DNA of 64,000 bases, from the NCBI GenBank assembly GCA_022785125.1, contig JALFRA010000021.1, forward strand, positions 62,001 through 126,000, read 5' to 3'. Below are positions 1-64,000 of the stretch, piece after piece (position 1 is the first letter of the stretch; every line of letters begins with the position of its first letter). The stretch is from Clostridiales bacterium (GTDB lineage Bacteria; Bacillota; Clostridia; Oscillospirales; Oscillospiraceae). The translations under genes and the position numbers were made by a program. Under the pieces are notes generated by a model. It was given only the letters and a program-made list of their open reading frames with translations, was not told the origin of the DNA and ran no database searches.

Positions 1-174
1 CTGCTGAAAAAAAGCGAGTCCGCCGTGCGGATGCGCCTTATGCGGGCCCGGCGGCAGCTGCGGGATGTTTTGGAAGAAGGAGGGAATTCCCTGTGTTTGA
101 GCACGATTATCGCGCCAAATTTGACGAGATTGCCCCGAACCGGGCGCTGGTGGAGGGCACCCGGGAGCGGATGA
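1..174 (+). CDS. ECF-type RNA polymerase sigma factor, C-terminal end (partial)
   Basis: The window opens inside a reading frame whose first residues (LLKKSESAVRMRLMRARRQL) look like the end of sigma-70 region 4, the helix-turn-helix that contacts the -35 box. The 5' end lies outside the window. The frame stays open to TGA at 172-174, so it overlaps the next gene by about 82 bp, more than is usual; the true end is therefore less certain than the identity. Sigma factor followed by a membrane anti-sigma-like protein is a standard pairing, in which the second protein would hold the first inactive. Confidence 0.6.
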   Translation: MLKKSESAVRMRLMRARRQLRDVLEEGGNSLCLSTIIAPNLTRLPRTGRWWRAPGSG

Positions 175-1478
175 GAAAAGCGTTGTCCGGGGAAAAGACC
201 CGGCCCCGCCGCCTCACCCGGCGGGGGCTTGTAGCCGCAGCCGCTGCCGCCGCCCTTACCGTTACCGCCCTGGCGGCGGGGCCCACCATCTGGCACGCCA
301 TCCAGAACGACCTGGGCAGCCGGGCCCCCTATGCCACAGAGGTGGAGAGCGCCTGTGAGGATCAGGGGATCCGGATCGAAGCAGTCCAGGCCCTGGCTGA
401 CACCAGAGTCACCCGACTGTACTTCACCCTGCAGGATCTGACGGGAACCACTCTGGATGAGGATACCGTCAGCGATCTGATCCTCTCCCAGGAAACGGAT
501 GGACAGTTTGACTGGGGCAACGGAGGTAAGGGACTGGAAGTGCTGGACTATGACCCGGAGCAGCATCTGGCCACCCTGGTATACAGCCGCGGCACCGCTG
601 ACCTGGCGGACGCTCCCCCCACCTGGGTCCGCCTGGAGGCCAGCTATTTTATTCCCGGTCATTGGCAGGCTCGGCTGGCCCTGAACCGAGAGGAACTTCC
701 TGACGCGGACCTGGAAAGCACCATAGCCGATGCTGGTGCCACTGTTCTTCTGCCGGACCAGAACCCTATAGCGCTGGATAAAGACGGAGCTGTCTCTGTC
801 TCCTCCATGGGCTTTGCCGCCGATGGGTGCTACCATGTGCGCTTTGTTCAGGAAGAGAATATCGTTTCACTGATGGACAATGGACGCTCCTGCTATGTGG
901 AGTATTACCTGTATGACCCGGAGGACCCGGACCGCTGGCCTCAGCAGAGTATGGGAGACGTGACCTGCACCGCAGTGGAGGGCGGCTGGGACTTTTGCCT
1001 GCCCGGTCTGACACCGGATACCCTAAAATACCTGAATCTGGTCCACTTGAGTACGGAATATTCCACAGCGGGTGGGCGCATTGAAGGTCATTGGGAGATC
1101 ACCGTTCCGGTGGAGGTGATGGACCTGCGTACCGCCACCCCCACGGAGCCTATCATGTTCCCCTATACCCGCGACGGGAAAATGCCCTTTGGCCGCACTT
1201 GGGATGCCCAGTTAAAACAGATCGCGGTCTCTCCCCTCAGCGTCTGTGCCAACTTCGGCACCCCGGAGGGGCAGGAATACCCCTGCCAGCTCACCGGCAC
1301 AGAGCTGTCCCTCTCCGTCACCCTGGCCGACGGCGCCGTCCTTACCCCAGCTTACTATGACGAGGTGTGGAGCCAGCGGGCAGGCTGGGTGATGTGGGAG
1401 TTTGAGGAGCCCATCGACCCGGAGCAGGTGGTTTCCATTACCCTCAACGGCCAGACCATCCCCGTGGACCAAAGCTGA
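93..1478 (+). CDS. Anti-sigma-factor-like membrane protein (DUF4179-like)
   Basis: A 461-residue protein starting at GTG, chosen because GAAGGAGGG lies at about 74-83. Residues 1-44 form a charged cytoplasmic stretch, residues 45-62 an Ala-rich single transmembrane segment, and the remaining ~400 residues an extracytoplasmic region. This is the usual shape of the anti-sigma partners encoded directly after ECF sigma factors in clostridia: the N-terminus binds sigma and the external part senses an unknown signal. The coupling to the upstream sigma gene supports that role. The outer region has no motif I can name, so the signal is unknown. The family name is from overall resemblance only. Confidence 0.65.
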   Translation: MFEHDYRAKFDEIAPNRALVEGTRERMRKALSGEKTRPRRLTRRGLVAAAAAAALTVTALAAGPTIWHAIQNDLGSRAPYATEVESACEDQGIRIEAVQALADTRVTRLYFTLQDLTGTTLDEDTVSDLILSQETDGQFDWGNGGKGLEVLDYDPEQHLATLVYSRGTADLADAPPTWVRLEASYFIPGHWQARLALNREELPDADLESTIADAGATVLLPDQNPIALDKDGAVSVSSMGFAADGCYHVRFVQEENIVSLMDNGRSCYVEYYLYDPEDPDRWPQQSMGDVTCTAVEGGWDFCLPGLTPDTLKYLNLVHLSTEYSTAGGRIEGHWEITVPVEVMDLRTATPTEPIMFPYTRDGKMPFGRTWDAQLKQIAVSPLSVCANFGTPEGQEYPCQLTGTELSLSVTLADGAVLTPAYYDEVWSQRAGWVMWEFEEPIDPEQVVSITLNGQTIPVDQS

Positions 1479-1486
1479 ACTGTCCC

Positions 1487-1520
1487 AAGGCCCCGCCGCT
1501 TCTGCGGTGGGGCCTTCCTC
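1487..1520 (+). terminator. Intrinsic terminator after the anti-sigma gene
   Basis: A 13-bp stem (1487-1499 with 1504-1516, loop TTCT) begins 8 bp after the stop codon. The following tract is only moderately T-rich. Confidence 0.65.
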
Positions 1521-1561
1521 TATCCGGTCGGAGTGTTTGCGCGATTTTTCTAAAGTTTTTA

Positions 1562-1590
1562 TTGTAAGTGCTGCCGCTTTCGTGTATAAT
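1562..1590 (+). promoter_or_regulatory. Sigma-A promoter of the EF-G-like gene
   Basis: -35 TTGTAA (1562-1567), 17-bp spacer, consensus -10 TATAAT (1585-1590). The start would fall near 1597, so transcription would begin at the foot of the 1595-1618 hairpin. Confidence 0.8.
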
Positions 1591-1594
1591 GGAC

Positions 1595-1618
1595 AACAGC
1601 AGTACTCGTGCTGCTGTT
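1595..1618 (+). promoter_or_regulatory. Hairpin at the 5' end of the EF-G-like mRNA
   Basis: AACAGCAG (1595-1602) pairs perfectly with CTGCTGTT (1611-1618) across an 8-nt loop. It lies right at the predicted transcription start, so it could protect the mRNA 5' end or take part in regulation; that role is inferred. Confidence 0.55.
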
Positions 1619-1651
1619 CGCGATTCCAAATGTAAGGAGAGGAAACAAGTT

Positions 1652-3730
1652 ATGAGCTATTCCGTACAAAACATCCGTAACGTATGTCTGCTGGGACACG
1701 GTGGCAACGGAAAGACCTCCCTGGCGGAAAGTATGCTGTATTTGACCGGTGGCACTCCCCGGCTGGGCAATCCTGCCGACGGAAACACCGTTTGTGATTA
1801 CGATCCCGAAGAGACCCGCCGTCAGATTTCCATCTCCACCGCGGTGGCGCCCATCGAGTACAACGGCTGTAAGATCAACGTGCTGGACACCCCCGGTTAT
1901 TTTGATTTCTCCGGCGAGGTCATGGAGGCCCTCCATGTGTCCGACGCCGCCATCATCGTCTGCTCCGCCAAGGGCGGCATGAGCGTGGGCGCCGAGAAGG
2001 CGTGGAAGCTGTGTACCCGCCGCGGCGTGCCCCGCCTGCTCTACATCTCCAAGACCGACGAGGACAACGCCGACTACAACGCCGCCTTCGACACCCTGCG
2101 TGAGCGCTTCGGCAAGAATATCGCCCCCGTGGTGGCCCCCATCTGGGATGCCGACAAGAAGGTCATCGGCTTTATCGACGTGCTCCATAAACGTGCCTTT
2201 GAGGCCGGCCCCAAGGGTGAGCGCGTGGAGATCGACGTGCCCGACGACAAGCTGCCCGTGCTGGACGAGCTGTACGACGCCCTGAAGGAGTCCGTGGCCG
2301 AGACCAGCGAGGAGCTGATGGATAAGTATTTCTCCGGCGAGGACTTCACCTACGCCGAGATGATCCAGGGCCTGCGCCAGGGCGTGAAGGATCTGTCCCT
2401 CTTCCCAGTGGTGTGCGGCTCCGCACTCACCGGCCTGGGCACCCGTATGCTGCTGGACATCATCGTGGAGCTGCTGCCCTCTCCCATGGAGGGCCGTCCT
2501 CTGGAGGGCGAGAACGAAAAGGGCGAGCTGGATGAGTTCGTGGCCTCTCCCGGCGCTCTGCCCTGCGCTCTGGTTTGGAAGACCGTCTCCGACCAGTACG
2601 GCAAGTATTCTTATGTGAAGGTGCTCTCCGGTAACCTGAAGCCCGATATGCAGGTGGTCAACGCCCGCACCGGCGCCACCGAGAAGCTGGGTCGCCTGTA
2701 TGTCATGAAGGGCAAGAAGGCCGAGGAGGTCAAGGAGCTGGAGTGCGGCGATATCGGCGCCATCGGCAAGATGGACAAGGTCAAGACCGGCGATACCCTG
2801 TCCGATCCCCGTAAGGTGGTCAAGATGGAGCCCATCCCCTTCCCCGAGCCCTGCTACTCCGTGGCTATCAGCCCCAAGACCAAGGGCCAGGAAGATAAGA
2901 TCGCCGCCGGCCTCACCCGCCTGAACGAAGAGGATCTCACCTTCAACTGGGTGAACAACGCCGAGACCCACCAGATGGTGGTCTCCGGTACCGGCGATAT
3001 GCAGATGGACGTGATCGTCTCCCGCCTGAAGAGCCGCTTCGGCGTGGACGCTGAGCTGTCCGAGCCCCGTGTGGCTTACCGTGAGAAGATCCGCAAGAAG
3101 GTCGAAGTTCAGGGCCGCCACAAGAAGCAGACCGGCGGTCACGGCCAGTTCGGCGATGTTTGGATGCGCTTTGAGCCCGGCGACACCGAGGAGCTCCAGT
3201 TCTGCGAGGAGGTCGTGGGCGGCGCTGTGCCCAAGAACTACTTCCCCGCTGTTGAGAAGGGGATGCGTGAAGCCGTCGTCCACGGTGTGCTGGCGGGCTA
3301 TCCCGTGGTGTACCTGAAGGCCACCCTGTTTGATGGCTCCTATCACCCTGTTGACTCCTCCGAAATGGCCTTTAAGACCGCCGTGCAGCTGGCCTACAAG
3401 GCCGGTATGCCCCAGGCCAGCCCTGTGCTGCTGGAGCCCATCGGCGAACTGAAGGTCACCATCCCCGACAGCTACATGGGCGACGTCATCGGCGACCTGA
3501 ACAAGCGCCGGGGCCGCGTCATGGGTATGAATCCTGACGGCGACGGCAACCAGGTGGTGGAGGCCGAGGTGCCCATGGCGGAGATGAGCCGCTATGCCAT
3601 CGACCTGCGGTCCATGACCCAGGGCCGTGGCTCCTTCACCTTCCACTTTGTCCGCTACGAGGACGCACCTCCCGCCGCCCAGGAGAAGGCCATCGAGGCC
3701 GCCAAGGCGATGCAGGACGAGGCAGACTAA
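1652..3730 (+). CDS. Elongation factor G-like GTPase (EF-G2-type paralogue)
   Basis: A 692-residue translational GTPase of full EF-G length: G domain, domain II, then the EF-G domain III-V region ending in a typical domain IV/V. The start is set by AAGGAGAGG at 1633-1642. The P-loop is GHGGNGKT (residues 15-22) rather than canonical AHIDAGKT, switch 2 is DTPGY (79-83) with Tyr in place of the catalytic His, and the G4 motif is SKTD (133-136) instead of NKxD. These features mark the EF-G2-like branch that coexists with true EF-G, here presumably encoded elsewhere. It is monocistronic, with its own promoter and terminator. Its exact role in translocation or ribosome rescue cannot be read from the sequence. 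Confidence 0.88.
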   Translation: MSYSVQNIRNVCLLGHGGNGKTSLAESMLYLTGGTPRLGNPADGNTVCDYDPEETRRQISISTAVAPIEYNGCKINVLDTPGYFDFSGEVMEALHVSDAAIIVCSAKGGMSVGAEKAWKLCTRRGVPRLLYISKTDEDNADYNAAFDTLRERFGKNIAPVVAPIWDADKKVIGFIDVLHKRAFEAGPKGERVEIDVPDDKLPVLDELYDALKESVAETSEELMDKYFSGEDFTYAEMIQGLRQGVKDLSLFPVVCGSALTGLGTRMLLDIIVELLPSPMEGRPLEGENEKGELDEFVASPGALPCALVWKTVSDQYGKYSYVKVLSGNLKPDMQVVNARTGATEKLGRLYVMKGKKAEEVKELECGDIGAIGKMDKVKTGDTLSDPRKVVKMEPIPFPEPCYSVAISPKTKGQEDKIAAGLTRLNEEDLTFNWVNNAETHQMVVSGTGDMQMDVIVSRLKSRFGVDAELSEPRVAYREKIRKKVEVQGRHKKQTGGHGQFGDVWMRFEPGDTEELQFCEEVVGGAVPKNYFPAVEKGMREAVVHGVLAGYPVVYLKATLFDGSYHPVDSSEMAFKTAVQLAYKAGMPQASPVLLEPIGELKVTIPDSYMGDVIGDLNKRRGRVMGMNPDGDGNQVVEAEVPMAEMSRYAIDLRSMTQGRGSFTFHFVRYEDAPPAAQEKAIEAAKAMQDEAD

Positions 3731-3776
3731 TTAGATGCACAAGGGCCGGGCTGAAATCAGCCCGGCCCATTTTTTG
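3661..3776 (+). repeat. Direct repeat, copy A: 3' end and terminator of the EF-G-like gene
   Basis: Two blocks of this segment recur downstream: 3661-3694 equals 3909-3942 (34 bases identical), and 3706-3776 matches 4060-4130 over 71 bases with two differences. Copy A is the functional gene end. Confidence 0.9.
3743..3776 (+). terminator. Intrinsic terminator of the EF-G-like gene
   Basis: A perfect 12-bp GC-rich stem (3743-3754 with 3757-3768) followed by ATTTTTTG. A near-identical copy lies at 4097-4130. Confidence 0.92.
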
Positions 3777-3908
3777 TGGCGGCAGGAGGACGCGTCCTCG
3801 TCCAAGCGTTTTGCCCTATGGGCAAAACCTTGATGCCGGGGCAATTCATTTGCCCCGAGCAGATAAAAAGAAATGAGGGGTTCCCGGCGGGGCCTGCCCC
3901 GCTGGGGC
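3777..3908. other. Non-coding hairpin-rich spacer between the two repeat copies
   Basis: No gene is visible. It contains two perfect short hairpins, 3808-3828 (GTTTTGCCC arms) and 3837-3857 (CGGGGCAA arms), and then a GC-rich run. The word GAGCAGATAAAA near 3857 recurs after the second terminator near 4149, so the duplicated unit probably extended past the terminator. Confidence 0.6.
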
Positions 3909-4130
3909 GGACGCACCTCCCGCCGCCCAGGAGAAGGCCATCATGGGACCCCAAAGCGAGCCCAGCGTAAGCGGGTCGCTTTGGGAAAGGAGGAGCAAGG
4001 GAGCGGAATGAGGAATGGCCGGCAGGCCGTTTCGAAGAGAGTGGACTTTGTGACGACGTGGCGATGCAGGATGAGGCAGACTAATTAGATGCACAAGGAC
4101 CGGGCTGAAATCAGCCCGGCCCATTTTTTG
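3909..4130 (+). repeat. Direct repeat, copy B: decayed duplicate of the EF-G gene 3' end, split by a 117-bp insert
   Basis: It carries the last codons, stop codon, 3' UTR and terminator of the EF-G-like gene a second time. Where copy A has 11 bases (3695-3705), copy B has an unrelated 117-bp stretch (3943-4059). That insert includes a perfect 10-bp hairpin, CCCAAAGCGA at 3950-3959 with its complement at 3976-3985. The duplicate has no start codon or upstream G domain, so it is a remnant and not a gene. Its terminator (4097-4130) is intact apart from one mismatch in the stem and may back up the first. Confidence 0.85.
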
Positions 4131-4285
4131 CGGCAAAGGGACTGCGTTGAGCAGATAAAAGGAAAAATTTCAGAAAGCTTTCAGAAAAAAAGGGGAGACA
4201 AGCGGAAGAAACTATGGTAAACTTGAATACATCCCATCGGGTTCCGAATAGAAATATTAGACACAATTACAAGGAGGTAAATCCT
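4131..4285. other. AT-rich leader of the lipoprotein gene
   Basis: No gene is seen. The region is A-rich with a TTTCAGAAAGCTTTCAG partial inverted repeat and ends in AAGGAGGT at 4271-4278. I could not fix a convincing -35/-10 pair. Confidence 0.4.
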
Positions 4286-5122
4286 ATGAAGAGAGGAAAG
4301 AGGATCGCGGCTCTTGCCCTGGGCGCCGCTTTGACCCTGTCCATGACCGCCTGCGGCGGCGGAACTGCCAACAAGGAGGACTCCACCGAGAAGATCCGGG
4401 CAGCCACCGAGAAAGTCAACGCGGTAGAGAGCATGGAGGCCACCATGGTCATGGAGATGGATATGTCCGCCATGGGTCAGAGCGTCCAGACCGACACCAC
4501 CATGGATATGGTGTGCTTCAACGATCCCATGAAGATGAAGGCCGATATGACGATGGATATGGGCGCTCTGGGTTCCGTGTCCATGAGCATTTTTGCCCAG
4601 GAGAACGGCGATACATTGGATATGTATCTCTATGACGGCACCAACTGGACCTATCAGGCCACCGATATCAGCGCGGCAAAGCAGTATGATGCCCAGCAGA
4701 GCGTGAACCTTTATCTGGACAGCGGCGCGGAGTACATCAGCGTGGGCACTGAGGAGATCAACGGCATGACCACCGACAAGTATACCGGCGTGATCCGGGG
4801 CAAGGCCATGGAAGAGGTGCTCAAGGCCAGCGGCGCCACCACCAATCTGGAATCCAGCCTGGGCGGTATGGTGGATGTGTCCGATTTGTATAGCAATCTG
4901 GGCGATATGCCTATCACCGTGTGGATCGATCAGGAGAGCGGCTATCCTGTGCGCTACTTCATGGATATGACCGCTGTGATGCAGTCCATGATGAGCAAGG
5001 CCATGTCCGGCATTGAGGGCGGCGACACGCTGACCATCGACAAGGTGGAGGTCACCATGGATTGCTCCAATTACAACAATGCCACCGACTTTGAGATCCC
5101 GGCGGAGGCCCTGGGCGCCTGA
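4286..5122 (+). CDS. Secreted lipoprotein of unknown function (DUF6612/LppX-like)
   Basis: A 278-residue protein with a lipoprotein signal: a basic N-terminus, a hydrophobic stretch, and lipobox LSMTAC ending at about residue 23, so the Cys would be lipidated and the protein anchored outside the membrane. AAGGAGGT at 4271-4278 places the start at this ATG, not an upstream one. The mature part is rich in Met and Asp and in alternating beta-like stretches (MVMEMDM, MKMKADMTMDM), as in clostridial DUF6612 lipoproteins, which have a LolA/LppX-like fold. Ligand and role are unknown. It is transcribed alone and ends in a strong bidirectional terminator. Confidence 0.75.
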   Translation: MKRGKRIAALALGAALTLSMTACGGGTANKEDSTEKIRAATEKVNAVESMEATMVMEMDMSAMGQSVQTDTTMDMVCFNDPMKMKADMTMDMGALGSVSMSIFAQENGDTLDMYLYDGTNWTYQATDISAAKQYDAQQSVNLYLDSGAEYISVGTEEINGMTTDKYTGVIRGKAMEEVLKASGATTNLESSLGGMVDVSDLYSNLGDMPITVWIDQESGYPVRYFMDMTAVMQSMMSKAMSGIEGGDTLTIDKVEVTMDCSNYNNATDFEIPAEALGA

Positions 5123-5139
5123 TTCCGGCCACAGACAAC

Positions 5140-5177
5140 AAAAATGGGTGCTGTCAGCAGACAGCACCCATTTTTTG
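5140..5177. terminator. Bidirectional terminator between the lipoprotein and DUF1846 genes
   Basis: A long stem (AAAATGGGTGCTGT arm and its complement) is flanked by A-runs on the left and T-runs on the right. It can stop the plus-strand lipoprotein transcript and the minus-strand DUF1846 transcript. Confidence 0.9.
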
Positions 5178-5184
5178 TTAAAAA

Positions 5185-6669
5185 TCATTTGTGATACAGC
5201 TTATTGGTCTCATACTGGGGCTCACAGGTGAGGCGGAGGCCCAGACGGCTGTAGGTGGTGGAGTCCACCGGGGAAAGGATAACGGAGGAGTGGGACTCAC
5301 ATCCCCGCAGGGCGGAGAGCTGATCCAGCGCCTGCTTGGCCAGGGGATTGGTGGTGGCGGAGATGGCCAGGGCGATGAGGATCTCATCGGAGTGGAGGCG
5401 GGGATTCACCGAGCCCAGGTGGTGGACCTTTACCTGCTGGATGGGCTCCAGAGCCTCCCGGGAGATGAGATGGTGCTCATGGTCAATACCCGCCAGCCGC
5501 TTGAGGGCGTTGAGCAGGGTAGAGGAGGAGGCGCCCATCAGGTCGGTGGTCTTGCCGGTGACCACCTCGCCGTCGGGAAGCTCGATGGCTCCGGCGGGAT
5601 TGCCGGTCTCCTCGGCCACCTGGGCGGCGGCAGAAACCACCGGTCGGATGGACACATCCACATGGGCCTGCTGCATGACGGTCTCCAGCTTGTACACCAG
5701 ATCGTCGGCGGCGGTGCCGATGCGGCGGTCACACAGGGCGGTATAATACCGGCGGACGATCTCCTGCCGGGCGGCGGCACACACCGCGTCGTCGTCCACG
5801 ATGCACTTGCCCGCCATGTTCACACCCATGTCGGTGGGGGACTTGTAGGGACACTCTCCCATGATCTTCTCAAACATGGCGGAGAGAACGGGGAAGATCT
5901 CCACATCCCGGTTGTAATTCACCGTGGTCTCCCCGTAGGCGGCCAGGTGGAAGGGGTCGATCATGTTCACGTCCCCCAGGTCGGCGGTGGCGGCCTCGTA
6001 GGCCAGGTTCACCGGGTGCTGGAGGGCCAGGTTCCAGATGGGGAAGGTCTCAAACTTGGCGTAGCCCGCCTTCACGCCCCGCTTGTACTCGTGGTACAGC
6101 TGGGACAGGCACACCGCCATCTTGCCGCTGCCGGGGCCGGGGGCGGTGACCACCACCAGAGGCCGCTGAGTCTCGATATAGTCATTTTTGCCGTATCCCT
6201 CGTCACTGACGATGAGGCCGATGTTATGGGGATAGCCGGAGATGGGATAATGGAGGTAGGTCTTGACGCCCAGATGCTCCATCCGGCGCTGGAAGGCGTC
6301 GGCGGCAGGCTGGCCGGCATACTGGGTGATGACCACGCTGCCCACCAGCAGGCCCTGACCCCGGAAGGCGTCGATAAGCCGCAGCACGTCCACATCGTAG
6401 GTGATACCCAGGTCGCCCCGGACCTTGTTCTTCTCAATGTCACTGGCACAGATGGCGATCACCACCTCCACCGAGTCCCGCAGTTCCTTCAGCATCCGGA
6501 TCTTGCTGTCCGGCTCAAAGCCGGGCAGAACCCGGGAGGCGTGGTGGTCGTCAAAGAGTTTGCCGCCAAACTCCAGATAGAGCTTGTTGTCAAACTTGCT
6601 GATCCGCTCCCGGATGTGCGCCGACTGGAGCTCCAGATATTTTTGATTGTCAAAACCGATCTTGTCCAT
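5185..6669 (-). CDS. DUF1846 family protein
   Basis: A 494-residue protein beginning MDKIGFDNQKYLELQSAHI, the conserved N-terminus of the DUF1846 family, which is why this ATG is preferred over one 12 codons upstream; GAAGGGA precedes it. The conserved segment TAPGPGSGKMAVCLSQLYHE looks like a nucleotide-binding loop. Structures of family members exist, but I know of no established reaction, so the function stays open. It is a single gene on the minus strand, convergent with the lipoprotein gene and divergent from the first BlaI gene. Confidence 0.85.
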   Translation of the reverse strand: MDKIGFDNQKYLELQSAHIRERISKFDNKLYLEFGGKLFDDHHASRVLPGFEPDSKIRMLKELRDSVEVVIAICASDIEKNKVRGDLGITYDVDVLRLIDAFRGQGLLVGSVVITQYAGQPAADAFQRRMEHLGVKTYLHYPISGYPHNIGLIVSDEGYGKNDYIETQRPLVVVTAPGPGSGKMAVCLSQLYHEYKRGVKAGYAKFETFPIWNLALQHPVNLAYEAATADLGDVNMIDPFHLAAYGETTVNYNRDVEIFPVLSAMFEKIMGECPYKSPTDMGVNMAGKCIVDDDAVCAAARQEIVRRYYTALCDRRIGTAADDLVYKLETVMQQAHVDVSIRPVVSAAAQVAEETGNPAGAIELPDGEVVTGKTTDLMGASSSTLLNALKRLAGIDHEHHLISREALEPIQQVKVHHLGSVNPRLHSDEILIALAISATTNPLAKQALDQLSALRGCESHSSVILSPVDSTTYSRLGLRLTCEPQYETNKLYHK

Positions 6670-6776
6670 GTCCGGTCCCCGTCCCTTCTCGCTAATTTCA
6701 CTCAACGGCTATTGTACCACAATTCCGGGACGGTCTGTAGGCTTTTTTTCGGTTTGCGGAAAATTTGGCGAAAGTG

Positions 6777-6832
6777 TTGACATTATCCTCCTACAGCTGT
6801 AGTATCTATGTGGATACTACAGCTGTAGGAGG
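6777..6832 (+). promoter_or_regulatory. BlaI-type promoter/operator with 20-bp palindrome arms (module 1)
   Basis: -35 TTGACA (6777-6782), 17-bp spacer and -10 TAGTAT (6800-6805). Overlaid is a perfect inverted repeat: CCTCCTACAGCTGTAGTATC (6787-6806), loop TATGTG, complement 6813-6832. Each arm holds the smaller palindrome CTACAGCTGTAG. Two BlaI dimers could cover the promoter, and the right arm includes the AGGAGG ribosome binding site, so the same sequence could fold in RNA and hide translation start. Confidence 0.85.
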
Positions 6833-6839
6833 GGTGAAA

Positions 6840-7205
6840 ATGAAGCTGAGTGATAAGGAGTGGCGGGTGCTGGAAGCGCTGTGGACGTCGCCGGATGGGC
6901 TGGCTCTGGGCGAGGCGGTGGAGGCGCTTCGGCCCGCCACCGGCTGGAGCCGCAACACGGTGCTCACCTACCTGACCCGGATGGAGACCAAAGGCCTGGT
7001 GACCATTGACAAGACCCAGGCGCCCCACCGCTACCGGGCGGCGGTGGACCGGGAGGCCTGTGCCGCCCAGGAGCGGCGGGGCCTGCTGGACCGGGTGTAT
7101 CAGGGCTCGGCGGGCAAGTTAGTGGCCGCCTTTTTGAAGGAGGAGAAGCTGACCGCCCAGGAGCGGAAGGAGCTGCGGAAGCTGCTGGACGACATGGAGG
7201 TGTGA
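6840..7205 (+). CDS. BlaI/MecI family transcriptional repressor (module 1)
   Basis: A 121-residue repressor of usual family length. Residues ~1-75 form the winged helix (LSDKEWRVLEALW ... SRNTVLTYLTRMETKGLV), and the rest the dimerisation helices. The start follows AGGAGG at 6828-6833. Family members bind TACA/TGTA palindromes and are cut by a membrane metalloprotease when the signal arrives. The next gene, three bases after the stop, is such a protease, and the palindrome on this gene's own promoter implies autorepression. Whether beta-lactams are the signal is doubtful, since the partner shows no recognisable penicillin-binding sensor. Confidence 0.9.
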   Translation: MKLSDKEWRVLEALWTSPDGLALGEAVEALRPATGWSRNTVLTYLTRMETKGLVTIDKTQAPHRYRAAVDREACAAQERRGLLDRVYQGSAGKLVAAFLKEEKLTAQERKELRKLLDDMEV

Positions 7206-7208
7206 TCC

Positions 7209-9140
7209 ATGGAAAACATCTGGGCCTTTTTGATGCAGACCCTTACGGCCTCGGTGGCGGCGGTGCTGCTGCTCATTGCCAAGCGGCTCTTTTTGGACAA
7301 ATTGTCCCCCCGGTGGCAGTACGGGGTGTGGGCCATTCTGGCCCTGCGGGTATTGCTGCCCGCCGGTCTGCTGGGCCGGTTCCTCCTGCCGGAGGGGCGG
7401 ATGGTGCTGGAGACCACCAAATTGACGGTAGAGGCCAACCTGTCCTCCACCCTCACCCCGCCCTATACCGTGACGGAGGTGGCGGCTCCGATCCCGCTGC
7501 TCCGGCCTGTCCTGCCCACCAGTGTGACCGACTGGCTCTTTTATCTCTATGCGGCGGGGGTGATCCTTACCCTGCTGTGGTTTTTGCTGACCTATGCGGC
7601 CCTGCGCCGGAAGGTGGTCCGGGGAAGGACCCCCGCACCTGAGGTGACAGCCCAACTGGAGCGGGTGGCGAAGGAGTACGGCCTGAAGGTCCCCCGGCGG
7701 GTAGTTGTGATGACGGAGGCGGAGAGCGCCTTTGTGTGCGGGCCGCTCTCCCCGGTGCTGGTGCTGCCGGAGCGGGCGGTGGACGACAAGGTGCTCCTCC
7801 ACGAGCTGCTCCACCTGAAATATGGGGACCTGTGGGCCGGCGTGGGGATCTGCCTGCTGCGCTGCCTCCACTGGTGCAACCCCCTGCTGTGGTACTGCTG
7901 GAACCGGGCCCAGAATGATAGCGAAGCCCTGTGTGACCAGCGGGTGCTGGAACGGCTGGAGGGGGAGCAGCGGCGGGAATACGGTGTGATCCTCCTGTCC
8001 ATGGCGGAGGACAAATACGCCCGGGCGCCGGGTACCACCTCCATGGCCAACGGAGGCCGCAACATCAAGGACCGCATCGGGGCCATCGCCCGGTTCAAGC
8101 GCTATCCCAGAGGGGTGGCATTGGGGGCCGGATGCGTGGCGGTGGTGCTGGCGGTGACCTGCCTGACCGGGACCGGCGGGGCGGTGGCGGTGCCTGAGTA
8201 TGACCGGCGGGGAAGCTTCGCAATGACCGCCGCTCTGCTCAACCGACCCACCACCGTGGCCGGAGCGCTGGACACCTACGCCAAGGCGGTGCTGTGCAAC
8301 AGTTCGGTATATTTTGCCATGGTGGCCCCGGAGGAGGAACGGACCCAGGCGATCCAGGCGGTGGGAGAACCCTTTGAGGAGGTGGACCTGTACGCCTCCC
8401 CCTTTTCAGACCTGGGTTATTGCTGGACCCGGCCTGCCTGGCAGGCGGAGTGGTCGGTGATGAACCTGCTGCCCGATGGAGCGGGAGGCTACACCGGTAC
8501 CCTGTTTTTCGTTCCTTTGGAGGGAGATGAGACCAAAGGCGTAGCTGTCCAGCAGGTGGCGGTCCGTCCGGAGGGAGAATTCTGGACGGTAATCCCCCTG
8601 GGGGAACTGGAGAGCTGGGTGGGATTTGCCGAGACCGGGGTGCCCCGGTGGCTTCCCCTCAATCTGAAAACCCCCGGCATTACTTATGTCGGGGAGACGG
8701 ACCGGCTTCGCATTGAGGTGGATCTGCGGATGCAGCTGGGCATTGACCGTACCGTCTCTACCTACAGGCCGGAGCTGGTCGGTTATCTCTCTGGCGGCTG
8801 GGTCGAGCCGGCTCCCCGCCCCAGTACCCCGTTTACCTTGATGCAGGACGGTTTTGTCCTCCGGGTCACCGAGAAACAGACAGGGGCGGCTGTGGAAGTG
8901 CCGGTAGAGCTGGCCTTCATGTCCCGGTCCGACGATCCGGAGCGCGCCCTTTCCCAGCCAACTTACCGGTATACCCTGTATCCGGTGGGGCCGGATGATT
9001 ATCAGGTGCGGGAAAGCACCGGCTCCTGCGGCGGCAGCGATATGACTTTGACCGCCATGCCGGAGGCCCTGGCGGTGGCCGTTGAGGACAGGGAAGAGAC
9101 CTACATCTGCGTGGCTCTGCCGGAGGAGGTGGTCCCATGA
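7209..9140 (+). CDS. M56 family (BlaR1-type) membrane metallopeptidase with a non-PBP sensor (module 1)
   Basis: A 643-residue membrane protease. Transmembrane segments fall near residues 5-26, 34-56 and 106-130, with a fourth around 295-315. The zinc motif HELLH (198-202) is followed by LKYGD as in BlaR1. Family proteins transmit an outside signal and then inactivate the cognate BlaI repressor. The ~330-residue outer domain after the last membrane segment has no PBP-like SxxK/SxN/KTG set that I can identify, so the ligand differs from that of BlaR1 or is unknown. It is cotranscribed with BlaI upstream and overlaps the next gene by four bases. Confidence 0.87.
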   Translation: MENIWAFLMQTLTASVAAVLLLIAKRLFLDKLSPRWQYGVWAILALRVLLPAGLLGRFLLPEGRMVLETTKLTVEANLSSTLTPPYTVTEVAAPIPLLRPVLPTSVTDWLFYLYAAGVILTLLWFLLTYAALRRKVVRGRTPAPEVTAQLERVAKEYGLKVPRRVVVMTEAESAFVCGPLSPVLVLPERAVDDKVLLHELLHLKYGDLWAGVGICLLRCLHWCNPLLWYCWNRAQNDSEALCDQRVLERLEGEQRREYGVILLSMAEDKYARAPGTTSMANGGRNIKDRIGAIARFKRYPRGVALGAGCVAVVLAVTCLTGTGGAVAVPEYDRRGSFAMTAALLNRPTTVAGALDTYAKAVLCNSSVYFAMVAPEEERTQAIQAVGEPFEEVDLYASPFSDLGYCWTRPAWQAEWSVMNLLPDGAGGYTGTLFFVPLEGDETKGVAVQQVAVRPEGEFWTVIPLGELESWVGFAETGVPRWLPLNLKTPGITYVGETDRLRIEVDLRMQLGIDRTVSTYRPELVGYLSGGWVEPAPRPSTPFTLMQDGFVLRVTEKQTGAAVEVPVELAFMSRSDDPERALSQPTYRYTLYPVGPDDYQVRESTGSCGGSDMTLTAMPEALAVAVEDREETYICVALPEEVVP

Positions 9141-9673
9141 GCAGCACCTATCGTGGCCTGACCAAAATTGCCTGGGGCTATCTATTTGTACACCTGAACT
9201 TTAATCTGAACACCCTGAATCTTTTGCCCAACTGGGTGGGCTATCTGCTCTTTTTCTCCGCCATCGTCCTGCTGGGGGATCAACTGCGGGATCTGATCCT
9301 GCTCAAACCCTTCTGCATTCTGCTGGGGGTAGGGGAGCTGGCCGACTGGCTGGCGGTGCTTGTCACCGGCCAGACGCTGGTGGCGCAGTTTTTCCTGCTG
9401 AATGCGCTGCTCACCTGCATCGGCCTCTATTTCCACTTCCAGCTGCTCACCGACCTGGCCCTTCTGGCGGAGGAGGCAGGGGAGCACTGGAGTGGCCTGC
9501 GGACCTGCCGCAACGTGGACGCGGTACTGCGTACCATCATGTGCCTGCCCCTGCCCTGGGAGGACTGGGATACCCTGGGCGCCCTCATTCTGATGGGTGT
9601 GCTGCTGGTGTGGCTGATCATTGTATTCTGTATCATCTGGCAGCTCTTCCGGCTGCGGAAGAAATTTGCCTGA
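9137..9673 (+). CDS. Small polytopic membrane protein of unknown function
   Basis: 178 residues, almost all hydrophobic, with four to five predicted membrane spans (about 27-45, 52-75, 80-102 and 145-172). The ATGA overlap with the M56 gene means translational coupling, so it belongs to the same signalling operon and may be the output or an accessory of the module. No catalytic motif is visible and I do not recognise the family. Confidence 0.7.
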   Translation: MSSTYRGLTKIAWGYLFVHLNFNLNTLNLLPNWVGYLLFFSAIVLLGDQLRDLILLKPFCILLGVGELADWLAVLVTGQTLVAQFFLLNALLTCIGLYFHFQLLTDLALLAEEAGEHWSGLRTCRNVDAVLRTIMCLPLPWEDWDTLGALILMGVLLVWLIIVFCIIWQLFRLRKKFA

Positions 9674-9676
9674 AAA

Positions 9677-9709
9677 GGACGGCCTGGAATTCCAGGCCGT
9701 CCGTTTTTG
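9677..9709 (+). terminator. Intrinsic terminator of BlaI-M56 module 1
   Basis: A perfect 13+13 bp palindrome (9677-9702) with GAATTC at its centre, followed by GTTTTTG, immediately after the stop codon. Confidence 0.92.
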
Positions 9710-9723
9710 TAACCAGATTGTTA

Positions 9724-9756
9724 TTGACAGGACGGTCTATAGGCTGTAGACTACAG
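9724..9756 (+). promoter_or_regulatory. BlaI-type promoter/operator of module 2
   Basis: -35 TTGACA (9724-9729), 17-bp spacer and -10 TAGACT (9747-9752). The palindrome CTGTAGACTACAG (9744-9756) covers the -10, and GTCTA...TAGAC (9735-9751) is a second inverted repeat. The half-sites resemble but differ from those of module 1, suggesting two separately addressed repressors. Confidence 0.75.
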
Positions 9757-9794
9757 GTGAGGACGACAAATAGTAGACCAAAGGAGGCGATCCT

Positions 9795-10154
9795 ATGAGC
9801 GATTGGAAACTGGGGGCGGTGGAGTCCCGCTTTGCCGATCTCATCTGGCAGGGGGAGCCCATGACCTCCACCCAACTGGTGCGCCAGGCGGAGGAGGCCC
9901 TGGGCTGGAAGAAATCCACCACCTACACGGTGCTCAAGCGGCTGTGCCAGCGGGGCATTTTTCAAAATCAGGACGGGGTGGTGACTTCTCTGGTGTCCAA
10001 GGAGGAGTTCTACGCCCGGCAGAGCGAGGAATTTGTGGAGGAGACCTTTTCCGGGTCTCTGCCCGCCTTCCTGACCGCTTTTACCCGCCGGAAAAAACTG
10101 TCCCAGGAGGAGATCACGCAGTTACAGCAGCTCATCGATGAGAACAGGGGGTGA
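9795..10154 (+). CDS. BlaI/MecI family transcriptional repressor (module 2)
   Basis: 119 residues: a winged helix (GAVESRFADLIW ... KKSTTYTVLKRLCQRGIF) and a C-terminal dimerisation helix region. AAGGAGGCGA at 9781-9790 sets the start. It is clearly a paralogue of the 6840 repressor but divergent from it in the recognition helix (SRNTVLTYLTR there, KKSTTYTVLKR here), matching the different operators. Six bases separate it from the M56 gene it should answer to. Confidence 0.9.
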   Translation: MSDWKLGAVESRFADLIWQGEPMTSTQLVRQAEEALGWKKSTTYTVLKRLCQRGIFQNQDGVVTSLVSKEEFYARQSEEFVEETFSGSLPAFLTAFTRRKKLSQEEITQLQQLIDENRG

Positions 10155-10160
10155 CCTAAA

Positions 10161-12734
10161 ATGACGGCATTCTTATCTCAGACGCTGTTTCCCGCCCTTT
10201 TGAACATGAGCCTCACCGCGGGTATCGTGATCCTGTGCGTGATGGCGGCACGGCTGGCCCTGAAGCGGGCCCCAAAGGTCTTTTCCTACGCATTGTGGGC
10301 GGTGGTGCTCTTCCGGCTGCTGTGCCCGGTGTCCCTGCCCTCCGGCATCTCCCTGCTGGGGGCTCTGGACGCCCCGGCCAGACAGGCAAGCCCGGTGGTG
10401 AGCACCGTAACCTATGTGCAGAGCGGAGAGCAGCCGGAGGTGCTCCGGCCCCAGACGGCAAAGCCGGAGACGCCTGCCTCTGACCCCGTGGTTCCTGTGG
10501 CTCCGGTGGAACCGAAGGCTCCCACTGTGGACTGGACCGCTGCTGCGGCCTGGGCGTGGCTGGCAGGCGTGCTGGGCATGGCGGGGTACAGCATCTTCGC
10601 CCTGCTCCGGCTGCATCGCAAACTGATTGGCAGCCTGCGTTTGCGAGACAACATCTATCTGGCCGACCACATCTCCACCCCCTTTGTGCTGGGGTTGGTG
10701 CGGCCAAAAATCTATCTGCCCTCCACCCTGACCGAGGGGGAGATGGGCTACATCATCCGCCATGAGCAGTACCACATCCGCCACGGGGACCATGTGGTGA
10801 AGGTGCTGGCCTTTGCCGCCCTGTGCCTCCACTGGTTCAACCCCCTGGTATGGGCGGCCTTCATTTTGGCGGGTAAGGACATGGAGATGCGGTGCGACGA
10901 AGCGGTGGTGCGGCAGCTGGGCGAGCGGGTCAAGGCCGACTACTCGGCCTCCCTGCTGGCCCTGGCCACCGGACGGCTCACCATCGCGGGCACCCCCCTG
11001 GCCTTTGGCGAGGGGGACCCCAAGGGGCGTATCCGCAACCTGCTGCGGTGGAAGCGGCCCCGGATGTGGCTGTCCCTGGTGGCGGGGGTGGCCTGCGTGG
11101 CGGTCATTGCCGCCTGCGCCGCCAACCCCGCCGGGCAGGCCAGTCAGACTCCTTCCAGCGAAAGCGGGAAGTATCAGAGTGTGGAGGACTTTGCCCAGCA
11201 GACCTTGGACAGTATCAAAGAGGTAACCTACTATAAATTCTCCAACGGGACAGCTGCCACCGAGGAGGCCACCGCCCAGGTCACCGGCACCAAGGTGGCC
11301 TGGCTGGACAAGATGGGCGAGGTGGAAGGACTGGCCCCCGAGGGCACCCTGGAGGCCTGGACCTTTAACTACCTGGTGCAGCTGGACGTTCCCGCCGAAG
11401 AAGTTGCCCTGGTGGGCGGCATGTACGAGAAGGACGGCTGGTTTGACCTGGAGGGCCAGGGTGGGCACAACATCGTCGCCCTGCGCTACCCCGACGGCAC
11501 TTACGACGTTCTTTACGATCAGGTCGTCAACGACAACTTCGATTTCTTGGGCTATCACAAAAGCTATGAAGAGGCCATCTACGACTGGTATGTGACCGAC
11601 CAGGGCCTGGACCTGCCGCTCTATGTGGGGGACTGGATCGAACAGGTTACCTACCCGTCGGAGGACTCCAAGCCCAGCAACTACCCGGTCCACCGGTACG
11701 ACGGGGACGGCTGGTATCTCTATGTTCCTGTGATGGCCTGGACCCAGTGGTCGGCAGACCCGGTCCACAGTGTGTGGGTGTCCCAGTACAACACCGGTTC
11801 GGCCATCACGGTGGACTATACCAAGACCAACCTGGCCGACTATCTGGCGGAGGATACCGGGGGCATGACCCCTGCCGGTGACAGCGGACGGGTCTTTGAG
11901 GCCCAGTGGTACGGCTGGAACTACCGCTACTACTATGTGGAGGGGACAGAGGGCTGCTGGAGGATCACCATCCAGTGGCAGGACACCGCCATTACCGATT
12001 ATCCTCACATCGCCATTGAGCCCCAGGTGATGGCCCTTATGGCGGAGAGCTTCACCCCGGACAGCCGGATCACCCTGTCGGGGCAAGGGCTGGCGATGGA
12101 GTCTGTGCTGAAGAATGCCAGCGGGCTGACCAGCCGCCTGGTGTGGGTAGATTGTAACCAGGAGACCGAGCTGACCCGTACCGGAACGGAGGCAGAGGTG
12201 CTGGAAGCAGCGGCGGCCAGGCTGGAGTCCATTGAGGACCCGGAGTCCTATATGGATGCCGACGGCGGGCTGTGCCTGTACCTGAACGGCCCGGGGGATT
12301 CCCACATCAGCGTCTACGCCATCCAGTCCCAGCCCTATACGGTGCTGCTGCGCTATGTGGGAGATATGGTCAACGAATCGGCCATCGTGGAGGACCCGCA
12401 GCTCTATCTCTACCTGATGGCCGCCGGGGAGAACACCAATGTGGAGCTCTACGACCTGGACGACGATGGATTCCAGGAAGCCCTGACCTGGCCCACGGGC
12501 GAGAAAAATAATGTGATCATCTATGATTTCTATGGCGATGAGATCCACAAAACCGACGCGGCCCGGGAACTGGGTGCCGACTTTGCCGACATCACGAGGC
12601 TCATCGGGAATATCCAGCTGGAATACGGTGATTTGGTGCTGGCTGATGTGGATGGAGTAGAGGGCGTATACCAGTACAAGGACGGGACGCTGACCTATGT
12701 CTGCACCCTGGAGGAGGCGCTGCTGAAAACATGA
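10161..12734 (+). CDS. M56 family membrane metallopeptidase with large C-terminal sensor (module 2)
   Basis: An 857-residue protease. Membrane segments lie near residues 10-34, 40-62, 126-150 and 303-322, and the zinc motif HEQYH (201-205) is followed by IRHGD. About 530 residues follow the last membrane segment and would sit outside the cell. That part is acidic and Trp/Tyr-rich and ends in a beta-rich region with DLDDDGFQEAL, which resembles a calcium-binding FG-GAP/EF-like loop. No PBP motifs are visible, so the signal is unknown. The same Ala/Cys-rich last membrane segment occurs in module 1, consistent with an old duplication followed by exchange of the sensor. Confidence 0.87.
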   Translation: MTAFLSQTLFPALLNMSLTAGIVILCVMAARLALKRAPKVFSYALWAVVLFRLLCPVSLPSGISLLGALDAPARQASPVVSTVTYVQSGEQPEVLRPQTAKPETPASDPVVPVAPVEPKAPTVDWTAAAAWAWLAGVLGMAGYSIFALLRLHRKLIGSLRLRDNIYLADHISTPFVLGLVRPKIYLPSTLTEGEMGYIIRHEQYHIRHGDHVVKVLAFAALCLHWFNPLVWAAFILAGKDMEMRCDEAVVRQLGERVKADYSASLLALATGRLTIAGTPLAFGEGDPKGRIRNLLRWKRPRMWLSLVAGVACVAVIAACAANPAGQASQTPSSESGKYQSVEDFAQQTLDSIKEVTYYKFSNGTAATEEATAQVTGTKVAWLDKMGEVEGLAPEGTLEAWTFNYLVQLDVPAEEVALVGGMYEKDGWFDLEGQGGHNIVALRYPDGTYDVLYDQVVNDNFDFLGYHKSYEEAIYDWYVTDQGLDLPLYVGDWIEQVTYPSEDSKPSNYPVHRYDGDGWYLYVPVMAWTQWSADPVHSVWVSQYNTGSAITVDYTKTNLADYLAEDTGGMTPAGDSGRVFEAQWYGWNYRYYYVEGTEGCWRITIQWQDTAITDYPHIAIEPQVMALMAESFTPDSRITLSGQGLAMESVLKNASGLTSRLVWVDCNQETELTRTGTEAEVLEAAAARLESIEDPESYMDADGGLCLYLNGPGDSHISVYAIQSQPYTVLLRYVGDMVNESAIVEDPQLYLYLMAAGENTNVELYDLDDDGFQEALTWPTGEKNNVIIYDFYGDEIHKTDAARELGADFADITRLIGNIQLEYGDLVLADVDGVEGVYQYKDGTLTYVCTLEEALLKT

Positions 12735-12892
12735 TGGCAACAGAGAGGGTCCACCGGCTGTGGCTGGAGGATGAGGCCCGCATCGTCTCCTTCCACCCCA
12801 TGGAGGGCTGGCGGCTGCTGAACTTTTGGGACCACGGCCATTTCATGGGCTTTCTCCAGAGTTTGCAGCAAAAGGGCTACCGGTTTCAATAA
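12731..12892 (+). CDS. Small 53-residue protein coupled to M56 module 2
   Basis: The ATG overlaps the M56 stop codon (ATGA), and a second in-frame ATG follows at 12734. The product begins MMATERVHRLW, is rich in aromatic residues (SFHPMEGWRLLNFWDHGHF) and ends GYRFQ. It has no membrane segment and would be cytoplasmic. The tight coupling and the strong terminator directly after it support a real gene. I do not recognise a described function. Confidence 0.65.
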   Translation: MMATERVHRLWLEDEARIVSFHPMEGWRLLNFWDHGHFMGFLQSLQQKGYRFQ

Positions 12893-12893
12893 G

Positions 12894-12929
12894 AAAAGGG
12901 GACCTGTCGTACGGCAGGTCCCCTTTTTT
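12894..12929. terminator. Terminator between M56 module 2 and udk
   Basis: AAAAGGGGACCTG...CAGGTCCCCTTTTTT, with A-run and T-run on opposite sides, so it can serve both converging transcripts. Confidence 0.9.
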
Positions 12930-12942
12930 GGGAAAATATAGG

Positions 12943-13560
12943 TTACTCCAGGGCGATATGGCTACGGATGCGCTGAATGATCATATCCATGGCCACCTGG
13001 TTGCGGCCGCCCTCGGGCACGATCAGGTCGGCATACCGCTTGGAGGGCTCCACGAATTGCTCGTGCATGGGCTTGACGGTGTTGAGGTACTGCTGAACCA
13101 CTGAGTCCAGGGAGCGGCCCCGCTGCTTTACGTCCCGCATAATGCGGCGGAGGATGCGCACGTCGGCGTCGGTGTCCACAAAGAGCTTGATGTCCATCCG
13201 CTCCCGCAGGGCGGGCTCCACAAAGATGAGGATGCCCTCCACCAGAATGACTCTGGCGGGGCGGACCTCCACCGTCTCGGCTGCCCGGTTGTGCATGGTG
13301 TAGTCGTAGGTGGGGCTGTACACCGTTTCCCCCCGGCGCAGGGCGTCCAGATCGTCCACCAGACGCTGGGTATCGAAGGCATCCGGGTGGTCGTAGTTCA
13401 GCTTGCACCGCTCCTCATAGGGCATCTCGTCGTGCTGCTTGTAGTAGTTGTCGTGGTAGAGGATGGAGACCGCGTCCCCAAAGCGCTCCTTCAGACCCAG
13501 AGTCAGGGTGGTTTTGCCCGAGCCGGTGCCTCCGGCGATGCCGATGATCATGGTGTCCAT
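12943..13560 (-). CDS. udk: Uridine kinase
   Basis: 205 residues, the standard bacterial length. The P-loop is GGTGSGKTT (residues 10-18), followed by the family sequence YHDNYYK and the DHPDAFD segment. The enzyme phosphorylates uridine or cytidine with ATP/GTP in pyrimidine salvage, in the cytosol. GGGGGAG precedes the ATG. A TATACT-like -10 element lies on the minus strand near 13590. It appears to be transcribed alone. Confidence 0.95.
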   Translation of the reverse strand: MDTMIIGIAGGTGSGKTTLTLGLKERFGDAVSILYHDNYYKQHDEMPYEERCKLNYDHPDAFDTQRLVDDLDALRRGETVYSPTYDYTMHNRAAETVEVRPARVILVEGILIFVEPALRERMDIKLFVDTDADVRILRRIMRDVKQRGRSLDSVVQQYLNTVKPMHEQFVEPSKRYADLIVPEGGRNQVAMDMIIQRIRSHIALE

Positions 13561-13598
13561 TGCGTCCGCTCCCCCATTTTTTTATTTAGTATAGCATA

Positions 13599-13633
13599 AT
13601 CCCCCCGGATGCTACAAGACATCCGGGGGGATT
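13599..13633 (-). terminator. Hairpin ending the selenium block
   Basis: A 14-bp perfect stem (AATCCCCCCGGATG and its complement) directly after the DUF3343 stop codon on the minus strand. The downstream T-tract is weak. Confidence 0.7.
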
Positions 13634-13635
13634 TC

Positions 13636-13896
13636 TCAGGTTTCCTCGTTCTCGAAGAGCAGCTGGTAGTCTCCCTCCTCATGGAGGTAAACCGCCTCCA
13701 GATCCTCATCGGCCCAGGCCTGGTCGAAGGGAAGGGAGAACTTCACGCAGGTACCGCAGGAGGCGGACAGCTTGCGGGGCACCGGCATCATCACCGCATT
13801 GTCCCCCAGGGCTTTCAGCTTCTTGTGGAAGGCGAGGGCCCCAAAGTGGGTGTGGAAGGTGGCGATGTGCTCTTTACTTGGTGATGGTGAGCTCAT
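13636..13896 (-). CDS. DUF3343 family protein, putative Se/S carrier-like
   Basis: 86 residues. The family pattern is visible: an N-terminal ATFHTHFGALAFHKKLKALG helix region, VPRKLSASCG, and then CVKFSL, with an extra Cys making SCGTC. DUF3343 proteins are regularly encoded next to yedE and yedF in genomes that use selenium, and are proposed to handle selenium or sulfur. ATG 13896 is preferred over a GTG three codons upstream because of the GAGGTGGGTGAGG position. It overlaps the end of yedF, so the two are translationally coupled. Confidence 0.8.
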   Translation of the reverse strand: MSSPSPSKEHIATFHTHFGALAFHKKLKALGDNAVMMPVPRKLSASCGTCVKFSLPFDQAWADEDLEAVYLHEEGDYQLLFENEET

Positions 13897-14077
13897 AGTC
13901 CTCACCCACCTCTTTCCAGGTCACCTGGTAGCCGTTGTTGGTGGCAAACCGGCGTATATTCTGGAGGGGAGTCTCGTTGTCCACCAGCACCACCAGTGGA
14001 GTGCCGTTTTTCAGGGCGTTTTTGGTCATAAGCACCGGCTCAGGGCAGGAATAGCCTCTGGCGTCCACTTGATTCAT
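13874..14077 (-). CDS. yedF: TusA-like sulfurtransferase YedF
   Basis: 67 residues from the ATG served by GAGGTG; a GTG three codons upstream is possible. It has the TusA signature DARGYSCPEPVL with the acceptor Cys at position 11 and the CPxP helix cap. TusA-family proteins carry persulfide sulfur; the yedF branch that travels with yedE is linked to selenium utilisation. This form lacks the C-terminal domain some clostridial YedF proteins have, and the neighbouring DUF3343 gene may supply it separately. Confidence 0.88.
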   Translation of the reverse strand: MNQVDARGYSCPEPVLMTKNALKNGTPLVVLVDNETPLQNIRRFATNNGYQVTWKEVGEDYELTITK

Positions 14078-14087
14078 ACTGTTCACC

Positions 14088-15161
14088 TCACGCTTTCTTG
14101 GTATTGGTCACGCCGATGATGCAAACCACCACCAGGCCGATGATCACGGCGATCTGACCGGCAAAGGTGGGGCCGTTGGCGGAGGAGGCCAGGCCAAAGT
14201 TGTGGCAGAAGGCGGCGCCCACCACCATGCCCAGCACGGCCACGGAGGAGTCGCTGTTGCCGCTGCCGGAGAGGATGAGCTGGCGCAGGGGGCAGCCGCC
14301 CAGCAGCACGGAGCCCAGACCCACCAGCACCATGCCCAGCAGGTTCCACAGACCGTCGGTGTGGGCAACGGCCTGACCGGCAAAGCCGGGGTTGAAGCCG
14401 CCCTTGAGGCCCATGCCGCCTACGATCAGGTTGCCCACCAGCACCGCCACGAAGATGGCCACGAAGCCCATCAGCAGGTGGAAGTCCTTGAGCATCATGG
14501 CGTCACGGATGCCGCCGGCCATGCACAGGCGGCTGCGCTGGGCAATGGCGCCCACCACCAGACCGGCGATGAGGGCGGCGGCGATGGGGGCCCGCATGGA
14601 GCCGGGGCCCTCGGTGGAGAAGATGATGAAGGCGGGAGCCGCGATCACCAGAATGAGCAGGCCCACGTTGACGGCGGGCATGAGCAGACCCTCGATCCTG
14701 GGCTGGGGCTGGGACTTTTTGAGGGAGAAGCCGGACTTCAGGAACAGGGTGCCCACGAAAATGCCGATGATGAAGCCGGCCAGGCCCAGGATGGCATTTC
14801 CGTCGCCGCCGCCCAGGCGAATCACCATCCGCAGGGGGCAGCCCAGGAACATGAGGGCGCCCACCATGACGCAGAAGCCCAGCACGAACCGGGTCATGGG
14901 GGAGGAGCCGCCCCGCACCTTGAACTCCTTGCCCGCCAGAGCCATGATCATGGCGCCCAGCACCAGACCGATGATCTCAGGCCGGATGTACTGCACAATG
15001 GCCGCCTGGTGCATCCCCACGCCGCCGGCGATGTCCCGCAGGAAGCAGGCAATACAGAAGCCCATGTTCACCGGGTTGCCCAGGGCGACCAGCACCACCG
15101 AGGCGATGCCTACCACCAGTCCGGCCAGAATGACCGGCAGGTGCTCTTTGAGCTTTGTCAC
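14088..15161 (-). CDS. yedE: YedE family putative selenium transporter
   Basis: 357 residues from GTG 15161, chosen because AGAGG lies 8 bases upstream. It is an integral membrane protein of the YeeE/YedE (DUF395) fold with about ten spans. The paired signatures NMGFCIACFLRDIAG / FLGCPLRMVIRLGGGDGNA and SRLCMAGGIRDAMM / LGGCPLRQLILSGSGNSDS show the internal duplication and the conserved Cys residues thought to pass sulfur or selenium species through the membrane. Its place between selD and yedF assigns it to selenium uptake. Confidence 0.92.
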   Translation of the reverse strand: MTKLKEHLPVILAGLVVGIASVVLVALGNPVNMGFCIACFLRDIAGGVGMHQAAIVQYIRPEIIGLVLGAMIMALAGKEFKVRGGSSPMTRFVLGFCVMVGALMFLGCPLRMVIRLGGGDGNAILGLAGFIIGIFVGTLFLKSGFSLKKSQPQPRIEGLLMPAVNVGLLILVIAAPAFIIFSTEGPGSMRAPIAAALIAGLVVGAIAQRSRLCMAGGIRDAMMLKDFHLLMGFVAIFVAVLVGNLIVGGMGLKGGFNPGFAGQAVAHTDGLWNLLGMVLVGLGSVLLGGCPLRQLILSGSGNSDSSVAVLGMVVGAAFCHNFGLASSANGPTFAGQIAVIIGLVVVCIIGVTNTKKA

Positions 15162-15217
15162 ACACAACACCTCTCAAAAAAATTTTCAGGAAAGCAAACA
15201 AACTTTCTCTTAAGCAG

Positions 15218-15246
15218 ATTATAGCGCCGGTGTGTAAAAATTTGAA
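15218..15246 (-). promoter_or_regulatory. Promoter of the yedE-yedF-DUF3343 operon
   Basis: On the minus strand: -35 TTCAAA (15246-15241), 17-bp spacer and -10 TATAAT (15223-15218), inside an AT-rich stretch unlike its surroundings. Confidence 0.75.
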
Positions 15247-15317
15247 ATACAAATTTTCCATAAATGAAATGAAAGATATAGAAAAAATCAATAAAGAGAG
15301 GTATAATGGGAAAACGC

Positions 15318-15354
15318 ACAAAGGGCTGCCGCACAACGTGCGGCAGCCCTTTGT
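15318..15354 (-). terminator. Terminator of selD
   Basis: A 17-bp perfect stem (15318-15334 with 15338-15354) just after the selD stop codon; selD and yedE are therefore separate transcription units. Confidence 0.88.
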
Positions 15355-15358
15355 CGGC

Positions 15359-16402
15359 TTACGGTTTGATATGAACAAATTTTTCTCCTCTGGGACGTAC
15401 CGCGCCCACGGCCACGGCGGGCACCCCGGCGTCCATCATCCGGCCCATGAGGGCGTGGAGCTGGCGCTCGGGCACGCTGAACAGCAGTCCGCCGGCGGTC
15501 TGCGGGTCGTAGAGACAGTCCAGCACCTCCCGGGGGACCGCGGAGTCCTCCAGGGTGTCGCCGGCGGTAAAGTCCATGTTGCGGTAGGCGCCGGCGGGGA
15601 TGATGCCGTCCCGTGCCAGCTCCAAAGCCTTGGGCACGATGGGCACCTTACCCGCCCACAGCTCCATGGTGGTACCACTGCCCTCCGCCATTTCCTTCAC
15701 ATGGCCCACCAGACCGAAGCCGGTGATGTCGGTGCAGGCGCTGAGGGAAAGGGGCCCCACCGCCTGGGCGGCGTACTTGTTCAGGGTGGTCATCAGTTCC
15801 ACCATGTGTTTGTAGTCGGCCTCCTTCAGCAGCTCGGCCTTGGCGGCGGTGGACAGCACGCCGGCGCCCAGTGCTTTGGTGAGCACCAGGATATCTCCCA
15901 CCTTTGCACCGCTGTTGGTGAGGATGCGGCGGGGATGGACCAGCCCGGTGACGCACAGGCCGTATTTGGGCTCCTGATCCTCAATGCTGTGGCCGCCGGC
16001 GATGACCGCTCCGGCCTCAGTCACCTTGGAAGCGCCCCCTGCCAAAATATCCCCCACCGCCTCCACAGGCAGGCAGGAGGGGAAGGCCAGCAGATTCATG
16101 GCCAGCCGGGGCTCGCCCCCCATGGCGTATACGTCGGAGAGGGCGTTGGTGGCGGCAATCTGCCCGAAGGTATAGGGGTCGTCCACCACCGGAGGGAAGA
16201 AGTCCACCGTCTGGATCATAGCCACGTCAGGACTGACCTTGTAGACGGCGGCGTCGTCGCTGGAGTCATAACCCACCAGCAGGTTAGGGTCCGCCGCTTT
16301 GGGCAGGCCCGCCAATACATTCTTTAGGACACCCGGCCCTATTTTGGCACCTCACCCACCGGCCGTGGTCATGGCGGTCAGGCGCAGCTTCTCATACGGC
16401 AT
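15359..16402 (-). CDS. selD: Selenide, water dikinase, a selenoprotein with Sec17 encoded by UGA
   Basis: SelD makes selenophosphate from selenide and ATP, the selenium donor for selenocysteine tRNA. Plain translation is blocked by TGA at 16354-16352, but the frame upstream continues to ATG 16402, which has GGGGGTGA at the right spacing. Reading TGA as Sec gives 347 residues, with TTAGG-U-GAKIGPGVL matching the family's catalytic (Cys/Sec)-x-x-Lys loop. The rest is complete: DPNLLVGYDSSDDAAVY, the GGHSIEDQEPKYGL glycine-rich loop and the TDITGFGL motif. The neighbours yedE, yedF and a divergent LysR fit. The organism must also encode SelA, SelB and tRNA-Sec, which are not in this window. Confidence 0.93.
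16311..16348 (-). promoter_or_regulatory. Candidate bacterial SECIS hairpin in selD
   Basis: It begins 3 nt after the UGA codon. GCCAA (16348-16344) pairs with TTGGC (16315-16311), and an upper stem TAGG/CCTA closes a 9-nt loop GCCGGGTGT. Distance and G-rich loop suit SelB-dependent recoding. The folding was done by eye. Confidence 0.6.
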
Positions 16403-16474
16403 CTCATCACCCCCTGAGTGTTTGTTAGCAACAGTGTATCTTATTTCAACGAAAAAAGCAATCGGAGGCTTATC

Positions 16475-17380
16475 ATGCAATTCAAACAACTGGAGGCATT
16501 TTTACAGGTGGCCCGCCAGCGCAGCTTTTCCAAGGCGGCGGAGGCCCTCTATCTCACCCAGCCCACCGTCAGCGCCCATGTGGCCGCCCTGGAGGACGAG
16601 CTGGGTACCCAGCTGGTGGTGCGCTCCACCCGGGAACTGCGGCTCACCGCCGCCGGGCGGGTACTCAGCCGGTACGCCGCCGAGATTTTGGGGCTGTGTC
16701 AGCGGGCGGCCCAGGATGTGCGTACCGCCGCCTCCTCCATCTCGGGGACCCTGTCGGTAGCGGCCTCCACCGTGCCCTCCCAGTACCTGCTGCCCCAGAT
16801 CCTGCCCCTGCTGCGCCAGCGCTACCCCGACGTATTTTTCCAGGTCCGGCAGGGGGACAGCGGCCAGGTGGTCCAGTGGATGGTGGAAAACGGGGCGGAG
16901 CTGGGGCTGGTGGGGGCTCCGGTCCAGCGAGCGGGGCTGCTGTGCGTCCCCTTCTTCGCGGAACAGCTGGTGATTGCCACACCAAACACCCCGGAGTACC
17001 AGGCCCTGGGGGGCCAGATGACGCCGGAGATCCTGAGACACGCCCCCTTCCTGATGCGGGAGCCGGGCTCCGGCACCCGCAAGCAGGCCGAGCTGTATCT
17101 CAAGGGCATCGGCCTGGAGATTAAGAGTTTGACTATGGCAGCCCAGCTGGAGAGCACCGAGAGCATTCTCCAGGGGGTGAAGAACGGACTGGGTATCTCC
17201 ATCCTGTCTGGCTGCGCTGCCCGGGAGGCGGCCCAGGAGAGCAAAATCCTGGTGTTTGCTCCGGAGAGCCCACTGTTGGAGCGGCAGTTCTATCTGCTCT
17301 ATCGCAGGTCCAGCCCCCTCTCCCCGGCGGCCGCCATGCTGGTGGAGGAATTGCTCTACTTTTACCGGGACAAGATGTGA
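16475..17380 (+). CDS. LysR family regulator, selenium-metabolism associated type
   Basis: 301 residues. Residues 1-60 form the winged HTH (MQFKQLEAFLQVARQRSFSK, then AAEALYLTQPTVSAHVAALE); residues ~90-300 are the periplasmic-binding-like effector domain. The start follows CGGAGG at 16463-16468. It is divergent from selD with a 72-bp shared regulatory gap, a typical arrangement for a LysR activator of its neighbour. A LysR subfamily linked to selenium metabolism is known in clostridia, and position plus sequence suggest membership. The effector is unknown. Confidence 0.82.
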   Translation: MQFKQLEAFLQVARQRSFSKAAEALYLTQPTVSAHVAALEDELGTQLVVRSTRELRLTAAGRVLSRYAAEILGLCQRAAQDVRTAASSISGTLSVAASTVPSQYLLPQILPLLRQRYPDVFFQVRQGDSGQVVQWMVENGAELGLVGAPVQRAGLLCVPFFAEQLVIATPNTPEYQALGGQMTPEILRHAPFLMREPGSGTRKQAELYLKGIGLEIKSLTMAAQLESTESILQGVKNGLGISILSGCAAREAAQESKILVFAPESPLLERQFYLLYRRSSPLSPAAAMLVEELLYFYRDKM

Positions 17381-17448
17381 CCGGCGCACCGTCCAACCTG
17401 CCCACGCATACCCTGAGAGTGAGAAACTTACTCTTGGAGGGTCTTTTT

Positions 17449-18537
17449 ATGGAAGCGGAGGCAAGGATCTGTTATTACTTGGGGGCCAACGCCCCCACCG
17501 GCTTTTATTCTCTGTACGATCAGATGCTGGACCCGGAGAAGGCCCGGGACATCCGCATTTTGAAGGGCGGGCCGGGCTGCGGTAAATCCACCCTGATGAA
17601 GCAGGTGGGGCGGGCCATGGAGGAGACGGGTCATTTGGTGGAGTACATCCGCTGCTCCGGCGATCCTGATTCCCTGGACGCGGTCATCATTCCTGATTTG
17701 GGCGCGGCGGTGGTGGATGGCACCGCTCCTCATGTGGTGGAGCCCAAATATCCCGGCCTGGTGGAGAGCTATGTGGATCTGGGGGCGTGCTACGACCGGG
17801 GAGGCCTCCAGGCGGTGGAGACTGAACTGAAAGGGTGCATGAAGGGCTACAAGGCCTGTTACCCCCGGGCCTACCGCTGCCTCACCGCCGCCGCCCAGTT
17901 GGAGGAGGACGGCAGGGCCCTGCTGCTCACCCCTGCCCTGGAGGCCAAGATGGCCAAGCGGGCCAAGGGCATCCTGTCCCGGGAACTGAAGCGGGAAGGG
18001 GAGCAGGCGGGCCGGTCGGTCCAGCGTTTTCTGGGGGCGGTGACCTGGCAGGGAGTGCTGAAGGAGTACGGCACGGTGGAGGCCCAATGCGGCAGGGTGT
18101 ATGAGTTGAGCGATACCTACGGCCTGGCCCACACCATGCTCACCTGTCTGGCCGCCGGGGCCATGGCGGCGGGCCACGATGTGGTAGCCTGCCCTGATCC
18201 CATGTTCCCCGACCGGATGGCCCATCTGATCGTCCCGGATCTGTCCCTGGCTTTTGTGAGCACCACCCCCGAGCAGCCCTGGCCCCGCCGGCCCTATCGC
18301 CGCATCCGCCTGGATGCCATGGTGGACGCCGAGCTGCTGCGGCGCAGCCGGGCCCGGCTGCGTTTTGCCCGGAAGGTGACCGCCGCTCTGATGGAGGAGG
18401 CGGTGGATGCCCTGGCCCAGGCCAAGGCCATGCACGATGAGCTGGAGGCCATCTACAATCCCCATGTGGACTTTGACCGGGTCCACGCCCGGGGGGAGGA
18501 GATCATAAAGGATTTCCTGGCACTGGAGCAGGTATAA
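17449..18537 (+). CDS. P-loop ATPase, PRK06851-like
   Basis: 362 residues from the ATG preceded by GGAGGG (17436-17441). The Walker A motif GGPGCGKST lies at residues 40-48. A second half contains VSTTPEQPWPRRPYRRIRLD, as in the PRK06851 family of clostridial/bacillar ATPases, and a C-terminal helical stretch ending DFDRVHARGEEIIKDFL. The function in this family is not established. It is transcribed in the same direction as the LysR gene with about 68 bp between, so readthrough from the LysR promoter is possible. Confidence 0.75.
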   Translation: MEAEARICYYLGANAPTGFYSLYDQMLDPEKARDIRILKGGPGCGKSTLMKQVGRAMEETGHLVEYIRCSGDPDSLDAVIIPDLGAAVVDGTAPHVVEPKYPGLVESYVDLGACYDRGGLQAVETELKGCMKGYKACYPRAYRCLTAAAQLEEDGRALLLTPALEAKMAKRAKGILSRELKREGEQAGRSVQRFLGAVTWQGVLKEYGTVEAQCGRVYELSDTYGLAHTMLTCLAAGAMAAGHDVVACPDPMFPDRMAHLIVPDLSLAFVSTTPEQPWPRRPYRRIRLDAMVDAELLRRSRARLRFARKVTAALMEEAVDALAQAKAMHDELEAIYNPHVDFDRVHARGEEIIKDFLALEQV

Positions 18538-18544
18538 AGAAAAG

Positions 18545-18572
18545 AAGCGGCCGCCGGTAGGCGGCCGCTTGT
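18545..18572. terminator. Terminator after the ATPase gene
   Basis: AAGCGGCCGCC, loop GGTA, GGCGGCCGCTT: an 11-bp perfect stem. T-tract is short on the plus strand; it can also end the convergent small membrane protein transcript. Confidence 0.75.
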
Positions 18573-18573
18573 A

Positions 18574-18753
18574 TTATGCAGATTGATTTTTCTGGGATTG
18601 GCTTCCAAAATAAAAGGCGATGACCACAGAGAAGATGGTGAGGAACTGATCGGCAGCCAGCCGACCGGTAATGGATAGGTGAAGGAAGCCCAGCGTCAGA
18701 AGCACGGTAACCATATTTTGTACCTGCATCATGCAGTGCAGGAGCTGTTTCAC
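18574..18753 (-). CDS. Small membrane protein (59 residues)
   Basis: Starts at GTG with GAGGTG six bases upstream. It begins MKQLLHCMMQVQNMVTVLL and has two short hydrophobic segments (about 12-26 and 36-51), ending FYFGSQSQKNQSA. The pattern recalls small holin-like or phage-derived membrane proteins of Firmicutes, but no other phage gene is near. It lies 63 bp downstream of the DUF3842 gene on the same strand. Function unknown. Confidence 0.55.
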   Translation of the reverse strand: MKQLLHCMMQVQNMVTVLLTLGFLHLSITGRLAADQFLTIFSVVIAFYFGSQSQKNQSA

Positions 18754-18816
18754 AGAGAGCACCTCACAAAAATAAGGATCGCGGAGCCTGGCTCCGCGAT
18801 CCATTCTATGCAGGGT

Positions 18817-19227
18817 TCAGTCCTTCAGCAGCAGGTCCAGCTCCTCCAGGGCGCTGTCCAGCAGCTTGCTTACCGGCAGATCCTCCACGCCGGCGACGAT
18901 GTTGTCGCACTGATTCATAGGGATGAGAATTTTTTTTGCGGGGGACTGGCCCACCGCCACCGCCATGGCCGGGGAGATCTCGCCCAGCAAAGCGTCGGCA
19001 ATGACGATGCCCAGGGGCCCCATGATCACATCCGCCCGGCGGCAGGCCACCAGCAGGGCGTTCTCCCCGGTGGCGCCCTGAGAGGCGCCCCCCTTCAGCA
19101 TGGCCGCCGTGGCCAGACCATTGGTGCCCACGGCAAAGACCTGTAAATTGGGGTGGCGGGCCACGATGCTCCGTACCAGCTGTTGGCCGATCCGGCCGCC
19201 CTGTCCGTCTACGACCAGAAGTTCCAT
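18817..19227 (-). CDS. DUF3842 family protein
   Basis: 136 residues. It starts MELLVVDGQGGRIGQQLVR, a Rossmann-like glycine loop characteristic of DUF3842, and contains PLGIVIADALLGEISP and KILIPMNQCDNIVAG. Family members are widespread in clostridia without an assigned reaction. It follows asnA by 16 bp on the same strand, so the two probably form an operon. Confidence 0.8.
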   Translation of the reverse strand: MELLVVDGQGGRIGQQLVRSIVARHPNLQVFAVGTNGLATAAMLKGGASQGATGENALLVACRRADVIMGPLGIVIADALLGEISPAMAVAVGQSPAKKILIPMNQCDNIVAGVEDLPVSKLLDSALEELDLLLKD

Positions 19228-19243
19228 AGCAGTCCTCCCTGTC

Positions 19244-20257
19244 TTACAGCAGAATGACGCCGGCGTCCTGGCAGGCCTTCATGGTCTGCTCATCCCAGAC
19301 GCTGGCCTGGACTTCGCCGATGTGGGCCTTGCCCAGCAGCAGCATACATAACCGGGACTGGCCGATGCCGCCGCCGATGGTCAGGGGCAGCTTGCCCTCC
19401 AACAGCATCTTATGGAAGGACAGCTCCCGGCGGTCATCACAGCCGGCGATGGTGAGCTGGCGGTCCATGGCGGCGGGGTCCACCCGGATACCCATGGAGG
19501 AGACCTCGAAGGCACGCTCCAGCACCGGGTTCCACAGCAGGATATCGCCGTTCAGATTCCAATCGTCGTAGTCGGGGGCACGGCCGTCGTGTGGTTTGCC
19601 CGACTTGAGGGCCCCGCCGATGCCCATGAGGAAGGTGGTGGGGTGCTCTTTCACCCAGGCGTCCTCCCGCTCCTTGGGAGACAGGTCGGGCCAGCGGTCC
19701 TCCAGCTCCTGGGTGGTGACAAAGGACACGTCGGTGTCCAGCAGGGGCAGGGCGGTGAGCTGGGGGAACACCGAGCGCAGGGTGGACTGGGTCTCGGCCA
19801 TGGCCTTCACAATGGTGGACACGGTGGCCTTCAGATAATCCACCGTCCGGTCCCGGGGGGCAATGACCTTCTCCCAGTCCCACTGGTCCACATACACCGA
19901 GTGGAGGTTATCCAGCTCCTCGTCCCGGCGGATGGCGTTCATGTCGGTGTACAGGCCCTCGCCCACTGAGAACTGATAGCGGTACAGAGCCATGCGCTTC
20001 CACTTGGCCAGGGAGTGGACTACCTGGGCGTCCCGGCCGGCGTCGGGAATATCGAAGGATACCGCCCGCTCCACACCGTTCAGGTCGTCGTTGAGGCCGG
20101 TGGAGGCCTCCACAAACAGGGGGGCGGAGACCCGGCGCAGGTGGAGGGCGCCGCCCAGGGTATCCTCAAAGAGCCGCTTTAAAAGGCCGATGGCCTTCTG
20201 GGTGTCATATAAATTGAGACAGGGGGCGTACCCCTGGGGGATCACGGTTTGCAGCAT
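19244..20257 (-). CDS. asnA: Aspartate-ammonia ligase (asparagine synthetase A)
   Basis: 337 residues, the usual AsnA length. The start MLQTVIPQGYAPCLN is fixed by AAGGAG upstream; a longer in-frame extension is not needed. The class II aminoacyl-tRNA synthetase-like core shows APLFVEASTGLNDDLNGVERAVSFD, HSLAKWKRMAL, HSVYVDQWDWEKVI and the C-terminal GGGIGQSRLCMLLL. It makes asparagine from aspartate, ammonia and ATP. I saw no T-box in the short upstream gap. Confidence 0.95.
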   Translation of the reverse strand: MLQTVIPQGYAPCLNLYDTQKAIGLLKRLFEDTLGGALHLRRVSAPLFVEASTGLNDDLNGVERAVSFDIPDAGRDAQVVHSLAKWKRMALYRYQFSVGEGLYTDMNAIRRDEELDNLHSVYVDQWDWEKVIAPRDRTVDYLKATVSTIVKAMAETQSTLRSVFPQLTALPLLDTDVSFVTTQELEDRWPDLSPKEREDAWVKEHPTTFLMGIGGALKSGKPHDGRAPDYDDWNLNGDILLWNPVLERAFEVSSMGIRVDPAAMDRQLTIAGCDDRRELSFHKMLLEGKLPLTIGGGIGQSRLCMLLLGKAHIGEVQASVWDEQTMKACQDAGVILL

Positions 20258-20328
20258 GGCGCAGCACTCCTTTTGTCTGGAATTACAATGTAACACATTA
20301 TACAGGAAAAGTGGCCGGCATACAACCC

Positions 20329-21648
20329 CTACCGGTGCTCCAGCCACAGCTTTTGCCGGGCCCGGAGCACAAAGAAGCAGATACGCACGATCCAGTCTCC
20401 CACCATGGCGATCCACACGCCGATGACCCCCAGGCCAAAGTGGATCCCCAGGATGTAGCTGCATCCCAGCCGCACGATGATCATGGAGCAGATGGAGATG
20501 GCCATGGGCACCTTCACGTCGCCGGTGGCCCGCAGGGCATTGGGCATGGTAAAGGCCATGGGCCAGAACAGCATGGCGCAGCCGTTGTGGATGAAGATAA
20601 GAATGGTGGCATACCACTGGGTCTCGGGTGTGAGACTGTACAGCTTGAGGATCAGGGGCAGGCCCAGCAGCAGCACGCCGTTGAGGCCCCAGGTAAAGAG
20701 GTAAGTTATCTTCACCAGCTTGACGGTATAGGTGCGGACCTGGTCCCACTCCTCCGCCCCCACGCACTGGCCCACCACCGTAATAAGGGCCAGCCCCATG
20801 GCGCTGCCGGGGATGACCCCGAAGCTGTCGATGTTGTTGGCCACCGCGTTGGCGGCGGTCTGGGCGGTGCCGAAGGTGGAGATCAGGCTTACCAGCAGTA
20901 CCCGGCCCAGCTGGAAGAAGCAGTTCTCCAGCCCATTGGGCACGCCGATGCGGAGGATGCGTCCCATCATAGGGGGCTCAAACCGGAACTTGAGCAGGCC
21001 GGACACCCGCACCGGGTTTCGATGGCTGTGGAGGAGCACCAGCATAATGACTGCGGCTGCCATCCGGGAGAGCAGGGAGGACAGGGCCACACCGTCCACC
21101 CCCCGGTGAAAGCCAAACACGAAGATGGCGTTGCCCACGATGTTTTGCCCGTTCATCCAGGCTGAGACGTACATGGAGGCCTTGGAGTTGCCCATGGACC
21201 GCAGCAGGGCGGCGCAGCCGTTGTACAGGGCGATAAAGGGGTAGGACAGAGCGGAGATGATGAAGTAGGTCACCGCGCCCTCCATCACTGCCGGCTCCAC
21301 CTGGCCGAAGAGCAGCCCCAGCAGGGGGCGGCACAGGGCCAGGGACAGGACCATGATCGTAAAGGCGGCGGCGGTGACGATGTACATGAGCTGGTTGGCG
21401 GCCCGGTTGGCCCGGTCCAGGTTTTCCGCCCCGATGGACTGGGCGCACACCACCGCTCCGCCGGTGGCCAGGGCGGCAAAGACATTGATGATGAGCACGT
21501 TGATCAGGTCCACCAGGGCCACGCTGGACACGGCGGTCTCTCCGGCGGAGGAGACCATCATGATATCGGCCATGCCCACCATGACGGCCAGGAACTGCTC
21601 GATGATCAGGGGAATGATGAGCTTTTTCAGGGCTTGCTTGTTGAACAT
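20329..21648 (-). CDS. MATE family efflux transporter
   Basis: 439 residues with twelve predicted membrane spans in two homologous halves. Family signatures include the N-terminal PLIIEQFLAVMVGMADIMMV and the repeated GxxxA/PNG motifs (IGVPNGLENCFFQLGR). It would export drugs or metabolites by Na+/H+ antiport; the substrate is not predictable. A second, only distantly similar MATE gene lies at 34231. It is transcribed 71 bp upstream of asnA in the same direction, possibly as one unit. Confidence 0.9.
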   Translation of the reverse strand: MFNKQALKKLIIPLIIEQFLAVMVGMADIMMVSSAGETAVSSVALVDLINVLIINVFAALATGGAVVCAQSIGAENLDRANRAANQLMYIVTAAAFTIMVLSLALCRPLLGLLFGQVEPAVMEGAVTYFIISALSYPFIALYNGCAALLRSMGNSKASMYVSAWMNGQNIVGNAIFVFGFHRGVDGVALSSLLSRMAAAVIMLVLLHSHRNPVRVSGLLKFRFEPPMMGRILRIGVPNGLENCFFQLGRVLLVSLISTFGTAQTAANAVANNIDSFGVIPGSAMGLALITVVGQCVGAEEWDQVRTYTVKLVKITYLFTWGLNGVLLLGLPLILKLYSLTPETQWYATILIFIHNGCAMLFWPMAFTMPNALRATGDVKVPMAISICSMIIVRLGCSYILGIHFGLGVIGVWIAMVGDWIVRICFFVLRARQKLWLEHR

Positions 21649-21756
21649 AAGGATCCTCTTTTCCCTCAGACGGGGAGTATAGTATGTAAAGAAGTATACT
21701 CCGGGGAAGGGGCAACAAACAAGTGGCTGATCATGTTGAAAAACATCAAAAAAAGG

Positions 21757-21785
21757 TTAAAGTTGCGGCGGAAAAGTGTTATAAT
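21757..21785 (+). promoter_or_regulatory. Candidate promoter of the stalk-domain protein gene
   Basis: -35-like TTAAAG (21757-21762), 17-bp spacer, consensus -10 TATAAT (21780-21785), in an AT-rich gap. Confidence 0.55.
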
Positions 21786-21826
21786 ACACAAAAATAGGAG
21801 AGTAGAAAAATTGTGAGGTGAATGAT

Positions 21827-22522
21827 ATGAAAAAGAGATCTGCAGCACTGTTACTCATGTTGACACTGACCTTTGGCTTTGGAGCTGGCGCCTATGCGGC
21901 GTCGACCAACCAGACAATTTCCGCGCTATTGGTTCCAGGTTTGAAAATCACCTACAACGGGCAGGAGCAGAAGATGACAGATGCGTCTGGTAACCCGGTG
22001 TATCCCATCAGTTACAATAATACCACCTATCTGCCGGTGCGGGCTGTAAGCGGCATGATTGGCTTGCCTATCGAATATGATGCGGACAACTTTTCGGTCA
22101 ACATCGGCGCTGAAAAGCAGGTCGATTTGACCACCCGCTCTAACAGCGGAGCCACCAGACGTTCCAGCATTATTACAGATGCAAATGAACTCAAAGCAAA
22201 TACGGAGGATGGCCCCAGAGTTTTCAGCAGCGGTATCTACTGGGATATCTGGAACGGAAGCCTGTCCGCATCGCCGCGGGATGCTATCATGTTTAATGTA
22301 CAGGGGTATAATACCGTGACCTTTACCGCCTGGTCCGATGTAAATGCATCGGTTCGTGTTTATAATCAGGAGGGGAAGGAGTTTGCCTGGATTGATCTAA
22401 AGGCGGATGTTTCTGTTACCAAAACCTTGGATCTGACGGGCGTGAGCAAAATCGGGTTTGCAGCCAACGGCCCTACTGGCGATAAGGGAACCCTTAAGAT
22501 CTTGGGGCCTACACTCCAGTGA
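21827..22522 (+). CDS. Secreted stalk-domain protein (copper amine oxidase N-terminal-like)
   Basis: 231 residues with a signal peptide (about 1-24, cleavage near AYAAS). Residues 30-100 form a stalk/copper-amine-oxidase-N-like domain (LVPGLKITYNGQEQ ... GNPVYPISYNNTTYLPVRAV). The C-terminal half is beta-rich (WNGSLSASPRDAIMFNVQGY) and resembles NPCBM-type carbohydrate or cell-wall binding modules. AGGTG five bases upstream picks this ATG over GTG 21818. It is likely exported and wall-associated; function is otherwise unknown. Codon use is more AT-rich than in its neighbours. Confidence 0.78.
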   Translation: MKKRSAALLLMLTLTFGFGAGAYAASTNQTISALLVPGLKITYNGQEQKMTDASGNPVYPISYNNTTYLPVRAVSGMIGLPIEYDADNFSVNIGAEKQVDLTTRSNSGATRRSSIITDANELKANTEDGPRVFSSGIYWDIWNGSLSASPRDAIMFNVQGYNTVTFTAWSDVNASVRVYNQEGKEFAWIDLKADVSVTKTLDLTGVSKIGFAANGPTGDKGTLKILGPTLQ

Positions 22523-22535
22523 TTTTGTACATTTC

Positions 22536-22583
22536 AAAACAAAAGGCAAGAGGACTCTTGAGAGTCCTCTTGCCTTTTGTTTT
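22536..22583. terminator. Long palindromic terminator
   Basis: Two 23-bp perfect arms (22536-22558 and 22561-22583) with A-rich and T-rich ends, so strong in the plus direction and usable on the minus strand. Confidence 0.93.
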
Positions 22584-22598
22584 GGATGCAGATATAAT
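22570..22598 (+). promoter_or_regulatory. icd promoter nested in the preceding terminator
   Basis: -35 TTGCCT (22570-22575) lies inside the right arm of the terminator; 17-bp spacer; -10 TATAAT (22593-22598). Confidence 0.65.
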
Positions 22599-22635
22599 TT
22601 AACACAGCAGAACTCAAACGAGCAAGGAGGATACC

Positions 22636-23850
22636 ATGGAGAAGATTCAGATGACCACCCCCCTGGTGGAAATGGACGGCGACGAAATGACCCGGGTGCT
22701 GTGGCAGCAGATCAAGGACGAACTGCTCCTGCCCTTTATCGACCTGAAGACCGAGTATTACGACCTGGGCCTGCCCTACCGGGAGCAGACCGGCGACCAG
22801 GTGACCGTGGATTCCGCCGAGGCCACCAAGAAGTACGGCGTGGCGGTGAAGTGCGCCACCATCACCCCCAACGCCCAGCGGGTGGAGGAGTACAAGCTCT
22901 CCCAGATGTGGAAATCCCCCAATGGCACCATCCGTGCCATCCTGGACGGCACTGTGTTCCGTGCCCCCATCATGGTCAAGGGCATCTCCCCGGTGGTCAA
23001 GACCTGGAAACGCCCCATCACCATCGCCCGTCACGCCTACGGCGACGTGTACAAGTCCACCGAGTACCGGGTGCCCAGCCCCGGCAAGGCTGAGCTGGTG
23101 TTCACCGGCGAGGACGGCAAGGAACAGTTCCGCCAGACCATCTATGACTTCGAGTGCGGCGGCGTGCTCCAGGGCCAGTACAACAAGGACAGCTCTATTT
23201 CCTCCTTTGCCCGCTCCTGCTTCCAGTACGCCATCGATACCAAGCAGGACCTGTGGTTTGCCACCAAGGACACCATCTCCAAGAAGTATGACCACACCTT
23301 CAAGGACATCTTCCAGGAGATCTTCGACGCCGAGTACAAGACCAAGTTCGACGAGCTGGGCATCGAGTATTTCTACACCCTCATCGACGACGCCGTGGCC
23401 CGTGTGGTCCGGTCTCAGGGCGGCTTTATCTGGGCCTGCAAGAACTACGACGGCGACGTGATGAGCGACATGGTGTCCACCGCCTTTGGTTCCCTGGCCA
23501 TGATGACCTCCGTGCTGGTGAGCCCCGACGGCAAGTACGAGTACGAGGCCGCCCACGGCACCGTCACCCGCCACTACTACAAGTACCTGAAGGGGGAGGA
23601 GACCTCCACCAACCCGGTGGCCACCCTCTTCGCCTGGACCGGCGCCCTCCGCAAGCGGGGCGAGCTGGACGGCATTTCCCAGCTGGTGGACTTTGCCGAC
23701 AAGCTGGAAAAGGCCACCATCGATACCATCGAGGGCGGCGTCATGACCCGGGACTTGGTGGGCCTGTGGGAGGGTGAGACCTCCGCTCAGGGCGTCAACT
23801 CTCTGGATTTCCTGAAGGCCATCCGTGCCAAGCTGGAGGCCAGCCTGTAA
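22636..23850 (+). CDS. icd: NADP-dependent isocitrate dehydrogenase
   Basis: 404 residues of the eukaryote-like (type II) dimeric IDH family: METMPDGDE-equivalent [12 protein letters not shown] at the start, substrate loop [53 protein letters not shown] and the NADP loop [13 protein letters not shown]. It converts isocitrate to 2-oxoglutarate with NADPH formation, feeding glutamate synthesis in an incomplete TCA cycle. It is preceded by AAGGAGG and has its own promoter. No other TCA gene is adjacent. Confidence 0.96.
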
Positions 23851-23877
23851 CAGCCAAAGAGCAACTCTGACCAACAG

Positions 23878-23916
23878 GGGCAGCGGAGCGGCGGTCTGCC
23901 GTGCCGCTGCCCTTCT
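23878..23916 (+). terminator. Hairpin after icd
   Basis: GGGCAGCGG (23878-23886) pairs with CCGCTGCCC (23904-23912), with an inner partial stem, followed by TTCTTT. Confidence 0.65.
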
Positions 23917-23943
23917 TTGATCCGGGGAGAAAGGAGGATCTCC

Positions 23944-25347
23944 ATGAAAAAGCAGCTTCTGGCGGGGGCAATGTCCCTGGCCCTCCTGGCCGGGCTGGTA
24001 CCGGCGGCGGGGGCGGATTCCACCCAACAGGCCCAGCAGGCGGCGGAGCACCTGTACTGCCTGGGCCTGCTGGACGGCGCGGGTACCGGCGGCGACGGGA
24101 TGCCCAACTTCAATCTGGGGGGCACCATGACCCGGGGGGAGGCCATCACCATGGTGGTGCGGCTCACCGGCGGGAAGGAGGCTGCCCTTGCCGGCGGAAG
24201 CACCCACCCCTTCACCGATGTGGACAACTGGGGGGAGCCCTATGTGGCCTACGCCTATGCAAACGGCATCACCACCGGGGTGAGCGATACCGCCTTCGGC
24301 TTCCACAGTACCATCACCCAGGAGGAATACCTGACCCTGCTGCTGCGGGCCATGCACTATGACCATGTGGACTGGCGTAATCCCTATGCCGTCACCGACG
24401 GGCTGGGCCTGCGGGAGGGAGCGGACTATGTCCGGGACCAGACCTTCCAGCGGGGCGATATGGTCCTGCTGTCCGACCGGATGCTGGAGGTGACGCTGGC
24501 GGGGGAGGATGTCACCCTCTACGAAAAGCTGGATCTCCAGGGCGCGCTGGAGCGGCGGAAGCTGCCTGTTTCCAAGCTGCAGCCCGGTCCCACTGTAACG
24601 GTGGAGAGTACCTTTGCAGTCAGCAGCGTGGAGGACATGATCCGCCGGATGGCGGTCCAGGTGGACGCCCGCAACACCGCCCTCACCATCTACACCCCGG
24701 TGGGGCAGGAGAAGGACTACAGCGGCGCCCTGCTCACCCATGAGACCATCAACCGCTTCCCGGACGTGGATTCCATGGCCACCCGGTATTATCCCGATCA
24801 GGGCTACTTCACCGTGGAGATCCGCTACCGGGATTCCGCCCGGGTGATGGCCTATGTGGAGGGAAAGATGGATCGCCTGTCCGCCCAGGACATGGCCCTC
24901 TACGAGGAGGCGGTGCGTGTCCACGACAGTCTGGTGGACAGCACCATGAGCCAGTATGAACGGGTAAAGGCCTTCCACGACTACCTGTGCGACACCGTCA
25001 CCTATCAGCAGAACGGTGCGGAGAGCCACACCGCCTATGGCGCGCTGGTCAGCCACGCCGCCGTATGCCAGGGATATACCCAAGCCATGGACCTGCTGTG
25101 TTTCCTCAGCGGCATCGACTGTGAGCATATCTTCGGTCAGGCCACCGCAAACGGCGTGACGGAATATCACGCCTGGGTGCGGGTGAACATCGACGGGAAC
25201 TGGTACAATGTGGACCCCACCTGGGACGACCAGGTGACCTATATCTCCTACGACTATTTCCTGGTGTCCGACGGCCATATGGACGGCCACATCTGGACCG
25301 CCTACCCCAACTGGCCTGTCTGCCCCAGCGACTATCCCCGGCCCTGA
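23944..25347 (+). CDS. SLH-domain protein with a transglutaminase-like domain
   Basis: 467 residues. There is a signal peptide (1-25, cleavage near GADS) and SLH-type segments around residues 30-190 (MTRGEAITMVVRLTGG, FTDVDNWGEPYVAYAYANGITTGVS), which bind pyruvylated wall polymers. The transglutaminase/protease-like core spans ~325-445, with Cys in AVCQGY, His in YHAWV and Asp in DPTWDD forming the expected triad. AAAGGAGG at ~23930 sets the start. It is probably a surface-anchored enzyme acting on wall or protein substrates. Confidence 0.85.
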   Translation: MKKQLLAGAMSLALLAGLVPAAGADSTQQAQQAAEHLYCLGLLDGAGTGGDGMPNFNLGGTMTRGEAITMVVRLTGGKEAALAGGSTHPFTDVDNWGEPYVAYAYANGITTGVSDTAFGFHSTITQEEYLTLLLRAMHYDHVDWRNPYAVTDGLGLREGADYVRDQTFQRGDMVLLSDRMLEVTLAGEDVTLYEKLDLQGALERRKLPVSKLQPGPTVTVESTFAVSSVEDMIRRMAVQVDARNTALTIYTPVGQEKDYSGALLTHETINRFPDVDSMATRYYPDQGYFTVEIRYRDSARVMAYVEGKMDRLSAQDMALYEEAVRVHDSLVDSTMSQYERVKAFHDYLCDTVTYQQNGAESHTAYGALVSHAAVCQGYTQAMDLLCFLSGIDCEHIFGQATANGVTEYHAWVRVNIDGNWYNVDPTWDDQVTYISYDYFLVSDGHMDGHIWTAYPNWPVCPSDYPRP

Positions 25348-25369
25348 GGGCCCGGTGGAAAACTGTGCC

Positions 25370-25398
25370 TTGACAAGGGAAAAGACCAGTGCTATGGT
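25370..25398 (+). promoter_or_regulatory. Promoter of the thi operon
   Basis: -35 TTGACA (25370-25375), 17-bp spacer, -10 TATGGT (25393-25398). The transcript would start near 25405, just ahead of the terminator-like hairpin. Confidence 0.7.
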
Positions 25399-25421
25399 AT
25401 AGCACAGAGTGAAGCTGAAAG

Positions 25422-25478
25422 AAGGCGTCACGAAGGGGTACACCACCGCGGGTGTAGTTCTTTCGTGACGCCTTTTTT
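25422..25478 (+). terminator. Terminator/attenuator in the thi leader
   Basis: A 13-bp perfect outer stem (25422-25434 with 25462-25474) and an inner 6-bp stem (TACACC/GGTGTA, loop ACCGCG) are followed by TTTTTT, 22 nt before thiS. It lies after the predicted promoter, so it would attenuate the operon. No TPP (THI-box) consensus was seen. Confidence 0.75.
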
Positions 25479-25499
25479 GCGTTTGGAAGGAGGCAGATT

Positions 25500-25697
25500 A
25501 TGCTGCAAGTCAACGGCCAGCCCATGGACCGGACAGGTCTGCATACTGTGCAGGACCTGCTGGACAAGCAGGGCTGGAAGGCCGCCCAGGTGGCGGTGGA
25601 GCACAACGGCGCCATTCTCCGCCGGGAGGACTTTTCCACAACCGCTCTGTCTGATGGGGACAAGCTGGAGGTGGTGCGGTTCGTGGGGGGAGGCTGA
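25500..25697 (+). CDS. thiS: Sulfur carrier protein ThiS
   Basis: 65 residues with a ubiquitin-like fold: MLQVNGQPMDRT..., then TALSDGDKLEVVRFVGGG. The C-terminal Gly-Gly (here GGG) is adenylated by ThiF and turned into the thiocarboxylate that donates sulfur to the thiazole of thiamine. GGAAGGAGG lies just upstream, and ThiF follows after three bases. Confidence 0.92.
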   Translation: MLQVNGQPMDRTGLHTVQDLLDKQGWKAAQVAVEHNGAILRREDFSTTALSDGDKLEVVRFVGGG

Positions 25698-25700
25698 CCC

Positions 25701-26330
25701 ATGGACCGGGAAACGCTGGAACAGGCCCTCATCGCCCGCCACGGGGCGGAGAATCAGAAAAAATTTGCCGCCGCCTCGGTGGGCATCGCAGGCCTGGGGG
25801 GCCTGGGCTCCCACATTGCCGTCCATCTGGCCCGGCTGGGGGTGGGGCGGCTGGTGCTGGCCGACTTCGACCGGGTGGACGTGACCAACCTCCACCGGCA
25901 GCACTACTTTATCCCCCACCTGGGGCGGTACAAGACTGAGGCCCTGGCGGAGCAGCTCAGGGGGATCAACCCCTGGCTGAACTATGAGATCCACACCTGC
26001 AAGGTAAGTGCGGACAACGCCTGTACCCTGTTTCAGGGGTGTCAGGTGGTGTGCGAGGCCTTCGACCAGGCTGACCAGAAGGCCATGCTGGTCCAAGCAG
26101 TGCTTACCGGCCTGCCGGACACTTTGCTGGTGGCGGGCTCCGGCATGGCGGGAAGCGGCTCGGCCAACGCCATCCGGACCCGCAAGGCCATGAGACGCCT
26201 CTGGCTCTGCGGCGACGGGGAGAGCGATATCAGCCAGGGCCAGGGACTGATGGCTCCCCGGGTGGCGGTGTGCGCCTCCCATCAGGCCACTATGGTCATG
26301 CGGCTGCTGCTGGGACAAATGGAACCATAA
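25701..26330 (+). CDS. thiF: ThiS adenylyltransferase ThiF (short form)
   Basis: 209 residues of the E1-like/MoeB/ThiF fold. The nucleotide loop is GIAGLGGLGSHIAVHLARLG (about residues 28-47), followed by DFDRVDVTNLHRQ and the catalytic-region Asp in AFDQADQK. It activates the C-terminus of ThiS with ATP. It is shorter than E. coli ThiF (about 250) and lacks the zinc-binding CxxC pairs, as is usual for the short clostridial type encoded next to thiS-thiG-thiH. Confidence 0.9.
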   Translation: MDRETLEQALIARHGAENQKKFAAASVGIAGLGGLGSHIAVHLARLGVGRLVLADFDRVDVTNLHRQHYFIPHLGRYKTEALAEQLRGINPWLNYEIHTCKVSADNACTLFQGCQVVCEAFDQADQKAMLVQAVLTGLPDTLLVAGSGMAGSGSANAIRTRKAMRRLWLCGDGESDISQGQGLMAPRVAVCASHQATMVMRLLLGQMEP

Positions 26331-26354
26331 AGACAAAGAAAGGAACGAACAACC

Positions 26355-27119
26355 ATGGCAGATCAACTGATTTTGGGCGGACACGCCTTTACCTCCCGAT
26401 TCATTCTGGGCTCGGGCAAATATTCTCTGGACCTGATCCGGGCGGCGGTGGAGCACGCCGGGGCCCAGATCATCACTCTGGCTCTCCGCCGGGCCAACTC
26501 GGACACCGACAGCATCCTGGATCACATCCCCCAGGGAGTCACCCTGCTGCCCAATACCTCCGGCGCCCGCAACGCCGATGAGGCGGTGCGGATCGCCCGG
26601 CTGGCCCGGGCCTGCGGCTGCGGCGACTTCGTGAAGATCGAGATCATGCGGGACAGCAAGTATCTGCTGCCCGACAACTACGAGACCATCAAGGCCACCG
26701 AGATCCTGGCCAGGGAGGGCTTTGTGGTCATGCCCTATATGTATCCCGACCTGAACGTGGCCCGGGATCTGGTGGACGCGGGGGCGGCCTGCGTCATGCC
26801 GCTGGGCGCTCCCATCGGCTCCAACAAGGGGCTGGCTACCAAAGAATTCATCCGCATCCTCATTGACGAGATCGACCTGCCTGTCATTGTGGACGCCGGC
26901 ATCGGCCGGCCCTCCCAGGCCTGCGAGGCCATGGAGATGGGCGCCGCCGCCGTGATGGCCAACACCGCCATCGCCACCGCCGGGGATATCGCCGCCATGG
27001 CCGGGGCCTTTAAGTCCGCCATCGAGGCGGGCCGGGCGGCCTGTCTGGCCGGGCTGGGCCGGGTGCTGGACCACGGGGCGGCAGCTTCCTCCCCCCTCAC
27101 CGGATTTCTGGCGGACTGA
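26355..27119 (+). CDS. thiG: Thiazole synthase ThiG
   Basis: 254 residues, a TIM barrel. Residues [19 protein letters not shown] start the family pattern; Lys94 in DFVKIEIM matches the Schiff-base lysine; [12 protein letters not shown] and [19 protein letters not shown] form the phosphate site. It condenses deoxyxylulose phosphate, dehydroglycine and ThiS thiocarboxylate into the thiazole phosphate. AAGGAAC lies ahead of the ATG. Confidence 0.96.
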
Positions 27120-27133
27120 GAGGAGGAAGAGAC

Positions 27134-28321
27134 ATGGATCAGCCTATGGAAGGCATTACCGTGGTGGAGGTCAAGGATAAGATCGACCACATGACCTATC
27201 TGCCCGGCATGGAGCAGATCGACCCCACCGTCCGGCTCCAGGTCGTTGCGGCCCGGGACGGCTACGATGAGACCATTTACACCGCCAAGGACGTGCGGGC
27301 CGCTCTGGACGCCGATGTGCGTACCCCGGAGCACTTTGCCGCCCTGCTGTCCCCGGCGGCGGAGCCCTTCCTGGAGGAGATGGCCCAAAAGGCCCGGATG
27401 GAGAAGCGGCGGTACTTCGGCGACAATGTGTATCTCTTTACCCCCATCTACATTTCCAACTACTGCGAGAACTACTGCATCTACTGCGGCTTCAACTGCC
27501 ACAACAAGATCCGCCGGGCCAAGCTGGATATGGCGGGCATTGAGGCGGAGATGGCCGCCATTGCCAAAACCGGCCTGGAGGAGATTTTGATCCTCACCGG
27601 TGAGAGCCGGAAGATGAGCGACGTGCAGTACATCGGTGAGGCCTGCAAGATCGCCCGGAAGTATTTTAAAATGGTGGGCATCGAGGTCTATCCCATGAAC
27701 TCTGACGAGTACGCCTGCCTCCACCAGTGCGGGGTGGACTATGTGACGGTGTTCCAGGAGACCTACCATGCCGACCGGTATGAGCAGCTCCACCTGGCGG
27801 GCCACAAGCGGATCTTCCCCTACCGTATGGAAGCCCAGGAGCGGGCTCTCATGGGCGGGATGCGGGGGGTGGCCTTTGCCGCCCTGCTGGGACTGGACGA
27901 CTTTCGGAGGGACGCCTTCGCCACCGGAATGCACGCCTGGCTCCTCCAGCGCAAGTATCCCCACGCCGAGATCTCCTTCTCCTGCCCCCGGCTGCGGCCT
28001 ATCGTCAACAACGACAAGATCAACCCCAAGGACGTCCACGAGCGGCAGCTGCTCCAGGTCATGTGCGCCTACCGCCTGTTCATGCCCTTTGCCGGTATGA
28101 CCATCTCCACCCGGGAGCGAGCGGGCTTCCGGGACCGGGTCATCGACATTGCCGCTACCAAGATCTCCGCCGGGGTATCCACCGGTATCGGCGGCCACTC
28201 CGGTGAGGAGGAGGGGGACGACCAGTTTGAGATCGCCGACAACCGGGATGTGGAGCAGGTGGCTCAGGCCATCCGGGATCAGGGCCTCCAGCCGGTAATG
28301 AACGATTATGTCTATGTTTGA
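27134..28321 (+). CDS. thiH: 2-iminoacetate synthase ThiH (radical SAM)
   Basis: 395 residues. The radical-SAM motif CENYCIYCGF has the cluster cysteines at 111, 115 and 118, followed by the GGE-like ILTGESRK loop and the C-terminal Cys/His-rich region of the ThiH/BATS family. It splits tyrosine to give dehydroglycine for ThiG under anaerobic conditions; the aerobic alternative ThiO is not needed here. GAGGAGG precedes it, and its stop overlaps thiE by 14 bp. Confidence 0.95.
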   Translation: MDQPMEGITVVEVKDKIDHMTYLPGMEQIDPTVRLQVVAARDGYDETIYTAKDVRAALDADVRTPEHFAALLSPAAEPFLEEMAQKARMEKRRYFGDNVYLFTPIYISNYCENYCIYCGFNCHNKIRRAKLDMAGIEAEMAAIAKTGLEEILILTGESRKMSDVQYIGEACKIARKYFKMVGIEVYPMNSDEYACLHQCGVDYVTVFQETYHADRYEQLHLAGHKRIFPYRMEAQERALMGGMRGVAFAALLGLDDFRRDAFATGMHAWLLQRKYPHAEISFSCPRLRPIVNNDKINPKDVHERQLLQVMCAYRLFMPFAGMTISTRERAGFRDRVIDIAATKISAGVSTGIGGHSGEEEGDDQFEIADNRDVEQVAQAIRDQGLQPVMNDYVYV

Positions 28322-28904
28322 GCTGGTGTGCGTGACCCACCGGGGGCTGTGTGCCGATGCTCTGGCCCAGCGGGTGGGCCAGTTGTGCCGGGGCGGCGTA
28401 AGTAAGGTCATCCTGCGGGAGAAGGACCTGCCCGAGGAGGAATATGAGGCCCTGGCCCGGCAGGTACTGGCCGCCGGGGGAGACAAGGTGGTACTCCACC
28501 ATTTTCCCCGGGTGTGTCAAAGGTTGGGCGTGCCACGGCTCCACCTGTCCCTGGGGCAGCTGGAGGCCAATCCTGACCTTCGGGAGCAGGTGAAGCTGCT
28601 GGGCGTGTCCATCCATGCCCCTGAGGAGGCCGTCCGGGCCCAGAAGCTGGGGGCGGACTATGTAACGGCGGGCCACGTCTTTGCCACCGACTGCAAAAAG
28701 GGCCTGCCCGGCCGGGGGCTTCCCTGGCTGGAACAGGTGGTGAAGGCGGTATCCATCCCGGTGTACGCCATCGGCGGCATTGCTCCGGACAACCTGGCTG
28801 CCGTGGCCCAAACCGGGGCGGCGGGAGCCTGCCTCATGAGCGCTCTGATGGCTTGTCCAGACCCGCAGATCTATGTGGAAGGACTGCGGAAAACAACAGA
28901 TTGA
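28308..28904 (+). CDS. thiE: Thiamine phosphate synthase ThiE / TenI-like
   Basis: 198 residues, a small TIM barrel: VILREKDLPEEEYEALA (pyrophosphate-binding Arg/Lys), HLSLGQLEAN, VSIHAPEEA, DYVTAGHVFATDCKKGLPGRG and IPVYAIGGIAPDNL. ThiE joins the thiazole and pyrimidine halves of thiamine. The sequence after GHVF is intermediate between ThiE and the aminotransferase-like TenI, so TenI cannot be excluded. It is the last gene of thiS-F-G-H-E; no pyrimidine gene (thiC/thiD) is in the window. Confidence 0.82.
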   Translation: MSMFELVCVTHRGLCADALAQRVGQLCRGGVSKVILREKDLPEEEYEALARQVLAAGGDKVVLHHFPRVCQRLGVPRLHLSLGQLEANPDLREQVKLLGVSIHAPEEAVRAQKLGADYVTAGHVFATDCKKGLPGRGLPWLEQVVKAVSIPVYAIGGIAPDNLAAVAQTGAAGACLMSALMACPDPQIYVEGLRKTTD

Positions 28905-28910
28905 ACCGAG

Positions 28911-28937
28911 AAGGCGCGGCGCTGTCCGCGCCTTTTT
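28911..28937 (+). terminator. Terminator of the thi operon
   Basis: AAGGCGCGG/CCGCGCCTT stem (28911-28919, 28926-28934) followed by TTTTC. Confidence 0.9.
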
Positions 28938-28980
28938 CATTGTCTCTATATTCGGAAGATGTTTCTAGTACAGGAATACC

Positions 28981-29009
28981 TTGACAGAGTAGGCGGGTGT
29001 GGGTAAACT
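28981..29009 (+). promoter_or_regulatory. Promoter of the VWA/lectin gene
   Basis: -35 TTGACA (28981-28986), 17-bp spacer, -10 TAAACT (29004-29009), 55 bp ahead of the start codon. Confidence 0.65.
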
Positions 29010-29063
29010 GGAAATAACATCCGTCGAATTTCCCCGAAATGGGGGCGCGGAAGAGAGAGGAAG

Positions 29064-31310
29064 ATGGGTATGTTTTGTTATCGATGCGGCGCCCAGCTGA
29101 CCGGAACAGAAAAATTCTGCGGACACTGCGGCGCACCTCTGGAGCAGGCCATGAAGTCCATGGGCCAGGACCAGACCCCGCCGCCCACGGAACAGCCGGT
29201 TCAAGAGACGGAGCCTCCTCCTGTGGAGGAGCAGCCCGTCCAGGAACAGCCGGTTCAAGAGACGGAGCCCCCCATACAGGAGCCGGGAACCCCGCCCGGA
29301 TGGGATGTTCCTCCCACCCAACCGCCCCAGCAAGGGCCTGTCTATGCTCCGGGCCCCGAGGGGCCTGAGAACGGCCAGCCCCCCGCCCCCAAGGGCGGCA
29401 AAAAGAAGTGGCTGCTGCCCGTGATTATTGCGGCGGCTCTGGCGGTGGGCATCGGCGGCTTCTTGCTGTACCGGAACATCAGCACAAACCAGGCCTATCA
29501 GCAGGCTGTGGAGCAGGGGCGGAGCGCCCTGGACCGGGGCAGCTACGCCCAGGCGGTGGAGTACTATGAGCAGGCCCGGGAGCTGCGGGGCCTGGAGAGC
29601 GCCGACCGGCTGGCCCTGGCAGAGGCCTATCTGGCTCAGGATGACCGGACAGCGGCGGCCCGGCTGCTGGAGGAGAAGCCACTCCAGGAGGGAGAGGAGA
29701 AGTATGTCCTCTACCAGAAGCTGTACGCCCTGTGCATCCTCTCCCCTGAAGTGGACGATGTGGATGCCGACAACTTCCCGGTGGTCACCCTGAAGCTGGA
29801 CTGCGATCAGCCCTTCCCTCTGGAGTTGTCCGAGGTGGGTATCCAGGAGGACGGCCAGGCCTGTGAGGTGCAGTCGGTGACCCAGGAGAACGGCCAGGTT
29901 AAGATCACCTATCTGACCTTTGACGCCGAGTACAGCGAGGAGCACCGCCAGCCCGCACTTACCTTCTCTGTGGACGGTATCTCCGCGGAGCGGGAGGGAG
30001 AGTACTATACCCCCTACTTCGTGCCAGCCCGGCTGCGTCTGGTGTCCACCGACGTCAGCCAGTATCCCGTGGTCCGGGCCTATTTCCAGGTGGTGGATGA
30101 CTATAACGGAGAACCGGTGAAAGGCCTGGATTCCAATGCCTTCCGCATCATGGAGCGGGTGGAAGGCGGCGAGTATCTGGCCCGGGAGGTCAAGTCGGTG
30201 CTGCCGCTGGAGGGCAACGACGGCCTGAAGATCGACCTGGTGGCCGATAAGAGCGACAGCATCACCGAGTACGACATGGACAAGATCAAGACCGTCATGA
30301 CGGAATTCGTGCAGGAGCTGGACTTTGCCCTGGGTGACCGGGCGGAGGTGCTGGCCTTTGACTCCATCGTGCAGCAGATGTGCTATTACACCGACGATGT
30401 GGGCCTGCTGGTCAATGGCATCAACAATATGTCCACCGACGGCCTCACCGCCTTCTATGACGCGGTGTACGACGGCGTGACCAACGCCACCCTTCAGGGC
30501 GGCGCCCGCTGCGTCATTGCTTTTACCGACGGCATGGACAACCGCAGCCGCCATACCCCGGATGAACTCATCCGCTACGCCAATACCCAGCAGACCCCGG
30601 TGTATATCATCGGTGTGGGCGGCTCGGTGGAGACCGGCACTCTGCGCCGCATTGCCGAGAGCACCGGCGGCCGCTACTGGTACATCGATGATCTCTACGA
30701 CCTGGAGGCCATCTTCCAGCAGATCTATGACGAGCAGATGGACTACTATATCGTGGAGTATGAGAGCGACAGCGCCGCTGACAGCTATGCCACCCGGGAC
30801 CTGCAGGTCAAAGTGTCCGGTCAGGGCTACCGGGGAGAGAGCGAGTTGACCGTTACCCCGGTGCGCAGCATTCGGGACGACGGCGGCGTGGGCGGCGAAC
30901 ACCGCTACGAGCTGTTCAAAGAGAGCCTGACCTGGGAGGAGGCCTCCCGCCGCTGCCAGGAGATGGGCGGCCATTTGGCCACCATTACCTCTCAGGAGGA
31001 GATGGACCAGATCACTGCCATGGCGGAGGCCCAGGACGTGCGGTATATCTGGCTGGGCGGCTACACCTCCTATGACGACGCTGGTAATGTGTTCGGCCAC
31101 TGGGTCACCGGCGAGGCCTTCAATTTCCAGGCCTGGTCCGCCAACGAACCCTCCCGTCAGGATCAGGATGGCACCGAGGAGTGGTATATCATGCTGTGGA
31201 ACATCAAGGCGGTGGGCGGCTGGTGCTGGAATGACCAGCGCAACGACCCGGTCTCCGCCGTGCCCACCATGGCTGACGGTATGGGCTTTGTATGCGAATT
31301 TGAAGAATAA
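29064..31310 (+). CDS. Zinc-ribbon / VWA / C-type-lectin membrane protein
   Basis: A 748-residue chimera. Residues 1-25 carry a zinc ribbon (Cys5, 8, 19, 22); residues 35-110 form a Pro/Glu-rich linker with the repeated phrase EQPVQETEPP; residues 116-135 a membrane span; residues 140-225 a TPR-like helical stretch. A von Willebrand A domain covers about 380-560, with MIDAS DKSDS. A C-type-lectin-like domain fills 611-748 (YELFKESLTWEEASRRCQEM, IWLGGY, WSANEPS, WCWNDQRND, GFVCEFEE). The N-terminus would be cytosolic and the VWA/lectin part outside, suggesting adhesion or ligand sensing. It is followed by a GH3 gene after 11 bp. Confidence 0.85.
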   Translation: MGMFCYRCGAQLTGTEKFCGHCGAPLEQAMKSMGQDQTPPPTEQPVQETEPPPVEEQPVQEQPVQETEPPIQEPGTPPGWDVPPTQPPQQGPVYAPGPEGPENGQPPAPKGGKKKWLLPVIIAAALAVGIGGFLLYRNISTNQAYQQAVEQGRSALDRGSYAQAVEYYEQARELRGLESADRLALAEAYLAQDDRTAAARLLEEKPLQEGEEKYVLYQKLYALCILSPEVDDVDADNFPVVTLKLDCDQPFPLELSEVGIQEDGQACEVQSVTQENGQVKITYLTFDAEYSEEHRQPALTFSVDGISAEREGEYYTPYFVPARLRLVSTDVSQYPVVRAYFQVVDDYNGEPVKGLDSNAFRIMERVEGGEYLAREVKSVLPLEGNDGLKIDLVADKSDSITEYDMDKIKTVMTEFVQELDFALGDRAEVLAFDSIVQQMCYYTDDVGLLVNGINNMSTDGLTAFYDAVYDGVTNATLQGGARCVIAFTDGMDNRSRHTPDELIRYANTQQTPVYIIGVGGSVETGTLRRIAESTGGRYWYIDDLYDLEAIFQQIYDEQMDYYIVEYESDSAADSYATRDLQVKVSGQGYRGESELTVTPVRSIRDDGGVGGEHRYELFKESLTWEEASRRCQEMGGHLATITSQEEMDQITAMAEAQDVRYIWLGGYTSYDDAGNVFGHWVTGEAFNFQAWSANEPSRQDQDGTEEWYIMLWNIKAVGGWCWNDQRNDPVSAVPTMADGMGFVCEFEE

Positions 31311-31321
31311 GGAGCGGGGAC

Positions 31322-32599
31322 ATGAAAGGAAAACGATGTGCCAAGTCCCCGGGCGGACGGGGATTCTGGATTGCCCTAATGGTGGTGATTCTGGCTGTGG
31401 CTGGAGGTGCGGCCTGGTGGCTGCTGGGTTCCGGCGGCCCGGCTCCGGCAGCTGAGAGTTCTGCCCCGGTGAGTTCCGATCAGCCTACCCCGTCTCCCAC
31501 ACCGGCGCCCACGCCGGAACCAACGCCTACCCCCACCCCCAGCGTGGAGGAGCGGACTGCGGCTCTGGCGGCGGAAATGACGGCTGAGATGAGCCGGTAT
31601 GAAAAGATCTGCCAGCTTATCATCGTGTCTCCCGAGGACATTACCGGGGTGGGTACCGCTACCCAGGCGGGAGAGGCCACCCGGGCGGGGCTGGAGCGCT
31701 ACCCCATCTGCGGAATCCTGTACCGCAAGCCCAATATGCTCAGCCAGAGCCAGCTCAAGCGGATGCTGGGCAACAGCCAGAGCTATTCTGAGATCCCCCT
31801 CATCTTTACCTGCGACGAGGAGGGGGGACGAGTTACCCGCCTCATGAGCACCGTGGGTACCACCTGGGTTGGCCCCATGCTGGACTATGAGGACCAGGGC
31901 CCCGAGACCGCTTACGACAACGCCTATACCATTGGCTCCGACCTGGCCAGCTGCGGCTTCAACACCGACCTTGCCCCGGTGGCCGACGTGTGGACCAACC
32001 CGGAGAACACCGTCATCGGCGACCGGGCCTATTCCACCGACTTTAACACCGCGGCGGAGCTGGTGGCAGCGGCGGTGAAGGGCTTCCACGACGGCGGGGT
32101 GGGAGCGGTGCTCAAGCACTTCCCCGGCCATGGCGGTACCACCGCTGATTCCCATTATGGGGCCGCCTATCTGAACCGTACCCTGGACCAGCTACGGCAG
32201 GGGGAACTGATCCCCTTCCAGGCGGGCATCGAGGCGGGGGCGGATGCGGTGATGATGGGCCATCTCATTGTCCCCGAACTGGACGATCAACCTGCCCCCC
32301 TGTCTTATGAGATCGTTACCGGTCTGCTCCGGGAGGAGATGGGCTTTGACGGGGTGGTCATGACCGACGCTATGCAGATGTCCGCCCTCACCGAGTATTA
32401 CACCGGCAGTCAGGCGGCGGTGATGGCCATTCAGGCCGGTGTGGATGTGCTGCTCTGTCCCGGCGATCTGGACGGTACCATTGCGGCCCTGGAGGGGGCG
32501 GTGGAAGACGGCTCTATCTCGGAGGAACGGCTGGACGAGAGTGTGCAGCGCATTCTCACCTTCAAGATCAACCGGGGCCTCATCCCTCTGCCAGAATGA
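31322..32599 (+). CDS. Glycoside hydrolase family 3 protein (beta-N-acetylhexosaminidase-like)
   Basis: 425 residues. There is an N-terminal membrane anchor (about 15-36), then a Pro/Thr linker of PTPxP repeats (55-75), and a GH3 barrel. The catalytic loop KHFPGHGGTTADSH (about 264-277) provides the His-Asp acid/base of NagZ-type enzymes, and the nucleophile is Asp in VVMTDAMQM (about 348). It probably trims GlcNAc from cell-wall muropeptides at the cell surface. It is in one operon with the VWA/lectin gene, which may position it on a glycan. Confidence 0.9.
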   Translation: MKGKRCAKSPGGRGFWIALMVVILAVAGGAAWWLLGSGGPAPAAESSAPVSSDQPTPSPTPAPTPEPTPTPTPSVEERTAALAAEMTAEMSRYEKICQLIIVSPEDITGVGTATQAGEATRAGLERYPICGILYRKPNMLSQSQLKRMLGNSQSYSEIPLIFTCDEEGGRVTRLMSTVGTTWVGPMLDYEDQGPETAYDNAYTIGSDLASCGFNTDLAPVADVWTNPENTVIGDRAYSTDFNTAAELVAAAVKGFHDGGVGAVLKHFPGHGGTTADSHYGAAYLNRTLDQLRQGELIPFQAGIEAGADAVMMGHLIVPELDDQPAPLSYEIVTGLLREEMGFDGVVMTDAMQMSALTEYYTGSQAAVMAIQAGVDVLLCPGDLDGTIAALEGAVEDGSISEERLDESVQRILTFKINRGLIPLPE

Positions 32600-32600
32600 A

Positions 32601-32632
32601 AAAAGGACTGCTTTCAGCAGTCCTTTTTTCTT
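32601..32632. terminator. Bidirectional terminator between the GH3 gene and dpaB
   Basis: AAAAAGGACTGCT, loop TTC, AGCAGTCCTTTTTT, with A-run and T-run on opposite sides. Confidence 0.92.
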
Positions 32633-32642
32633 GCGTGGTGGC

Positions 32643-33227
32643 TCAGGTGGGGCTGCCCAGCAGCAGAGGCTGGAGCTGGCGGCCCTCCAGAGCGGCGGCG
32701 ATGGTGTCGGGCACCAGGGAAAAGTCGGCCACCACCGAGGTGGGCTTGCCCTGGGGATCGTCCTGCCGGAAGGGGACAAAGTAGACGTGCTTCTTGTCCA
32801 GCAGGGCCCCGATGTTCTTGGCCGAGGCGGCCAGGGCGTCATTGGTGGCGGGGCAGAGTACCAGAGGACGGCCGTTGCGCAGATGGGCCTTGGCCGCCAG
32901 GGTAACGGTGGAATCGGTAACGCCGTTTGCCAGCTTTGCCAGGGTGTTGCCGGTGCAGGGGCAGATGACCAGTACATCCAGCAGCTTTTTGGGCCCGATG
33001 GGCTCTGCCTTCACCAGAGAGTCGATGACCCGCTTGTCACAGATGCGCTCCATCTCCCGCATAAACTCATGGGCCGGGCCGAACCGGGTATCGTTGGCGG
33101 CGGCGGACTCCGATACGATGGGGGTCACGTCTCCAAACCGGGCCTTCACCTGCTCCAGGGCGGTCATAGCCATACTCAATGTACAAAAGGACCCGCAAAA
33201 GGCGAATCCAACCTTCGCTTGTTCCAT
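32643..33227 (-). CDS. spoVFB: Dipicolinate synthase subunit B
   Basis: 194 residues, a flavoprotein-like fold (MEQAKVGFAFCGSFCTLSMA, VICPCTGNTLAKLANGVTDS, RPLVLCPATNDAL). With subunit A it makes dipicolinic acid, the spore-core solute needed for heat resistance. The start overlaps the region of the subunit A stop (2 bp gap), so the pair is coupled. A longer in-frame start exists but lies within spoVFA coding sequence and is rejected. Confidence 0.95.
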   Translation of the reverse strand: MEQAKVGFAFCGSFCTLSMAMTALEQVKARFGDVTPIVSESAAANDTRFGPAHEFMREMERICDKRVIDSLVKAEPIGPKKLLDVLVICPCTGNTLAKLANGVTDSTVTLAAKAHLRNGRPLVLCPATNDALAASAKNIGALLDKKHVYFVPFRQDDPQGKPTSVVADFSLVPDTIAAALEGRQLQPLLLGSPT

Positions 33228-33229
33228 GC

Positions 33230-34102
33230 TCACACTCCCAATTCCCGCAATATGTTGTAGATGGTGGTCTGAATACACCGGCCCGCCGTCACCGGCGCAA
33301 CCTTGCCCGGCAGGGAGAGGGCCCAAATGACTTTGACGCCCAGACGGGCCGCCGTATCAAAGTCCACGCCCCCCGGCTTGGAGGCCAGGTCGATGACCAG
33401 ACAGCCCGGCTTCAGGTCGGAAAGCTCAGTGAGGCCCAGCACCGGGGCGGGGACAGTGTTGACCACCAGATCGTAGCCGCACAGCCAGCCCGCCAGGTGC
33501 TCCGTCTGTTCCCCACAGTAGCCGCAGCTCTCTGCCCAGGCCAGGTCGGCCCACTTGCGGGCGGCCACGCTCACCTTGGCGCCCAGGCCTGCCAGACGCT
33601 GGGACAGGGCCTTGCCTACCCGACCGAAGCCGATGACCAGCACCCGGGCGCCGTGGAGGGTGATAGGCAGCTCCTCCAGAGCGATCTGGATGGCTCCCTC
33701 TGCGGTGGGCACCGCGTTGGCCACCGCCAGCTCCTCCCGGGCGAAGTAGTCCTGGAGGACCAGTTTTTTTTGCGCGGCCAGGGCGGTGAGGTTGGGGCCC
33801 GCCATCCCGGCGCACACCAGTTGGCCGGGCCGCAGGGGGGCAAACAATTCCTCCAGACTCCGGGGGTGGTCGGACAGAGGGGCATGGAGCAGGCCGCCCT
33901 CCTCCTCCGCCGGCAGGGGCAGGATGAGGCAGTCAGCCAGCTCCACCCCTGCCGGGTCCGTTTCCATCTGTACCCCCGTCAGAGGGCCGTGGCCCTCCAG
34001 GGCCCAGGTATGTACCGTGTGGCCGTCGGCAGCCAGCAGCTCCGCCAGTTTGGCCTGCCGCAGATCGCCCCCTGCCACCCACAGGTTCAGTTCATGTCTC
34101 AT
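33230..34102 (-). CDS. spoVFA: Dipicolinate synthase subunit A
   Basis: 290 residues. The N-terminal half is family specific (MRHELNLWVAGGDLRQAKLA), and the Rossmann domain has VLVIGFGRVGKALSQRL (about 152-168), followed by DLVVNTVPAPVLGL and CLVIDLASKPGGVDF. It acts in the mother cell late in sporulation, usually under sigma-K; I could not identify a sigma-K promoter with confidence in the short upstream gap. Its presence is the best evidence that the host forms endospores. Confidence 0.95.
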   Translation of the reverse strand: MRHELNLWVAGGDLRQAKLAELLAADGHTVHTWALEGHGPLTGVQMETDPAGVELADCLILPLPAEEEGGLLHAPLSDHPRSLEELFAPLRPGQLVCAGMAGPNLTALAAQKKLVLQDYFAREELAVANAVPTAEGAIQIALEELPITLHGARVLVIGFGRVGKALSQRLAGLGAKVSVAARKWADLAWAESCGYCGEQTEHLAGWLCGYDLVVNTVPAPVLGLTELSDLKPGCLVIDLASKPGGVDFDTAARLGVKVIWALSLPGKVAPVTAGRCIQTTIYNILRELGV

Positions 34103-34174
34103 GGTAAGCCCTCCGTTCCCAGTGACTGCTCCATCCTATTCATGGGCGGGAAAAGGGTGACTGGAGGGCACAGC

Positions 34175-34203
34175 TTGACTTTTTGCTTTAACAGGCTAAT
34201 AAT
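34175..34203 (+). promoter_or_regulatory. Candidate promoter of the second MATE gene
   Basis: -35 TTGACT (34175-34180), 17-bp spacer, -10 AATAAT (34198-34203). Confidence 0.55.
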
Positions 34204-34230
34204 AAAAAGACAGATCAAGAGAGAGCGGAG

Positions 34231-35610
34231 ATGGACCCGATGGACCAAAATGAACAGAATCGCCTGACCGAAGGCAGTGTCCCCAAAAAGATGCTGGCCT
34301 TCGCCCTGCCCATCTTTTTCAGTAACCTGTTTCAGCAATTATATAACGCAGTGGACTCCCTCATTGTGGGCAACTTCATCGGCCGGTCGGCTTTGGCGGC
34401 GGTCAGCTCCTCCAGCAGTATGATTTTGCTGATGGTGGGCTTCATCAACGGCGTGTCCCTGGGCGCGGGCGTGCTCATCGCCCGGTACTATGGGGCGGAG
34501 GATGATGACAACATGGAACGGGCGGTCCACACCACCGTGGCCCTGGGCCTGACAGCGGGTGTGATTCTGACGGTGGTGGGGGTCATTTTGACCCCCCAGA
34601 TCCTCCGGTGGATCGGCACCCCCGCCGATGTTATCGACAACTCCATCCTTTACTTCCGCATTTATTTCTTCGGCTCCTCCGCTGTGGTGCTTTACAACAT
34701 GGGGGCCAGTATCCTCCAGTCGGTGGGTGACAGCCGCAGCCCTATGAAGTACCTCATAGCCGCCTCCCTCGCCAATGTGGTGCTGGACCTGCTTTTTGTG
34801 GGTGTGTTCCGCTGGAATGTGGGCAGCGCCGCCCTGGCTACCATCCTCAGCCAGTGCCTGTCCGCCTTCCTGGCCTTCCGCAAGCTGACCCTCACCAAGG
34901 CGGGCTACCGGGTGAACTGGCGGCGGATACGCTTTGAGGGTCCCACTTTCAAGCAGATCATCACCCTGGGCATCCCCTCGGGGGTACAGAGCTCGGTGGT
35001 CTCTCTGGCCAACGTCATCGTCCAGGCCAACATCAACGCTTTTGATTCCGCCGCCATGGCGGGGTGCGGCGCCTACAGCCGTATTGAGGGCTTTGCCTTC
35101 CTGCCGGTGACCTGCTTTGCACTGGCTCTGTCCACCTTTGTCAGTCAGAACCTGGGCGCCCATCGCTTCGACCGGGTGCGCTCAGGCATACGTTTCGGCC
35201 TGCTGTGCAGCCCCATTTTAGCGGAGGCCATCGGCGGGATCATCTTTCTGGCCTCCCCGCTGCTGGTGGCCGCCTTCAACAGCGAGCCGGAGGTGGTGGC
35301 CTTCGGTGTGGCTTACGCCCGCACGGTGTCTCTGTTCTACTGCCTGCTGTCCTTCTCCCACTGTTGCGCCGGTATTCTGCGGGGCATGGGCCGGCCCATC
35401 GTGCCCATGGCCATCATGCTGACGGTGTGGTGCGCCCTGCGCATCACCTACATCACCCTTACCGTGCGGGTCATCCCCGACATCCGGGTGGTCTACTGGG
35501 CCTATCCCCTCACCTGGTCCATCAGCTCGGTGCTCTTCGCCCTGTGCCTGCGGCAGCTGCTGCGGCATATGCCGGCGGGAGAAGCTCAGAACGCCCACAT
35601 CCATATCTGA
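34231..35610 (+). CDS. MATE family efflux transporter
   Basis: 459 residues with twelve membrane spans. It carries the NorM/DinF-type signatures FALPIFFSNLFQQLYNAVDS and LGIPSGVQSSVVSLANVIVQ and a charged loop YGAEDDDNMERAVH. It would antiport cationic compounds out of the cell; the substrate is unknown. It is transcribed alone. Its RBS (AGAGAGCGGAG) is ordinary. It is convergent with the large SLH gene across the hairpin array. Confidence 0.92.
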   Translation: MDPMDQNEQNRLTEGSVPKKMLAFALPIFFSNLFQQLYNAVDSLIVGNFIGRSALAAVSSSSSMILLMVGFINGVSLGAGVLIARYYGAEDDDNMERAVHTTVALGLTAGVILTVVGVILTPQILRWIGTPADVIDNSILYFRIYFFGSSAVVLYNMGASILQSVGDSRSPMKYLIAASLANVVLDLLFVGVFRWNVGSAALATILSQCLSAFLAFRKLTLTKAGYRVNWRRIRFEGPTFKQIITLGIPSGVQSSVVSLANVIVQANINAFDSAAMAGCGAYSRIEGFAFLPVTCFALALSTFVSQNLGAHRFDRVRSGIRFGLLCSPILAEAIGGIIFLASPLLVAAFNSEPEVVAFGVAYARTVSLFYCLLSFSHCCAGILRGMGRPIVPMAIMLTVWCALRITYITLTVRVIPDIRVVYWAYPLTWSISSVLFALCLRQLLRHMPAGEAQNAHIHI

Positions 35611-35615
35611 CAAAA

Positions 35616-35650
35616 CACGCCCCTGGGGAATTTAGTTCCCCAGGGGCGTG
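35616..35650 (+). repeat. Palindromic repeat, copy 1, also likely terminator of the MATE gene
   Basis: 15-bp perfect arms (35616-35630 with 35636-35650, loop TTTAG). Twenty-nine bases of this unit recur exactly at 35863-35891 or thereabouts. There is no T-run after the stem. Confidence 0.85.
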
Positions 35651-35862
35651 AGACTGTCGAAAAAGGCACTTGTGCCTTTTTCGACAAGAGGCTGCATGGC
35701 GGGCGAGACTCGATTTCTTGCGAAATAGTCGCCCCGCCCGCCATGAGAAGTGTCATTTCCAAGGCTCATGTCCCCGGAAATGACAGATTTTGATCTGATT
35801 CCGTCGCCTGTGGGCGACGGAACTCTGCGAGGCTTCCCGTGGAGGATGCTTGTGGACAGACT
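35651..35862. other. Array of four further hairpins between convergent genes
   Basis: No gene. Hairpin 2: 15-bp perfect arms, 35655-35669 with 35672-35686 (GTCGAAAAAGGCAC). Hairpin 3: ATGGCGGGCG 35696-35705 with 35735-35744, holding an inner ATTTC/GAAAT stem. Hairpin 4: TGTCATTTCC 35751-35760 with 35776-35785. Hairpin 5: TTCCGTCGCC 35799-35808 with 35813-35822. Their regular spacing and perfect arms suggest selection on structure. Confidence 0.8.
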
Positions 35863-35898
35863 GACGCCCCTGGGGAATTTAGTTCCCCAGGGACGTGT
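35863..35898. repeat. Palindromic repeat, copy 2, at the other edge of the array
   Basis: The same stem as copy 1 except for one base (GGGACGTG instead of GGGGCGTG). It sits 20 bp past the SLH gene stop and may end that minus-strand transcript. Confidence 0.85.
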
Positions 35899-35917
35899 TC
35901 TTTTCTGACAGGCTCTG

Positions 35918-38900
35918 TTACCGGGCGGTCAGCAGAGAGGCGAAGCGCTCCAGAATGACGGAGGCCTCAGCCCGGGTGCAGGCGGCGCCGGGGCGGAGGG
36001 AGCCGCCGTCCCCCTCCAGCAGCCCGCTGGCGCAGGCCCAGGACAGGGCGTCCTCCGCCCAGGGGGAGACGGCGCCGCTGTCGGCAAAGCCGGACAGCTG
36101 GGACCGGGCGGACAGGTCCAGGCCCTGCTGGTCGGCATAGCGGTAGAGCAGGACCGCCAGACTTTCCCGGGTCAGGGGGGCGTGAGGCGCAAAGGAGCCG
36201 GGGGCCACGCCCTGAACGATACCGGCTTGGGCGGCCCAGCTCACGCTGTCGGCGTACCAGGTGCCCTCCTCCACGTCGGAGAAGGAGGCGTCGGCCCCCT
36301 GGGGGGTGCGCTCCAGCCGGTGAAGGGCGGTCACCAGCATGGCCCGGTCCATGGTATCCATGGGGGCGTAGCGGCCTCCGCCCACGCCCCGCAGCAGCTC
36401 CCGGCTGGCAGCGTACTGGATGCCGGCCTCATACCAGCTGTCGCCCTCTACGTCGGAGAAAGACTTGCTGTTATCCGTCAAACGGAGCTTGGCGGAGCCG
36501 TCCAGCCGGACGGCCACACCGTCGGCAGTCACGGCGGACTTGGGCAGGACCTGGGTGGAGCCATCCTGCTCCACCAGCAGGGCCACGGTGCCTGCCGAGG
36601 GGGTGCAGGGGATATTCACCACCACGGAGTCCACCCCCTGGGGTACGGTGACTGCCGCCTCCACAGAGCCGTCGGCACTGGTGGTGACCTTCGTTACGGT
36701 TCCGGTCTTGTCGTCGGTGATGGTGACGGTGTTGGAGTCCTGGGAGTTATCTGAGCCGCCGCCGGAGGAACCACCGCCATTGGAGCCGCCGCCGGAGCCT
36801 CCGGAGGACCCGCCGCCGCTGCCGCTATTTCCAGAATCGCCGGGGCCGTCCGGCTCACCGGGATTTTCCGGCTGGGGAGGCAGTTCGGGGGTCTCCCCCT
36901 CGGCGTTGGGCACCTGGGCCATGGCGGTGAGACCGTGATCGTGGGCGGTCTGGACCTGGGACTGGTCCTCTGCGCCCTCCACGGCCTGGACGGCCTGCTC
37001 CAGGGCAGAAAGCAGAGCAGCCTGGCCGTCGTAGGTGTATTCAGTGAGATCGTAGCCCTGATAGGCGGTCTGGAGGGCGGAGACGGCGGTCCGCTTCTGA
37101 TCGGCCAGATTGGCCAGGCGATTCAGCGCCTCGCTTACGGAGGGGGCGAGAACAGCCTGCTGGCCGGGGGTGAGCCGGTCCAGACTCTCCAGGGCTTTGC
37201 GGTACTCCTCCAGGCGCTGGGAGGTGACCTGAGCGCCGGGCACGCCGGTCAGGCCGTTGAGGCTGGACAGCCACTGAGCGGCTTCGTGGAGGTCGGCAAG
37301 GGACAGCTTGTCCGCCTCCAGCAGAGCGGCGGCCCCGGCGGCGGCCAGAGCCTGATCCTCCGGGCTGATAAGAGTGGAGTAGGCGTTCAGACTGCCGTCC
37401 TCCAGCTGAGCCAGAGCGGCTTGGGCCAGCCGGAGGGCCTCAGGGGCGGCGGCCTCCTCCAGTGCGCCGGCCTCTGCCAGGGACAGGACCTGACTGTGGG
37501 TGGCCCGCCAGCCCTGAGCCACCTCCTGGGTGCGTTCGTCCAGGGTGGGCACCTGAGACATGGCGGAAATGCAATCGGTCACCAGCGTATCCATGGTGTC
37601 GTTGTCGGACTCGTCCCGGATGGCGTCGGCGGCCTGGGCGTAGCAGTCGGACAGAGTGGTCCAGTCCTGGGGGGCATAGTGCTGGGAGGAGTAGCCGCCG
37701 AAGGCCTGCTGAAGCTGGGTCAGACGGGCCTCCTGCTCCTCGGCCACCGGGGTCTTCCACACGGCGTAGAGGGTGGCCTCGCCGCCCTCGTTCATGCTCA
37801 GGTTCTTGACCCTGTCCTGGGGAAGATAGCGGACGGGGCCGTCAGCCTCGGTGGCCCAGCCGGCAAACTCCATTCCGTCGTTGGTAAAATCGCAGTCTGG
37901 CAGGGTGGAGGCCTGGTCGTATACCGCGTCGGCGGAGTCCATGGAGCCCTGGCCACCGTTGGCGTCAAAGGAGATGGTGTAGTTCACCGGTTGCCACTGG
38001 GCGTAGAGGGTGATCCGGTCCCCCTGGTGGATACCGGACAGGTTGGTCACCCGCTGGCTGTCGGTGTAGGCATCCCCGGCCCCCCAGCTCAGGGTATTCC
38101 AGCCCTGGAAGGTGTAGCCGTAGCGGGTAAAGCCGTTGGGGGTGAGGGAAGTTTCCTGATCGTACAGGGCCTGCACCGGCCCGGTATTCCCCTGGCCTCC
38201 GTTGGCGGAAAAATAAATGGTGTACTGGTTGGCGATCCGCTTGCCATAGAGGATCTGGCCGTTGGCCTGGAAGGACTCCTCCACCGGCTGGAGGCCCGCC
38301 TCATCCAGGGACCACACCACCCGGTCATAGCCGGGGGAGGGGGATTGCTCCCGGAAATTGTCAGTAATTACCGTCATGTTGGGGAGTACCGGCAGGCTCA
38401 CCTTCAGCAGGTTGTTGACTTCCGCGATAAAACCGCCTCCCTCCAGAGCCAGATTGGCGCTGAGGTCCAGTTCGGTCAGCTGATTGTAGCTGATGTGAAG
38501 AAAACGCAGGGCGGGGAGCATGGAAATATCAACGGAAGCCAGCTTGTTTTCAAACAGGTCCAGATACTCCAGGGCAGTGCTGTCCGACAGATCCAGTCCG
38601 GTGAGCTGATTGCTGCGGGCGTACAGCCACACCAGAGCCTCCGCCCCCGTCAGATCCAGGCTGGTGAGCTGGTTGTTCTGGCAGTTGAGGGTGCGCAGGA
38701 CCGCGTGGTTTGACAGATCCAGTTCCGTCAGCCGGTTGAAGCCGGCATCCAGGCTGGTAAGGGAGGTATTGGCGGACAGATCCAGCTCCGTCAGGGTGTT
38801 GTCCCGGATGTTGAGCCGTTTCAGGGCGGTAAACACCTGGATGCCCTCCAGGTCGGCGATGCCAAGGCCGGACAGGTCCAGGGACTGGATGGCGGCCAGT

Positions 38901-39115
38901 TCATCGGCGGTGAGCAGGCTGTCTGCGCCTGCGCCGCTCAGGTTGCGCCCGTCCAGCAGCCAGGAGCGGAAGGCGGAATCGGGGAAGGTGGAAGCGTCAA
39001 TGGTTACGCCGTCTGCCAGGGGCAGCCCCAGCGCCTGGGCGGCCGGGGTGGCAGCCGGCAGGATCAGCAGGGTGGAGGCCAGAACGGCGGCAATGTACCG
39101 TCTTTTTGGATTCAT
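35918..39115 (-). CDS. Large surface protein: leucine-rich repeats, InlB-type repeats, SLH domains
   Basis: 1065 residues from the ATG with GAGGAG upstream. In order: signal peptide (1-29); leucine-rich repeats of the bacterial type (about 60-250, LxxLDLSxNxLTELDL units); two InlB/Flg_new repeats (about 300-455, TIYFSANGGQGN ... LYAQWQ and TISFDANGGQGS ... LYAVWK); helical FIVAR-like region (about 465-780); a Gly/Ser linker (about 790-840); and three SLH domains at the end (about 890-1065) that anchor it to the wall. The layout is that of an adhesin. No enzyme domain is seen. It is transcribed alone from a good promoter. Confidence 0.87.
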   Translation of the reverse strand: MNPKRRYIAAVLASTLLILPAATPAAQALGLPLADGVTIDASTFPDSAFRSWLLDGRNLSGAGADSLLTADELAAIQSLDLSGLGIADLEGIQVFTALKRLNIRDNTLTELDLSANTSLTSLDAGFNRLTELDLSNHAVLRTLNCQNNQLTSLDLTGAEALVWLYARSNQLTGLDLSDSTALEYLDLFENKLASVDISMLPALRFLHISYNQLTELDLSANLALEGGGFIAEVNNLLKVSLPVLPNMTVITDNFREQSPSPGYDRVVWSLDEAGLQPVEESFQANGQILYGKRIANQYTIYFSANGGQGNTGPVQALYDQETSLTPNGFTRYGYTFQGWNTLSWGAGDAYTDSQRVTNLSGIHQGDRITLYAQWQPVNYTISFDANGGQGSMDSADAVYDQASTLPDCDFTNDGMEFAGWATEADGPVRYLPQDRVKNLSMNEGGEATLYAVWKTPVAEEQEARLTQLQQAFGGYSSQHYAPQDWTTLSDCYAQAADAIRDESDNDTMDTLVTDCISAMSQVPTLDERTQEVAQGWRATHSQVLSLAEAGALEEAAAPEALRLAQAALAQLEDGSLNAYSTLISPEDQALAAAGAAALLEADKLSLADLHEAAQWLSSLNGLTGVPGAQVTSQRLEEYRKALESLDRLTPGQQAVLAPSVSEALNRLANLADQKRTAVSALQTAYQGYDLTEYTYDGQAALLSALEQAVQAVEGAEDQSQVQTAHDHGLTAMAQVPNAEGETPELPPQPENPGEPDGPGDSGNSGSGGGSSGGSGGGSNGGGSSGGGSDNSQDSNTVTITDDKTGTVTKVTTSADGSVEAAVTVPQGVDSVVVNIPCTPSAGTVALLVEQDGSTQVLPKSAVTADGVAVRLDGSAKLRLTDNSKSFSDVEGDSWYEAGIQYAASRELLRGVGGGRYAPMDTMDRAMLVTALHRLERTPQGADASFSDVEEGTWYADSVSWAAQAGIVQGVAPGSFAPHAPLTRESLAVLLYRYADQQGLDLSARSQLSGFADSGAVSPWAEDALSWACASGLLEGDGGSLRPGAACTRAEASVILERFASLLTAR

Positions 39116-39178
39116 TGGGATCTCCTCTTCTTTGGATTTTGCGTGGATGGTTCCGCCGCGGCGACGGAATTCCCGCAA

Positions 39179-39208
39179 ATTATACCGGTGGGGTGGAAGG
39201 AGTGTCAA
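39179..39208 (-). promoter_or_regulatory. Promoter of the LRR/InlB/SLH gene
   Basis: On the minus strand: -35 TTGACA (39208-39203), 18-bp spacer, -10 TATAAT (39184-39179), about 60 bp before the start codon. Confidence 0.8.
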
Positions 39209-39301
39209 TAAAAATCATAGAAAAACGCTAGGTAATATATGCCATGGGAAAAATACGTCCCCATCAGGGAAAAGTCCATTGGTATTTGTACAAAATTCCG
39301 G

Positions 39302-39330
39302 TTGAAATCCCGGATAAGACGGGGTATAAT
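39302..39330 (+). promoter_or_regulatory. Promoter of the aromatic operon
   Basis: -35 TTGAAA (39302-39307), 17-bp spacer, consensus -10 TATAAT (39325-39330). It lies 26 bp before the leader ORF's ribosome binding region. Confidence 0.82.
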
Positions 39331-39362
39331 GTCTCCAACCTGGAAAAGTGAGGCGTACAGGC

Positions 39363-39455
39363 ATGACCAAAAATTCCCTCACAACTGCATCCTTCCTGTT
39401 TTCCTATGGCTGGGCTCGATTTATGGGCGCCGGCTTTTTTGGCATGGGGAAATAG
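39363..39455 (+). CDS. Candidate aromatic-rich leader peptide of the aro operon (30 residues)
   Basis: ATG at 39363, stop TAG at 39453-39455; GTGAGG nine bases upstream. The 30 residues include five Phe (11, 13, 20, 25, 26), Tyr15 and Trp17, so seven of thirty codons are aromatic. It follows a strong promoter and precedes a pausing-type hairpin and a terminator, with aroF next. This is the arrangement of trp/phe-type attenuation, where stalling at aromatic codons prevents the terminator from forming. The peptide itself would have no other function. No family match is known to me. Confidence 0.7.
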   Translation: MTKNSLTTASFLFSYGWARFMGAGFFGMGK

Positions 39456-39475
39456 TAGGATGGAGTGAATGGGTG

Positions 39476-39489
39476 GGCCCTATGGGGCC
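39476..39489 (+). promoter_or_regulatory. Small hairpin between leader ORF and terminator
   Basis: GGCCC, loop TATG, GGGCC. It is in the position of a pause or alternative hairpin. In addition GGCGCC inside the leader ORF (39425-39430) could pair with the terminator's 5' arm as an antiterminator; that pairing is inferred by eye. Confidence 0.45.
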
Positions 39490-39513
39490 TGGTATTACCT
39501 TGTAACATAGACA

Positions 39514-39554
39514 GGGCGCTCATTGATTTCATCAATGGGCGCTTATTTTTTTTG
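39514..39554 (+). terminator. Attenuator terminator upstream of aroF
   Basis: 13-bp stem including three G-U pairs (39514-39526 with 39532-39544, loop TTTCA) followed by ATTTTTTTTG. It sits between the promoter and the aroF RBS (GGAAAGGAAG, 39558-39567), so it can only act as an attenuator. Confidence 0.82.
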
Positions 39555-39575
39555 ACTGGAAAGGAAGCGTGCGAT

Positions 39576-40595
39576 ATGGTAGTCGTTATGAAGCCCGGCA
39601 CCCGTCAGGCGGATATCGAGCATTTGGCAGAACAACTCAAGCAGCTGGGCCTGGAGGTAGGCGTCACCAACGGCGTGGGCTGCACCATCCTGGGTCTGGT
39701 GGGCGATACCACTGCCGTGGATATGGACAAGATCTCCATTAACCCCAACGTGGAGCGGGTCATGCGGGTGCAGGAGCCCTACAAGAAGGCCAACCGCAAG
39801 TTCCATCCCGAGGACACGGTGGTCACCGTGGGCAATGCCAAGATCGGCGGCGGCAACTTCTCCGTCATTGCCGGCCCCTGCTCGGTGGAGAGCCACGAGC
39901 AGATCTGCGCCGTGGCCGAGGACGTGAAGCGCTCCGGCGCTGCCATGCTGCGAGGCGGCGCCTTCAAGCCCCGTACCTCCCCCTACTCCTTCCAGGGCAT
40001 GGGGGCTCCCGGCCTGGATCTGCTGGTGGAGGCCCGGGCCAAGACCGGTCTGCCCATTGTCACCGAGATCATGGACCCCCGAATGGCCGACCTCTTCGAG
40101 CGGGAGGTGGATGTGGTCCAGGTGGGCGCCCGCAATATGCAGAACTTTGAGCTGCTCAAGGAAGTGGGCAAGATGAGCAAGCCCATCCTGCTCAAGCGGG
40201 GCCTGTCCAACACCTATGAGGAATGGATCATGTCCGCCGAGTATATTATGGCCGAGGGCAATGAGAACGTGATCCTGTGCGAGCGGGGGGTGCGCACCTT
40301 TGAGACCTACACCCGCAACACCCTGGACGTGTCCGCCATCCCCGCCATCAAGCAGATGAGCCACCTGCCCGTTATCGTGGACCCCTCCCACGCCGCCGGG
40401 ATGTATTGGATGGTGGAGCCCCTGGCCCTGGCCGCCGTGGCGGCGGGCGCCGACGGCCTCATCATCGAGGTCCACAACGATCCCGCCCACGCCAAGTGCG
40501 ACGGCCAGCAGTCCCTTACCCCCCAGAAGTTTGACGCCCTGATGCACAAGGTGGGTATGCTGGTTGACCTGGTGGAGAAGAAACTGGTAAGATAA
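39576..40595 (+). CDS. aroF: 3-deoxy-7-phosphoheptulonate synthase (DAHP synthase) with regulatory domain
   Basis: 339 residues. The first ~70 residues (MVVVMKPGTRQADIEHLAEQ...) form the ferredoxin-like regulatory domain of the Thermotoga/type I-beta class, which binds Phe or Tyr for feedback. The catalytic barrel follows: GNFSVIAGPCSVES, RGGAFKPRTSPYSFQG, QVGARNMQNFELL, KRGL and DPSHAAG. It commits PEP and erythrose-4-phosphate to the shikimate pathway. It is the first gene of the operon and lies behind the attenuator. An upstream in-frame ATG inside the terminator is rejected because the RBS fits 39576. Confidence 0.96.
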   Translation: MVVVMKPGTRQADIEHLAEQLKQLGLEVGVTNGVGCTILGLVGDTTAVDMDKISINPNVERVMRVQEPYKKANRKFHPEDTVVTVGNAKIGGGNFSVIAGPCSVESHEQICAVAEDVKRSGAAMLRGGAFKPRTSPYSFQGMGAPGLDLLVEARAKTGLPIVTEIMDPRMADLFEREVDVVQVGARNMQNFELLKEVGKMSKPILLKRGLSNTYEEWIMSAEYIMAEGNENVILCERGVRTFETYTRNTLDVSAIPAIKQMSHLPVIVDPSHAAGMYWMVEPLALAAVAAGADGLIIEVHNDPAHAKCDGQQSLTPQKFDALMHKVGMLVDLVEKKLVR

Positions 40596-40712
40596 GACCG
40601 GAACTTCCGATCAACGGGGCGTCCGGAGGCCGCCCCCTACGATAAAATGGGGTGGAAAGCCTGTAGGGGCCCGCGTCCCCGACGGCCCGCCATTCCGAGA
40701 AGGAGTGATTCC
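40596..40712. repeat. aroF-aroB gap with REP-like GTAGGGGC sequence
   Basis: It contains CCGCCCCCTAC and, in the opposite sense, TGTAGGGGCCCGCG..., the same words as in the 42997-43048 palindrome, but in a degenerate form. Ends with GAAGGAGTG, the aroB RBS. Confidence 0.5.
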
Positions 40713-41777
40713 ATGAAAACCCTCACCGTCGCCCTGCCGGGGCGGGAATATGATATCCTGATCCAGCGGGGCCTGCTGGACCAGGCGGGAGCATACTGCC
40801 GGAAGGTCCTGCCCCGGGCGGGCAGGCTCTTTGTGGTCACCGACTCCAACGTGGCTCCTCTCTATGGGGCCCGGCTGAAGGCCAGTCTCACCGCCGCCGG
40901 GTTTTCCGTGGCAGTCCATGTCGTGCCCGCCGGAGAGGCCTCCAAGTGTGCCGGTCAGCTGGCCGGGCTGTGGGAGGCCATGATGGCCACCGGACTCACC
41001 CGCACCGATGCCGTCATCGCTCTGGGCGGCGGCGTGGTGGGGGACCTGGCGGGCTTTGCCGCCGCCACCATCCTGCGGGGGGTGGACTTTGTCCAGATCC
41101 CCACCACCCTCCTTTCCCAGGTGGACTCCTCTGTGGGAGGCAAGGTGGCCATCGACCTCCAGGCGGGGAAGAATCTGGCCGGGGCCTTCTGGCAGCCCAA
41201 GCTGGTGCTCATGGACCCGGATACTCTGGATACCCTGCCCGATTCCACCTTTGCCGATGGTATGGCGGAGGTGGTCAAGTACGGCTGCATTCTGGACAGT
41301 TCTTTCTTCGATTTTCTGGCCGCCCGGCCCAGCCGTAAGGAAATTGTGGCGGAAATTGAACACGTTTTGTATACCTGCTGCAATTTAAAACGAATTGTTG
41401 TGGAGGAGGACGAGCGGGACACGGGAAAACGGATGCTGCTCAACTTCGGCCACACCCTGGGTCACGCCTATGAGAAGGCGGGCCACTATGAGAAGTGGAC
41501 CCACGGCCAGGCGGTGGCTGCCGGTATGGTGAAGGCTGCCAAACTGGGGGAAGCCCTGGGCATCACCCCGGCGGGAACGGCGGATCGCATTGCCGCCCTT
41601 CTTACCCCTCTGGGCCTGCCGGTGGAGATCTCTTGTACGGCGGAGGAGTATGCCGCCGCCATCGGTCTGGACAAGAAGGGGGCGGGAGATGACATCAGCG
41701 TGATCCTGCTGGAACAGATGGGCCATGCCATCCCCCACAAAATGCCCAAAGCCGCACTTCTGGAGGAACTGAAATGA
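40713..41777 (+). CDS. aroB: 3-dehydroquinate synthase
   Basis: 354 residues. NAD-binding GGGVVGDLAGFAAA and PTTLLSQVDSSVGGKVAID are the family hallmarks, and zinc-site residues lie in FGHTLGHAYE and HGQAVAAGM. It converts DAHP to 3-dehydroquinate, step two. GAGAAGGAGTG sets the start; an in-frame extension upstream runs through the repeat and is unlikely. The stop overlaps aroA by four bases. Confidence 0.96.
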   Translation: MKTLTVALPGREYDILIQRGLLDQAGAYCRKVLPRAGRLFVVTDSNVAPLYGARLKASLTAAGFSVAVHVVPAGEASKCAGQLAGLWEAMMATGLTRTDAVIALGGGVVGDLAGFAAATILRGVDFVQIPTTLLSQVDSSVGGKVAIDLQAGKNLAGAFWQPKLVLMDPDTLDTLPDSTFADGMAEVVKYGCILDSSFFDFLAARPSRKEIVAEIEHVLYTCCNLKRIVVEEDERDTGKRMLLNFGHTLGHAYEKAGHYEKWTHGQAVAAGMVKAAKLGEALGITPAGTADRIAALLTPLGLPVEISCTAEEYAAAIGLDKKGAGDDISVILLEQMGHAIPHKMPKAALLEELK

Positions 41778-43000
41778 ATGTGACCATTACGCCCACCCCG
41801 CTGGCGGGAGCGGTGACCCCGCCTCCCTCCAAGAGCCAGGCCCACCGGCTCATCATCGCCGCCGCCCTGTCCGACGGCTTCTGCAAGCTGTCCAACGTGG
41901 ATCTGTCGGAGGATATCCAGGCCACCCTGCGGTGTATGCGAACCCTGGACGCCGACGCCTCCGCCGACGGCACCATCATCCGGGGGGCCGATCTGGTGGA
42001 CGGCCACGAGGAGCCCGCCCCCGAGGTGATGGACTGCGGGGAGAGCGGCTCCACCCTCCGCTTTCTCATTCCGGTGGCTCTGGCCCTCAAGGGGGGCGGC
42101 AAGTTCACCGGCCACGGGCGGCTGATGGAGCGGCCCCAGGAGCCCTACTTCGCCATCTTTCGGGAGAAGGGCATCTTCTACGAACAGAAGGACGGGGTGC
42201 TGACGGTGCGGGGCAAGCTGCCCCCCGGTATTTACACCCTGCCGGGCAACGTGTCCTCCCAGTTCATCACCGGCCTGCTGTACGCCCTGCCTCTGCTGAA
42301 GGGGGACAGCGAGATCAGGCTCATCACCGATCTGGAGAGCCGGGGCTATGTGGATATGACTCTGGATGCTCTGGAGCAGTTTGGGGTAAAGGCGGAGTAC
42401 GACGGAACCCGCACCTTCCATGTGCCGGGGAACCAGTATTACCAGCACCGGGATCTGGCCATTGAGGCCGACTGGTCCAACGCCGCTTTCTGGTACGGAG
42501 CGGTGAGCCTGGGGTGCCAGGTGGACATCCAGGGGCTCAATGCCTATTCTGTACAGGGTGATATGCGTATCGTGCCCTATTTTACGAAGCTGCAGGGGGA
42601 GGGGCCGGTAGACCTGGACGTGAGCCAGTGCCCCGATTTGGTGCCCCCTCTGGCCGCTATGGCCGCCCTGCGGGCTGGGCAGACTACCCGCATCGTCAAT
42701 GCCGGGCGGCTGCGGATCAAGGAGAGCGACCGGCTGGCCACGGTGACCGAGGTGCTCAACGACCTGGGGGCCCAGGTGGAGGAATATGAGGACCATCTGG
42801 TGATCTGTGGGAAGGAGAAGCTGGCGGGGGGCGTTACCGTCTCCGGCCACAACGATCACCGCATCGCCATGATGGCGGCCATCGCCGCCATCCGGTGCGA
42901 GAAACCGGTGACCATCACCGGAGCGGAGTGCGTCAAAAAGTCCTATCCCCGGTTCTGGGAGGACTATGAGGCCCTGGGCGGGCGGCTCAGCTGGGCGTAG
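41774..43000 (+). CDS. aroA: 3-phosphoshikimate 1-carboxyvinyltransferase (EPSP synthase)
   Basis: 408 residues, slightly short but complete. Substrate motifs are PPSKSQAHR (about 17-25), DCGESGSTLRFL (PEP site) and RIKESDRLATVTEVL. It transfers enolpyruvate to shikimate-3-phosphate. The sequence around the PEP loop, GESGSTLRF, resembles class II-like enzymes. It is translationally coupled to aroB by ATGA. The stop codon lies inside the REP-like palindrome. Confidence 0.95.
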   Translation: MNVTITPTPLAGAVTPPPSKSQAHRLIIAAALSDGFCKLSNVDLSEDIQATLRCMRTLDADASADGTIIRGADLVDGHEEPAPEVMDCGESGSTLRFLIPVALALKGGGKFTGHGRLMERPQEPYFAIFREKGIFYEQKDGVLTVRGKLPPGIYTLPGNVSSQFITGLLYALPLLKGDSEIRLITDLESRGYVDMTLDALEQFGVKAEYDGTRTFHVPGNQYYQHRDLAIEADWSNAAFWYGAVSLGCQVDIQGLNAYSVQGDMRIVPYFTKLQGEGPVDLDVSQCPDLVPPLAAMAALRAGQTTRIVNAGRLRIKESDRLATVTEVLNDLGAQVEEYEDHLVICGKEKLAGGVTVSGHNDHRIAMMAAIAAIRCEKPVTITGAECVKKSYPRFWEDYEALGGRLSWA

Positions 43001-43048
43001 GGGCGGCCTTTATGGCCGCCCGCGGGCGACCGCAAGGGTCGCCCCTAC
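42997..43048. repeat. REP-like cloverleaf palindrome between aroA and aroC
   Basis: The outer stem GTAGGGGC/GCCCCTAC (42997-43004, 43041-43048) encloses two hairpins, GGCGGCC/GGCCGCC and GGGCGACC/GGGTCGCCC. A related degenerate piece lies in the aroF-aroB gap. Confidence 0.8.
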
Positions 43049-43071
43049 ATGGGGATGGAGGATAGATAAGT

Positions 43072-44115
43072 ATGCGACACATGATTTTTGGTGAATCCCA
43101 CGGCCCTGCCATCGGCGTGGTGCTGGAGGGGGTGCCCGCCGGGCTGGAGCTGGATCTGGAACAGGTACAGCGGGAGCTGGACCGGCGGAAGCCGGGCCAG
43201 GACCCCACCGCCACCGCCCGGAAGGAGAGCGACCTGGTGGAGGTGCTCTCCGGGGTGTTTGAGGGTAAGACCACCGGGGCCCCGCTGGCCATGGTGATCC
43301 ACAACTCCGACCAGCACTCCAAGGACTATGAATCCATCCGGTACACCCCCCGGCCCAGCCACGGGGATTATGCCGGGTTTATCAAGAGCAGGGGATGCCT
43401 GGACTATCGGGGCGGCGGCCACTTCTCCGGCAGGCTTACCGCCCCCCTGGTGGCCGCCGGTGCGGTAGCCAAGCAGGTGCTGGCGGGCCGGGGCGTTCAG
43501 GTAGGGGCCCATATCAGCTCCATCTACGGCATCTGCGACGCAGCCCTGGAGGACCCGGAGGACCTGAAAGCTGTGGCGGCCAAATCCTTCCCGGTGCTGG
43601 ACGACAGCAAGGGGGAGGAGATGCGCCAGGCCATTCTGGAGGCCAGGGAGGAGCAGGACAGCGTGGGAGGCGCCATCGAGTGCGCCGTCACCGGCCTGCC
43701 CGCCGGATTGGGTGCCCCCGATTTCGGCTGCAATGTGGAGGGCATCTTCTCCCAGTATCTCTTCGCCGTACCCGCGGTGAAGGGCGTAGAGTTCGGCGCC
43801 GGGGTGGCCTTCTCCCTCATGCGGGGCAGCGAGGCCAACGACCCCTTTGCCGTGGAGGATGGCAGGGTGGTCACCAAGACCAACCACGCCGGGGGAATCA
43901 ACGGCGGCATCACCAACGGAATGCCGGTGACCTTTGAGGTCACCATCCGACCCACCCCCTCCATCTCTCTGCCTCAGGAGAGTGTGGACCTGCGGACCGG
44001 TGAGGAGACGGAAATTGAGATCAAGGGCCGTCACGATCCCTGCATCGTCCCCCGGGCGGTGCCGGTGATCGAGGCGGCGGCGGCTCTGGCCGCCTGCGCT
44101 GTATTGGGCATCTAA
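43072..44115 (+). CDS. aroC: Chorismate synthase
   Basis: 347 residues. Family signatures: GESHGPAIGVVLEGVPAGLE near the start, the RPSHGDYAG and RGGGHFSGRLTAP loops that bind FMN and EPSP, and NHAGGINGGITNGMPV. It needs reduced FMN and yields chorismate. GGAGGAT precedes the ATG. The ~70 bp before it are mostly the REP-like element. Confidence 0.96.
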   Translation: MRHMIFGESHGPAIGVVLEGVPAGLELDLEQVQRELDRRKPGQDPTATARKESDLVEVLSGVFEGKTTGAPLAMVIHNSDQHSKDYESIRYTPRPSHGDYAGFIKSRGCLDYRGGGHFSGRLTAPLVAAGAVAKQVLAGRGVQVGAHISSIYGICDAALEDPEDLKAVAAKSFPVLDDSKGEEMRQAILEAREEQDSVGGAIECAVTGLPAGLGAPDFGCNVEGIFSQYLFAVPAVKGVEFGAGVAFSLMRGSEANDPFAVEDGRVVTKTNHAGGINGGITNGMPVTFEVTIRPTPSISLPQESVDLRTGEETEIEIKGRHDPCIVPRAVPVIEAAAALAACAVLGI

Positions 44116-44129
44116 AAGGAGCGATGGAT

Positions 44130-45293
44130 ATGACGGAACTGGAGCAATATCGGCAGGAGATCGACCGAATCGACGGGGAACTGGTGCGCCTGTTCCTGGA
44201 GCGGATGGCGGTCACCGGTAAGGTGGGGGAATACAAGCAGCGGGAGGGCATCCCGGTGCTGGACGCCCACCGGGAGAAGCAGGTCATTGCCGCCAAGACG
44301 GCCCTCACCGATGATCCTGCCCGCAAGGCGGACCTGGCGGCTCTCTATGAGAGCATCATGGCCATCTCCCGCCGCCAGCAGCGCCATCTGGTGAAGGAGG
44401 GGGCGGAGGACCCGGGCTACGCGGCCTACCTGGCCGACCTGGCCAGAGTGCGTCAGCCGGTGGCCCATCCCCGGGTGGCCTACCAGGGGGAGCCGGGCTG
44501 CTACAGCGAGGAGGCCACCGCAGGCTTCTTCGGCGGGGACGTGGACAGCGTGGGCAAGCCCTGGTTCAACGATGTGTTCGCCGCGCTGGAGAAGGGTGAG
44601 GCGGACTACGCCATGCTGCCGGTGGAGAACTCCTCCACCGGGTCCATCCGTCAGGTATACGATCTGATGGCCCAGTATCATTATTATATTGTGGGGGAGT
44701 GGCAGGTGCCGGTGGAGCACTGCCTGGCCGCTCTGCCTGGGGTGGAACTGTCCCAGATCACCACCGTCTACTCCCATGAGCAGGGGCTGATGCAGAGCGA
44801 ACAGTATCTGGACGCCCATCGGGACTGGAAGCGGGTGCCCACCCTGGACACCGCCGGTTCCGCCAAGCTGGTGGCGGAGAAGGGGGACCCCACCGCCGCC
44901 GCCATCTGCTCCAAGCGGGCCGCCCAGCTGTACGGTCTCAACATTTTGGCTGAGCGGGTCAACCACAACACCATGAACCACACCCGGTTCGCAGTGGTGT
45001 CCCCGGTGCCCGAGCTGCGGCAGGAGCGCAACAAGATCAGCGCCGTATTCCGCCTGCCCCACCAGAGCGGCTCCCTCCATGAGATCCTCACCATCTTCGC
45101 CGTGCAGGGGCTTAACCTGCTGAAGATCGAGTCCCGGCCCATCCCCGGACGGGGGTTTGAGTACCTCTTCTTCCTGGACTTCACCGGCGACCTCACCGCC
45201 CCCGGCATGGACGGGGTGCTCCACGAGCTGAGCCAGCTGGCCACCGAAGTGCGGATTCTGGGCAACTACAAGGCCTGGGAGGAGCAGGCATGA
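44130..45293 (+). CDS. pheA: Bifunctional chorismate mutase / prephenate dehydratase (P-protein)
   Basis: 387 residues from the second ATG: AAGGAG ends 8 bases before it but only 2 before ATG 44124. The AroQ-type chorismate mutase covers 1-90 ([20 protein letters not shown]), prephenate dehydratase about 108-285 ([31 protein letters not shown]), and an ACT domain the end ([25 protein letters not shown]) for Phe feedback. The product is phenylpyruvate. This makes Phe the direct output of the operon and supports Phe codons in the leader as a control. Confidence 0.95.
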
Positions 45294-45784
45294 AGGACAA
45301 CGTGGTACTCATCGGCATGATGGGCTGCGGCAAGTCCACGGTGGGGAGTCTGCTGGCCGAGGCGCTGGGCTTTGTCTTCGTGGATACCGACCAATACATA
45401 GAGGCGGCCCTGGGCCGGTCCATCCCCGACGTCTTTGCCGAGGAGGGGGAGGCCTTCTTCCGGGACCGGGAGCTGGGCGCGGCGGAGGAACTGGCCCGGC
45501 GGAAGAGTCAGGTCATTGCCTGCGGCGGCGGCCTGCCCACCCGGGCGGATTCCATCGCTTCCCTGAAATACAGCGGTACCGTGATTTTTCTCCGGCGGGA
45601 CCCGGGGGAGATCTACGACAATGTGTCCATGGGCGGCCGCCCTCTGGGCCAGCAGGGGAGAGAGGCCTTTCTGGAGCGGTATGCCGGACGGGCGCCCATC
45701 TATCTGGAGTGGGCCGACCATGTGGTGGATGTACAGGCCGACCCGGCGGAGACCGTCCGGCGGATTTTGGAGGTGCTGAAATGA
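45290..45784 (+). CDS. aroK: Shikimate kinase
   Basis: 164 residues, with P-loop [19 protein letters not shown] (about 8-26), [16 protein letters not shown] and [18 protein letters not shown]. It phosphorylates shikimate at O3. Four-base overlaps with pheA upstream and aroQ downstream show coupled translation. Confidence 0.95.
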
Positions 45785-46227
45785 AATTCCTCATCATCAA
45801 CGGGCCCAACCTGAACCTGCTGGGCAAGCGGGAGCCGGGCATTTATGGGGAGAATACCTATGAGAGCCTGTGCCAGCGGCTGCGCGACTTTGCCGCCGCC
45901 CACGGCTCTGAGGCCCACTGCTTCCAGTCCAACCATGAGGGGGCCATCATTGATGCCATCCACGCCGCCGACGGGGTGTATGACGCCATCGTCATGAATC
46001 CCGGGGCCTTTACCCACTACTCCTACGCCATTCTGGACGCCCTGAAGGCGGTGGATGTGCCCTGCATCGAGGTCCACATCTCCAACGTCCACCAGCGGGA
46101 GGAGTTCCGGCACAAGAGCGTCACCGCCCCCGCCTGTGTGGGTCAGATCTGCGGCCTGGGGCTGTATGGCTACGAGGCGGCAATATCCTATTTTCTGGAA
46201 AAGAGGGGCGCGGGACGCCATGGGTGA
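45781..46227 (+). CDS. aroQ: Type II 3-dehydroquinate dehydratase
   Basis: 148 residues. [18 protein letters not shown] with the active-site Arg/Tyr loop, [29 protein letters not shown] and VEVHISN-type [14 protein letters not shown] are all present. It converts dehydroquinate to dehydroshikimate. It starts inside the aroK stop (ATGA) and its own end overlaps the hydrolase start by 8 bp. Confidence 0.96.
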
Positions 46228-47031
46228 GCGGCAGACCCGGAGCGTCTGCTCCGGCGGATGTACAGTGGTCTATGACCGCCAGGAGGGGAAGGGACCGGAA
46301 GTGGTCCTTCTCCACGGCTATGGGGTAGACCGCACCATGTGGGCGCCCCAGCTGGCCGCCCTGACGGGGCGGACGGTGCTGAATGTGGATATCAGAGGCC
46401 ACGGAGCTTCCCGGCCCTGCCCGGAGTTTTCTATTCCTCAGACTGCGGAGGACCTGCGGGCCATTCTAATACAGGAAGACTGCCGGACTCCGGTGCTGGT
46501 GGGCCTGTCCATGGGGGGCTATGTAGTCCAGGAGTATGCCTGGCGGTTTGGCGGCTGTGCCGGGTACCTGGTCGCAGGGGCCACGCCCATTCTTTTGGAC
46601 TGTTACCGCAGGTGGGAGCGGGTGGGGCTGCGGAGCTCTGCCGCCCTGCTGGCGGTCTGGCCCTGGGGGGACTCAAGTCCGCCATGGTCCGTGCCTGCGC
46701 TTGTACCCAAACGGGACGGGCGGCGGTGGAGACCATGATGAATTGCCTGGACCGGTGTGAGTTTCTTCGGGGTTGGCGGGGGGTGGCCCAGTGCCTCCAC
46801 CCGGAGCCTGGCTTCCGGTTTGACGCCCCGCTGCTGGTGTGCTGCGGGGAGCGGGACCGGACGGGCACCATTGCTCGACACATGGCTGACTGGCACACGG
46901 GGTACCCGGAGGCGGAGATATGCATCCTGCCGGGTGCGGCTCATGTGGCCAATCTGGATGCCCCCGCGGACTTTGATGCCTTGCTGACGCGCTTTCTGGA
47001 GCGCTGTACTGGAAAGGGAGGTGTGGTATGA
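46220..47031 (+). pseudogene. Alpha/beta hydrolase split by a frameshift in a G6 tract
   Basis: The first frame (46220-46738) gives the hydrolase start: VVLLHGYGVDRTMWAPQLA oxyanion region and nucleophile GLSMGG. Near 46665-46670 (TGGGGGGACTC) coding continues in another frame, giving LKSAMVRACACTQTGRAAVE, PLLVCCGERDRTG and the catalytic-His region GAAHVANLDAP, ending at 47031. One extra G in the tract would restore a single ~270-residue protein. Either an inactivating one-base deletion, a sequencing error in the homopolymer, or slippage. The resemblance is to enol-lactonase-like hydrolases; the role in the aromatic operon is unclear. Confidence 0.75.
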
Positions 47032-48419
47032 AGAACGTTCCCTTGCCCCGCATTGGGATGCGGGTCATCAAGACAGCTGTGGCGGTGATGGTGTCCTATG
47101 CGCTGTTCCTTCCCTTTGGCCTCACCTATCGGGAGGAACTGGGGGGCGTGCTGGGCCAGATGGGACCGCTGTACGCCTGTATCGCCTGCATCATCTGCAC
47201 CCAGAGCACCCTGGGCCAGACCTTCCGCCAGGGCATTTCCCGGCTCATCGGTGTCATCGTGGGCGGCGCCTTGGGTACCGCCACTCTGCTGCTGGGGCCG
47301 GCCCTGGACCATTTCTGGCTCAAGACCATCATTCTTGGCGTGGTATGTGTGGCGGGAGTGTGGCTGTGCCTGCTCATCAAGCGGCCCACCGCCTGCGGTA
47401 TGGCCTGCATTCTGCCCTGTGTCATTCTCATCACCGGTGTCACCGGTGTGACCCGGTATTACTACGCCGCCGCCCGCATGATCGAGACCATTGTGGGATT
47501 GCTGGTGGCTCTGGCCATCAACGCAGCCCTCCCCGACCACCGGCCGGAGGGTGAACGGGGAGGGATGGATATGAATGTGGAACTGAAAAACACCACCCGC
47601 AAGCTGTGCGTCATTGGGGACCCGGTGGCTCACTCCAAGTCCCCTCTGATCCAGAATACCATGCTCAAGGCCCTGGGTCTGGACTATGTGTATCTGTGTC
47701 AGCCGGTGCCCCGGGGGCAATGCAGGGAATGGCTGGAGTGTGCCAGATTTGCCGGATACGCCGGGTTCAACGCCACCATGCCCCACAAGGAGGAACTGGT
47801 GCCCCTGTTGGATGAGCTGGACGAGGATGCAAAACTCATCGGGGCGGTGAACACCGTCTGCATCCGGGAGGGTAAGACCTACGGCTACAACACCGATGGC
47901 GAGGGCTTCCTCCGGGCACTGGCCGACGAGGGGATCGACCCGGCGGGCAAGCGGGTGACGGTACTGGGAGCGGGAGGCGCCGCTAAGGCGGTATGTCTCA
48001 AGCTGGCTCAGGCCGGGGCGGAGGTCACTGTATGCAACCGTACCCTCGACAAGGCTCAGACCATCTGTGACCACGACCCGAAGCACCTCCATCCCGAGGG
48101 CTTTGGGCCGGAGGAACTTGCCCGGGCGGCGGCGGAGTGCGATCTGCTGGTGAATTGCACCTCTTTGGGGATGGCGGACACCGCCGGGCAGTTTGCCGAC
48201 TTCTCTTTCCTGGATCATCTGAAGCCCGGCGTGCCGGTGGTGGATCTGATCTACATTCCCGCTGAAACCGAACTGCTCCGCCAGGCCAAAAAGCGGGGCC
48301 ACAAGCCGATCAATGGGCTGGGCCTGCTGGTCAACCAGGCGGTGCTGGCTCTGGAGCACTTTACCCAGACGTCTATTGACGCTGCCGAGATGAAAAAGCG
48401 CATTGCCGAAGTGCTATAA
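47028..48419 (+). CDS. aroE: Fusion: aromatic-acid-exporter-like membrane domain + shikimate dehydrogenase
   Basis: 463 residues in one frame. Residues 1-172 have six or so hydrophobic spans and match the ArAE/FUSC-like small membrane proteins (MKNVPLPRIGMRVIKTAVAV, FRQGISRLIGVIVGGALGT). Residues 182-463 are a complete AroE: SKSPLIQNTM, NATMPHKEEL, NTDGEGFLRAL, GAGGAAKAVCLKLA, NGLGLLVNQA. AroE reduces dehydroshikimate with NADPH. Between them GGGGAGGG (47557-47564) precedes an in-frame ATG at 47571, so AroE may also be made alone (282 residues). Either a true membrane-tethered fusion or a lost stop codon. Confidence 0.9.
   Translation: MKNVPLPRIGMRVIKTAVAVMVSYALFLPFGLTYREELGGVLGQMGPLYACIACIICTQSTLGQTFRQGISRLIGVIVGGALGTATLLLGPALDHFWLKTIILGVVCVAGVWLCLLIKRPTACGMACILPCVILITGVTGVTRYYYAAARMIETIVGLLVALAINAALPDHRPEGERGGMDMNVELKNTTRKLCVIGDPVAHSKSPLIQNTMLKALGLDYVYLCQPVPRGQCREWLECARFAGYAGFNATMPHKEELVPLLDELDEDAKLIGAVNTVCIREGKTYGYNTDGEGFLRALADEGIDPAGKRVTVLGAGGAAKAVCLKLAQAGAEVTVCNRTLDKAQTICDHDPKHLHPEGFGPEELARAAAECDLLVNCTSLGMADTAGQFADFSFLDHLKPGVPVVDLIYIPAETELLRQAKKRGHKPINGLGLLVNQAVLALEHFTQTSIDAAEMKKRIAEVL
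47557..47573 (+). promoter_or_regulatory. Internal ribosome binding site and start for stand-alone AroE
   Basis: GGGGAGG (47557-47563) lies 7 bases before ATG 47571, in frame with the fusion, immediately ahead of the AroE domain. Confidence 0.6.
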
Positions 48420-48432
48420 GATAAAGTAGAAC

Positions 48433-48475
48433 GGAGCCCCCGACGTCCATTGGGACGTCGGGAGCTCCTCTTTTA
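48433..48475. terminator. Terminator between aroE and the XRE gene
   Basis: A 16-bp stem with one mismatch (GGAGCCCCCGACGTCC arm, loop ATTG) followed by TCTTTTATT. It closes the aromatic operon and probably the convergent XRE transcript. Confidence 0.88.
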
Positions 48476-48721
48476 TTGCTCGTCGGGACCAAAGAGCTGG
48501 GCGATGGGCACCCCCAGCACCTGGGACAGGCCGTATAGTTCGATATCGGTGACCGTGCGCTGCCGGTCCTCGATCCGGGAGACCGAACCCCGGCAGACAT
48601 AGATCGCCATGGTTTCCAGTTTGTCGGACAGGGCCTGCTGGCTCATGCCCCGCTTGATGCGCAGGGCCCGCACCTGCTCACCCACCAGATTTTTTGCGAT
48701 TCCGTCGATGATCCTGGCCAT
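48473..48721 (-). CDS. XRE family HTH regulator
   Basis: 82 residues, a lone Cro/CI-type helix-turn-helix (RALRIKRGMSQQALSDKLE ... RGSVSRIEDRQRTVTDIELYG). There is no effector domain. AGGAGG lies just upstream of the ATG. It is divergent from the GT-C gene over a 120-bp gap containing a perfect 8-3-8 palindrome, the obvious operator, so it likely represses its neighbour and perhaps itself. The long open frame upstream of its ATG is not coding. Confidence 0.85.
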   Translation of the reverse strand: MARIIDGIAKNLVGEQVRALRIKRGMSQQALSDKLETMAIYVCRGSVSRIEDRQRTVTDIELYGLSQVLGVPIAQLFGPDEQ

Positions 48722-48742
48722 TGGAACACACCTCCTTTTGTC

Positions 48743-48805
48743 TTGACATAGGACAACCACAACGTTATACTGAAAACCGTCCTGAGTTGTCCTATCATAG
48801 GACAA
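48743..48805 (+). promoter_or_regulatory. Promoter and operator of the GT-C gene / XRE regulator
   Basis: -35 TTGACA (48743-48748), 17-bp spacer, -10 TATACT (48766-48771). Operator TTGTCCTAtcaTAGGACAA (48787-48805) plus a third TAGGACAA half-site at 48749-48756 inside the spacer. Confidence 0.8.
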
Positions 48806-48841
48806 AACTAAAAAATGTAAGGTTAGGAGGGGGCAAAGGCT

Positions 48842-50302
48842 ATGGAACGGCGTTTGACGGCAGGAGCCGATCTTTTGACAAGGATCATGCTGGGGCTGAC
48901 TCTGGCCCTGCTGCTCGGTGGGATGGTGTTGGGAGTGGGACAGAACAGGGAGTCCTGGAAGGCCCTGATGCTGGCAGCCCTCATCCTGATCGTGTGCTGG
49001 AAGGAGCTGCCGCGGCTGTGCCATTGGCTGGAGCGGTTGGGGGCGGTCAGGATCTGGCTGGTGCTTACCCTGCTCTGTCTGGCGGTCAAGGGGGCCTGGG
49101 TGCTCCTGGTACGGATAACTCCCTCCGGGGATTACGCCACCTTCCGGGGCTATGCCAACGCATTGGCCCAGCAGCCGGTACTGGAGGGCGGGCGTTATAT
49201 GGCCCTCTTCCCTCATATCTTCGGCTATTCCTCCTTCCTCAGCTGGTTCATCCGCCTGTTGGGGCCGGGGGAACTGCTGGCCCAGGTGCTCAATGTGGTC
49301 CTCACCGGTGTCTCCGGCAGCTTCCTTTTCCTGCTGGGGCGGCGGTGGTGGGGATTGCCTGCGGGGATCTCTGGCTATCTGCTGTGGATCGCCTGCCCCT
49401 CCCAGACCATTTATAATAGTCTGGTTCTGTCCGAGCCACTCTATACCACTCTGATGCTGGGAGCCCTGGTGCTGCTGACGGCAGGGGAGGGGGGACGGCC
49501 CATCCTGCGGGGGGCGGCAACAGGGCTGGTGCTGCGGTGGTTCAATGGAGTGCGTCCCATTGCGGCGGTGGTGATCATCGCTCTGCTGATCTGGCGCCTG
49601 GTGCTGAAGCCGGAGGAATGGCTGCTGGGAGAATCCCGGCGGTACTGGCTGGGGTTGCTGGCCACCCTGCTGGCGGTCTATGCCATTACCGGCCCGCTGT
49701 GGCAGGCCCATTTGACCCGCCGTATTGGGGAGGAGCCCTCCACCACGCCGGGCTACAGTGTGCTGGTGGGCTTCAACCAAAACTCCGGCGGGGCCTGGAA
49801 CTGGGAGGACAGCAATCTGCTCTTTTCTCTCAGCGATGCGCCGGGGACCACCGCCCAGCAGGCTCAGGAGGGGGCGCTGAAGGCGGCCAAAGACCGTATC
49901 ACCTCCGGAGAGGTAGAACTGCTGCCCCTGATGGGAGACAAGCTGCGGGCCTTTCTGGGCTCCGACCATGCCTGCGTGGGCTATGTGGGCAGCGTAGTGC
50001 GCCACACCAAACTGTTTGCCCTGGCCTGCAACGGATTCTATTATGCCATTCTGATGCTGGCAGGGGCTGGATTGGCCCGGCTGTGGCGCAACCGGGAGCG
50101 CTTCGCTCTGGTGCTGCTGCCACTCTATGTGCTGGGACTGACCTGCGCCCAGATGCTGGTGGAGGTGGCGGGTCGGTACCACTATTCCATTCTGCCGGTG
50201 CTTTTGCTGCTGGGACAGGTGGCTCTTTTCCGGCCTGTCCCGGAAAAGACAAAAAAATTTTCAAAAAAACCGGGAAAGCTCTTGACAGGACATGGGTTTT
50301 AG
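48842..50302 (+). CDS. Polytopic membrane glycosyltransferase-like protein (GT-C / family 39-like)
   Basis: 486 residues with about eleven hydrophobic spans. Residues after the second span read ITPSGDYATFRGYANALAQQ, an acidic first-loop motif as in GT-C (ArnT/PMT-like) enzymes that move sugars from polyprenyl phosphates on the outer face. A long outer loop (about 300-375) follows, and the C-terminus is basic (KTKKFSKKPGK). The substrate is unknown. It is controlled by the XRE operator. The rpsJ promoter begins within its last codons. Confidence 0.7.
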   Translation: MERRLTAGADLLTRIMLGLTLALLLGGMVLGVGQNRESWKALMLAALILIVCWKELPRLCHWLERLGAVRIWLVLTLLCLAVKGAWVLLVRITPSGDYATFRGYANALAQQPVLEGGRYMALFPHIFGYSSFLSWFIRLLGPGELLAQVLNVVLTGVSGSFLFLLGRRWWGLPAGISGYLLWIACPSQTIYNSLVLSEPLYTTLMLGALVLLTAGEGGRPILRGAATGLVLRWFNGVRPIAAVVIIALLIWRLVLKPEEWLLGESRRYWLGLLATLLAVYAITGPLWQAHLTRRIGEEPSTTPGYSVLVGFNQNSGGAWNWEDSNLLFSLSDAPGTTAQQAQEGALKAAKDRITSGEVELLPLMGDKLRAFLGSDHACVGYVGSVVRHTKLFALACNGFYYAILMLAGAGLARLWRNRERFALVLLPLYVLGLTCAQMLVEVAGRYHYSILPVLLLLGQVALFRPVPEKTKKFSKKPGKLLTGHGF

Positions 50303-50310
50303 AGTATCAT
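50282..50310 (+). promoter_or_regulatory. Promoter of the S10 ribosomal operon
   Basis: -35 TTGACA (50282-50287), 17-bp spacer, -10 TATCAT (50305-50310), overlapping the end of the GT-C gene. Confidence 0.8.
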
Positions 50311-50613
50311 AATCAAGCGCCTGTTTGGGGCGCAGTCTGCGATGATGCGGGAGATTGCTCAGCAATGAGGTAACTTCCGCGGAGTATGTCCGAGCTAGAA
50401 TCGGGCGGCTGAGGGATCTGTACACGGCGTATATCGCCATGTATGGGTAAAACCGGCCTGCTTGTGCCGGTTTTCTTCATGTCACGGAGTGATACGCACG
50501 GAAACGTGTACTGAAATCTCTCACCGTACGAAGCGAGGAAAGACACCGCGCTTTTAGCCCCGTGGACCCGGCGAAAGCGCACCACTTCGTATGTTTAAGG
50601 AGGAACAAACACC
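50311..50613 (+). promoter_or_regulatory. Long structured 5' leader of rpsJ with an attenuator-like hairpin
   Basis: About 295 nt of transcribed leader without a convincing gene. AAACCGGC (50450-50457) pairs with GCCGGTTT (50466-50473), followed by TCTTC, a terminator-like shape. Two very short ORFs near 50342 and 50387 have no strong RBS. Ribosomal operons often carry a leader bound by one of their own products; which protein would act here I cannot tell. Confidence 0.5.
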
Positions 50614-50928
50614 ATGGCAGCTCAGAAAGAAATGATCCGCATCCGTCTGAAGGCCTACGATCATCAGCTCATCGACCAGAGCGCTGAGAAGATCGTTGAG
50701 ACCGCCAAGCGCACCGGCGCTTCCGTGTCCGGCCCCATCCCCCTGCCCACCAAGAAGGAAGTCGTCACCATCCTGCGCGCCGTCCATAAGTACAAGGACT
50801 CCCGCGAGCAGTTCGAGCGCCGCACTCACAAGCGCCTGATCGACATCCTCAAGCCCTCTCCCAAGACCGTCGAGGCCCTGATGAGCCTGGAGCTCCCCGC
50901 CGGTGTGGAGATCGAGATCAAGCTGTAA
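50614..50928 (+). CDS. rpsJ: 30S ribosomal protein S10
   Basis: 104 residues, full length ([52 protein letters not shown]). It sits in the 30S head and also serves antitermination as NusE. First gene of the S10 operon; AAGGAGG ahead. Confidence 0.98.
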
Positions 50929-51186
50929 GAGACAGCAATCCATTCCTTTGTTTGTACCGCAGTCCGCCGCGTTTTGAGGCGGACGGGTCAAGTTGGCCGA
51001 GCAATAGCCAAGCGTCCGAGCCGTTGTGAGCAGCGGCACAGTGAACCGCACAGACGAAAAAACAGGCGACGCCGAAGGCGGAGCGGCATTTTTCGCGGAG
51101 CGGTGAACAGTGACCGCGTTGCGAACAGGCGAGGCGTGATGAGGGCTAACTCGCCCAACCAATAACCTTATTAAGGAGGAAAAAAC
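50929..51186. other. Structured non-coding gap between rpsJ and rplC
   Basis: 258 bp where these genes are normally close together. It includes stems GTCCGCC/GGCGGAC (about 50961-50985), CGGTGAACAGTGACCG and GGCGAG...CTCGCC. An open frame at 50974-51165 is Arg-rich with no RBS and is not believed. Ends in AAGGAGG for rplC. Confidence 0.65.
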
Positions 51187-51912
51187 ATGGAAAAGGCCAT
51201 TATCGGCAAGAAGGTCGGCATGACGCAGATCTTCGACGAAGCCGGCAAGGTCATCCCGGTCACCGTCATCGAGGCGGGCCCCTGCACCGTGGTGCAGAAG
51301 AAGACCGAGGAGAAGGACGGCTACAACGCTGTTCAGCTGGGCTACGGCGACGTAGCCGACAAGAAGCTCACCAAGCCTGAGCTGGGTCACCTGAAGAAGG
51401 CTGGCGAGGCCCGCAAGCGCACCCTGAAGGAGTTCAAGCTGGCTGACTGCGACGCCCTGAACGTGGGCGACGAGGTCAAGGTCGACGTGTTCGCCGAGGG
51501 CGACCGCGTGGACGTGACCGGCATCAGCAAGGGCCACGGCTACCAGGGCGTTATCAAGCGTCACGGCGCCGCCCGCCTGAAGGAATCCCACGGTACCGGC
51601 CCTGTGCACCGTCACGCCGGCTCCATGGGCTCCAGCACCGATCCCTCCCGTATCTTCAAGGGTAAGATCGGCGCCGGCCAGATGGGTAACGAGCAGGTCA
51701 CTGTTCTGAACCTGGACGTCATCAAGGTTGACTCCGAGCTGGGCATCATCGCTGTCCGCGGCGCCATCCCCGGCCCCAAGGGCGGCATTGTGTACCTGCG
51801 CAACTCCGTGATCAACGTGAAGGAGAAGGGCGCCGCTGCCGGCATCTCCAGCAACCCGCAGAAGGCTTCCGCCCGCGTCAATCCCCAGAAGGCTTCCGCC
51901 CGTAACAAGTAA
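51187..51912 (+). CDS. rplC: 50S ribosomal protein L3
   Basis: 241 residues, longer than the usual ~210. The core is normal ([46 protein letters not shown]). The C-terminal tail carries the unit NPQKASAR twice, the second after a single Val, then NK: a recent short duplication outside the conserved fold. Confidence 0.97.
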
Positions 51913-51929
51913 GAAAGGAGAGAACTCAA

Positions 51930-52550
51930 ATGCCTAAGGCAATTCTTGTGAACATGGCCGGCAATCAGGTCGGCGAAGTGGAGCTCTCCGAAGCTGTGTT
52001 CGGGATCGAGCCCAATCAGACCGTTGTCCACGAGGTGGTCAAGAACCACCTGGCCAACTGCCGTCAGGGCACCCAGTCCGCTCTGACCCGCGCCGAGGTT
52101 TCCGGCGGCGGCATCAAGCCCTGGCGTCAGAAGGGCACCGGCCGTGCCCGTCAGGGTTCCACCCGCGCTCCCCAGTGGACTCACGGCGGTATCGTTTTTG
52201 CTCCCAAGCCCCGCGACTACAGCTACGTGCTGAACAAGAAGGTCAAGCGTCTGGCTCTGAAGTCCGCTCTGTCCGCCAAGGCCGCCTCCGGCGACATTGT
52301 GGTTGTGGACAGCCTGAACATGGACGCCATCAAGACCAAGACCATGCAGGGCTTCCTGAGCACCGTGGGCGCCAAGAAGGCCGTCATCGTGACCCCCGAG
52401 GTCAACGAGACCGTCATCAAGTCCGCCCGCAACATCCCCGGCGTGGTGACCACCACCGCCAAGATCCTCAGCGTGTACGACATCGTGAACGCTGGCAAGT
52501 TTATCGTAGATAAGGCCGCTCTGGCCGTCATCGAGGAGGTGTTTGCGTAA
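51930..52550 (+). CDS. rplD: 50S ribosomal protein L4
   Basis: 206 residues. [28 protein letters not shown] is the long internal loop that lines the exit tunnel. L4 is an autogenous regulator of the S10 operon in some bacteria. Stop overlaps rplW (TAATG). Confidence 0.98.
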
Positions 52551-52849
52551 TGGCTACCACCGCTTATGATATCATCAAGCGCCCCATCATCACCGAGCAG
52601 TCCATGGCCGAGACCGAGGCCAAGAAGTATACCTTCGAGGTGGCCAAGAGCGCGAACAAGATCGAGATCGCCAAGGCCGTCGAGGAGATCTTCGGCGTGA
52701 AGGTCGCCAAGGTCAACACCCTGAATATGCAGGGCAAGGCCAAGCGCACCGGCCGTTTCCCCGCTGGCCGCCGCGCCAACTGGAAGAAGGCTATGGTTAC
52801 CCTGACCGAGGACTCCAAGACCATCGAGTTCTTCGAGGGCATGGTGTAA
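52550..52849 (+). CDS. rplW: 50S ribosomal protein L23
   Basis: 99 residues, complete ([39 protein letters not shown]). It lies at the tunnel exit and docks SRP and trigger factor. One-base overlap with rplD. Confidence 0.98.
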
Positions 52850-52864
52850 GGAGGATAAGGAACA

Positions 52865-53698
52865 ATGGCTATCAAAACTTATAAGCCCACTACGCCCTCC
52901 CGTCGCCACATGACCGTGAGCGCCTTCGAGGGCATCGACAAGAAGGCCAAGCCCGAGCGCAGCCTGCTGGAGAACCTGAAGAAGAATGCCGGCCGCAACA
53001 GCTACGGCCGCATCACCGTCCGCCATCGCGGCGGCGGCAACAAGAAGAAGTACCGCATCATCGACTTCAAGCGCGACAAGGAAGGTACCGCTACTGTGAT
53101 CAACCTGCAGTACGATCCCAACCGTTCCGCCAACATCGCCCTCATCCAGTATGAGGATGGCGAGAAGCGCTATATCCTGGCTCCTGTGGGCCTGAAGTCC
53201 GGCCACATCATCATGACCGGCCCCGACGCCGACATCCTGCCCGGCAACTGTCTGCCCATCGCCAACATCCCCGTGGGTGAAATGATCCACTGCGTGGAGC
53301 TGTACCCCGGCAAGGGCGCTCAGCTGGTCCGCGCCGCCGGCGAGGCCGCTCAGCTGATGGCCAAGGAGAACGGCATGGCTCAGGTCCGCCTGCCCTCCGG
53401 CGAGGTGCGTTATATCCGCGAAAACTGCAAGGCCACCATCGGCCAGGTCGGTAACACCGACTGGGCCAACATCCAGATCGGTAAGGCCGGCCGTAAGCGT
53501 CATATGGGTTGGCGGCCCACCGTGCGTGGTTCCGTCATGAACCCCAATGACCACCCCCACGGCGGCGGCGAGGGCAAGAGCCCCGTCGGTCGTCCCGGCC
53601 CTGTTACCCCCTGGGGCAAGCCTGCTATGGGTTACAAGACCCGCAAGCTGAAGAACCGCACCGAGAAGTTCATCGTCAAGCACCGCAACGCGAAGTAA
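52865..53698 (+). CDS. rplB: 50S ribosomal protein L2
   Basis: 277 residues, complete. [22 protein letters not shown] and the C-terminal [20 protein letters not shown] with the conserved His near the peptidyl transferase centre. Confidence 0.98.
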
Positions 53699-53713
53699 GG
53701 GAGGCAGTAAAAG

Positions 53714-53986
53714 ATGAGCAGAAGTATCAAGAAAGGCCCCTTTTGCGCCCCCGAGCTGCTGAAGCGGGTCGACGAAATGAATCAGACCGGCGAGAAGAAG
53801 GTCCTGAAGACCTGGAGCCGCGCCTCCACCATCTTCCCCTCCTTCGTCGGACACACCTTTGCCGTGCACGACGGCCGCAAGCACGTTCCCGTCTATGTGA
53901 CCGAGGATATGGTTGGCCACAAGCTGGGCGAGTTCGCCCCCACCCGTACCTTCCGCGGCCACGCCGGCGCCAAGTCTGGTAAGTAA
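53714..53986 (+). CDS. rpsS: 30S ribosomal protein S19
   Basis: 90 residues, complete ([38 protein letters not shown]). It binds S13 in the 30S head. Confidence 0.98.
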
Positions 53987-54000
53987 GGAGGAGAGAGAAC

Positions 54001-54333
54001 ATGGAAGCTAAAGCACATCTGAGATATACCCGTATCTCTCCCCGTAAGGTCCAGATCGTCTGTGACCTGATCCGCGGCAAGAGCGTAGCCCAGGCCACCG
54101 CCATCCTGATGGCCACCCCCAAGGCTGCCTCCGAGCTGCTGCTCAAGCTCCTCAAGAGCGCCGCTGCCAACGCGGAGAACAACCATCAGATGGACCCCGA
54201 GAAGCTGTATGTTTCCCAGGTGTTCGCCTGCCCCGGCCCCATCATCAAGCGGATGCGTCCCCGGGCTCAGGGCCGCGCCTATCGGATCAACAAGCGCACT
54301 TCTCACATCACCATCTGCGTGGCTGAGCGCTAA
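54001..54333 (+). CDS. rplV: 50S ribosomal protein L22
   Basis: 110 residues, complete, with the beta-hairpin region around [20 protein letters not shown] that reaches into the exit tunnel. Confidence 0.98.
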
Positions 54334-54348
54334 GGGAGGAGGAAGAAT

Positions 54349-55209
54349 ATGGGACAGAAAGTGAATCCCCACGGCCTGCGCGTGGGTGTCATTAAGGATT
54401 GGGACTCCCGCTGGTATGCCCGCAACGAGAAGGTGGGCGACCTGCTGGTGGAGGACAAGAAGATCCGGGACTACCTGAAGAAGACCCTGTATTCCGCCGG
54501 TATCCCCAAGATCGAGATCGAGCGCGACAACGCCAAGGTGCGCATCTACCTGCACTGTGCCCGTCCCGGTGTGGTCATCGGTAAGGGCGGCGAGGCCATC
54601 GAGGCCCTGCGCCTGAAGGTGGAGAAGATGATCGGCAAGAGCGTGGCCCTCAACATCGTTGAAGTCAAGAGCCCCGACATGGACGCTCAGCTGGTGGCCG
54701 AGAACATCGCCCAGCAGCTGGAGAAGCGCATCGGCTTCCGCCGCGCCATGAAGAACGCCATGGGCCGCGCCATGCGCATCGGCGCCCGGGGCATCAAGAC
54801 TCAGGTGTCCGGCCGTCTGGGCGGCGCCGAGATCGCCCGCACCGAGCACTATCACGACGGCACCATCCCCCTGCAGACCCTGCGCGCCGACATCGACTAC
54901 GGCTTCGCTGAGGCTGCCACCACCTACGGCCGCATCGGCGTGAAGGTGTGGATCTACAAGGGCGAGGTGCTCACTCAGACCCTGCGTACCACCCCCCGCA
55001 CCCTGGACACCAAGAACTTCAAGGAGCGCTCCGACCGTCCCCGCCGCGATCGCCGCGACGGTGACCGCAAGGGCGGCTTCAACCGCAACGGTGGCTTCAA
55101 CCGCAACGGCGGCAACCGCCAGGGTGGTTTCAATAACAACCGTCCCCAGGGCGGCCGTCCTCAGGGCGGTGCTCGTCCTGCCGCTGCCAAGGAAGGAGGC
55201 GCTCAGTAA
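54349..55209 (+). CDS. rpsC: 30S ribosomal protein S3 with extended Arg/Gly/Asn-rich tail
   Basis: 286 residues, against 210-230 usually. KH domain ([19 protein letters not shown]) and C-terminal S3 domain are normal to about residue 215. After that comes a low-complexity tail with repeats FNRNGG and RPQGG, basic and probably disordered. It resembles RGG-type RNA-binding tails. One-base overlap with rplP. Confidence 0.97.
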
Positions 55210-55643
55210 TGCTGCTGCCCAAGCGCGTTAAGTATCGCCGCGTGCATCGCGGCCGCCTGAAGGGCAAGGCCCTGAAGGGCAACACCGTGACCTACGGTGA
55301 GTTCGGCCTCCAGGCCACCGAGCCCAGCTGGATCACCAGCAACCAGATCGAGGCCGCCCGTATCGCCATGACCCGTTACACCAAGCGTGGCGGTAAGGTT
55401 TGGATCAAGATCTTCCCCGATAAGCCCATCACTGAGAAGCCCGCTGAGACCCGAATGGGTTCCGGTAAGGGCTCCCCTGAGTACTGGGTGGCCGTGGTTA
55501 AGCCCGGCCGTGTTATGTTCGAGATCGCCGGCGTCTCCGAGGAGGTCGCCCGCGAGGCCCTGCGTCTGGCTTCTCACAAGCTGCCTGTCAAGTGCAAGAT
55601 TGTGACCAAGCAGACCGCCGAGACCGAGAATGGTGGTGAATGA
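55209..55643 (+). CDS. rplP: 50S ribosomal protein L16
   Basis: 144 residues, complete ([55 protein letters not shown]). It helps position tRNA near the A site. Overlaps rpmC by four bases. Confidence 0.98.
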
Positions 55644-55843
55644 AGATGAAGGCTACTGAAATCCGTAAGATGAGCGCCGAGGAGCTGACCAGCAAGCTGG
55701 GCGACCTGAAGAAGGATCTCTTCCAGCTCCGTCTTCAGCACGCTACCAATCAGCTGGAGAACCCGGTGAAGATCGCTGAGGTCAAGCGGGACATCGCCCG
55801 CGTCAAGACCGTTATCCGTGAGCTTGAGCTCGCAGGCCGATAA
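55640..55843 (+). CDS. rpmC: 50S ribosomal protein L29
   Basis: 67 residues, two long helices ([39 protein letters not shown]). Start overlaps the rplP stop. Confidence 0.97.
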
Positions 55844-55860
55844 GAAGGAGGAACTAGATC

Positions 55861-56121
55861 ATGGAAAACAGAACTTCTTCCCGCAAGACCAGAGTCGGCC
55901 TGGTGGTTTCCGATAAGATGGACAAGACCGTGGTGGTGGCCATCGCCGACCGTGTGGCCCACCCCCTGTACAAGAAGATCGTCAAGAGCACTTACAAGCT
56001 GAAGGCCCACGACGAGAACAACGAGTGTGGTATCGGCGACCGCGTGCGGGTCATGGAGACCCGGCCCCTGTCCAAGGACAAGCGCTGGCGCGTCGTCGAG
56101 ATCATCGAGAAGGCGAAGTAA
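55861..56121 (+). CDS. rpsQ: 30S ribosomal protein S17
   Basis: 86 residues, OB fold ([40 protein letters not shown]). Preceded by GAAGGAGG. Confidence 0.98.
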
Positions 56122-56133
56122 GGAGGTGCCGGT

Positions 56134-56502
56134 ATGATTCAGCAGGAAACTTATCTGAAGGTGGCCGACAACACCGGCGCCAAGGAAATCAAGACCATCC
56201 GCGTGCTGGGCGGCTCCAGCCGCAAGTTTGGCAACATCGGCGACGTGATCGTGGCTTCCGTCCGCAAGGCTCAGCCCGGCGGCACCGTGAAGAAGGGCGA
56301 GGTCGTGAAGGCCGTTATCGTCCGTTCCGCCAAGGGCGTCCGCCGCGCTGACGGCAGCTACGTCCGCTTTGACGAGAACGCCGCCGTCCTCATCAAGGAC
56401 GACAAGAATCCCCGCGGTACCCGTATCTTTGGGCCCGTGGCCCGCGAGCTGCGCGACAAGGATTATATGAAGATCCTGTCCCTGGCTCCCGAAGTGCTGT
56501 AA
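56134..56502 (+). CDS. rplN: 50S ribosomal protein L14
   Basis: 122 residues, complete ([39 protein letters not shown]). It bridges the two subunits. AAGGAGGT ahead. Confidence 0.98.
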
Positions 56503-56518
56503 GGGGGTAGGAGAAGAC

Positions 56519-56836
56519 ATGAATAAGATGAGCATTCGCAAGGACGATACCGTCATCGTCCTGTCCGGTAAGGACAAGGGCAAGCAGGGCAAGGTCCTGG
56601 AGGTACAGCCCCGTGAGGGCAAGGTCGTCGTCGAGAAGATCAACGTGGTCTCCCGTCACACCAAGCCCCGCAAGCAGGGCGAGCAGGGCGGCATCATCAA
56701 GAAGGAAGCCCCCATCTACGCCTGCAAGGTGCAGCGCGTCTGCCCCAAGTGCAACAAGCCCACCCGGCCCGCCCACAAGCTGCTGGCCGACGGCAAGAAG
56801 GTCCGCATCTGCAAGAAGTGCGGCGCCGAGATCTGA
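56519..56836 (+). CDS. rplX: 50S ribosomal protein L24 with a C-terminal zinc-ribbon-like pair
   Basis: 105 residues. KOW motif ([20 protein letters not shown]) and [13 protein letters not shown] are normal. The C-terminal part has CPKC (about residues 76-79) and CKKC (about 99-102), a potential zinc ribbon where most L24 proteins have none or only one pair. Confidence 0.96.
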
Positions 56837-56855
56837 GAGAGGAGGAGTATAGACA

Positions 56856-57410
56856 ATGGCTGATAAGAAAATGCCCAACCTGAAGGCGAAGTACCAGGCC
56901 GAGGTCGCTCCTGCTCTGATGCAGAAGTTCGGCTACAAGTCCACCATGCAGATCCCCAAGATCGACAAGATCGTGGTCAACTGCGGCTGCGGCGAGGCCC
57001 GCGACAATGCCAAGGTTCTGGAGGCTGTTGTGGGCGATCTGACCAAGATCACCGGCCAGAAGGCCATCATCACCAAGGCCAAGAAGTCCGTGGCTAACTT
57101 TAAGCTGCGTGAGGGTATGCCCATCGGCGCCAAGGTCACCCTGCGTGCCGACCGTATGTGGGAGTTCCTGGACCGCCTGTTCAACGTGGCCCTGCCCCGC
57201 GTGCGTGACTTCCGGGGTATCAACGGCAACTCCTTTGACGGCCGCGGCAACTACGCCCTGGGCATCAAGGAGCAGCTGATCTTCCCCGAGATCGAGTACG
57301 ATAAGATCGACAAGATCCGCGGCCTGGACGTGGTCATCTGCACCACCGCCAAGACCGACGAAGAGGCCAAAGAGCTGCTGACCCTGATCGGCGCTCCCTT
57401 TGCCCGCTAA
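56856..57410 (+). CDS. rplE: 50S ribosomal protein L5
   Basis: 184 residues, complete ([55 protein letters not shown]). It binds 5S rRNA. Confidence 0.98.
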
Positions 57411-57424
57411 AGGAGGAGAACGTA

Positions 57425-57610
57425 ATGGCTAAAAAGTCTATGATCCTGAAGCAGCAGGCGGAGCCCAAGTTCTCCACCCGCCGCTACAATCGCTGCAAGA
57501 TCTGCGGCCGTCCCCACGCCTATCTGCGGGACTACGGCATCTGCCGTATCTGCTTCCGCGAGCTGGCCTACAAGGGCCAGATCCCTGGTGTGAAGAAGGC
57601 CTCCTGGTAA
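57425..57610 (+). CDS. rpsN: 30S ribosomal protein S14, zinc-binding type Z
   Basis: 61 residues with CKIC (24-27 region) and CRIC, the four-Cys zinc site of the short S14 form; no zinc-free paralogue is seen here. AAAGGAGG ahead. Confidence 0.98.
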
Positions 57611-57981
57611 TCAGGACAGCCTGAATGACGCAAGCGCCCGCGCCCGGCGTGCGAAAGCACGTCAGGCGCTTGCGTTGCGTACTGAGATTTTTGGATCTGC
57701 ATAGCAGTCCAAAAAATAAAATTCTCCGTTTAGGAGAAAAACCCTGAGATTGTGTCAATCCGACTGTGAAAAATGAATAAGTGACGCCCTCTCCACGGGG
57801 TAGGGTAGGGCATTCCTCCAAAAGTTTGGCGGAACGTCACTTTTTCCTTTTCACAGAAGGGTTTTCACGATATAATAATTCCTTGGCAGACGGTTAAAAG
57901 GTCGGAGCCCCGCGAACTCCGATACCTTACCGCCTTAACGGGTCTTCTCACGGCCCGTAATTCAAAAAGGAGGGTAAACTC
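57611..57981. other. 371-bp structured gap between rpsN and rpsH
   Basis: rpsN and rpsH are normally adjacent. Here lie four stems: an 11-bp ACGCAAGCGCC stem (57628-57638 with 57665-57675) enclosing a CGTGC-GAAA-GCACG hairpin with a GNRA loop (57648-57661); TTCTCC/GGAGAA (57722-57738); a GTGACG/CGTCAC stem (57781-57786, 57835-57840) followed by TTTTT; and TCGGAG/CTCCGA (57902-57922). A TATAAT at 57871-57876 with a weak -35 may restart transcription for rpsH. No gene is visible. Confidence 0.7.
57779..57845 (+). terminator. Possible internal terminator in the spc operon
   Basis: 8-bp closing stem AAGTGACG/CGTCACTT with a large GC-rich internal region, followed by TTTTTCC. Confidence 0.5.
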
Positions 57982-58380
57982 ATGCACATCACAGACCCCA
58001 TTGCGGATATGCTGACCCGCATCCGCAACGCGAACAACGCCAAGCATGACACCGTGGACGTCCCCGCGTCCAACATGAAGAAGTCCATCGCGCAGATCCT
58101 GCTGGATGAGGGCTATATCAAGAACTTCCAGCTGATCGACGACGGCACTCAGGGCGTCATCCGCGTTACTCTGAAGTACAACCCCGGCAAGGAGAAGGTC
58201 ATCACTGGTCTTCGCCGCGTTTCCAAGCCCGGCCTGCGTGTCTATGCCGGTGCTGACGAGCTGCCCCGGGTCCTCCACGGCCTGGGTATTGCCATCGTGT
58301 CCACGTCCAAGGGCGTCATGACTGACAAGGCTGCCCGCGCAGCCCATGTCGGCGGCGAGGTCCTGGCGTTTGTCTGGTAA
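57982..58380 (+). CDS. rpsH: 30S ribosomal protein S8
   Basis: 132 residues, complete ([28 protein letters not shown]-type [33 protein letters not shown]). AAAGGAGG ahead. S8 is the autogenous regulator of spc operons in E. coli. Confidence 0.98.
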
Positions 58381-58396
58381 GGAGGGAGAGTAGAAA

Positions 58397-58945
58397 ATGT
58401 CTCGTATCGGAAGAATGCCGATCTCCATCCCCGCCGGTGTGGACGTGAAGATCGAAGCCGGTAACCTGGTTACCGTGAAGGGTCCCAAGGGCACCCTGAC
58501 CCAGCAGCTGCACCCCAACATGAACATTGCCCAGGAGGGCGATGTGATCCATGTCACCCGCCCCAATGACGAGAAGGAGAACCGCAGCCTCCACGGCCTG
58601 ACCCGCACCCTGCTGCACAACATGGTGGTGGGCGTGACCGAGGGCTACAAGAAGGAGCTGGACGTCAACGGCGTCGGCTACCGTGTGGCCAAGGAAGGCA
58701 ACAAGCTGGTCATGAACCTGGGCTTCTCTCATCAGGTGATCGTCGAGGAGATCGACGGCATCACCATCGAGGTCCCCAGCGCCAACAAGATCGTCATCAG
58801 CGGCGTCGACAAGCAGAAGGTCGGCCAGTTCGCCGCCGAAGTGCGCGAGAAGCGTCCCCCCGAGCCTTATAAGGGCAAGGGCATCAAATACACCGACGAG
58901 GTCATCCGCCGCAAGGAAGGCAAGACCGGCGTCAAGAAGAAATAA
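58397..58945 (+). CDS. rplF: 50S ribosomal protein L6
   Basis: 182 residues, complete; two homologous domains ([38 protein letters not shown]). Confidence 0.98.
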
Positions 58946-58959
58946 GGAGGTGTGCCACT

Positions 58960-59319
58960 ATGATCAACAGACCCGATACCAACGCTCAGCGGCTTAAGCG
59001 CCACAAGAGAGTGCGCGGCAAGATTTCCGGCACGCCCGAGCGTCCCCGTCTCAATGTGTTCCGCAGCAACACCAACATCTATGCCCAGATCATCGACGAT
59101 GTGAACGGCAAGACTCTGGTGTCCGCTTCCTCCATGGATAAGGGCTTTGAGGGCAAGGGCTCCGACTGCGAGGCCGCCAAGAAGGTTGGCCTGGCTGTCG
59201 CCGAGCGCGCCAAGGCCGCCGGCATCGAGAACGTCGTGTTCGACCGCGGCGGTTACGTCTACCACGGCCGCGTACAGGCCCTGGCCGAAGGCGCCCGTGA
59301 GGGCGGCCTGCAGTTCTAA
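58960..59319 (+). CDS. rplR: 50S ribosomal protein L18
   Basis: 119 residues, complete ([20 protein letters not shown]-type [58 protein letters not shown]). Binds 5S rRNA. Confidence 0.98.
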
Positions 59320-59336
59320 GGGAGGAGGAAGATTAA

Positions 59337-59837
59337 ATGGCTCGTTTTGAAAGAGAACCCAGCGAGTTCACCGAGAAGCTGGTTGCCCTGAACCGCGTGT
59401 CCAAGACCGTTAAGGGCGGTCGTATCTTCAAGTTTGCCGCCCTGATGGTGGTAGGCGACGAGAAGGGCCGCGTGGGCTTCGGCCTGGGCAAGGCCGCTGA
59501 GGTGCCCGAGGCCATCCGCAAGGGCATCGAGGATGCCAAGAAGAATATGTGCAACGTGACTCTGTCCGGCACTACCATTCCCCACGAGGTCATTGGCGAG
59601 TTCGGCGCCGGCCGCGTGCTCCTGAAGCCCGCTGCCCCCGGTACCGGTATCATCGCCGGCGGCCCCGTCCGCGCCGTCATGGAGGCCGCCGGCATCCGTG
59701 ACATCCGCGCCAAGTGCCTGCGCTCCAACAACCCGCAGAACGTGGTCTCCGCCACCTTCGAGGGCCTGAAGGCTCTCCGTGGCCCCGAGGAGGTCGCCCG
59801 CATCCGCGGCAAGAGCGTCAGCGAGATCGTAGGTTAA
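59337..59837 (+). CDS. rpsE: 30S ribosomal protein S5
   Basis: 166 residues. N-terminal dsRBD-like domain ([19 protein letters not shown]-type sequence, [20 protein letters not shown]) and C-terminal domain ([20 protein letters not shown]). Part of the mRNA entry helicase. Confidence 0.98.
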
Positions 59838-59851
59838 GGAGGGCCGTGAAC

Positions 59852-60034
59852 ATGGCTAATCTGAACATCAAGCTGGTCAAGAGCCTGAACGGCCGCATTG
59901 CCAAGCATAAGGCCACCGCCGAGGCTCTGGGGCTGCGCCACATCGGCGACACCACCGTACAGCCCGACAACGAGGCTACCCGCGGCAAGATTGCCCACAT
60001 CGGCTATCTGCTGCAGGTGACCGAGGAAAAGTAA
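59852..60034 (+). CDS. rpmD: 50S ribosomal protein L30
   Basis: 60 residues ([39 protein letters not shown]). Short form typical of bacteria. Confidence 0.97.
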
Positions 60035-60047
60035 GGAGGTGCGCGAA

Positions 60048-60488
60048 ATGAATCTGCATGATCTTTCCCCCGCTGCCGGTTCCAACCCCAAGGCTTACCG
60101 CAAGGGCCGCGGCAACGGTTCCGGTAACGGCAAGACTGCCGGCCGCGGTCAGAAGGGCCAGTGGTCCCGTTCCGGCGGCGGCGTCCGCGTGGGTTTTGAA
60201 GGCGGCCAGATGCCTCTGACCCGCCGTATCCCCAAGCGGGGCTTCAACAACATCTTTGCCAAGCCCCTGGAGGCCATCAACGTTGCCGCTCTGAACAAGT
60301 TCGAGGACGGCGCTGTGGTCAATGTGTGCGACCTGCTGGAGAAGGGCATCCTCTCCAAGTGTGAGTATGGCTACAAGGTGCTGGGCAACGGCACCCTGAC
60401 CAAGAAGCTGACCGTCCGTGCCTCCGCTTTCTCCGCCTCCGCCAAGGAGAAGATCGTGGCGGCAGGTGGAAAGTACGAGGTGGTCTAA
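60048..60488 (+). CDS. rplO: 50S ribosomal protein L15
   Basis: 146 residues from the ATG with AAGGAGGT upstream. Gly/Arg-rich N-terminus ([20 protein letters not shown]) followed by the folded domain ([17 protein letters not shown]). The stop abuts the secY start. Confidence 0.97.
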
Positions 60489-61820
60489 GTGATCGAGACC
60501 ATCCGTAACGCGTGGAAGATCCCCGAGCTGCGCAAGAAGATCCTTTTTACCGTCTTCGCGCTGCTCATCTTCCGGCTGGGCTCGGTGGTTCCTGTTCCCT
60601 TTATCAACAGTGATCTGCTGGGCGACACCCTGAACAGCATGGGCGGTATTTTCTCCCTGCTGGGCACCATGAACGGCACCGCCTTCTCCATGGCCGCCGT
60701 TTTTGCCCTGGGCGTACAGCCGTATATCAACAGCTCCATCATCATCCAGCTGCTCACCGTGGCCATCCCCGCCCTGGAGCGTCTCCAGCGGGACGGCGGC
60801 GAGGAGGGGCGGAAGAAGATCGCGGCCATCACCCGTTACGTGACCGTGGCTATCGCTATCCTGCAGGGCCTGGGCTACTATACCCTGGTCGCCAGCACCA
60901 ACAACGGTATCTTGCTGGACACCGCCGGTCTGCCCGGCTGGTGGGTGGCCGTTGTGATCATTCTGTGCTTTACCGCCGGTTCCGCCTTTGTTATGTGGCT
61001 GGGTGAGCAGATCACCGAGTTCGGCATCGGCAACGGCATCTCCATCATCCTGTTCGCCGGCATCCTGTCCCGGGTGCCCAGCATGGTCGCCACCATCTAC
61101 GCCGGCATCATGAATAACCTCAACGGCATCACCGGCGAGGGTATCTTCAATCTGCCCTGGTGGGGCGCCATCCTCATCGTCATCGGTATGCTGGCCATTG
61201 TGGTGCTCATCGTGTTCATCCAGAACTCCGAGCGCCGCATCCCCGTCCAGTATGCCAAGCGGGTGGTGGGCCGTAAGATGTACGGCGGCCAGTCCAGCCA
61301 CATCCCCCTGAAGGTGAACATGAGCGGCGTTATGCCCATCATCTTCGCTCAGGCCATTGCCTCTCTGCCTGCCACCATCGGTATGTTCTTCGGCAAGAGC
61401 GCCAACAGCGAGGGCGGCTGGGGCGTGTTCCTCAGTGTGTTCAACACCACCAGCGCTGTTTATATCATCGTTTATTTCCTGCTGATCGTTGGCTTCAGCT
61501 ACTTCTATTCCACCATGCAGTTCAATCCCGTGGAAGTGGCCAACAATCTCAAGAAGAACGGCGGCTTTATCCCCGGCTTCCGTCCCGGCAAGCCCACCGC
61601 CGACTTTATCCACAAGGTTCTGGGTAAGATCACCATGTTTGGTGCCCTGTATCTGGCCATTATTGCCATCGCTCCCATTGTCACCGGCGCCATCATCGGC
61701 GTCAGCAGCCTGGCCATCGGCGGTACTTCCGTCATCATCGTGGTGGGCGTTGCTCTGGAGACTACCAAGGCGATGGAGGCTCAGATGATGATGCGCCACT
61801 ACAAGGGCTTCCTGGAGTAA
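60489..61820 (+). CDS. secY: Preprotein translocase subunit SecY
   Basis: 443 residues, ten membrane spans, GTG start directly after the rplO stop, so translation is coupled. Signatures include [11 protein letters not shown] plug region, [29 protein letters not shown] and [13 protein letters not shown]. It forms the protein-conducting channel with SecE and SecG, encoded elsewhere. Confidence 0.98.
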
Positions 61821-61833
61821 GGGGCGAAGGAAA

Positions 61834-62466
61834 ATGAAAATCATTCTTCTGGGCGCCCCCGGCGCCGGAAAGGGTACCCAGGCTGAGATTATCAGCAAGA
61901 AGCTGGGCATCCCCACCATCTCCACCGGTAACATCCTCCGGGCCGCCGTCAAGGCCGGCACCCCCATCGGGCTGGAGGCCAAGAGCTATATGGACGCCGG
62001 CAAGCTGGTTCCCGATGAAGTTATCATCGGCATCATCCAGGAGCGGCTGGCCGAGAGCGATTGCGCCAATGGCTTCATTCTGGACGGCGTGCCCCGCACC
62101 ATCGCTCAGGCCGAGGCTCTGGATGCCCACGGCATCCACTTTGATGCGGTGCTTTCCCTGGAGATCGCTGACAGCGTCATCGAGGCCCGCATGACGGGCC
62201 GCCGGACCTGCCACACCTGCGGCGCCACCTACCACATTGTGGCCGCCCCTCCCAAGCAGGAGGGTGTCTGCGACAAGTGCGGCGGCGAACTGGAGCAGCG
62301 TAAGGACGATCTGCCTGAGACGGTTAAGCACCGCCTGGAGGTCTACCACAACGAGACCGAGCCCCTCAAGGACTACTACCAGGCGCACGGCGTGCTGATG
62401 AGCGTGCCTGACCTGGGCGGGATCGAGGAGACCAACGAAGAGATCATGGAACTGCTGGGGAAGTGA
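61834..62466 (+). CDS. adk: Adenylate kinase, zinc-LID type
   Basis: 210 residues. P-loop [12 protein letters not shown] (7-18), and the LID has CHTC and CDKC, the four-Cys zinc site of Gram-positive enzymes. It balances ATP, ADP and AMP. Standard position after secY. Confidence 0.98.
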
Positions 62467-62472
62467 TTTGAG

Positions 62473-63231
62473 ATGGAAATGATCTCACTGAAATCTCCCC
62501 GTGAAATCGAGCTGATGCGCCGGGCCGGGCGGCTGACCGCCCAGGCCCGGGCGCTGGCCGGTTCCATGGTGCGGCCCGGCGTCACCACCCATGAGATCGA
62601 CACCGCGGTCCGCAAATTTATTGAAAGTCACGGAGCCAAGCCCTCTTTTTTGGGATACGGCGGCTTTTCCGGCTCCGCCTGCATTTCCATCAATGAGCAG
62701 GTCATCCACGGAATTCCCGGTCCCCGGAAGCTGCAGGAGGGCGACATCGTCTCCATTGACGTAGGCGCCTATCTTGACGGTTTTCACGGCGACTGTGCCG
62801 CCACCTTCCCCTGCGGCGAGGTGAGCGACGAGGCGATGCGGCTCATTCGGGTCACCGAGCAGAGCTTCTGGGAGGGGATCCGTCTGGCCCGGCCGGGCAA
62901 GCGGGTGTACGACATCTCCCATGCCGTCCAGCAGTATGTGGAAGCCAATGGCTTCTCCGTGGTGCGGGACTTTGTGGGCCACGGTGTGGGCGCCAAGCTC
63001 CACGAGGCTCCGGAGGTGCCCAACTACGGACCTGCCGGACATGGTCCCCGGCTCCAGTCGGGTATGACCATCGCGGTGGAACCCATGGTGTGCGCCGGCG
63101 ACTGGCGGGTGAAGGTGCTGAAAGACGGCTGGACCACCGTGTCCGCCGACGGCAGCATGACCGCCCACTATGAAAACACCATTCTCATCACCGATGGAGA
63201 GCCTGAAGTGCTCACCGTGGCGGAGGACTGA
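62473..63231 (+). CDS. map: Methionine aminopeptidase type I
   Basis: 252 residues. Metal ligands are in DVGAYLDGFHGD, GHGVGAKLHEAPEVPNYG and the late Glu of MTAHYENTILIT. It removes N-terminal Met from new proteins. Short spacing to adk and to the KOW gene. Confidence 0.97.
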   Translation: MEMISLKSPREIELMRRAGRLTAQARALAGSMVRPGVTTHEIDTAVRKFIESHGAKPSFLGYGGFSGSACISINEQVIHGIPGPRKLQEGDIVSIDVGAYLDGFHGDCAATFPCGEVSDEAMRLIRVTEQSFWEGIRLARPGKRVYDISHAVQQYVEANGFSVVRDFVGHGVGAKLHEAPEVPNYGPAGHGPRLQSGMTIAVEPMVCAGDWRVKVLKDGWTTVSADGSMTAHYENTILITDGEPEVLTVAED

Positions 63232-63233
63232 GT

Positions 63234-63512
63234 ATGGCGGCGGAGTATCCGCGGATCGTCCGCTCACTGGCAGGGCATGACAAGGGGCAGCTGTTCTGCG
63301 TATTGGATCAAGACGGCCCCTATCTGCTGCTCTGCGACGGCAGACGGCGAAAGGCAGAGTCCCCCAAGCGAAAGAAAGCCGTACACACAGTGGACGCCGG
63401 GGACTTCCAACACCCCGTTCTGGAGAAGATCCAAACAGGGGAACCCATCACAAACCGAGAGGTGCGGAGGGCGCTGGCCGCTTTCCGAGCTGAGGAGTCA
63501 AGGAGGGTATGA
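63234..63512 (+). CDS. KOW-domain RNA-binding protein (L14e/L27e-like)
   Basis: 92 residues. [20 protein letters not shown] and [20 protein letters not shown] give the KOW-type SH3 barrel seen in small proteins encoded between map and infA in clostridia. It likely binds rRNA. It starts 2 bp after the map stop. Confidence 0.85.
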
Positions 63513-63516
63513 CGCT

Positions 63517-63735
63517 TTGGCAAAAGACGATATGATCGAAGTGGAGGGCGTCGTCACCGAGTCCCTTCCCAATACCACTTTCAAAGTGGACATCGGAAAT
63601 GGCCACATCATTCTGGCCCACATCTCCGGCAAGCTGCGGATGAACTTCATCCGTATTCTGCCCGGCGATAAGGTGACTGTCCAGATGTCCCCCTACGACG
63701 TAACCCGGGGCCGGATCACTTGGCGAAGCAAGTAA
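63517..63735 (+). CDS. infA: Translation initiation factor IF-1
   Basis: 72 residues, exact family length, starting at TTG with AAGGAGGG nine bases upstream: (M)[19 protein letters not shown], then [20 protein letters not shown] and [13 protein letters not shown]. It blocks the 30S A site during initiation. An ATG further upstream is out of frame or gives a non-family N-terminus. Confidence 0.97.
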
Positions 63736-63849
63736 TCCGGCTCATTCCGGCGGGCTCAGGCCTGCCAACCCTATCAATGACCGGTGCGGGTCAGCGGGGC
63801 CTTGCCTCCGCCGTACCGGGGCCATCAGGCTCTACAGGAGGTTAATGAC

Positions 63850-63963
63850 ATGAAAGTTAGACCGTCCGTGAAGCCCATGTGCGAGAAGTGCAAGATCATC
63901 AAGCGCAAGGGCAAGGTCATGGTTATTTGCGAAAACCCCAAGCATAAGCAGAGACAAGGTTAA
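63850..63963 (+). CDS. rpmJ: 50S ribosomal protein L36
   Basis: 37 residues: [20 protein letters not shown] ... [11 protein letters not shown]. Cys11, Cys14, Cys27 and His32 form the zinc site of the C+ form. ACAGGAGG ahead. The 114-bp gap after infA shows no other gene. Confidence 0.97.
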
Positions 63964-63982
63964 TAGGAGGTGCTGAAACAGT

Positions 63983-64000
63983 ATGGCACGTATTGCTGGC
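63983..64000 (+). CDS. rpsM: 30S ribosomal protein S13, first six codons (partial)
   Basis: MARIAG at the window edge with AGGAGGT upstream; identity from the S13 N-terminus and the usual gene order after rpmJ. Confidence 0.85.

What the first reader, a model, noticed from the sequence alone, without database searches (positions are those of the whole stretch)
39302..39576. Aromatic-rich leader peptide and terminator ahead of the whole shikimate operon
Seen: promoter with 17-bp spacing, a 30-codon ORF with five Phe, one Tyr and one Trp, a small hairpin, then a U-run terminator 22 nt before aroF. Known: trp and phe operons of proteobacteria use such leaders; Bacillus uses TRAP instead, and clostridia commonly use T-boxes. 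Inference: this is ribosome-mediated attenuation sensing all three aromatic amino acids, controlling an entire aroF-to-aroE operon, which I have not seen described for this group.
Basis: partly seen in the sequence, partly recalled or inferred. Interest (0 to 1): 0.8.

Follow-up and report, generated by a model that had tools for sequence, protein, structure and literature searches.

The report
Phe-rich leader attenuator before shikimate operon
A short aromatic-rich peptide gene and a switchable RNA hairpin sit ahead of the genes that make aromatic amino acids in this gut bacterium and many of its relatives, and probably let stalled ribosomes turn those genes on when phenylalanine runs short.

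Summary
In detail: promoter, 30-codon ORF (5 Phe, 1 Tyr, 1 Trp), terminator and aroF lie where stated. Related genomes show a conserved attenuator. Of 149 aroF upstream regions, 88 carry an aromatic ORF with an in-frame CGN-TTY core (69 non-redundant). Terminator, antiterminator and the hairpins made by the ORF pair better within than between genomes (0 of 2000 permutations each); direct capture of region 2 by region 1 is only marginal (96 of 2000). Leader Tyr share follows the operon: 0.83 for aroF2-tyrA, 0.47 for other operons with tyrA next, 0.27 without. Elsewhere in the class, 43 of 67 aroF loci have leader plus terminator, against 0 in five shuffled sets; of 40 searched, 2 have a T-box there. 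Ribosome-mediated attenuation is well supported by comparison, untested by experiment. Sensing of all three amino acids is not: this genome lacks trpE, leader Trp does not track trpE, and Phe dominates. The mechanism is known; I found this instance and its spread nowhere in print, except a related uORF candidate ahead of aroF (uORFC-13-1, PMC8632094).

The parts
39302..39330 (+). promoter, TTGAAA-17-TATAAT
   Evidence: a similar TTG...TATAAT pair stands at the same place in the relatives visible in the cut output
39350..39353 (+). GAGG, likely Shine-Dalgarno of the leader ORF
   Evidence: GAGG or a similar motif precedes the ATG in most of the 35 rows
39363..39455 (+). leader peptide ORF, 30 codons
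39376..39382 (+). region 1 (CCCTCAC, inside the ORF): predicted partner of region 2 before strand 3 is made; covariation marginal
39385..39392 (+). left strand of outer ORF helix (CTGCATCC)
39393..39440 (+). control codons: Phe 39393, Phe 39399, Tyr 39405, Trp 39411, Phe 39420, Phe 39435, Phe 39438
39408..39434 (+). core hairpin inside the ORF, around the CGA-TTT codons (39417-39422)
39458..39466 (+). right strand of outer ORF helix (GGATGGAGT), just after the stop codon
39468..39475 (+). region 2 (AATGGGTG): antiterminator strand
39514..39527 (+). region 3: 5' strand of terminator (holds CGCTCATT 39517-39524, the partner of region 2)
39531..39553 (+). region 4 and T-run of the terminator
39576..40595 (+). 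aroF, DAHP synthase (first regulated gene)
40713..45293 (+). aroB, aroA, aroC, pheA (chorismate mutase/prephenate dehydratase)
45290..46227 (+). aroK, aroQ
47028..48419 (+). exporter-like (FUSC/ArAE) domain and AroE in one ORF

Best explanation
This is a ribosome-mediated transcription attenuator of the trp/phe-leader type. RNA polymerase starts near 39337 (inferred from the promoter) and a ribosome begins the 30-codon leader. Inferred steps: when charged tRNA-Phe (and tRNA-Tyr at the interchangeable positions) is plentiful, the ribosome reaches the stop codon and leaves; the ORF then folds into a long hairpin that ends next to region 2 (AATGGGTG) and brings region 1 (CCCTCAC) to it, and strands 3 and 4 form the terminator before aroF. 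When Phe is short the ribosome stalls inside the ORF, the hairpin cannot form, region 2 pairs with strand 3 instead, and transcription runs on into aroF-aroB-aroA-aroC-pheA-aroK-aroQ-aroE. The second aroF of the same genome, followed by tyrA, has its own Tyr-rich leader. Shown by comparison: conserved ORF, aromatic codons, ORF hairpin, 2:3 and 3:4. Weakly supported: capture of region 2 by region 1. Not shown: any expression change.
For: An aromatic ORF with the in-frame CGN-TTY core is found in 88 of 149 aroF upstream regions, 69 non-redundant. In 64 of the 69 aligned on the core, seven codon columns are aromatic in 67 to 100% of sequences; over these columns 262 Phe, 53 Tyr, 50 Trp and 83 other residues. 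Own versus swapped pairing, n=64: terminator -20.4 versus -13.7, antiterminator 2:3 -11.1 versus -10.3, outer, middle and core ORF helices all better in own pairs, each 0 of 2000 permutations; three other stretches tested against strand 3 as controls gave 1468, 829 and 1943 of 2000. The outer ORF helix alone, without regions 1 and 2: -8.8 versus -6.6, n=62, 0 of 2000. Pair counts on 35 sequences for core hairpin and terminator: 92.2% of cells paired, 14 of 22 pairs with changes on both sides, shuffled mean 6.4. Folding only the RNA downstream of the ribosome, 63 leaders: median P(2:3) 0.04 with no ribosome, 0.00 with a ribosome at the stop codon, 0.15 to 0.93 with the ribosome between codons -8 and +10. 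Leader composition fits the operon.
Against: No expression data. Region 1 with region 2 tested alone is marginal: -6.7 versus -6.3, 96 of 2000 permutations; mean P(1:2) is 0.34, and 0.20 for the window. If RNA may pair across the ribosome, the model shows little effect: mean P(2:3) 0.36-0.48 for codons -8 to +8 against 0.35 with no ribosome. For the window itself P(2:3) is 0.51 with no ribosome and 0.95 with a ribosome at the stop codon, so its terminated state rests on ribosome release. Stalls at its Tyr (0.03) and Trp (0.24) do not favour antitermination. Third codon positions are not more variable than the others (0.90, 1.03, 0.95 bits), so the usual coding signature is hidden by RNA constraint. 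Ten examined loci show no recognisable leader by my rules (L016, L023, L029, L099, L104, L107, L108, L115, L119, L134; L099 and L107 have contigs of the same length as L016 and L029 and are probably repeats). For the Tyr-rich aroF2 leaders the antiterminator test was negative (n=13, 1056 of 2000 permutations). All permutation tests ignore phylogeny.
Confidence: 0.84

Rival explanations
1. The leader senses all three aromatic amino acids equally: stalls at Phe, Tyr or Trp codons each cause read-through.
For: One Tyr and one Trp codon lie among the control codons; Trp is present at column -2 in 48 of 64 leaders.
Against: This genome has no match to PF04715, TIGR00564 or PF00425. Trp at column -2 is unrelated to trpE: 8 of 24 genomes with it versus 4 of 12 without it there. 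Six of those 12 have a Trp elsewhere in the leader; counted by any Trp it is 10 of 30 versus 2 of 6 (with leaders; 11 of the 36 genomes miss the 90%-complete, 5%-contaminated mark). TGG lies inside the covarying ORF hairpin, which can explain its conservation. In the window's folding model stalls at Tyr and Trp give P(2:3) of 0.03 and 0.24, against 0.52-0.96 at Phe.
Confidence: 0.15
2. The leader is a nascent-peptide arrest sensor: the conserved GWARF.G.GFF peptide itself stalls the ribosome in response to a free aromatic metabolite, rather than starved tRNA.
For: The core is more conserved than an ordinary attenuator needs: CGA in 63 of 64, TTT in 64 of 64, Gly at +5 in 62 of 64 (the pattern that chose the core required CGN-TTY).
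Against: The same nucleotides form a covarying hairpin, which can explain the conservation; Phe and Tyr swap freely at columns -4 and +6; other operons carry different aromatic peptides that track gene content.
Confidence: 0.07
3. A small-molecule riboswitch or protein-binding leader; the ORF is incidental.
For: The leader RNA has conserved structure. A candidate riboswitch of another kind has been reported upstream of an aroFBC-tyrA operon in Enterococcus faecium (PMC4448216, passages).
Against: No Rfam family reaches its threshold here. Aromatic codons are kept or exchanged for one another in an open frame in dozens of genomes, and the Tyr share follows tyrA.
Confidence: 0.05
4. Translation over the leader opens the hairpin without amino-acid sensing.
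For: Any translation of the ORF would disturb the hairpin.
Against: Does not explain aromatic enrichment or its match to operon content.
Confidence: 0.04

Closest known systems
pheL/trpL-type ribosome-mediated attenuators of enterobacteria (recalled, general knowledge)
   Same: short leader ORF with control codons of the regulated pathway, alternative helices, terminator before the first structural gene
   Different: no Rfam match; here the control codons lie inside a hairpin made by the ORF itself, and the operon is the shikimate pathway plus pheA
uORFC-13-1 motif (PMC8632094; section 26 read, other passages seen)
   Same: uORF with Phe codons, promoter, terminator, always upstream of aroF; attenuation proposed
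   Different: 24 representatives reported only from Acholeplasma and environmental sequences; its alignment was not available to me, so identity with this family could not be tested; section 26 mentions one further base-paired element and describes no antiterminator test
T-box leaders (RF00230)
   Same: sense tRNA charging and control a terminator ahead of amino-acid genes in Firmicutes; found directly before aroF in Massilimicrobiota (L150), an Erysipelotrichaceae MAG (L145), an Acholeplasmatales MAG (L147), L210, and below Rfam's score in L214
   Different: no T-box match on the contigs of either aroF of this genome; mechanism uses translation, not tRNA binding
His leader peptides in Firmicutes (PMC2965389 passages; PMC9413887 section 8) and the Leu attenuator of S. 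aureus ilv-leu (PMC5794164 passages)
   Same: ribosome-mediated attenuation in Firmicutes; PMC2965389 describes it as replacing T-boxes
   Different: different amino acids and genes
candidate riboswitch gbs2033 (PMC4448216 passages)
   Same: cis-regulatory leader reported upstream of an Enterococcus aroFBC-tyrA operon
   Different: proposed there as a riboswitch for aromatic amino acids or precursors; not compared here

Membership tests
ribosome-mediated transcription attenuator (trp/phe leader type) | translatable leader ORF with ribosome-binding site between promoter and terminator | tested here: met
ribosome-mediated transcription attenuator (trp/phe leader type) | clustered, conserved control codons for products of the regulated genes | tested here: met
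   met for Phe and Tyr, not for Trp
ribosome-mediated transcription attenuator (trp/phe leader type) | intrinsic terminator before the first gene (3:4) | tested here: met
ribosome-mediated transcription attenuator (trp/phe leader type) | antiterminator (2:3) exclusive with terminator | tested here: met
   n=64, 0 of 2000 permutations
ribosome-mediated transcription attenuator (trp/phe leader type) | 1:2 helix that sequesters region 2 when the leader is not occupied | tested here: inconclusive
   the ORF hairpin beside region 2 covaries (0 of 2000), but region 1 with region 2 alone is marginal (96 of 2000); predicted by folding, weakly in the window
ribosome-mediated transcription attenuator (trp/phe leader type) | read-through rises on starvation for the control amino acid and needs leader translation | not testable with these tools
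   no expression data held
T-box (RF00230) | match to the T-box model upstream of aroF | tested here: not met
Rfam 15 families, amino-acid leaders included | match at the curated score | tested here: not met
   all matches in the leader are far below their cut-offs, e.g. RF04312 trpB motif, 21.6 bits against 59, E 0.88
uORFC-13-1 motif | consensus sequence and structure of the published motif | not testable with these tools
   text read; figure and supplement not held

The most novel reading that the evidence does not exclude
Leader-peptide attenuation at aroF is one old, inherited system of the class Clostridia rather than many separate inventions. Its control codons are retuned between Phe and Tyr as tyrA joins or leaves the operon and after aroF duplication, and it is exchanged for a T-box in a few lineages. 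Supporting but not proving: 43 of 67 loci from other families carry leader plus terminator; 16 of 44 leaders outside the own family share a spaced aromatic-Gly motif, chosen after looking at them, against at most 4 in 1000 shuffles; Tyr share tracks operon content.
Probability: 0.35. Interest if true: 0.72.

Novelty: new member of a known kind. Interest (0 to 1): 0.56.

Why it matters
General accounts assign aromatic amino-acid control in Firmicutes to T-boxes and TRAP (recalled). Here the entry point of the shikimate pathway in many gut Clostridia appears to be run by classical leader-peptide attenuation, with a leader for each DAHP synthase paralogue whose codon make-up matches the branch it feeds. 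It gives a natural series for asking how sensor codons evolve with operon content, and how T-boxes and leader peptides replace one another at the same gene.

Tried and rejected
First idea, that ORF nucleotides AUUUAUGGGCGCC pair with the terminator 5' strand as the antiterminator: set aside, since the stretches of the ORF 3' and 5' of the core showed no own-versus-swapped signal with strand 3 (1468 and 829 of 2000), while region 2 after the stop codon did; the 3' stretch tested starts 14 nt after the CGA codon and so hardly covers that sequence, which was not tested separately. Folding with a ribosome mask that let RNA pair across the ribosome showed little effect of ribosome position (means 0.36-0.48 for codons -8 to +8, 0.35 with none, 0.18 at the stop); folding only the RNA downstream of the ribosome showed one. 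I prefer the second but the choice is an assumption. Antiterminator test for the Tyr-rich aroF2 leaders: negative, n=13. Shared CTC in class-wide terminators: 17 of 39 versus 4 of 22 other hairpins, too few to claim. The second aromatic-rich ORF of the window (21858, minus) was judged chance. Ten literature searches listed no paper recognisable as an account of this leader in Oscillospiraceae or of class-wide aroF attenuation. Searches showed 20 of 141 and 10 of 150 papers; six papers were opened (PMC8632094, PMC2965389, PMC2494555, PMC9413887, PMC5794164, PMC4448216), none whole; only open-licence PMC papers are held.

Rows dropped: one search pools regions of which some come from the same or nearly the same genome in two collections; one search used 64 of 69 leaders (L041, L044, L045, L136, L137 out of register, so their core match is probably fortuitous); one search used 63 of 64 (L008 has no 5-pair 2:3 match); one search left out loci without a qualifying leader, without an operon call, with under 200 nt upstream, or with near-identical peptides, and its group without tyrA includes L147, whose upstream element is a T-box; one search left out L196 (99 nt upstream) and L181 (own family); one search compared 19 of 23 genome pairs (4 lack a leader at one of the two genes), and the G014 aroF2 ORF among the 19 is doubtful. 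In one search the aroF start of L033 was misplaced and it was not scored.

Full report
What is there. The window holds, in order, a sigma-70-like promoter (39302-39330), a 30-codon ORF MTKNSLTTASFLFSYGWARFMGAGFFGMGK (39363-39455), an intrinsic terminator (39514-39544 plus T-run) and aroF from 39576. The genes that follow are aroB, aroA, aroC, pheA, aroK, aroQ and an ORF that joins an exporter-like domain to AroE. Between aroF and the end of aroE the pattern scan lists only two weak plus-strand terminator-like sites (40808 and 45353) and two weak plus-strand promoter-like sites (40564 and 42522). The window is G000:C27:62001-126000 of a 2.97 Mb genome; the closest named aroF records are Flavonifractor (98% for a Candidatus Flavonifractor MAG), though the tool may leave out the genome itself.

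Conservation. aroF was found in 159 of 200 genomes of the family at E up to 1e-60. I read the upstream DNA of family loci and of 80 named loci, some of which repeat the same genomes. Of the 149 upstream regions pooled, 88 carry an aromatic ORF with an in-frame CGN-TTY core; 69 remain after removing those at or over 95% identity. The other 61 include aroF2-tyrA genes and other operon kinds with different leaders, and contigs that end too early. Ten loci show no leader by my rules (L016, L023, L029, L099, L104, L107, L108, L115, L119, L134; two are probably repeats). In the codon table of 64 leaders the columns relative to the CGA codon are aromatic as follows: -8 72%, -6 67%, -4 72%, -2 88% (48 Trp), +1 100%, +6 78%, +7 94%. 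Phe and Tyr replace one another at -4 (29 and 17) and +6 (27 and 21). The CGA codon is kept in 63 of 64 and TTT in 64 of 64; the search pattern required CGN-TTY, so only the choice of A and of T is informative.

RNA. Terminator 3:4: own pairs -20.4 kcal/mol against -13.7 for swapped ones, 0 of 2000 permutations as good. Antiterminator 2:3, between AATGGGTG-like sequence (43-54 nt after the CGA codon in 57 of 63) and CGCTCATT-like sequence in the terminator's 5' strand: -11.1 against -10.3, 0 of 2000; three other stretches used as controls gave 1468, 829 and 1943 of 2000. Three helices inside and around the ORF also covary (0 of 2000 each). Telling cases are L022 (CTCATC with GATGAG) and L040 (GCTCAC with GTGAGC), where strand 3 and region 2 change together. 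On a 35-sequence alignment the core hairpin and terminator have 92.2% of cells paired and 14 of 22 pairs with changes on both sides, against 6.4 in shuffles; slid controls pair 23-49% of cells. Before strand 3 exists, region 2 is predicted to pair chiefly with the stretch 36-45 nt before the CGA codon (CCCTCAC in the window, region 1), with a summed mean probability of about 0.30. Tested alone, region 1 with region 2 is only marginal (-6.7 against -6.3, 96 of 2000), while the outer ORF helix beside it is clear (-8.8 against -6.6, 0 of 2000, n=62). None of these tests corrects for kinship.

How it most likely works. The control codons lie inside the hairpin that the ORF forms, and region 2 follows directly after that hairpin. 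A ribosome inside the ORF prevents the hairpin. Folding only the RNA downstream of a ribosome gave, over 63 leaders, median antiterminator probability 0.70-0.75 for codons -10 to -8, 0.67 and 0.52 for -7 and -6, 0.15-0.46 for -5 to -2 and 0.69-0.93 for -1 to +10, against 0.04 with no ribosome and 0.00 with the ribosome at the stop codon, which covers half or more of region 2 in 41 of 63. For the window itself the values are 0.95, 0.52, 0.03, 0.24, 0.96, 0.95 and 0.95 at its seven aromatic codons in order, 0.51 with no ribosome and 0.95 at the stop codon, so the window's terminated state depends on the ribosome leaving and is less clear-cut than in its relatives. If pairing across the ribosome is allowed, ribosome position hardly matters. 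These are equilibrium folds of a crude model.

What it senses. Phe is the main signal by count and by operon (pheA inside, no tyrA found, no trp genes among the named ones). The genome has no match to PF04715, TIGR00564 or PF00425 at 99.76% completeness, so it should not make anthranilate. Among 36 genomes with known leaders, trpE was found in 8 of 24 with Trp at column -2 and 4 of 12 without it there; six of the 12 have a Trp elsewhere, and by any Trp the counts are 10 of 30 and 2 of 6 (leaders). The same genome has a second aroF (G000:C29, 64% identical) followed by tyrA, with the leader MLKRTGYGYGYYRCYYFSGVSACP. Over leaders filtered for near-identity the mean Tyr/(Phe+Tyr) is 0.83 for aroF2-tyrA (n=13), 0.47 for the other operons with tyrA next (n=43) and 0.27 without (n=43); Mann-Whitney p 2.5e-11 for tyrA versus none, uncorrected for kinship. 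Within genomes the aroF2 leader has the larger Tyr share in 19 of 19 compared, of 23 listed; one of the 19 (G014) rests on a doubtful ORF.

Spread. In 67 aroF loci from other families of the class, 43 have an aromatic-rich leader with Shine-Dalgarno motif followed by a terminator; five rounds of dinucleotide shuffling gave 0 of 67 each. Some of the 24 misses have such an ORF but fail the strict motif rule (for example L198, L207, L208). Families are unequally sampled. For operons with tyrA next the antiterminator test is positive (n=43, 0 of 2000); for aroF2 leaders it is not (n=13, 1056 of 2000). T-boxes directly before aroF were found in L145, L147 and L150 of 11 loci. Of 40 of the 67, L210 has one at Rfam's score and L214 a weak one in the permissive search (42 bits against 93); the T-boxes of L237 lie behind pheA. 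In the window's genome the T-box model has 14 matches, 6 over the cut-off, none on the contigs of the two aroF genes; eight were looked at and precede ileS, valS, an acetolactate synthase, glyS, a 2-isopropylmalate synthase, tyrS, a TrpB-like gene and one gene without a match.

Compared with what is known. The mechanism is classical attenuation (E. coli trp and phe, recalled). In print, leader peptides in Firmicutes are described for his genes (PMC2965389, passages; PMC9413887, section 8 and passages) and for ilv-leu of S. aureus (PMC5794164, passages). T-boxes are described for tyrosine biosynthesis in the B. cereus group (PMC2494555, passages), and a candidate riboswitch upstream of an Enterococcus aroFBC-tyrA operon (PMC4448216, passages). 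The nearest record is the uORFC-13-1 candidate upstream of aroF (PMC8632094, section 26 read), reported from Acholeplasma and environmental sequences; whether it is the same element I could not test. Ten searches of the open library listed no description for this family or class (two lists were capped); subscription papers and preprints were not searched.

Verdict.

Noticed in passing
window 47028-48419 (+): One ORF of 463 aa joins an aromatic-acid-exporter-like domain (FUSC_2, ArAE_1) to shikimate dehydrogenase. The frame also runs on past the exporter domain in L083 and L084 up to the end of the held DNA.
   Followed up: partly
window 46217-47031 (+): Between aroQ and the AroE ORF an alpha/beta-hydrolase-like gene seems to be split over two frames; only the first piece matches Pfam. 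Not mended.
   Followed up: no
G000:C29:38096-39103 (L002, L072): Second aroF followed by tyrA, with its own Tyr-rich leader.
   Followed up: yes
L078, L079 (own genome): T-boxes precede tyrS and a TrpB-like gene, while trpE was not found: some Tyr and Trp functions are under T-boxes in a genome whose aroF genes have leader peptides.
   Followed up: partly
L145, L150: Each of these loci carries two aroF copies and two T-boxes, each T-box just before an aroF.
   Followed up: no
window 50334-50411 (+): S10-Clostridia ribosomal protein leader (Rfam RF03136); known element.
   Followed up: no
L182-L249 and L136, L143, L152: 16 of 44 leaders share a spaced aromatic-Gly motif (chosen after seeing them), at most 4 in 1000 shuffles; hints at common descent of the attenuator.
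   Followed up: partly
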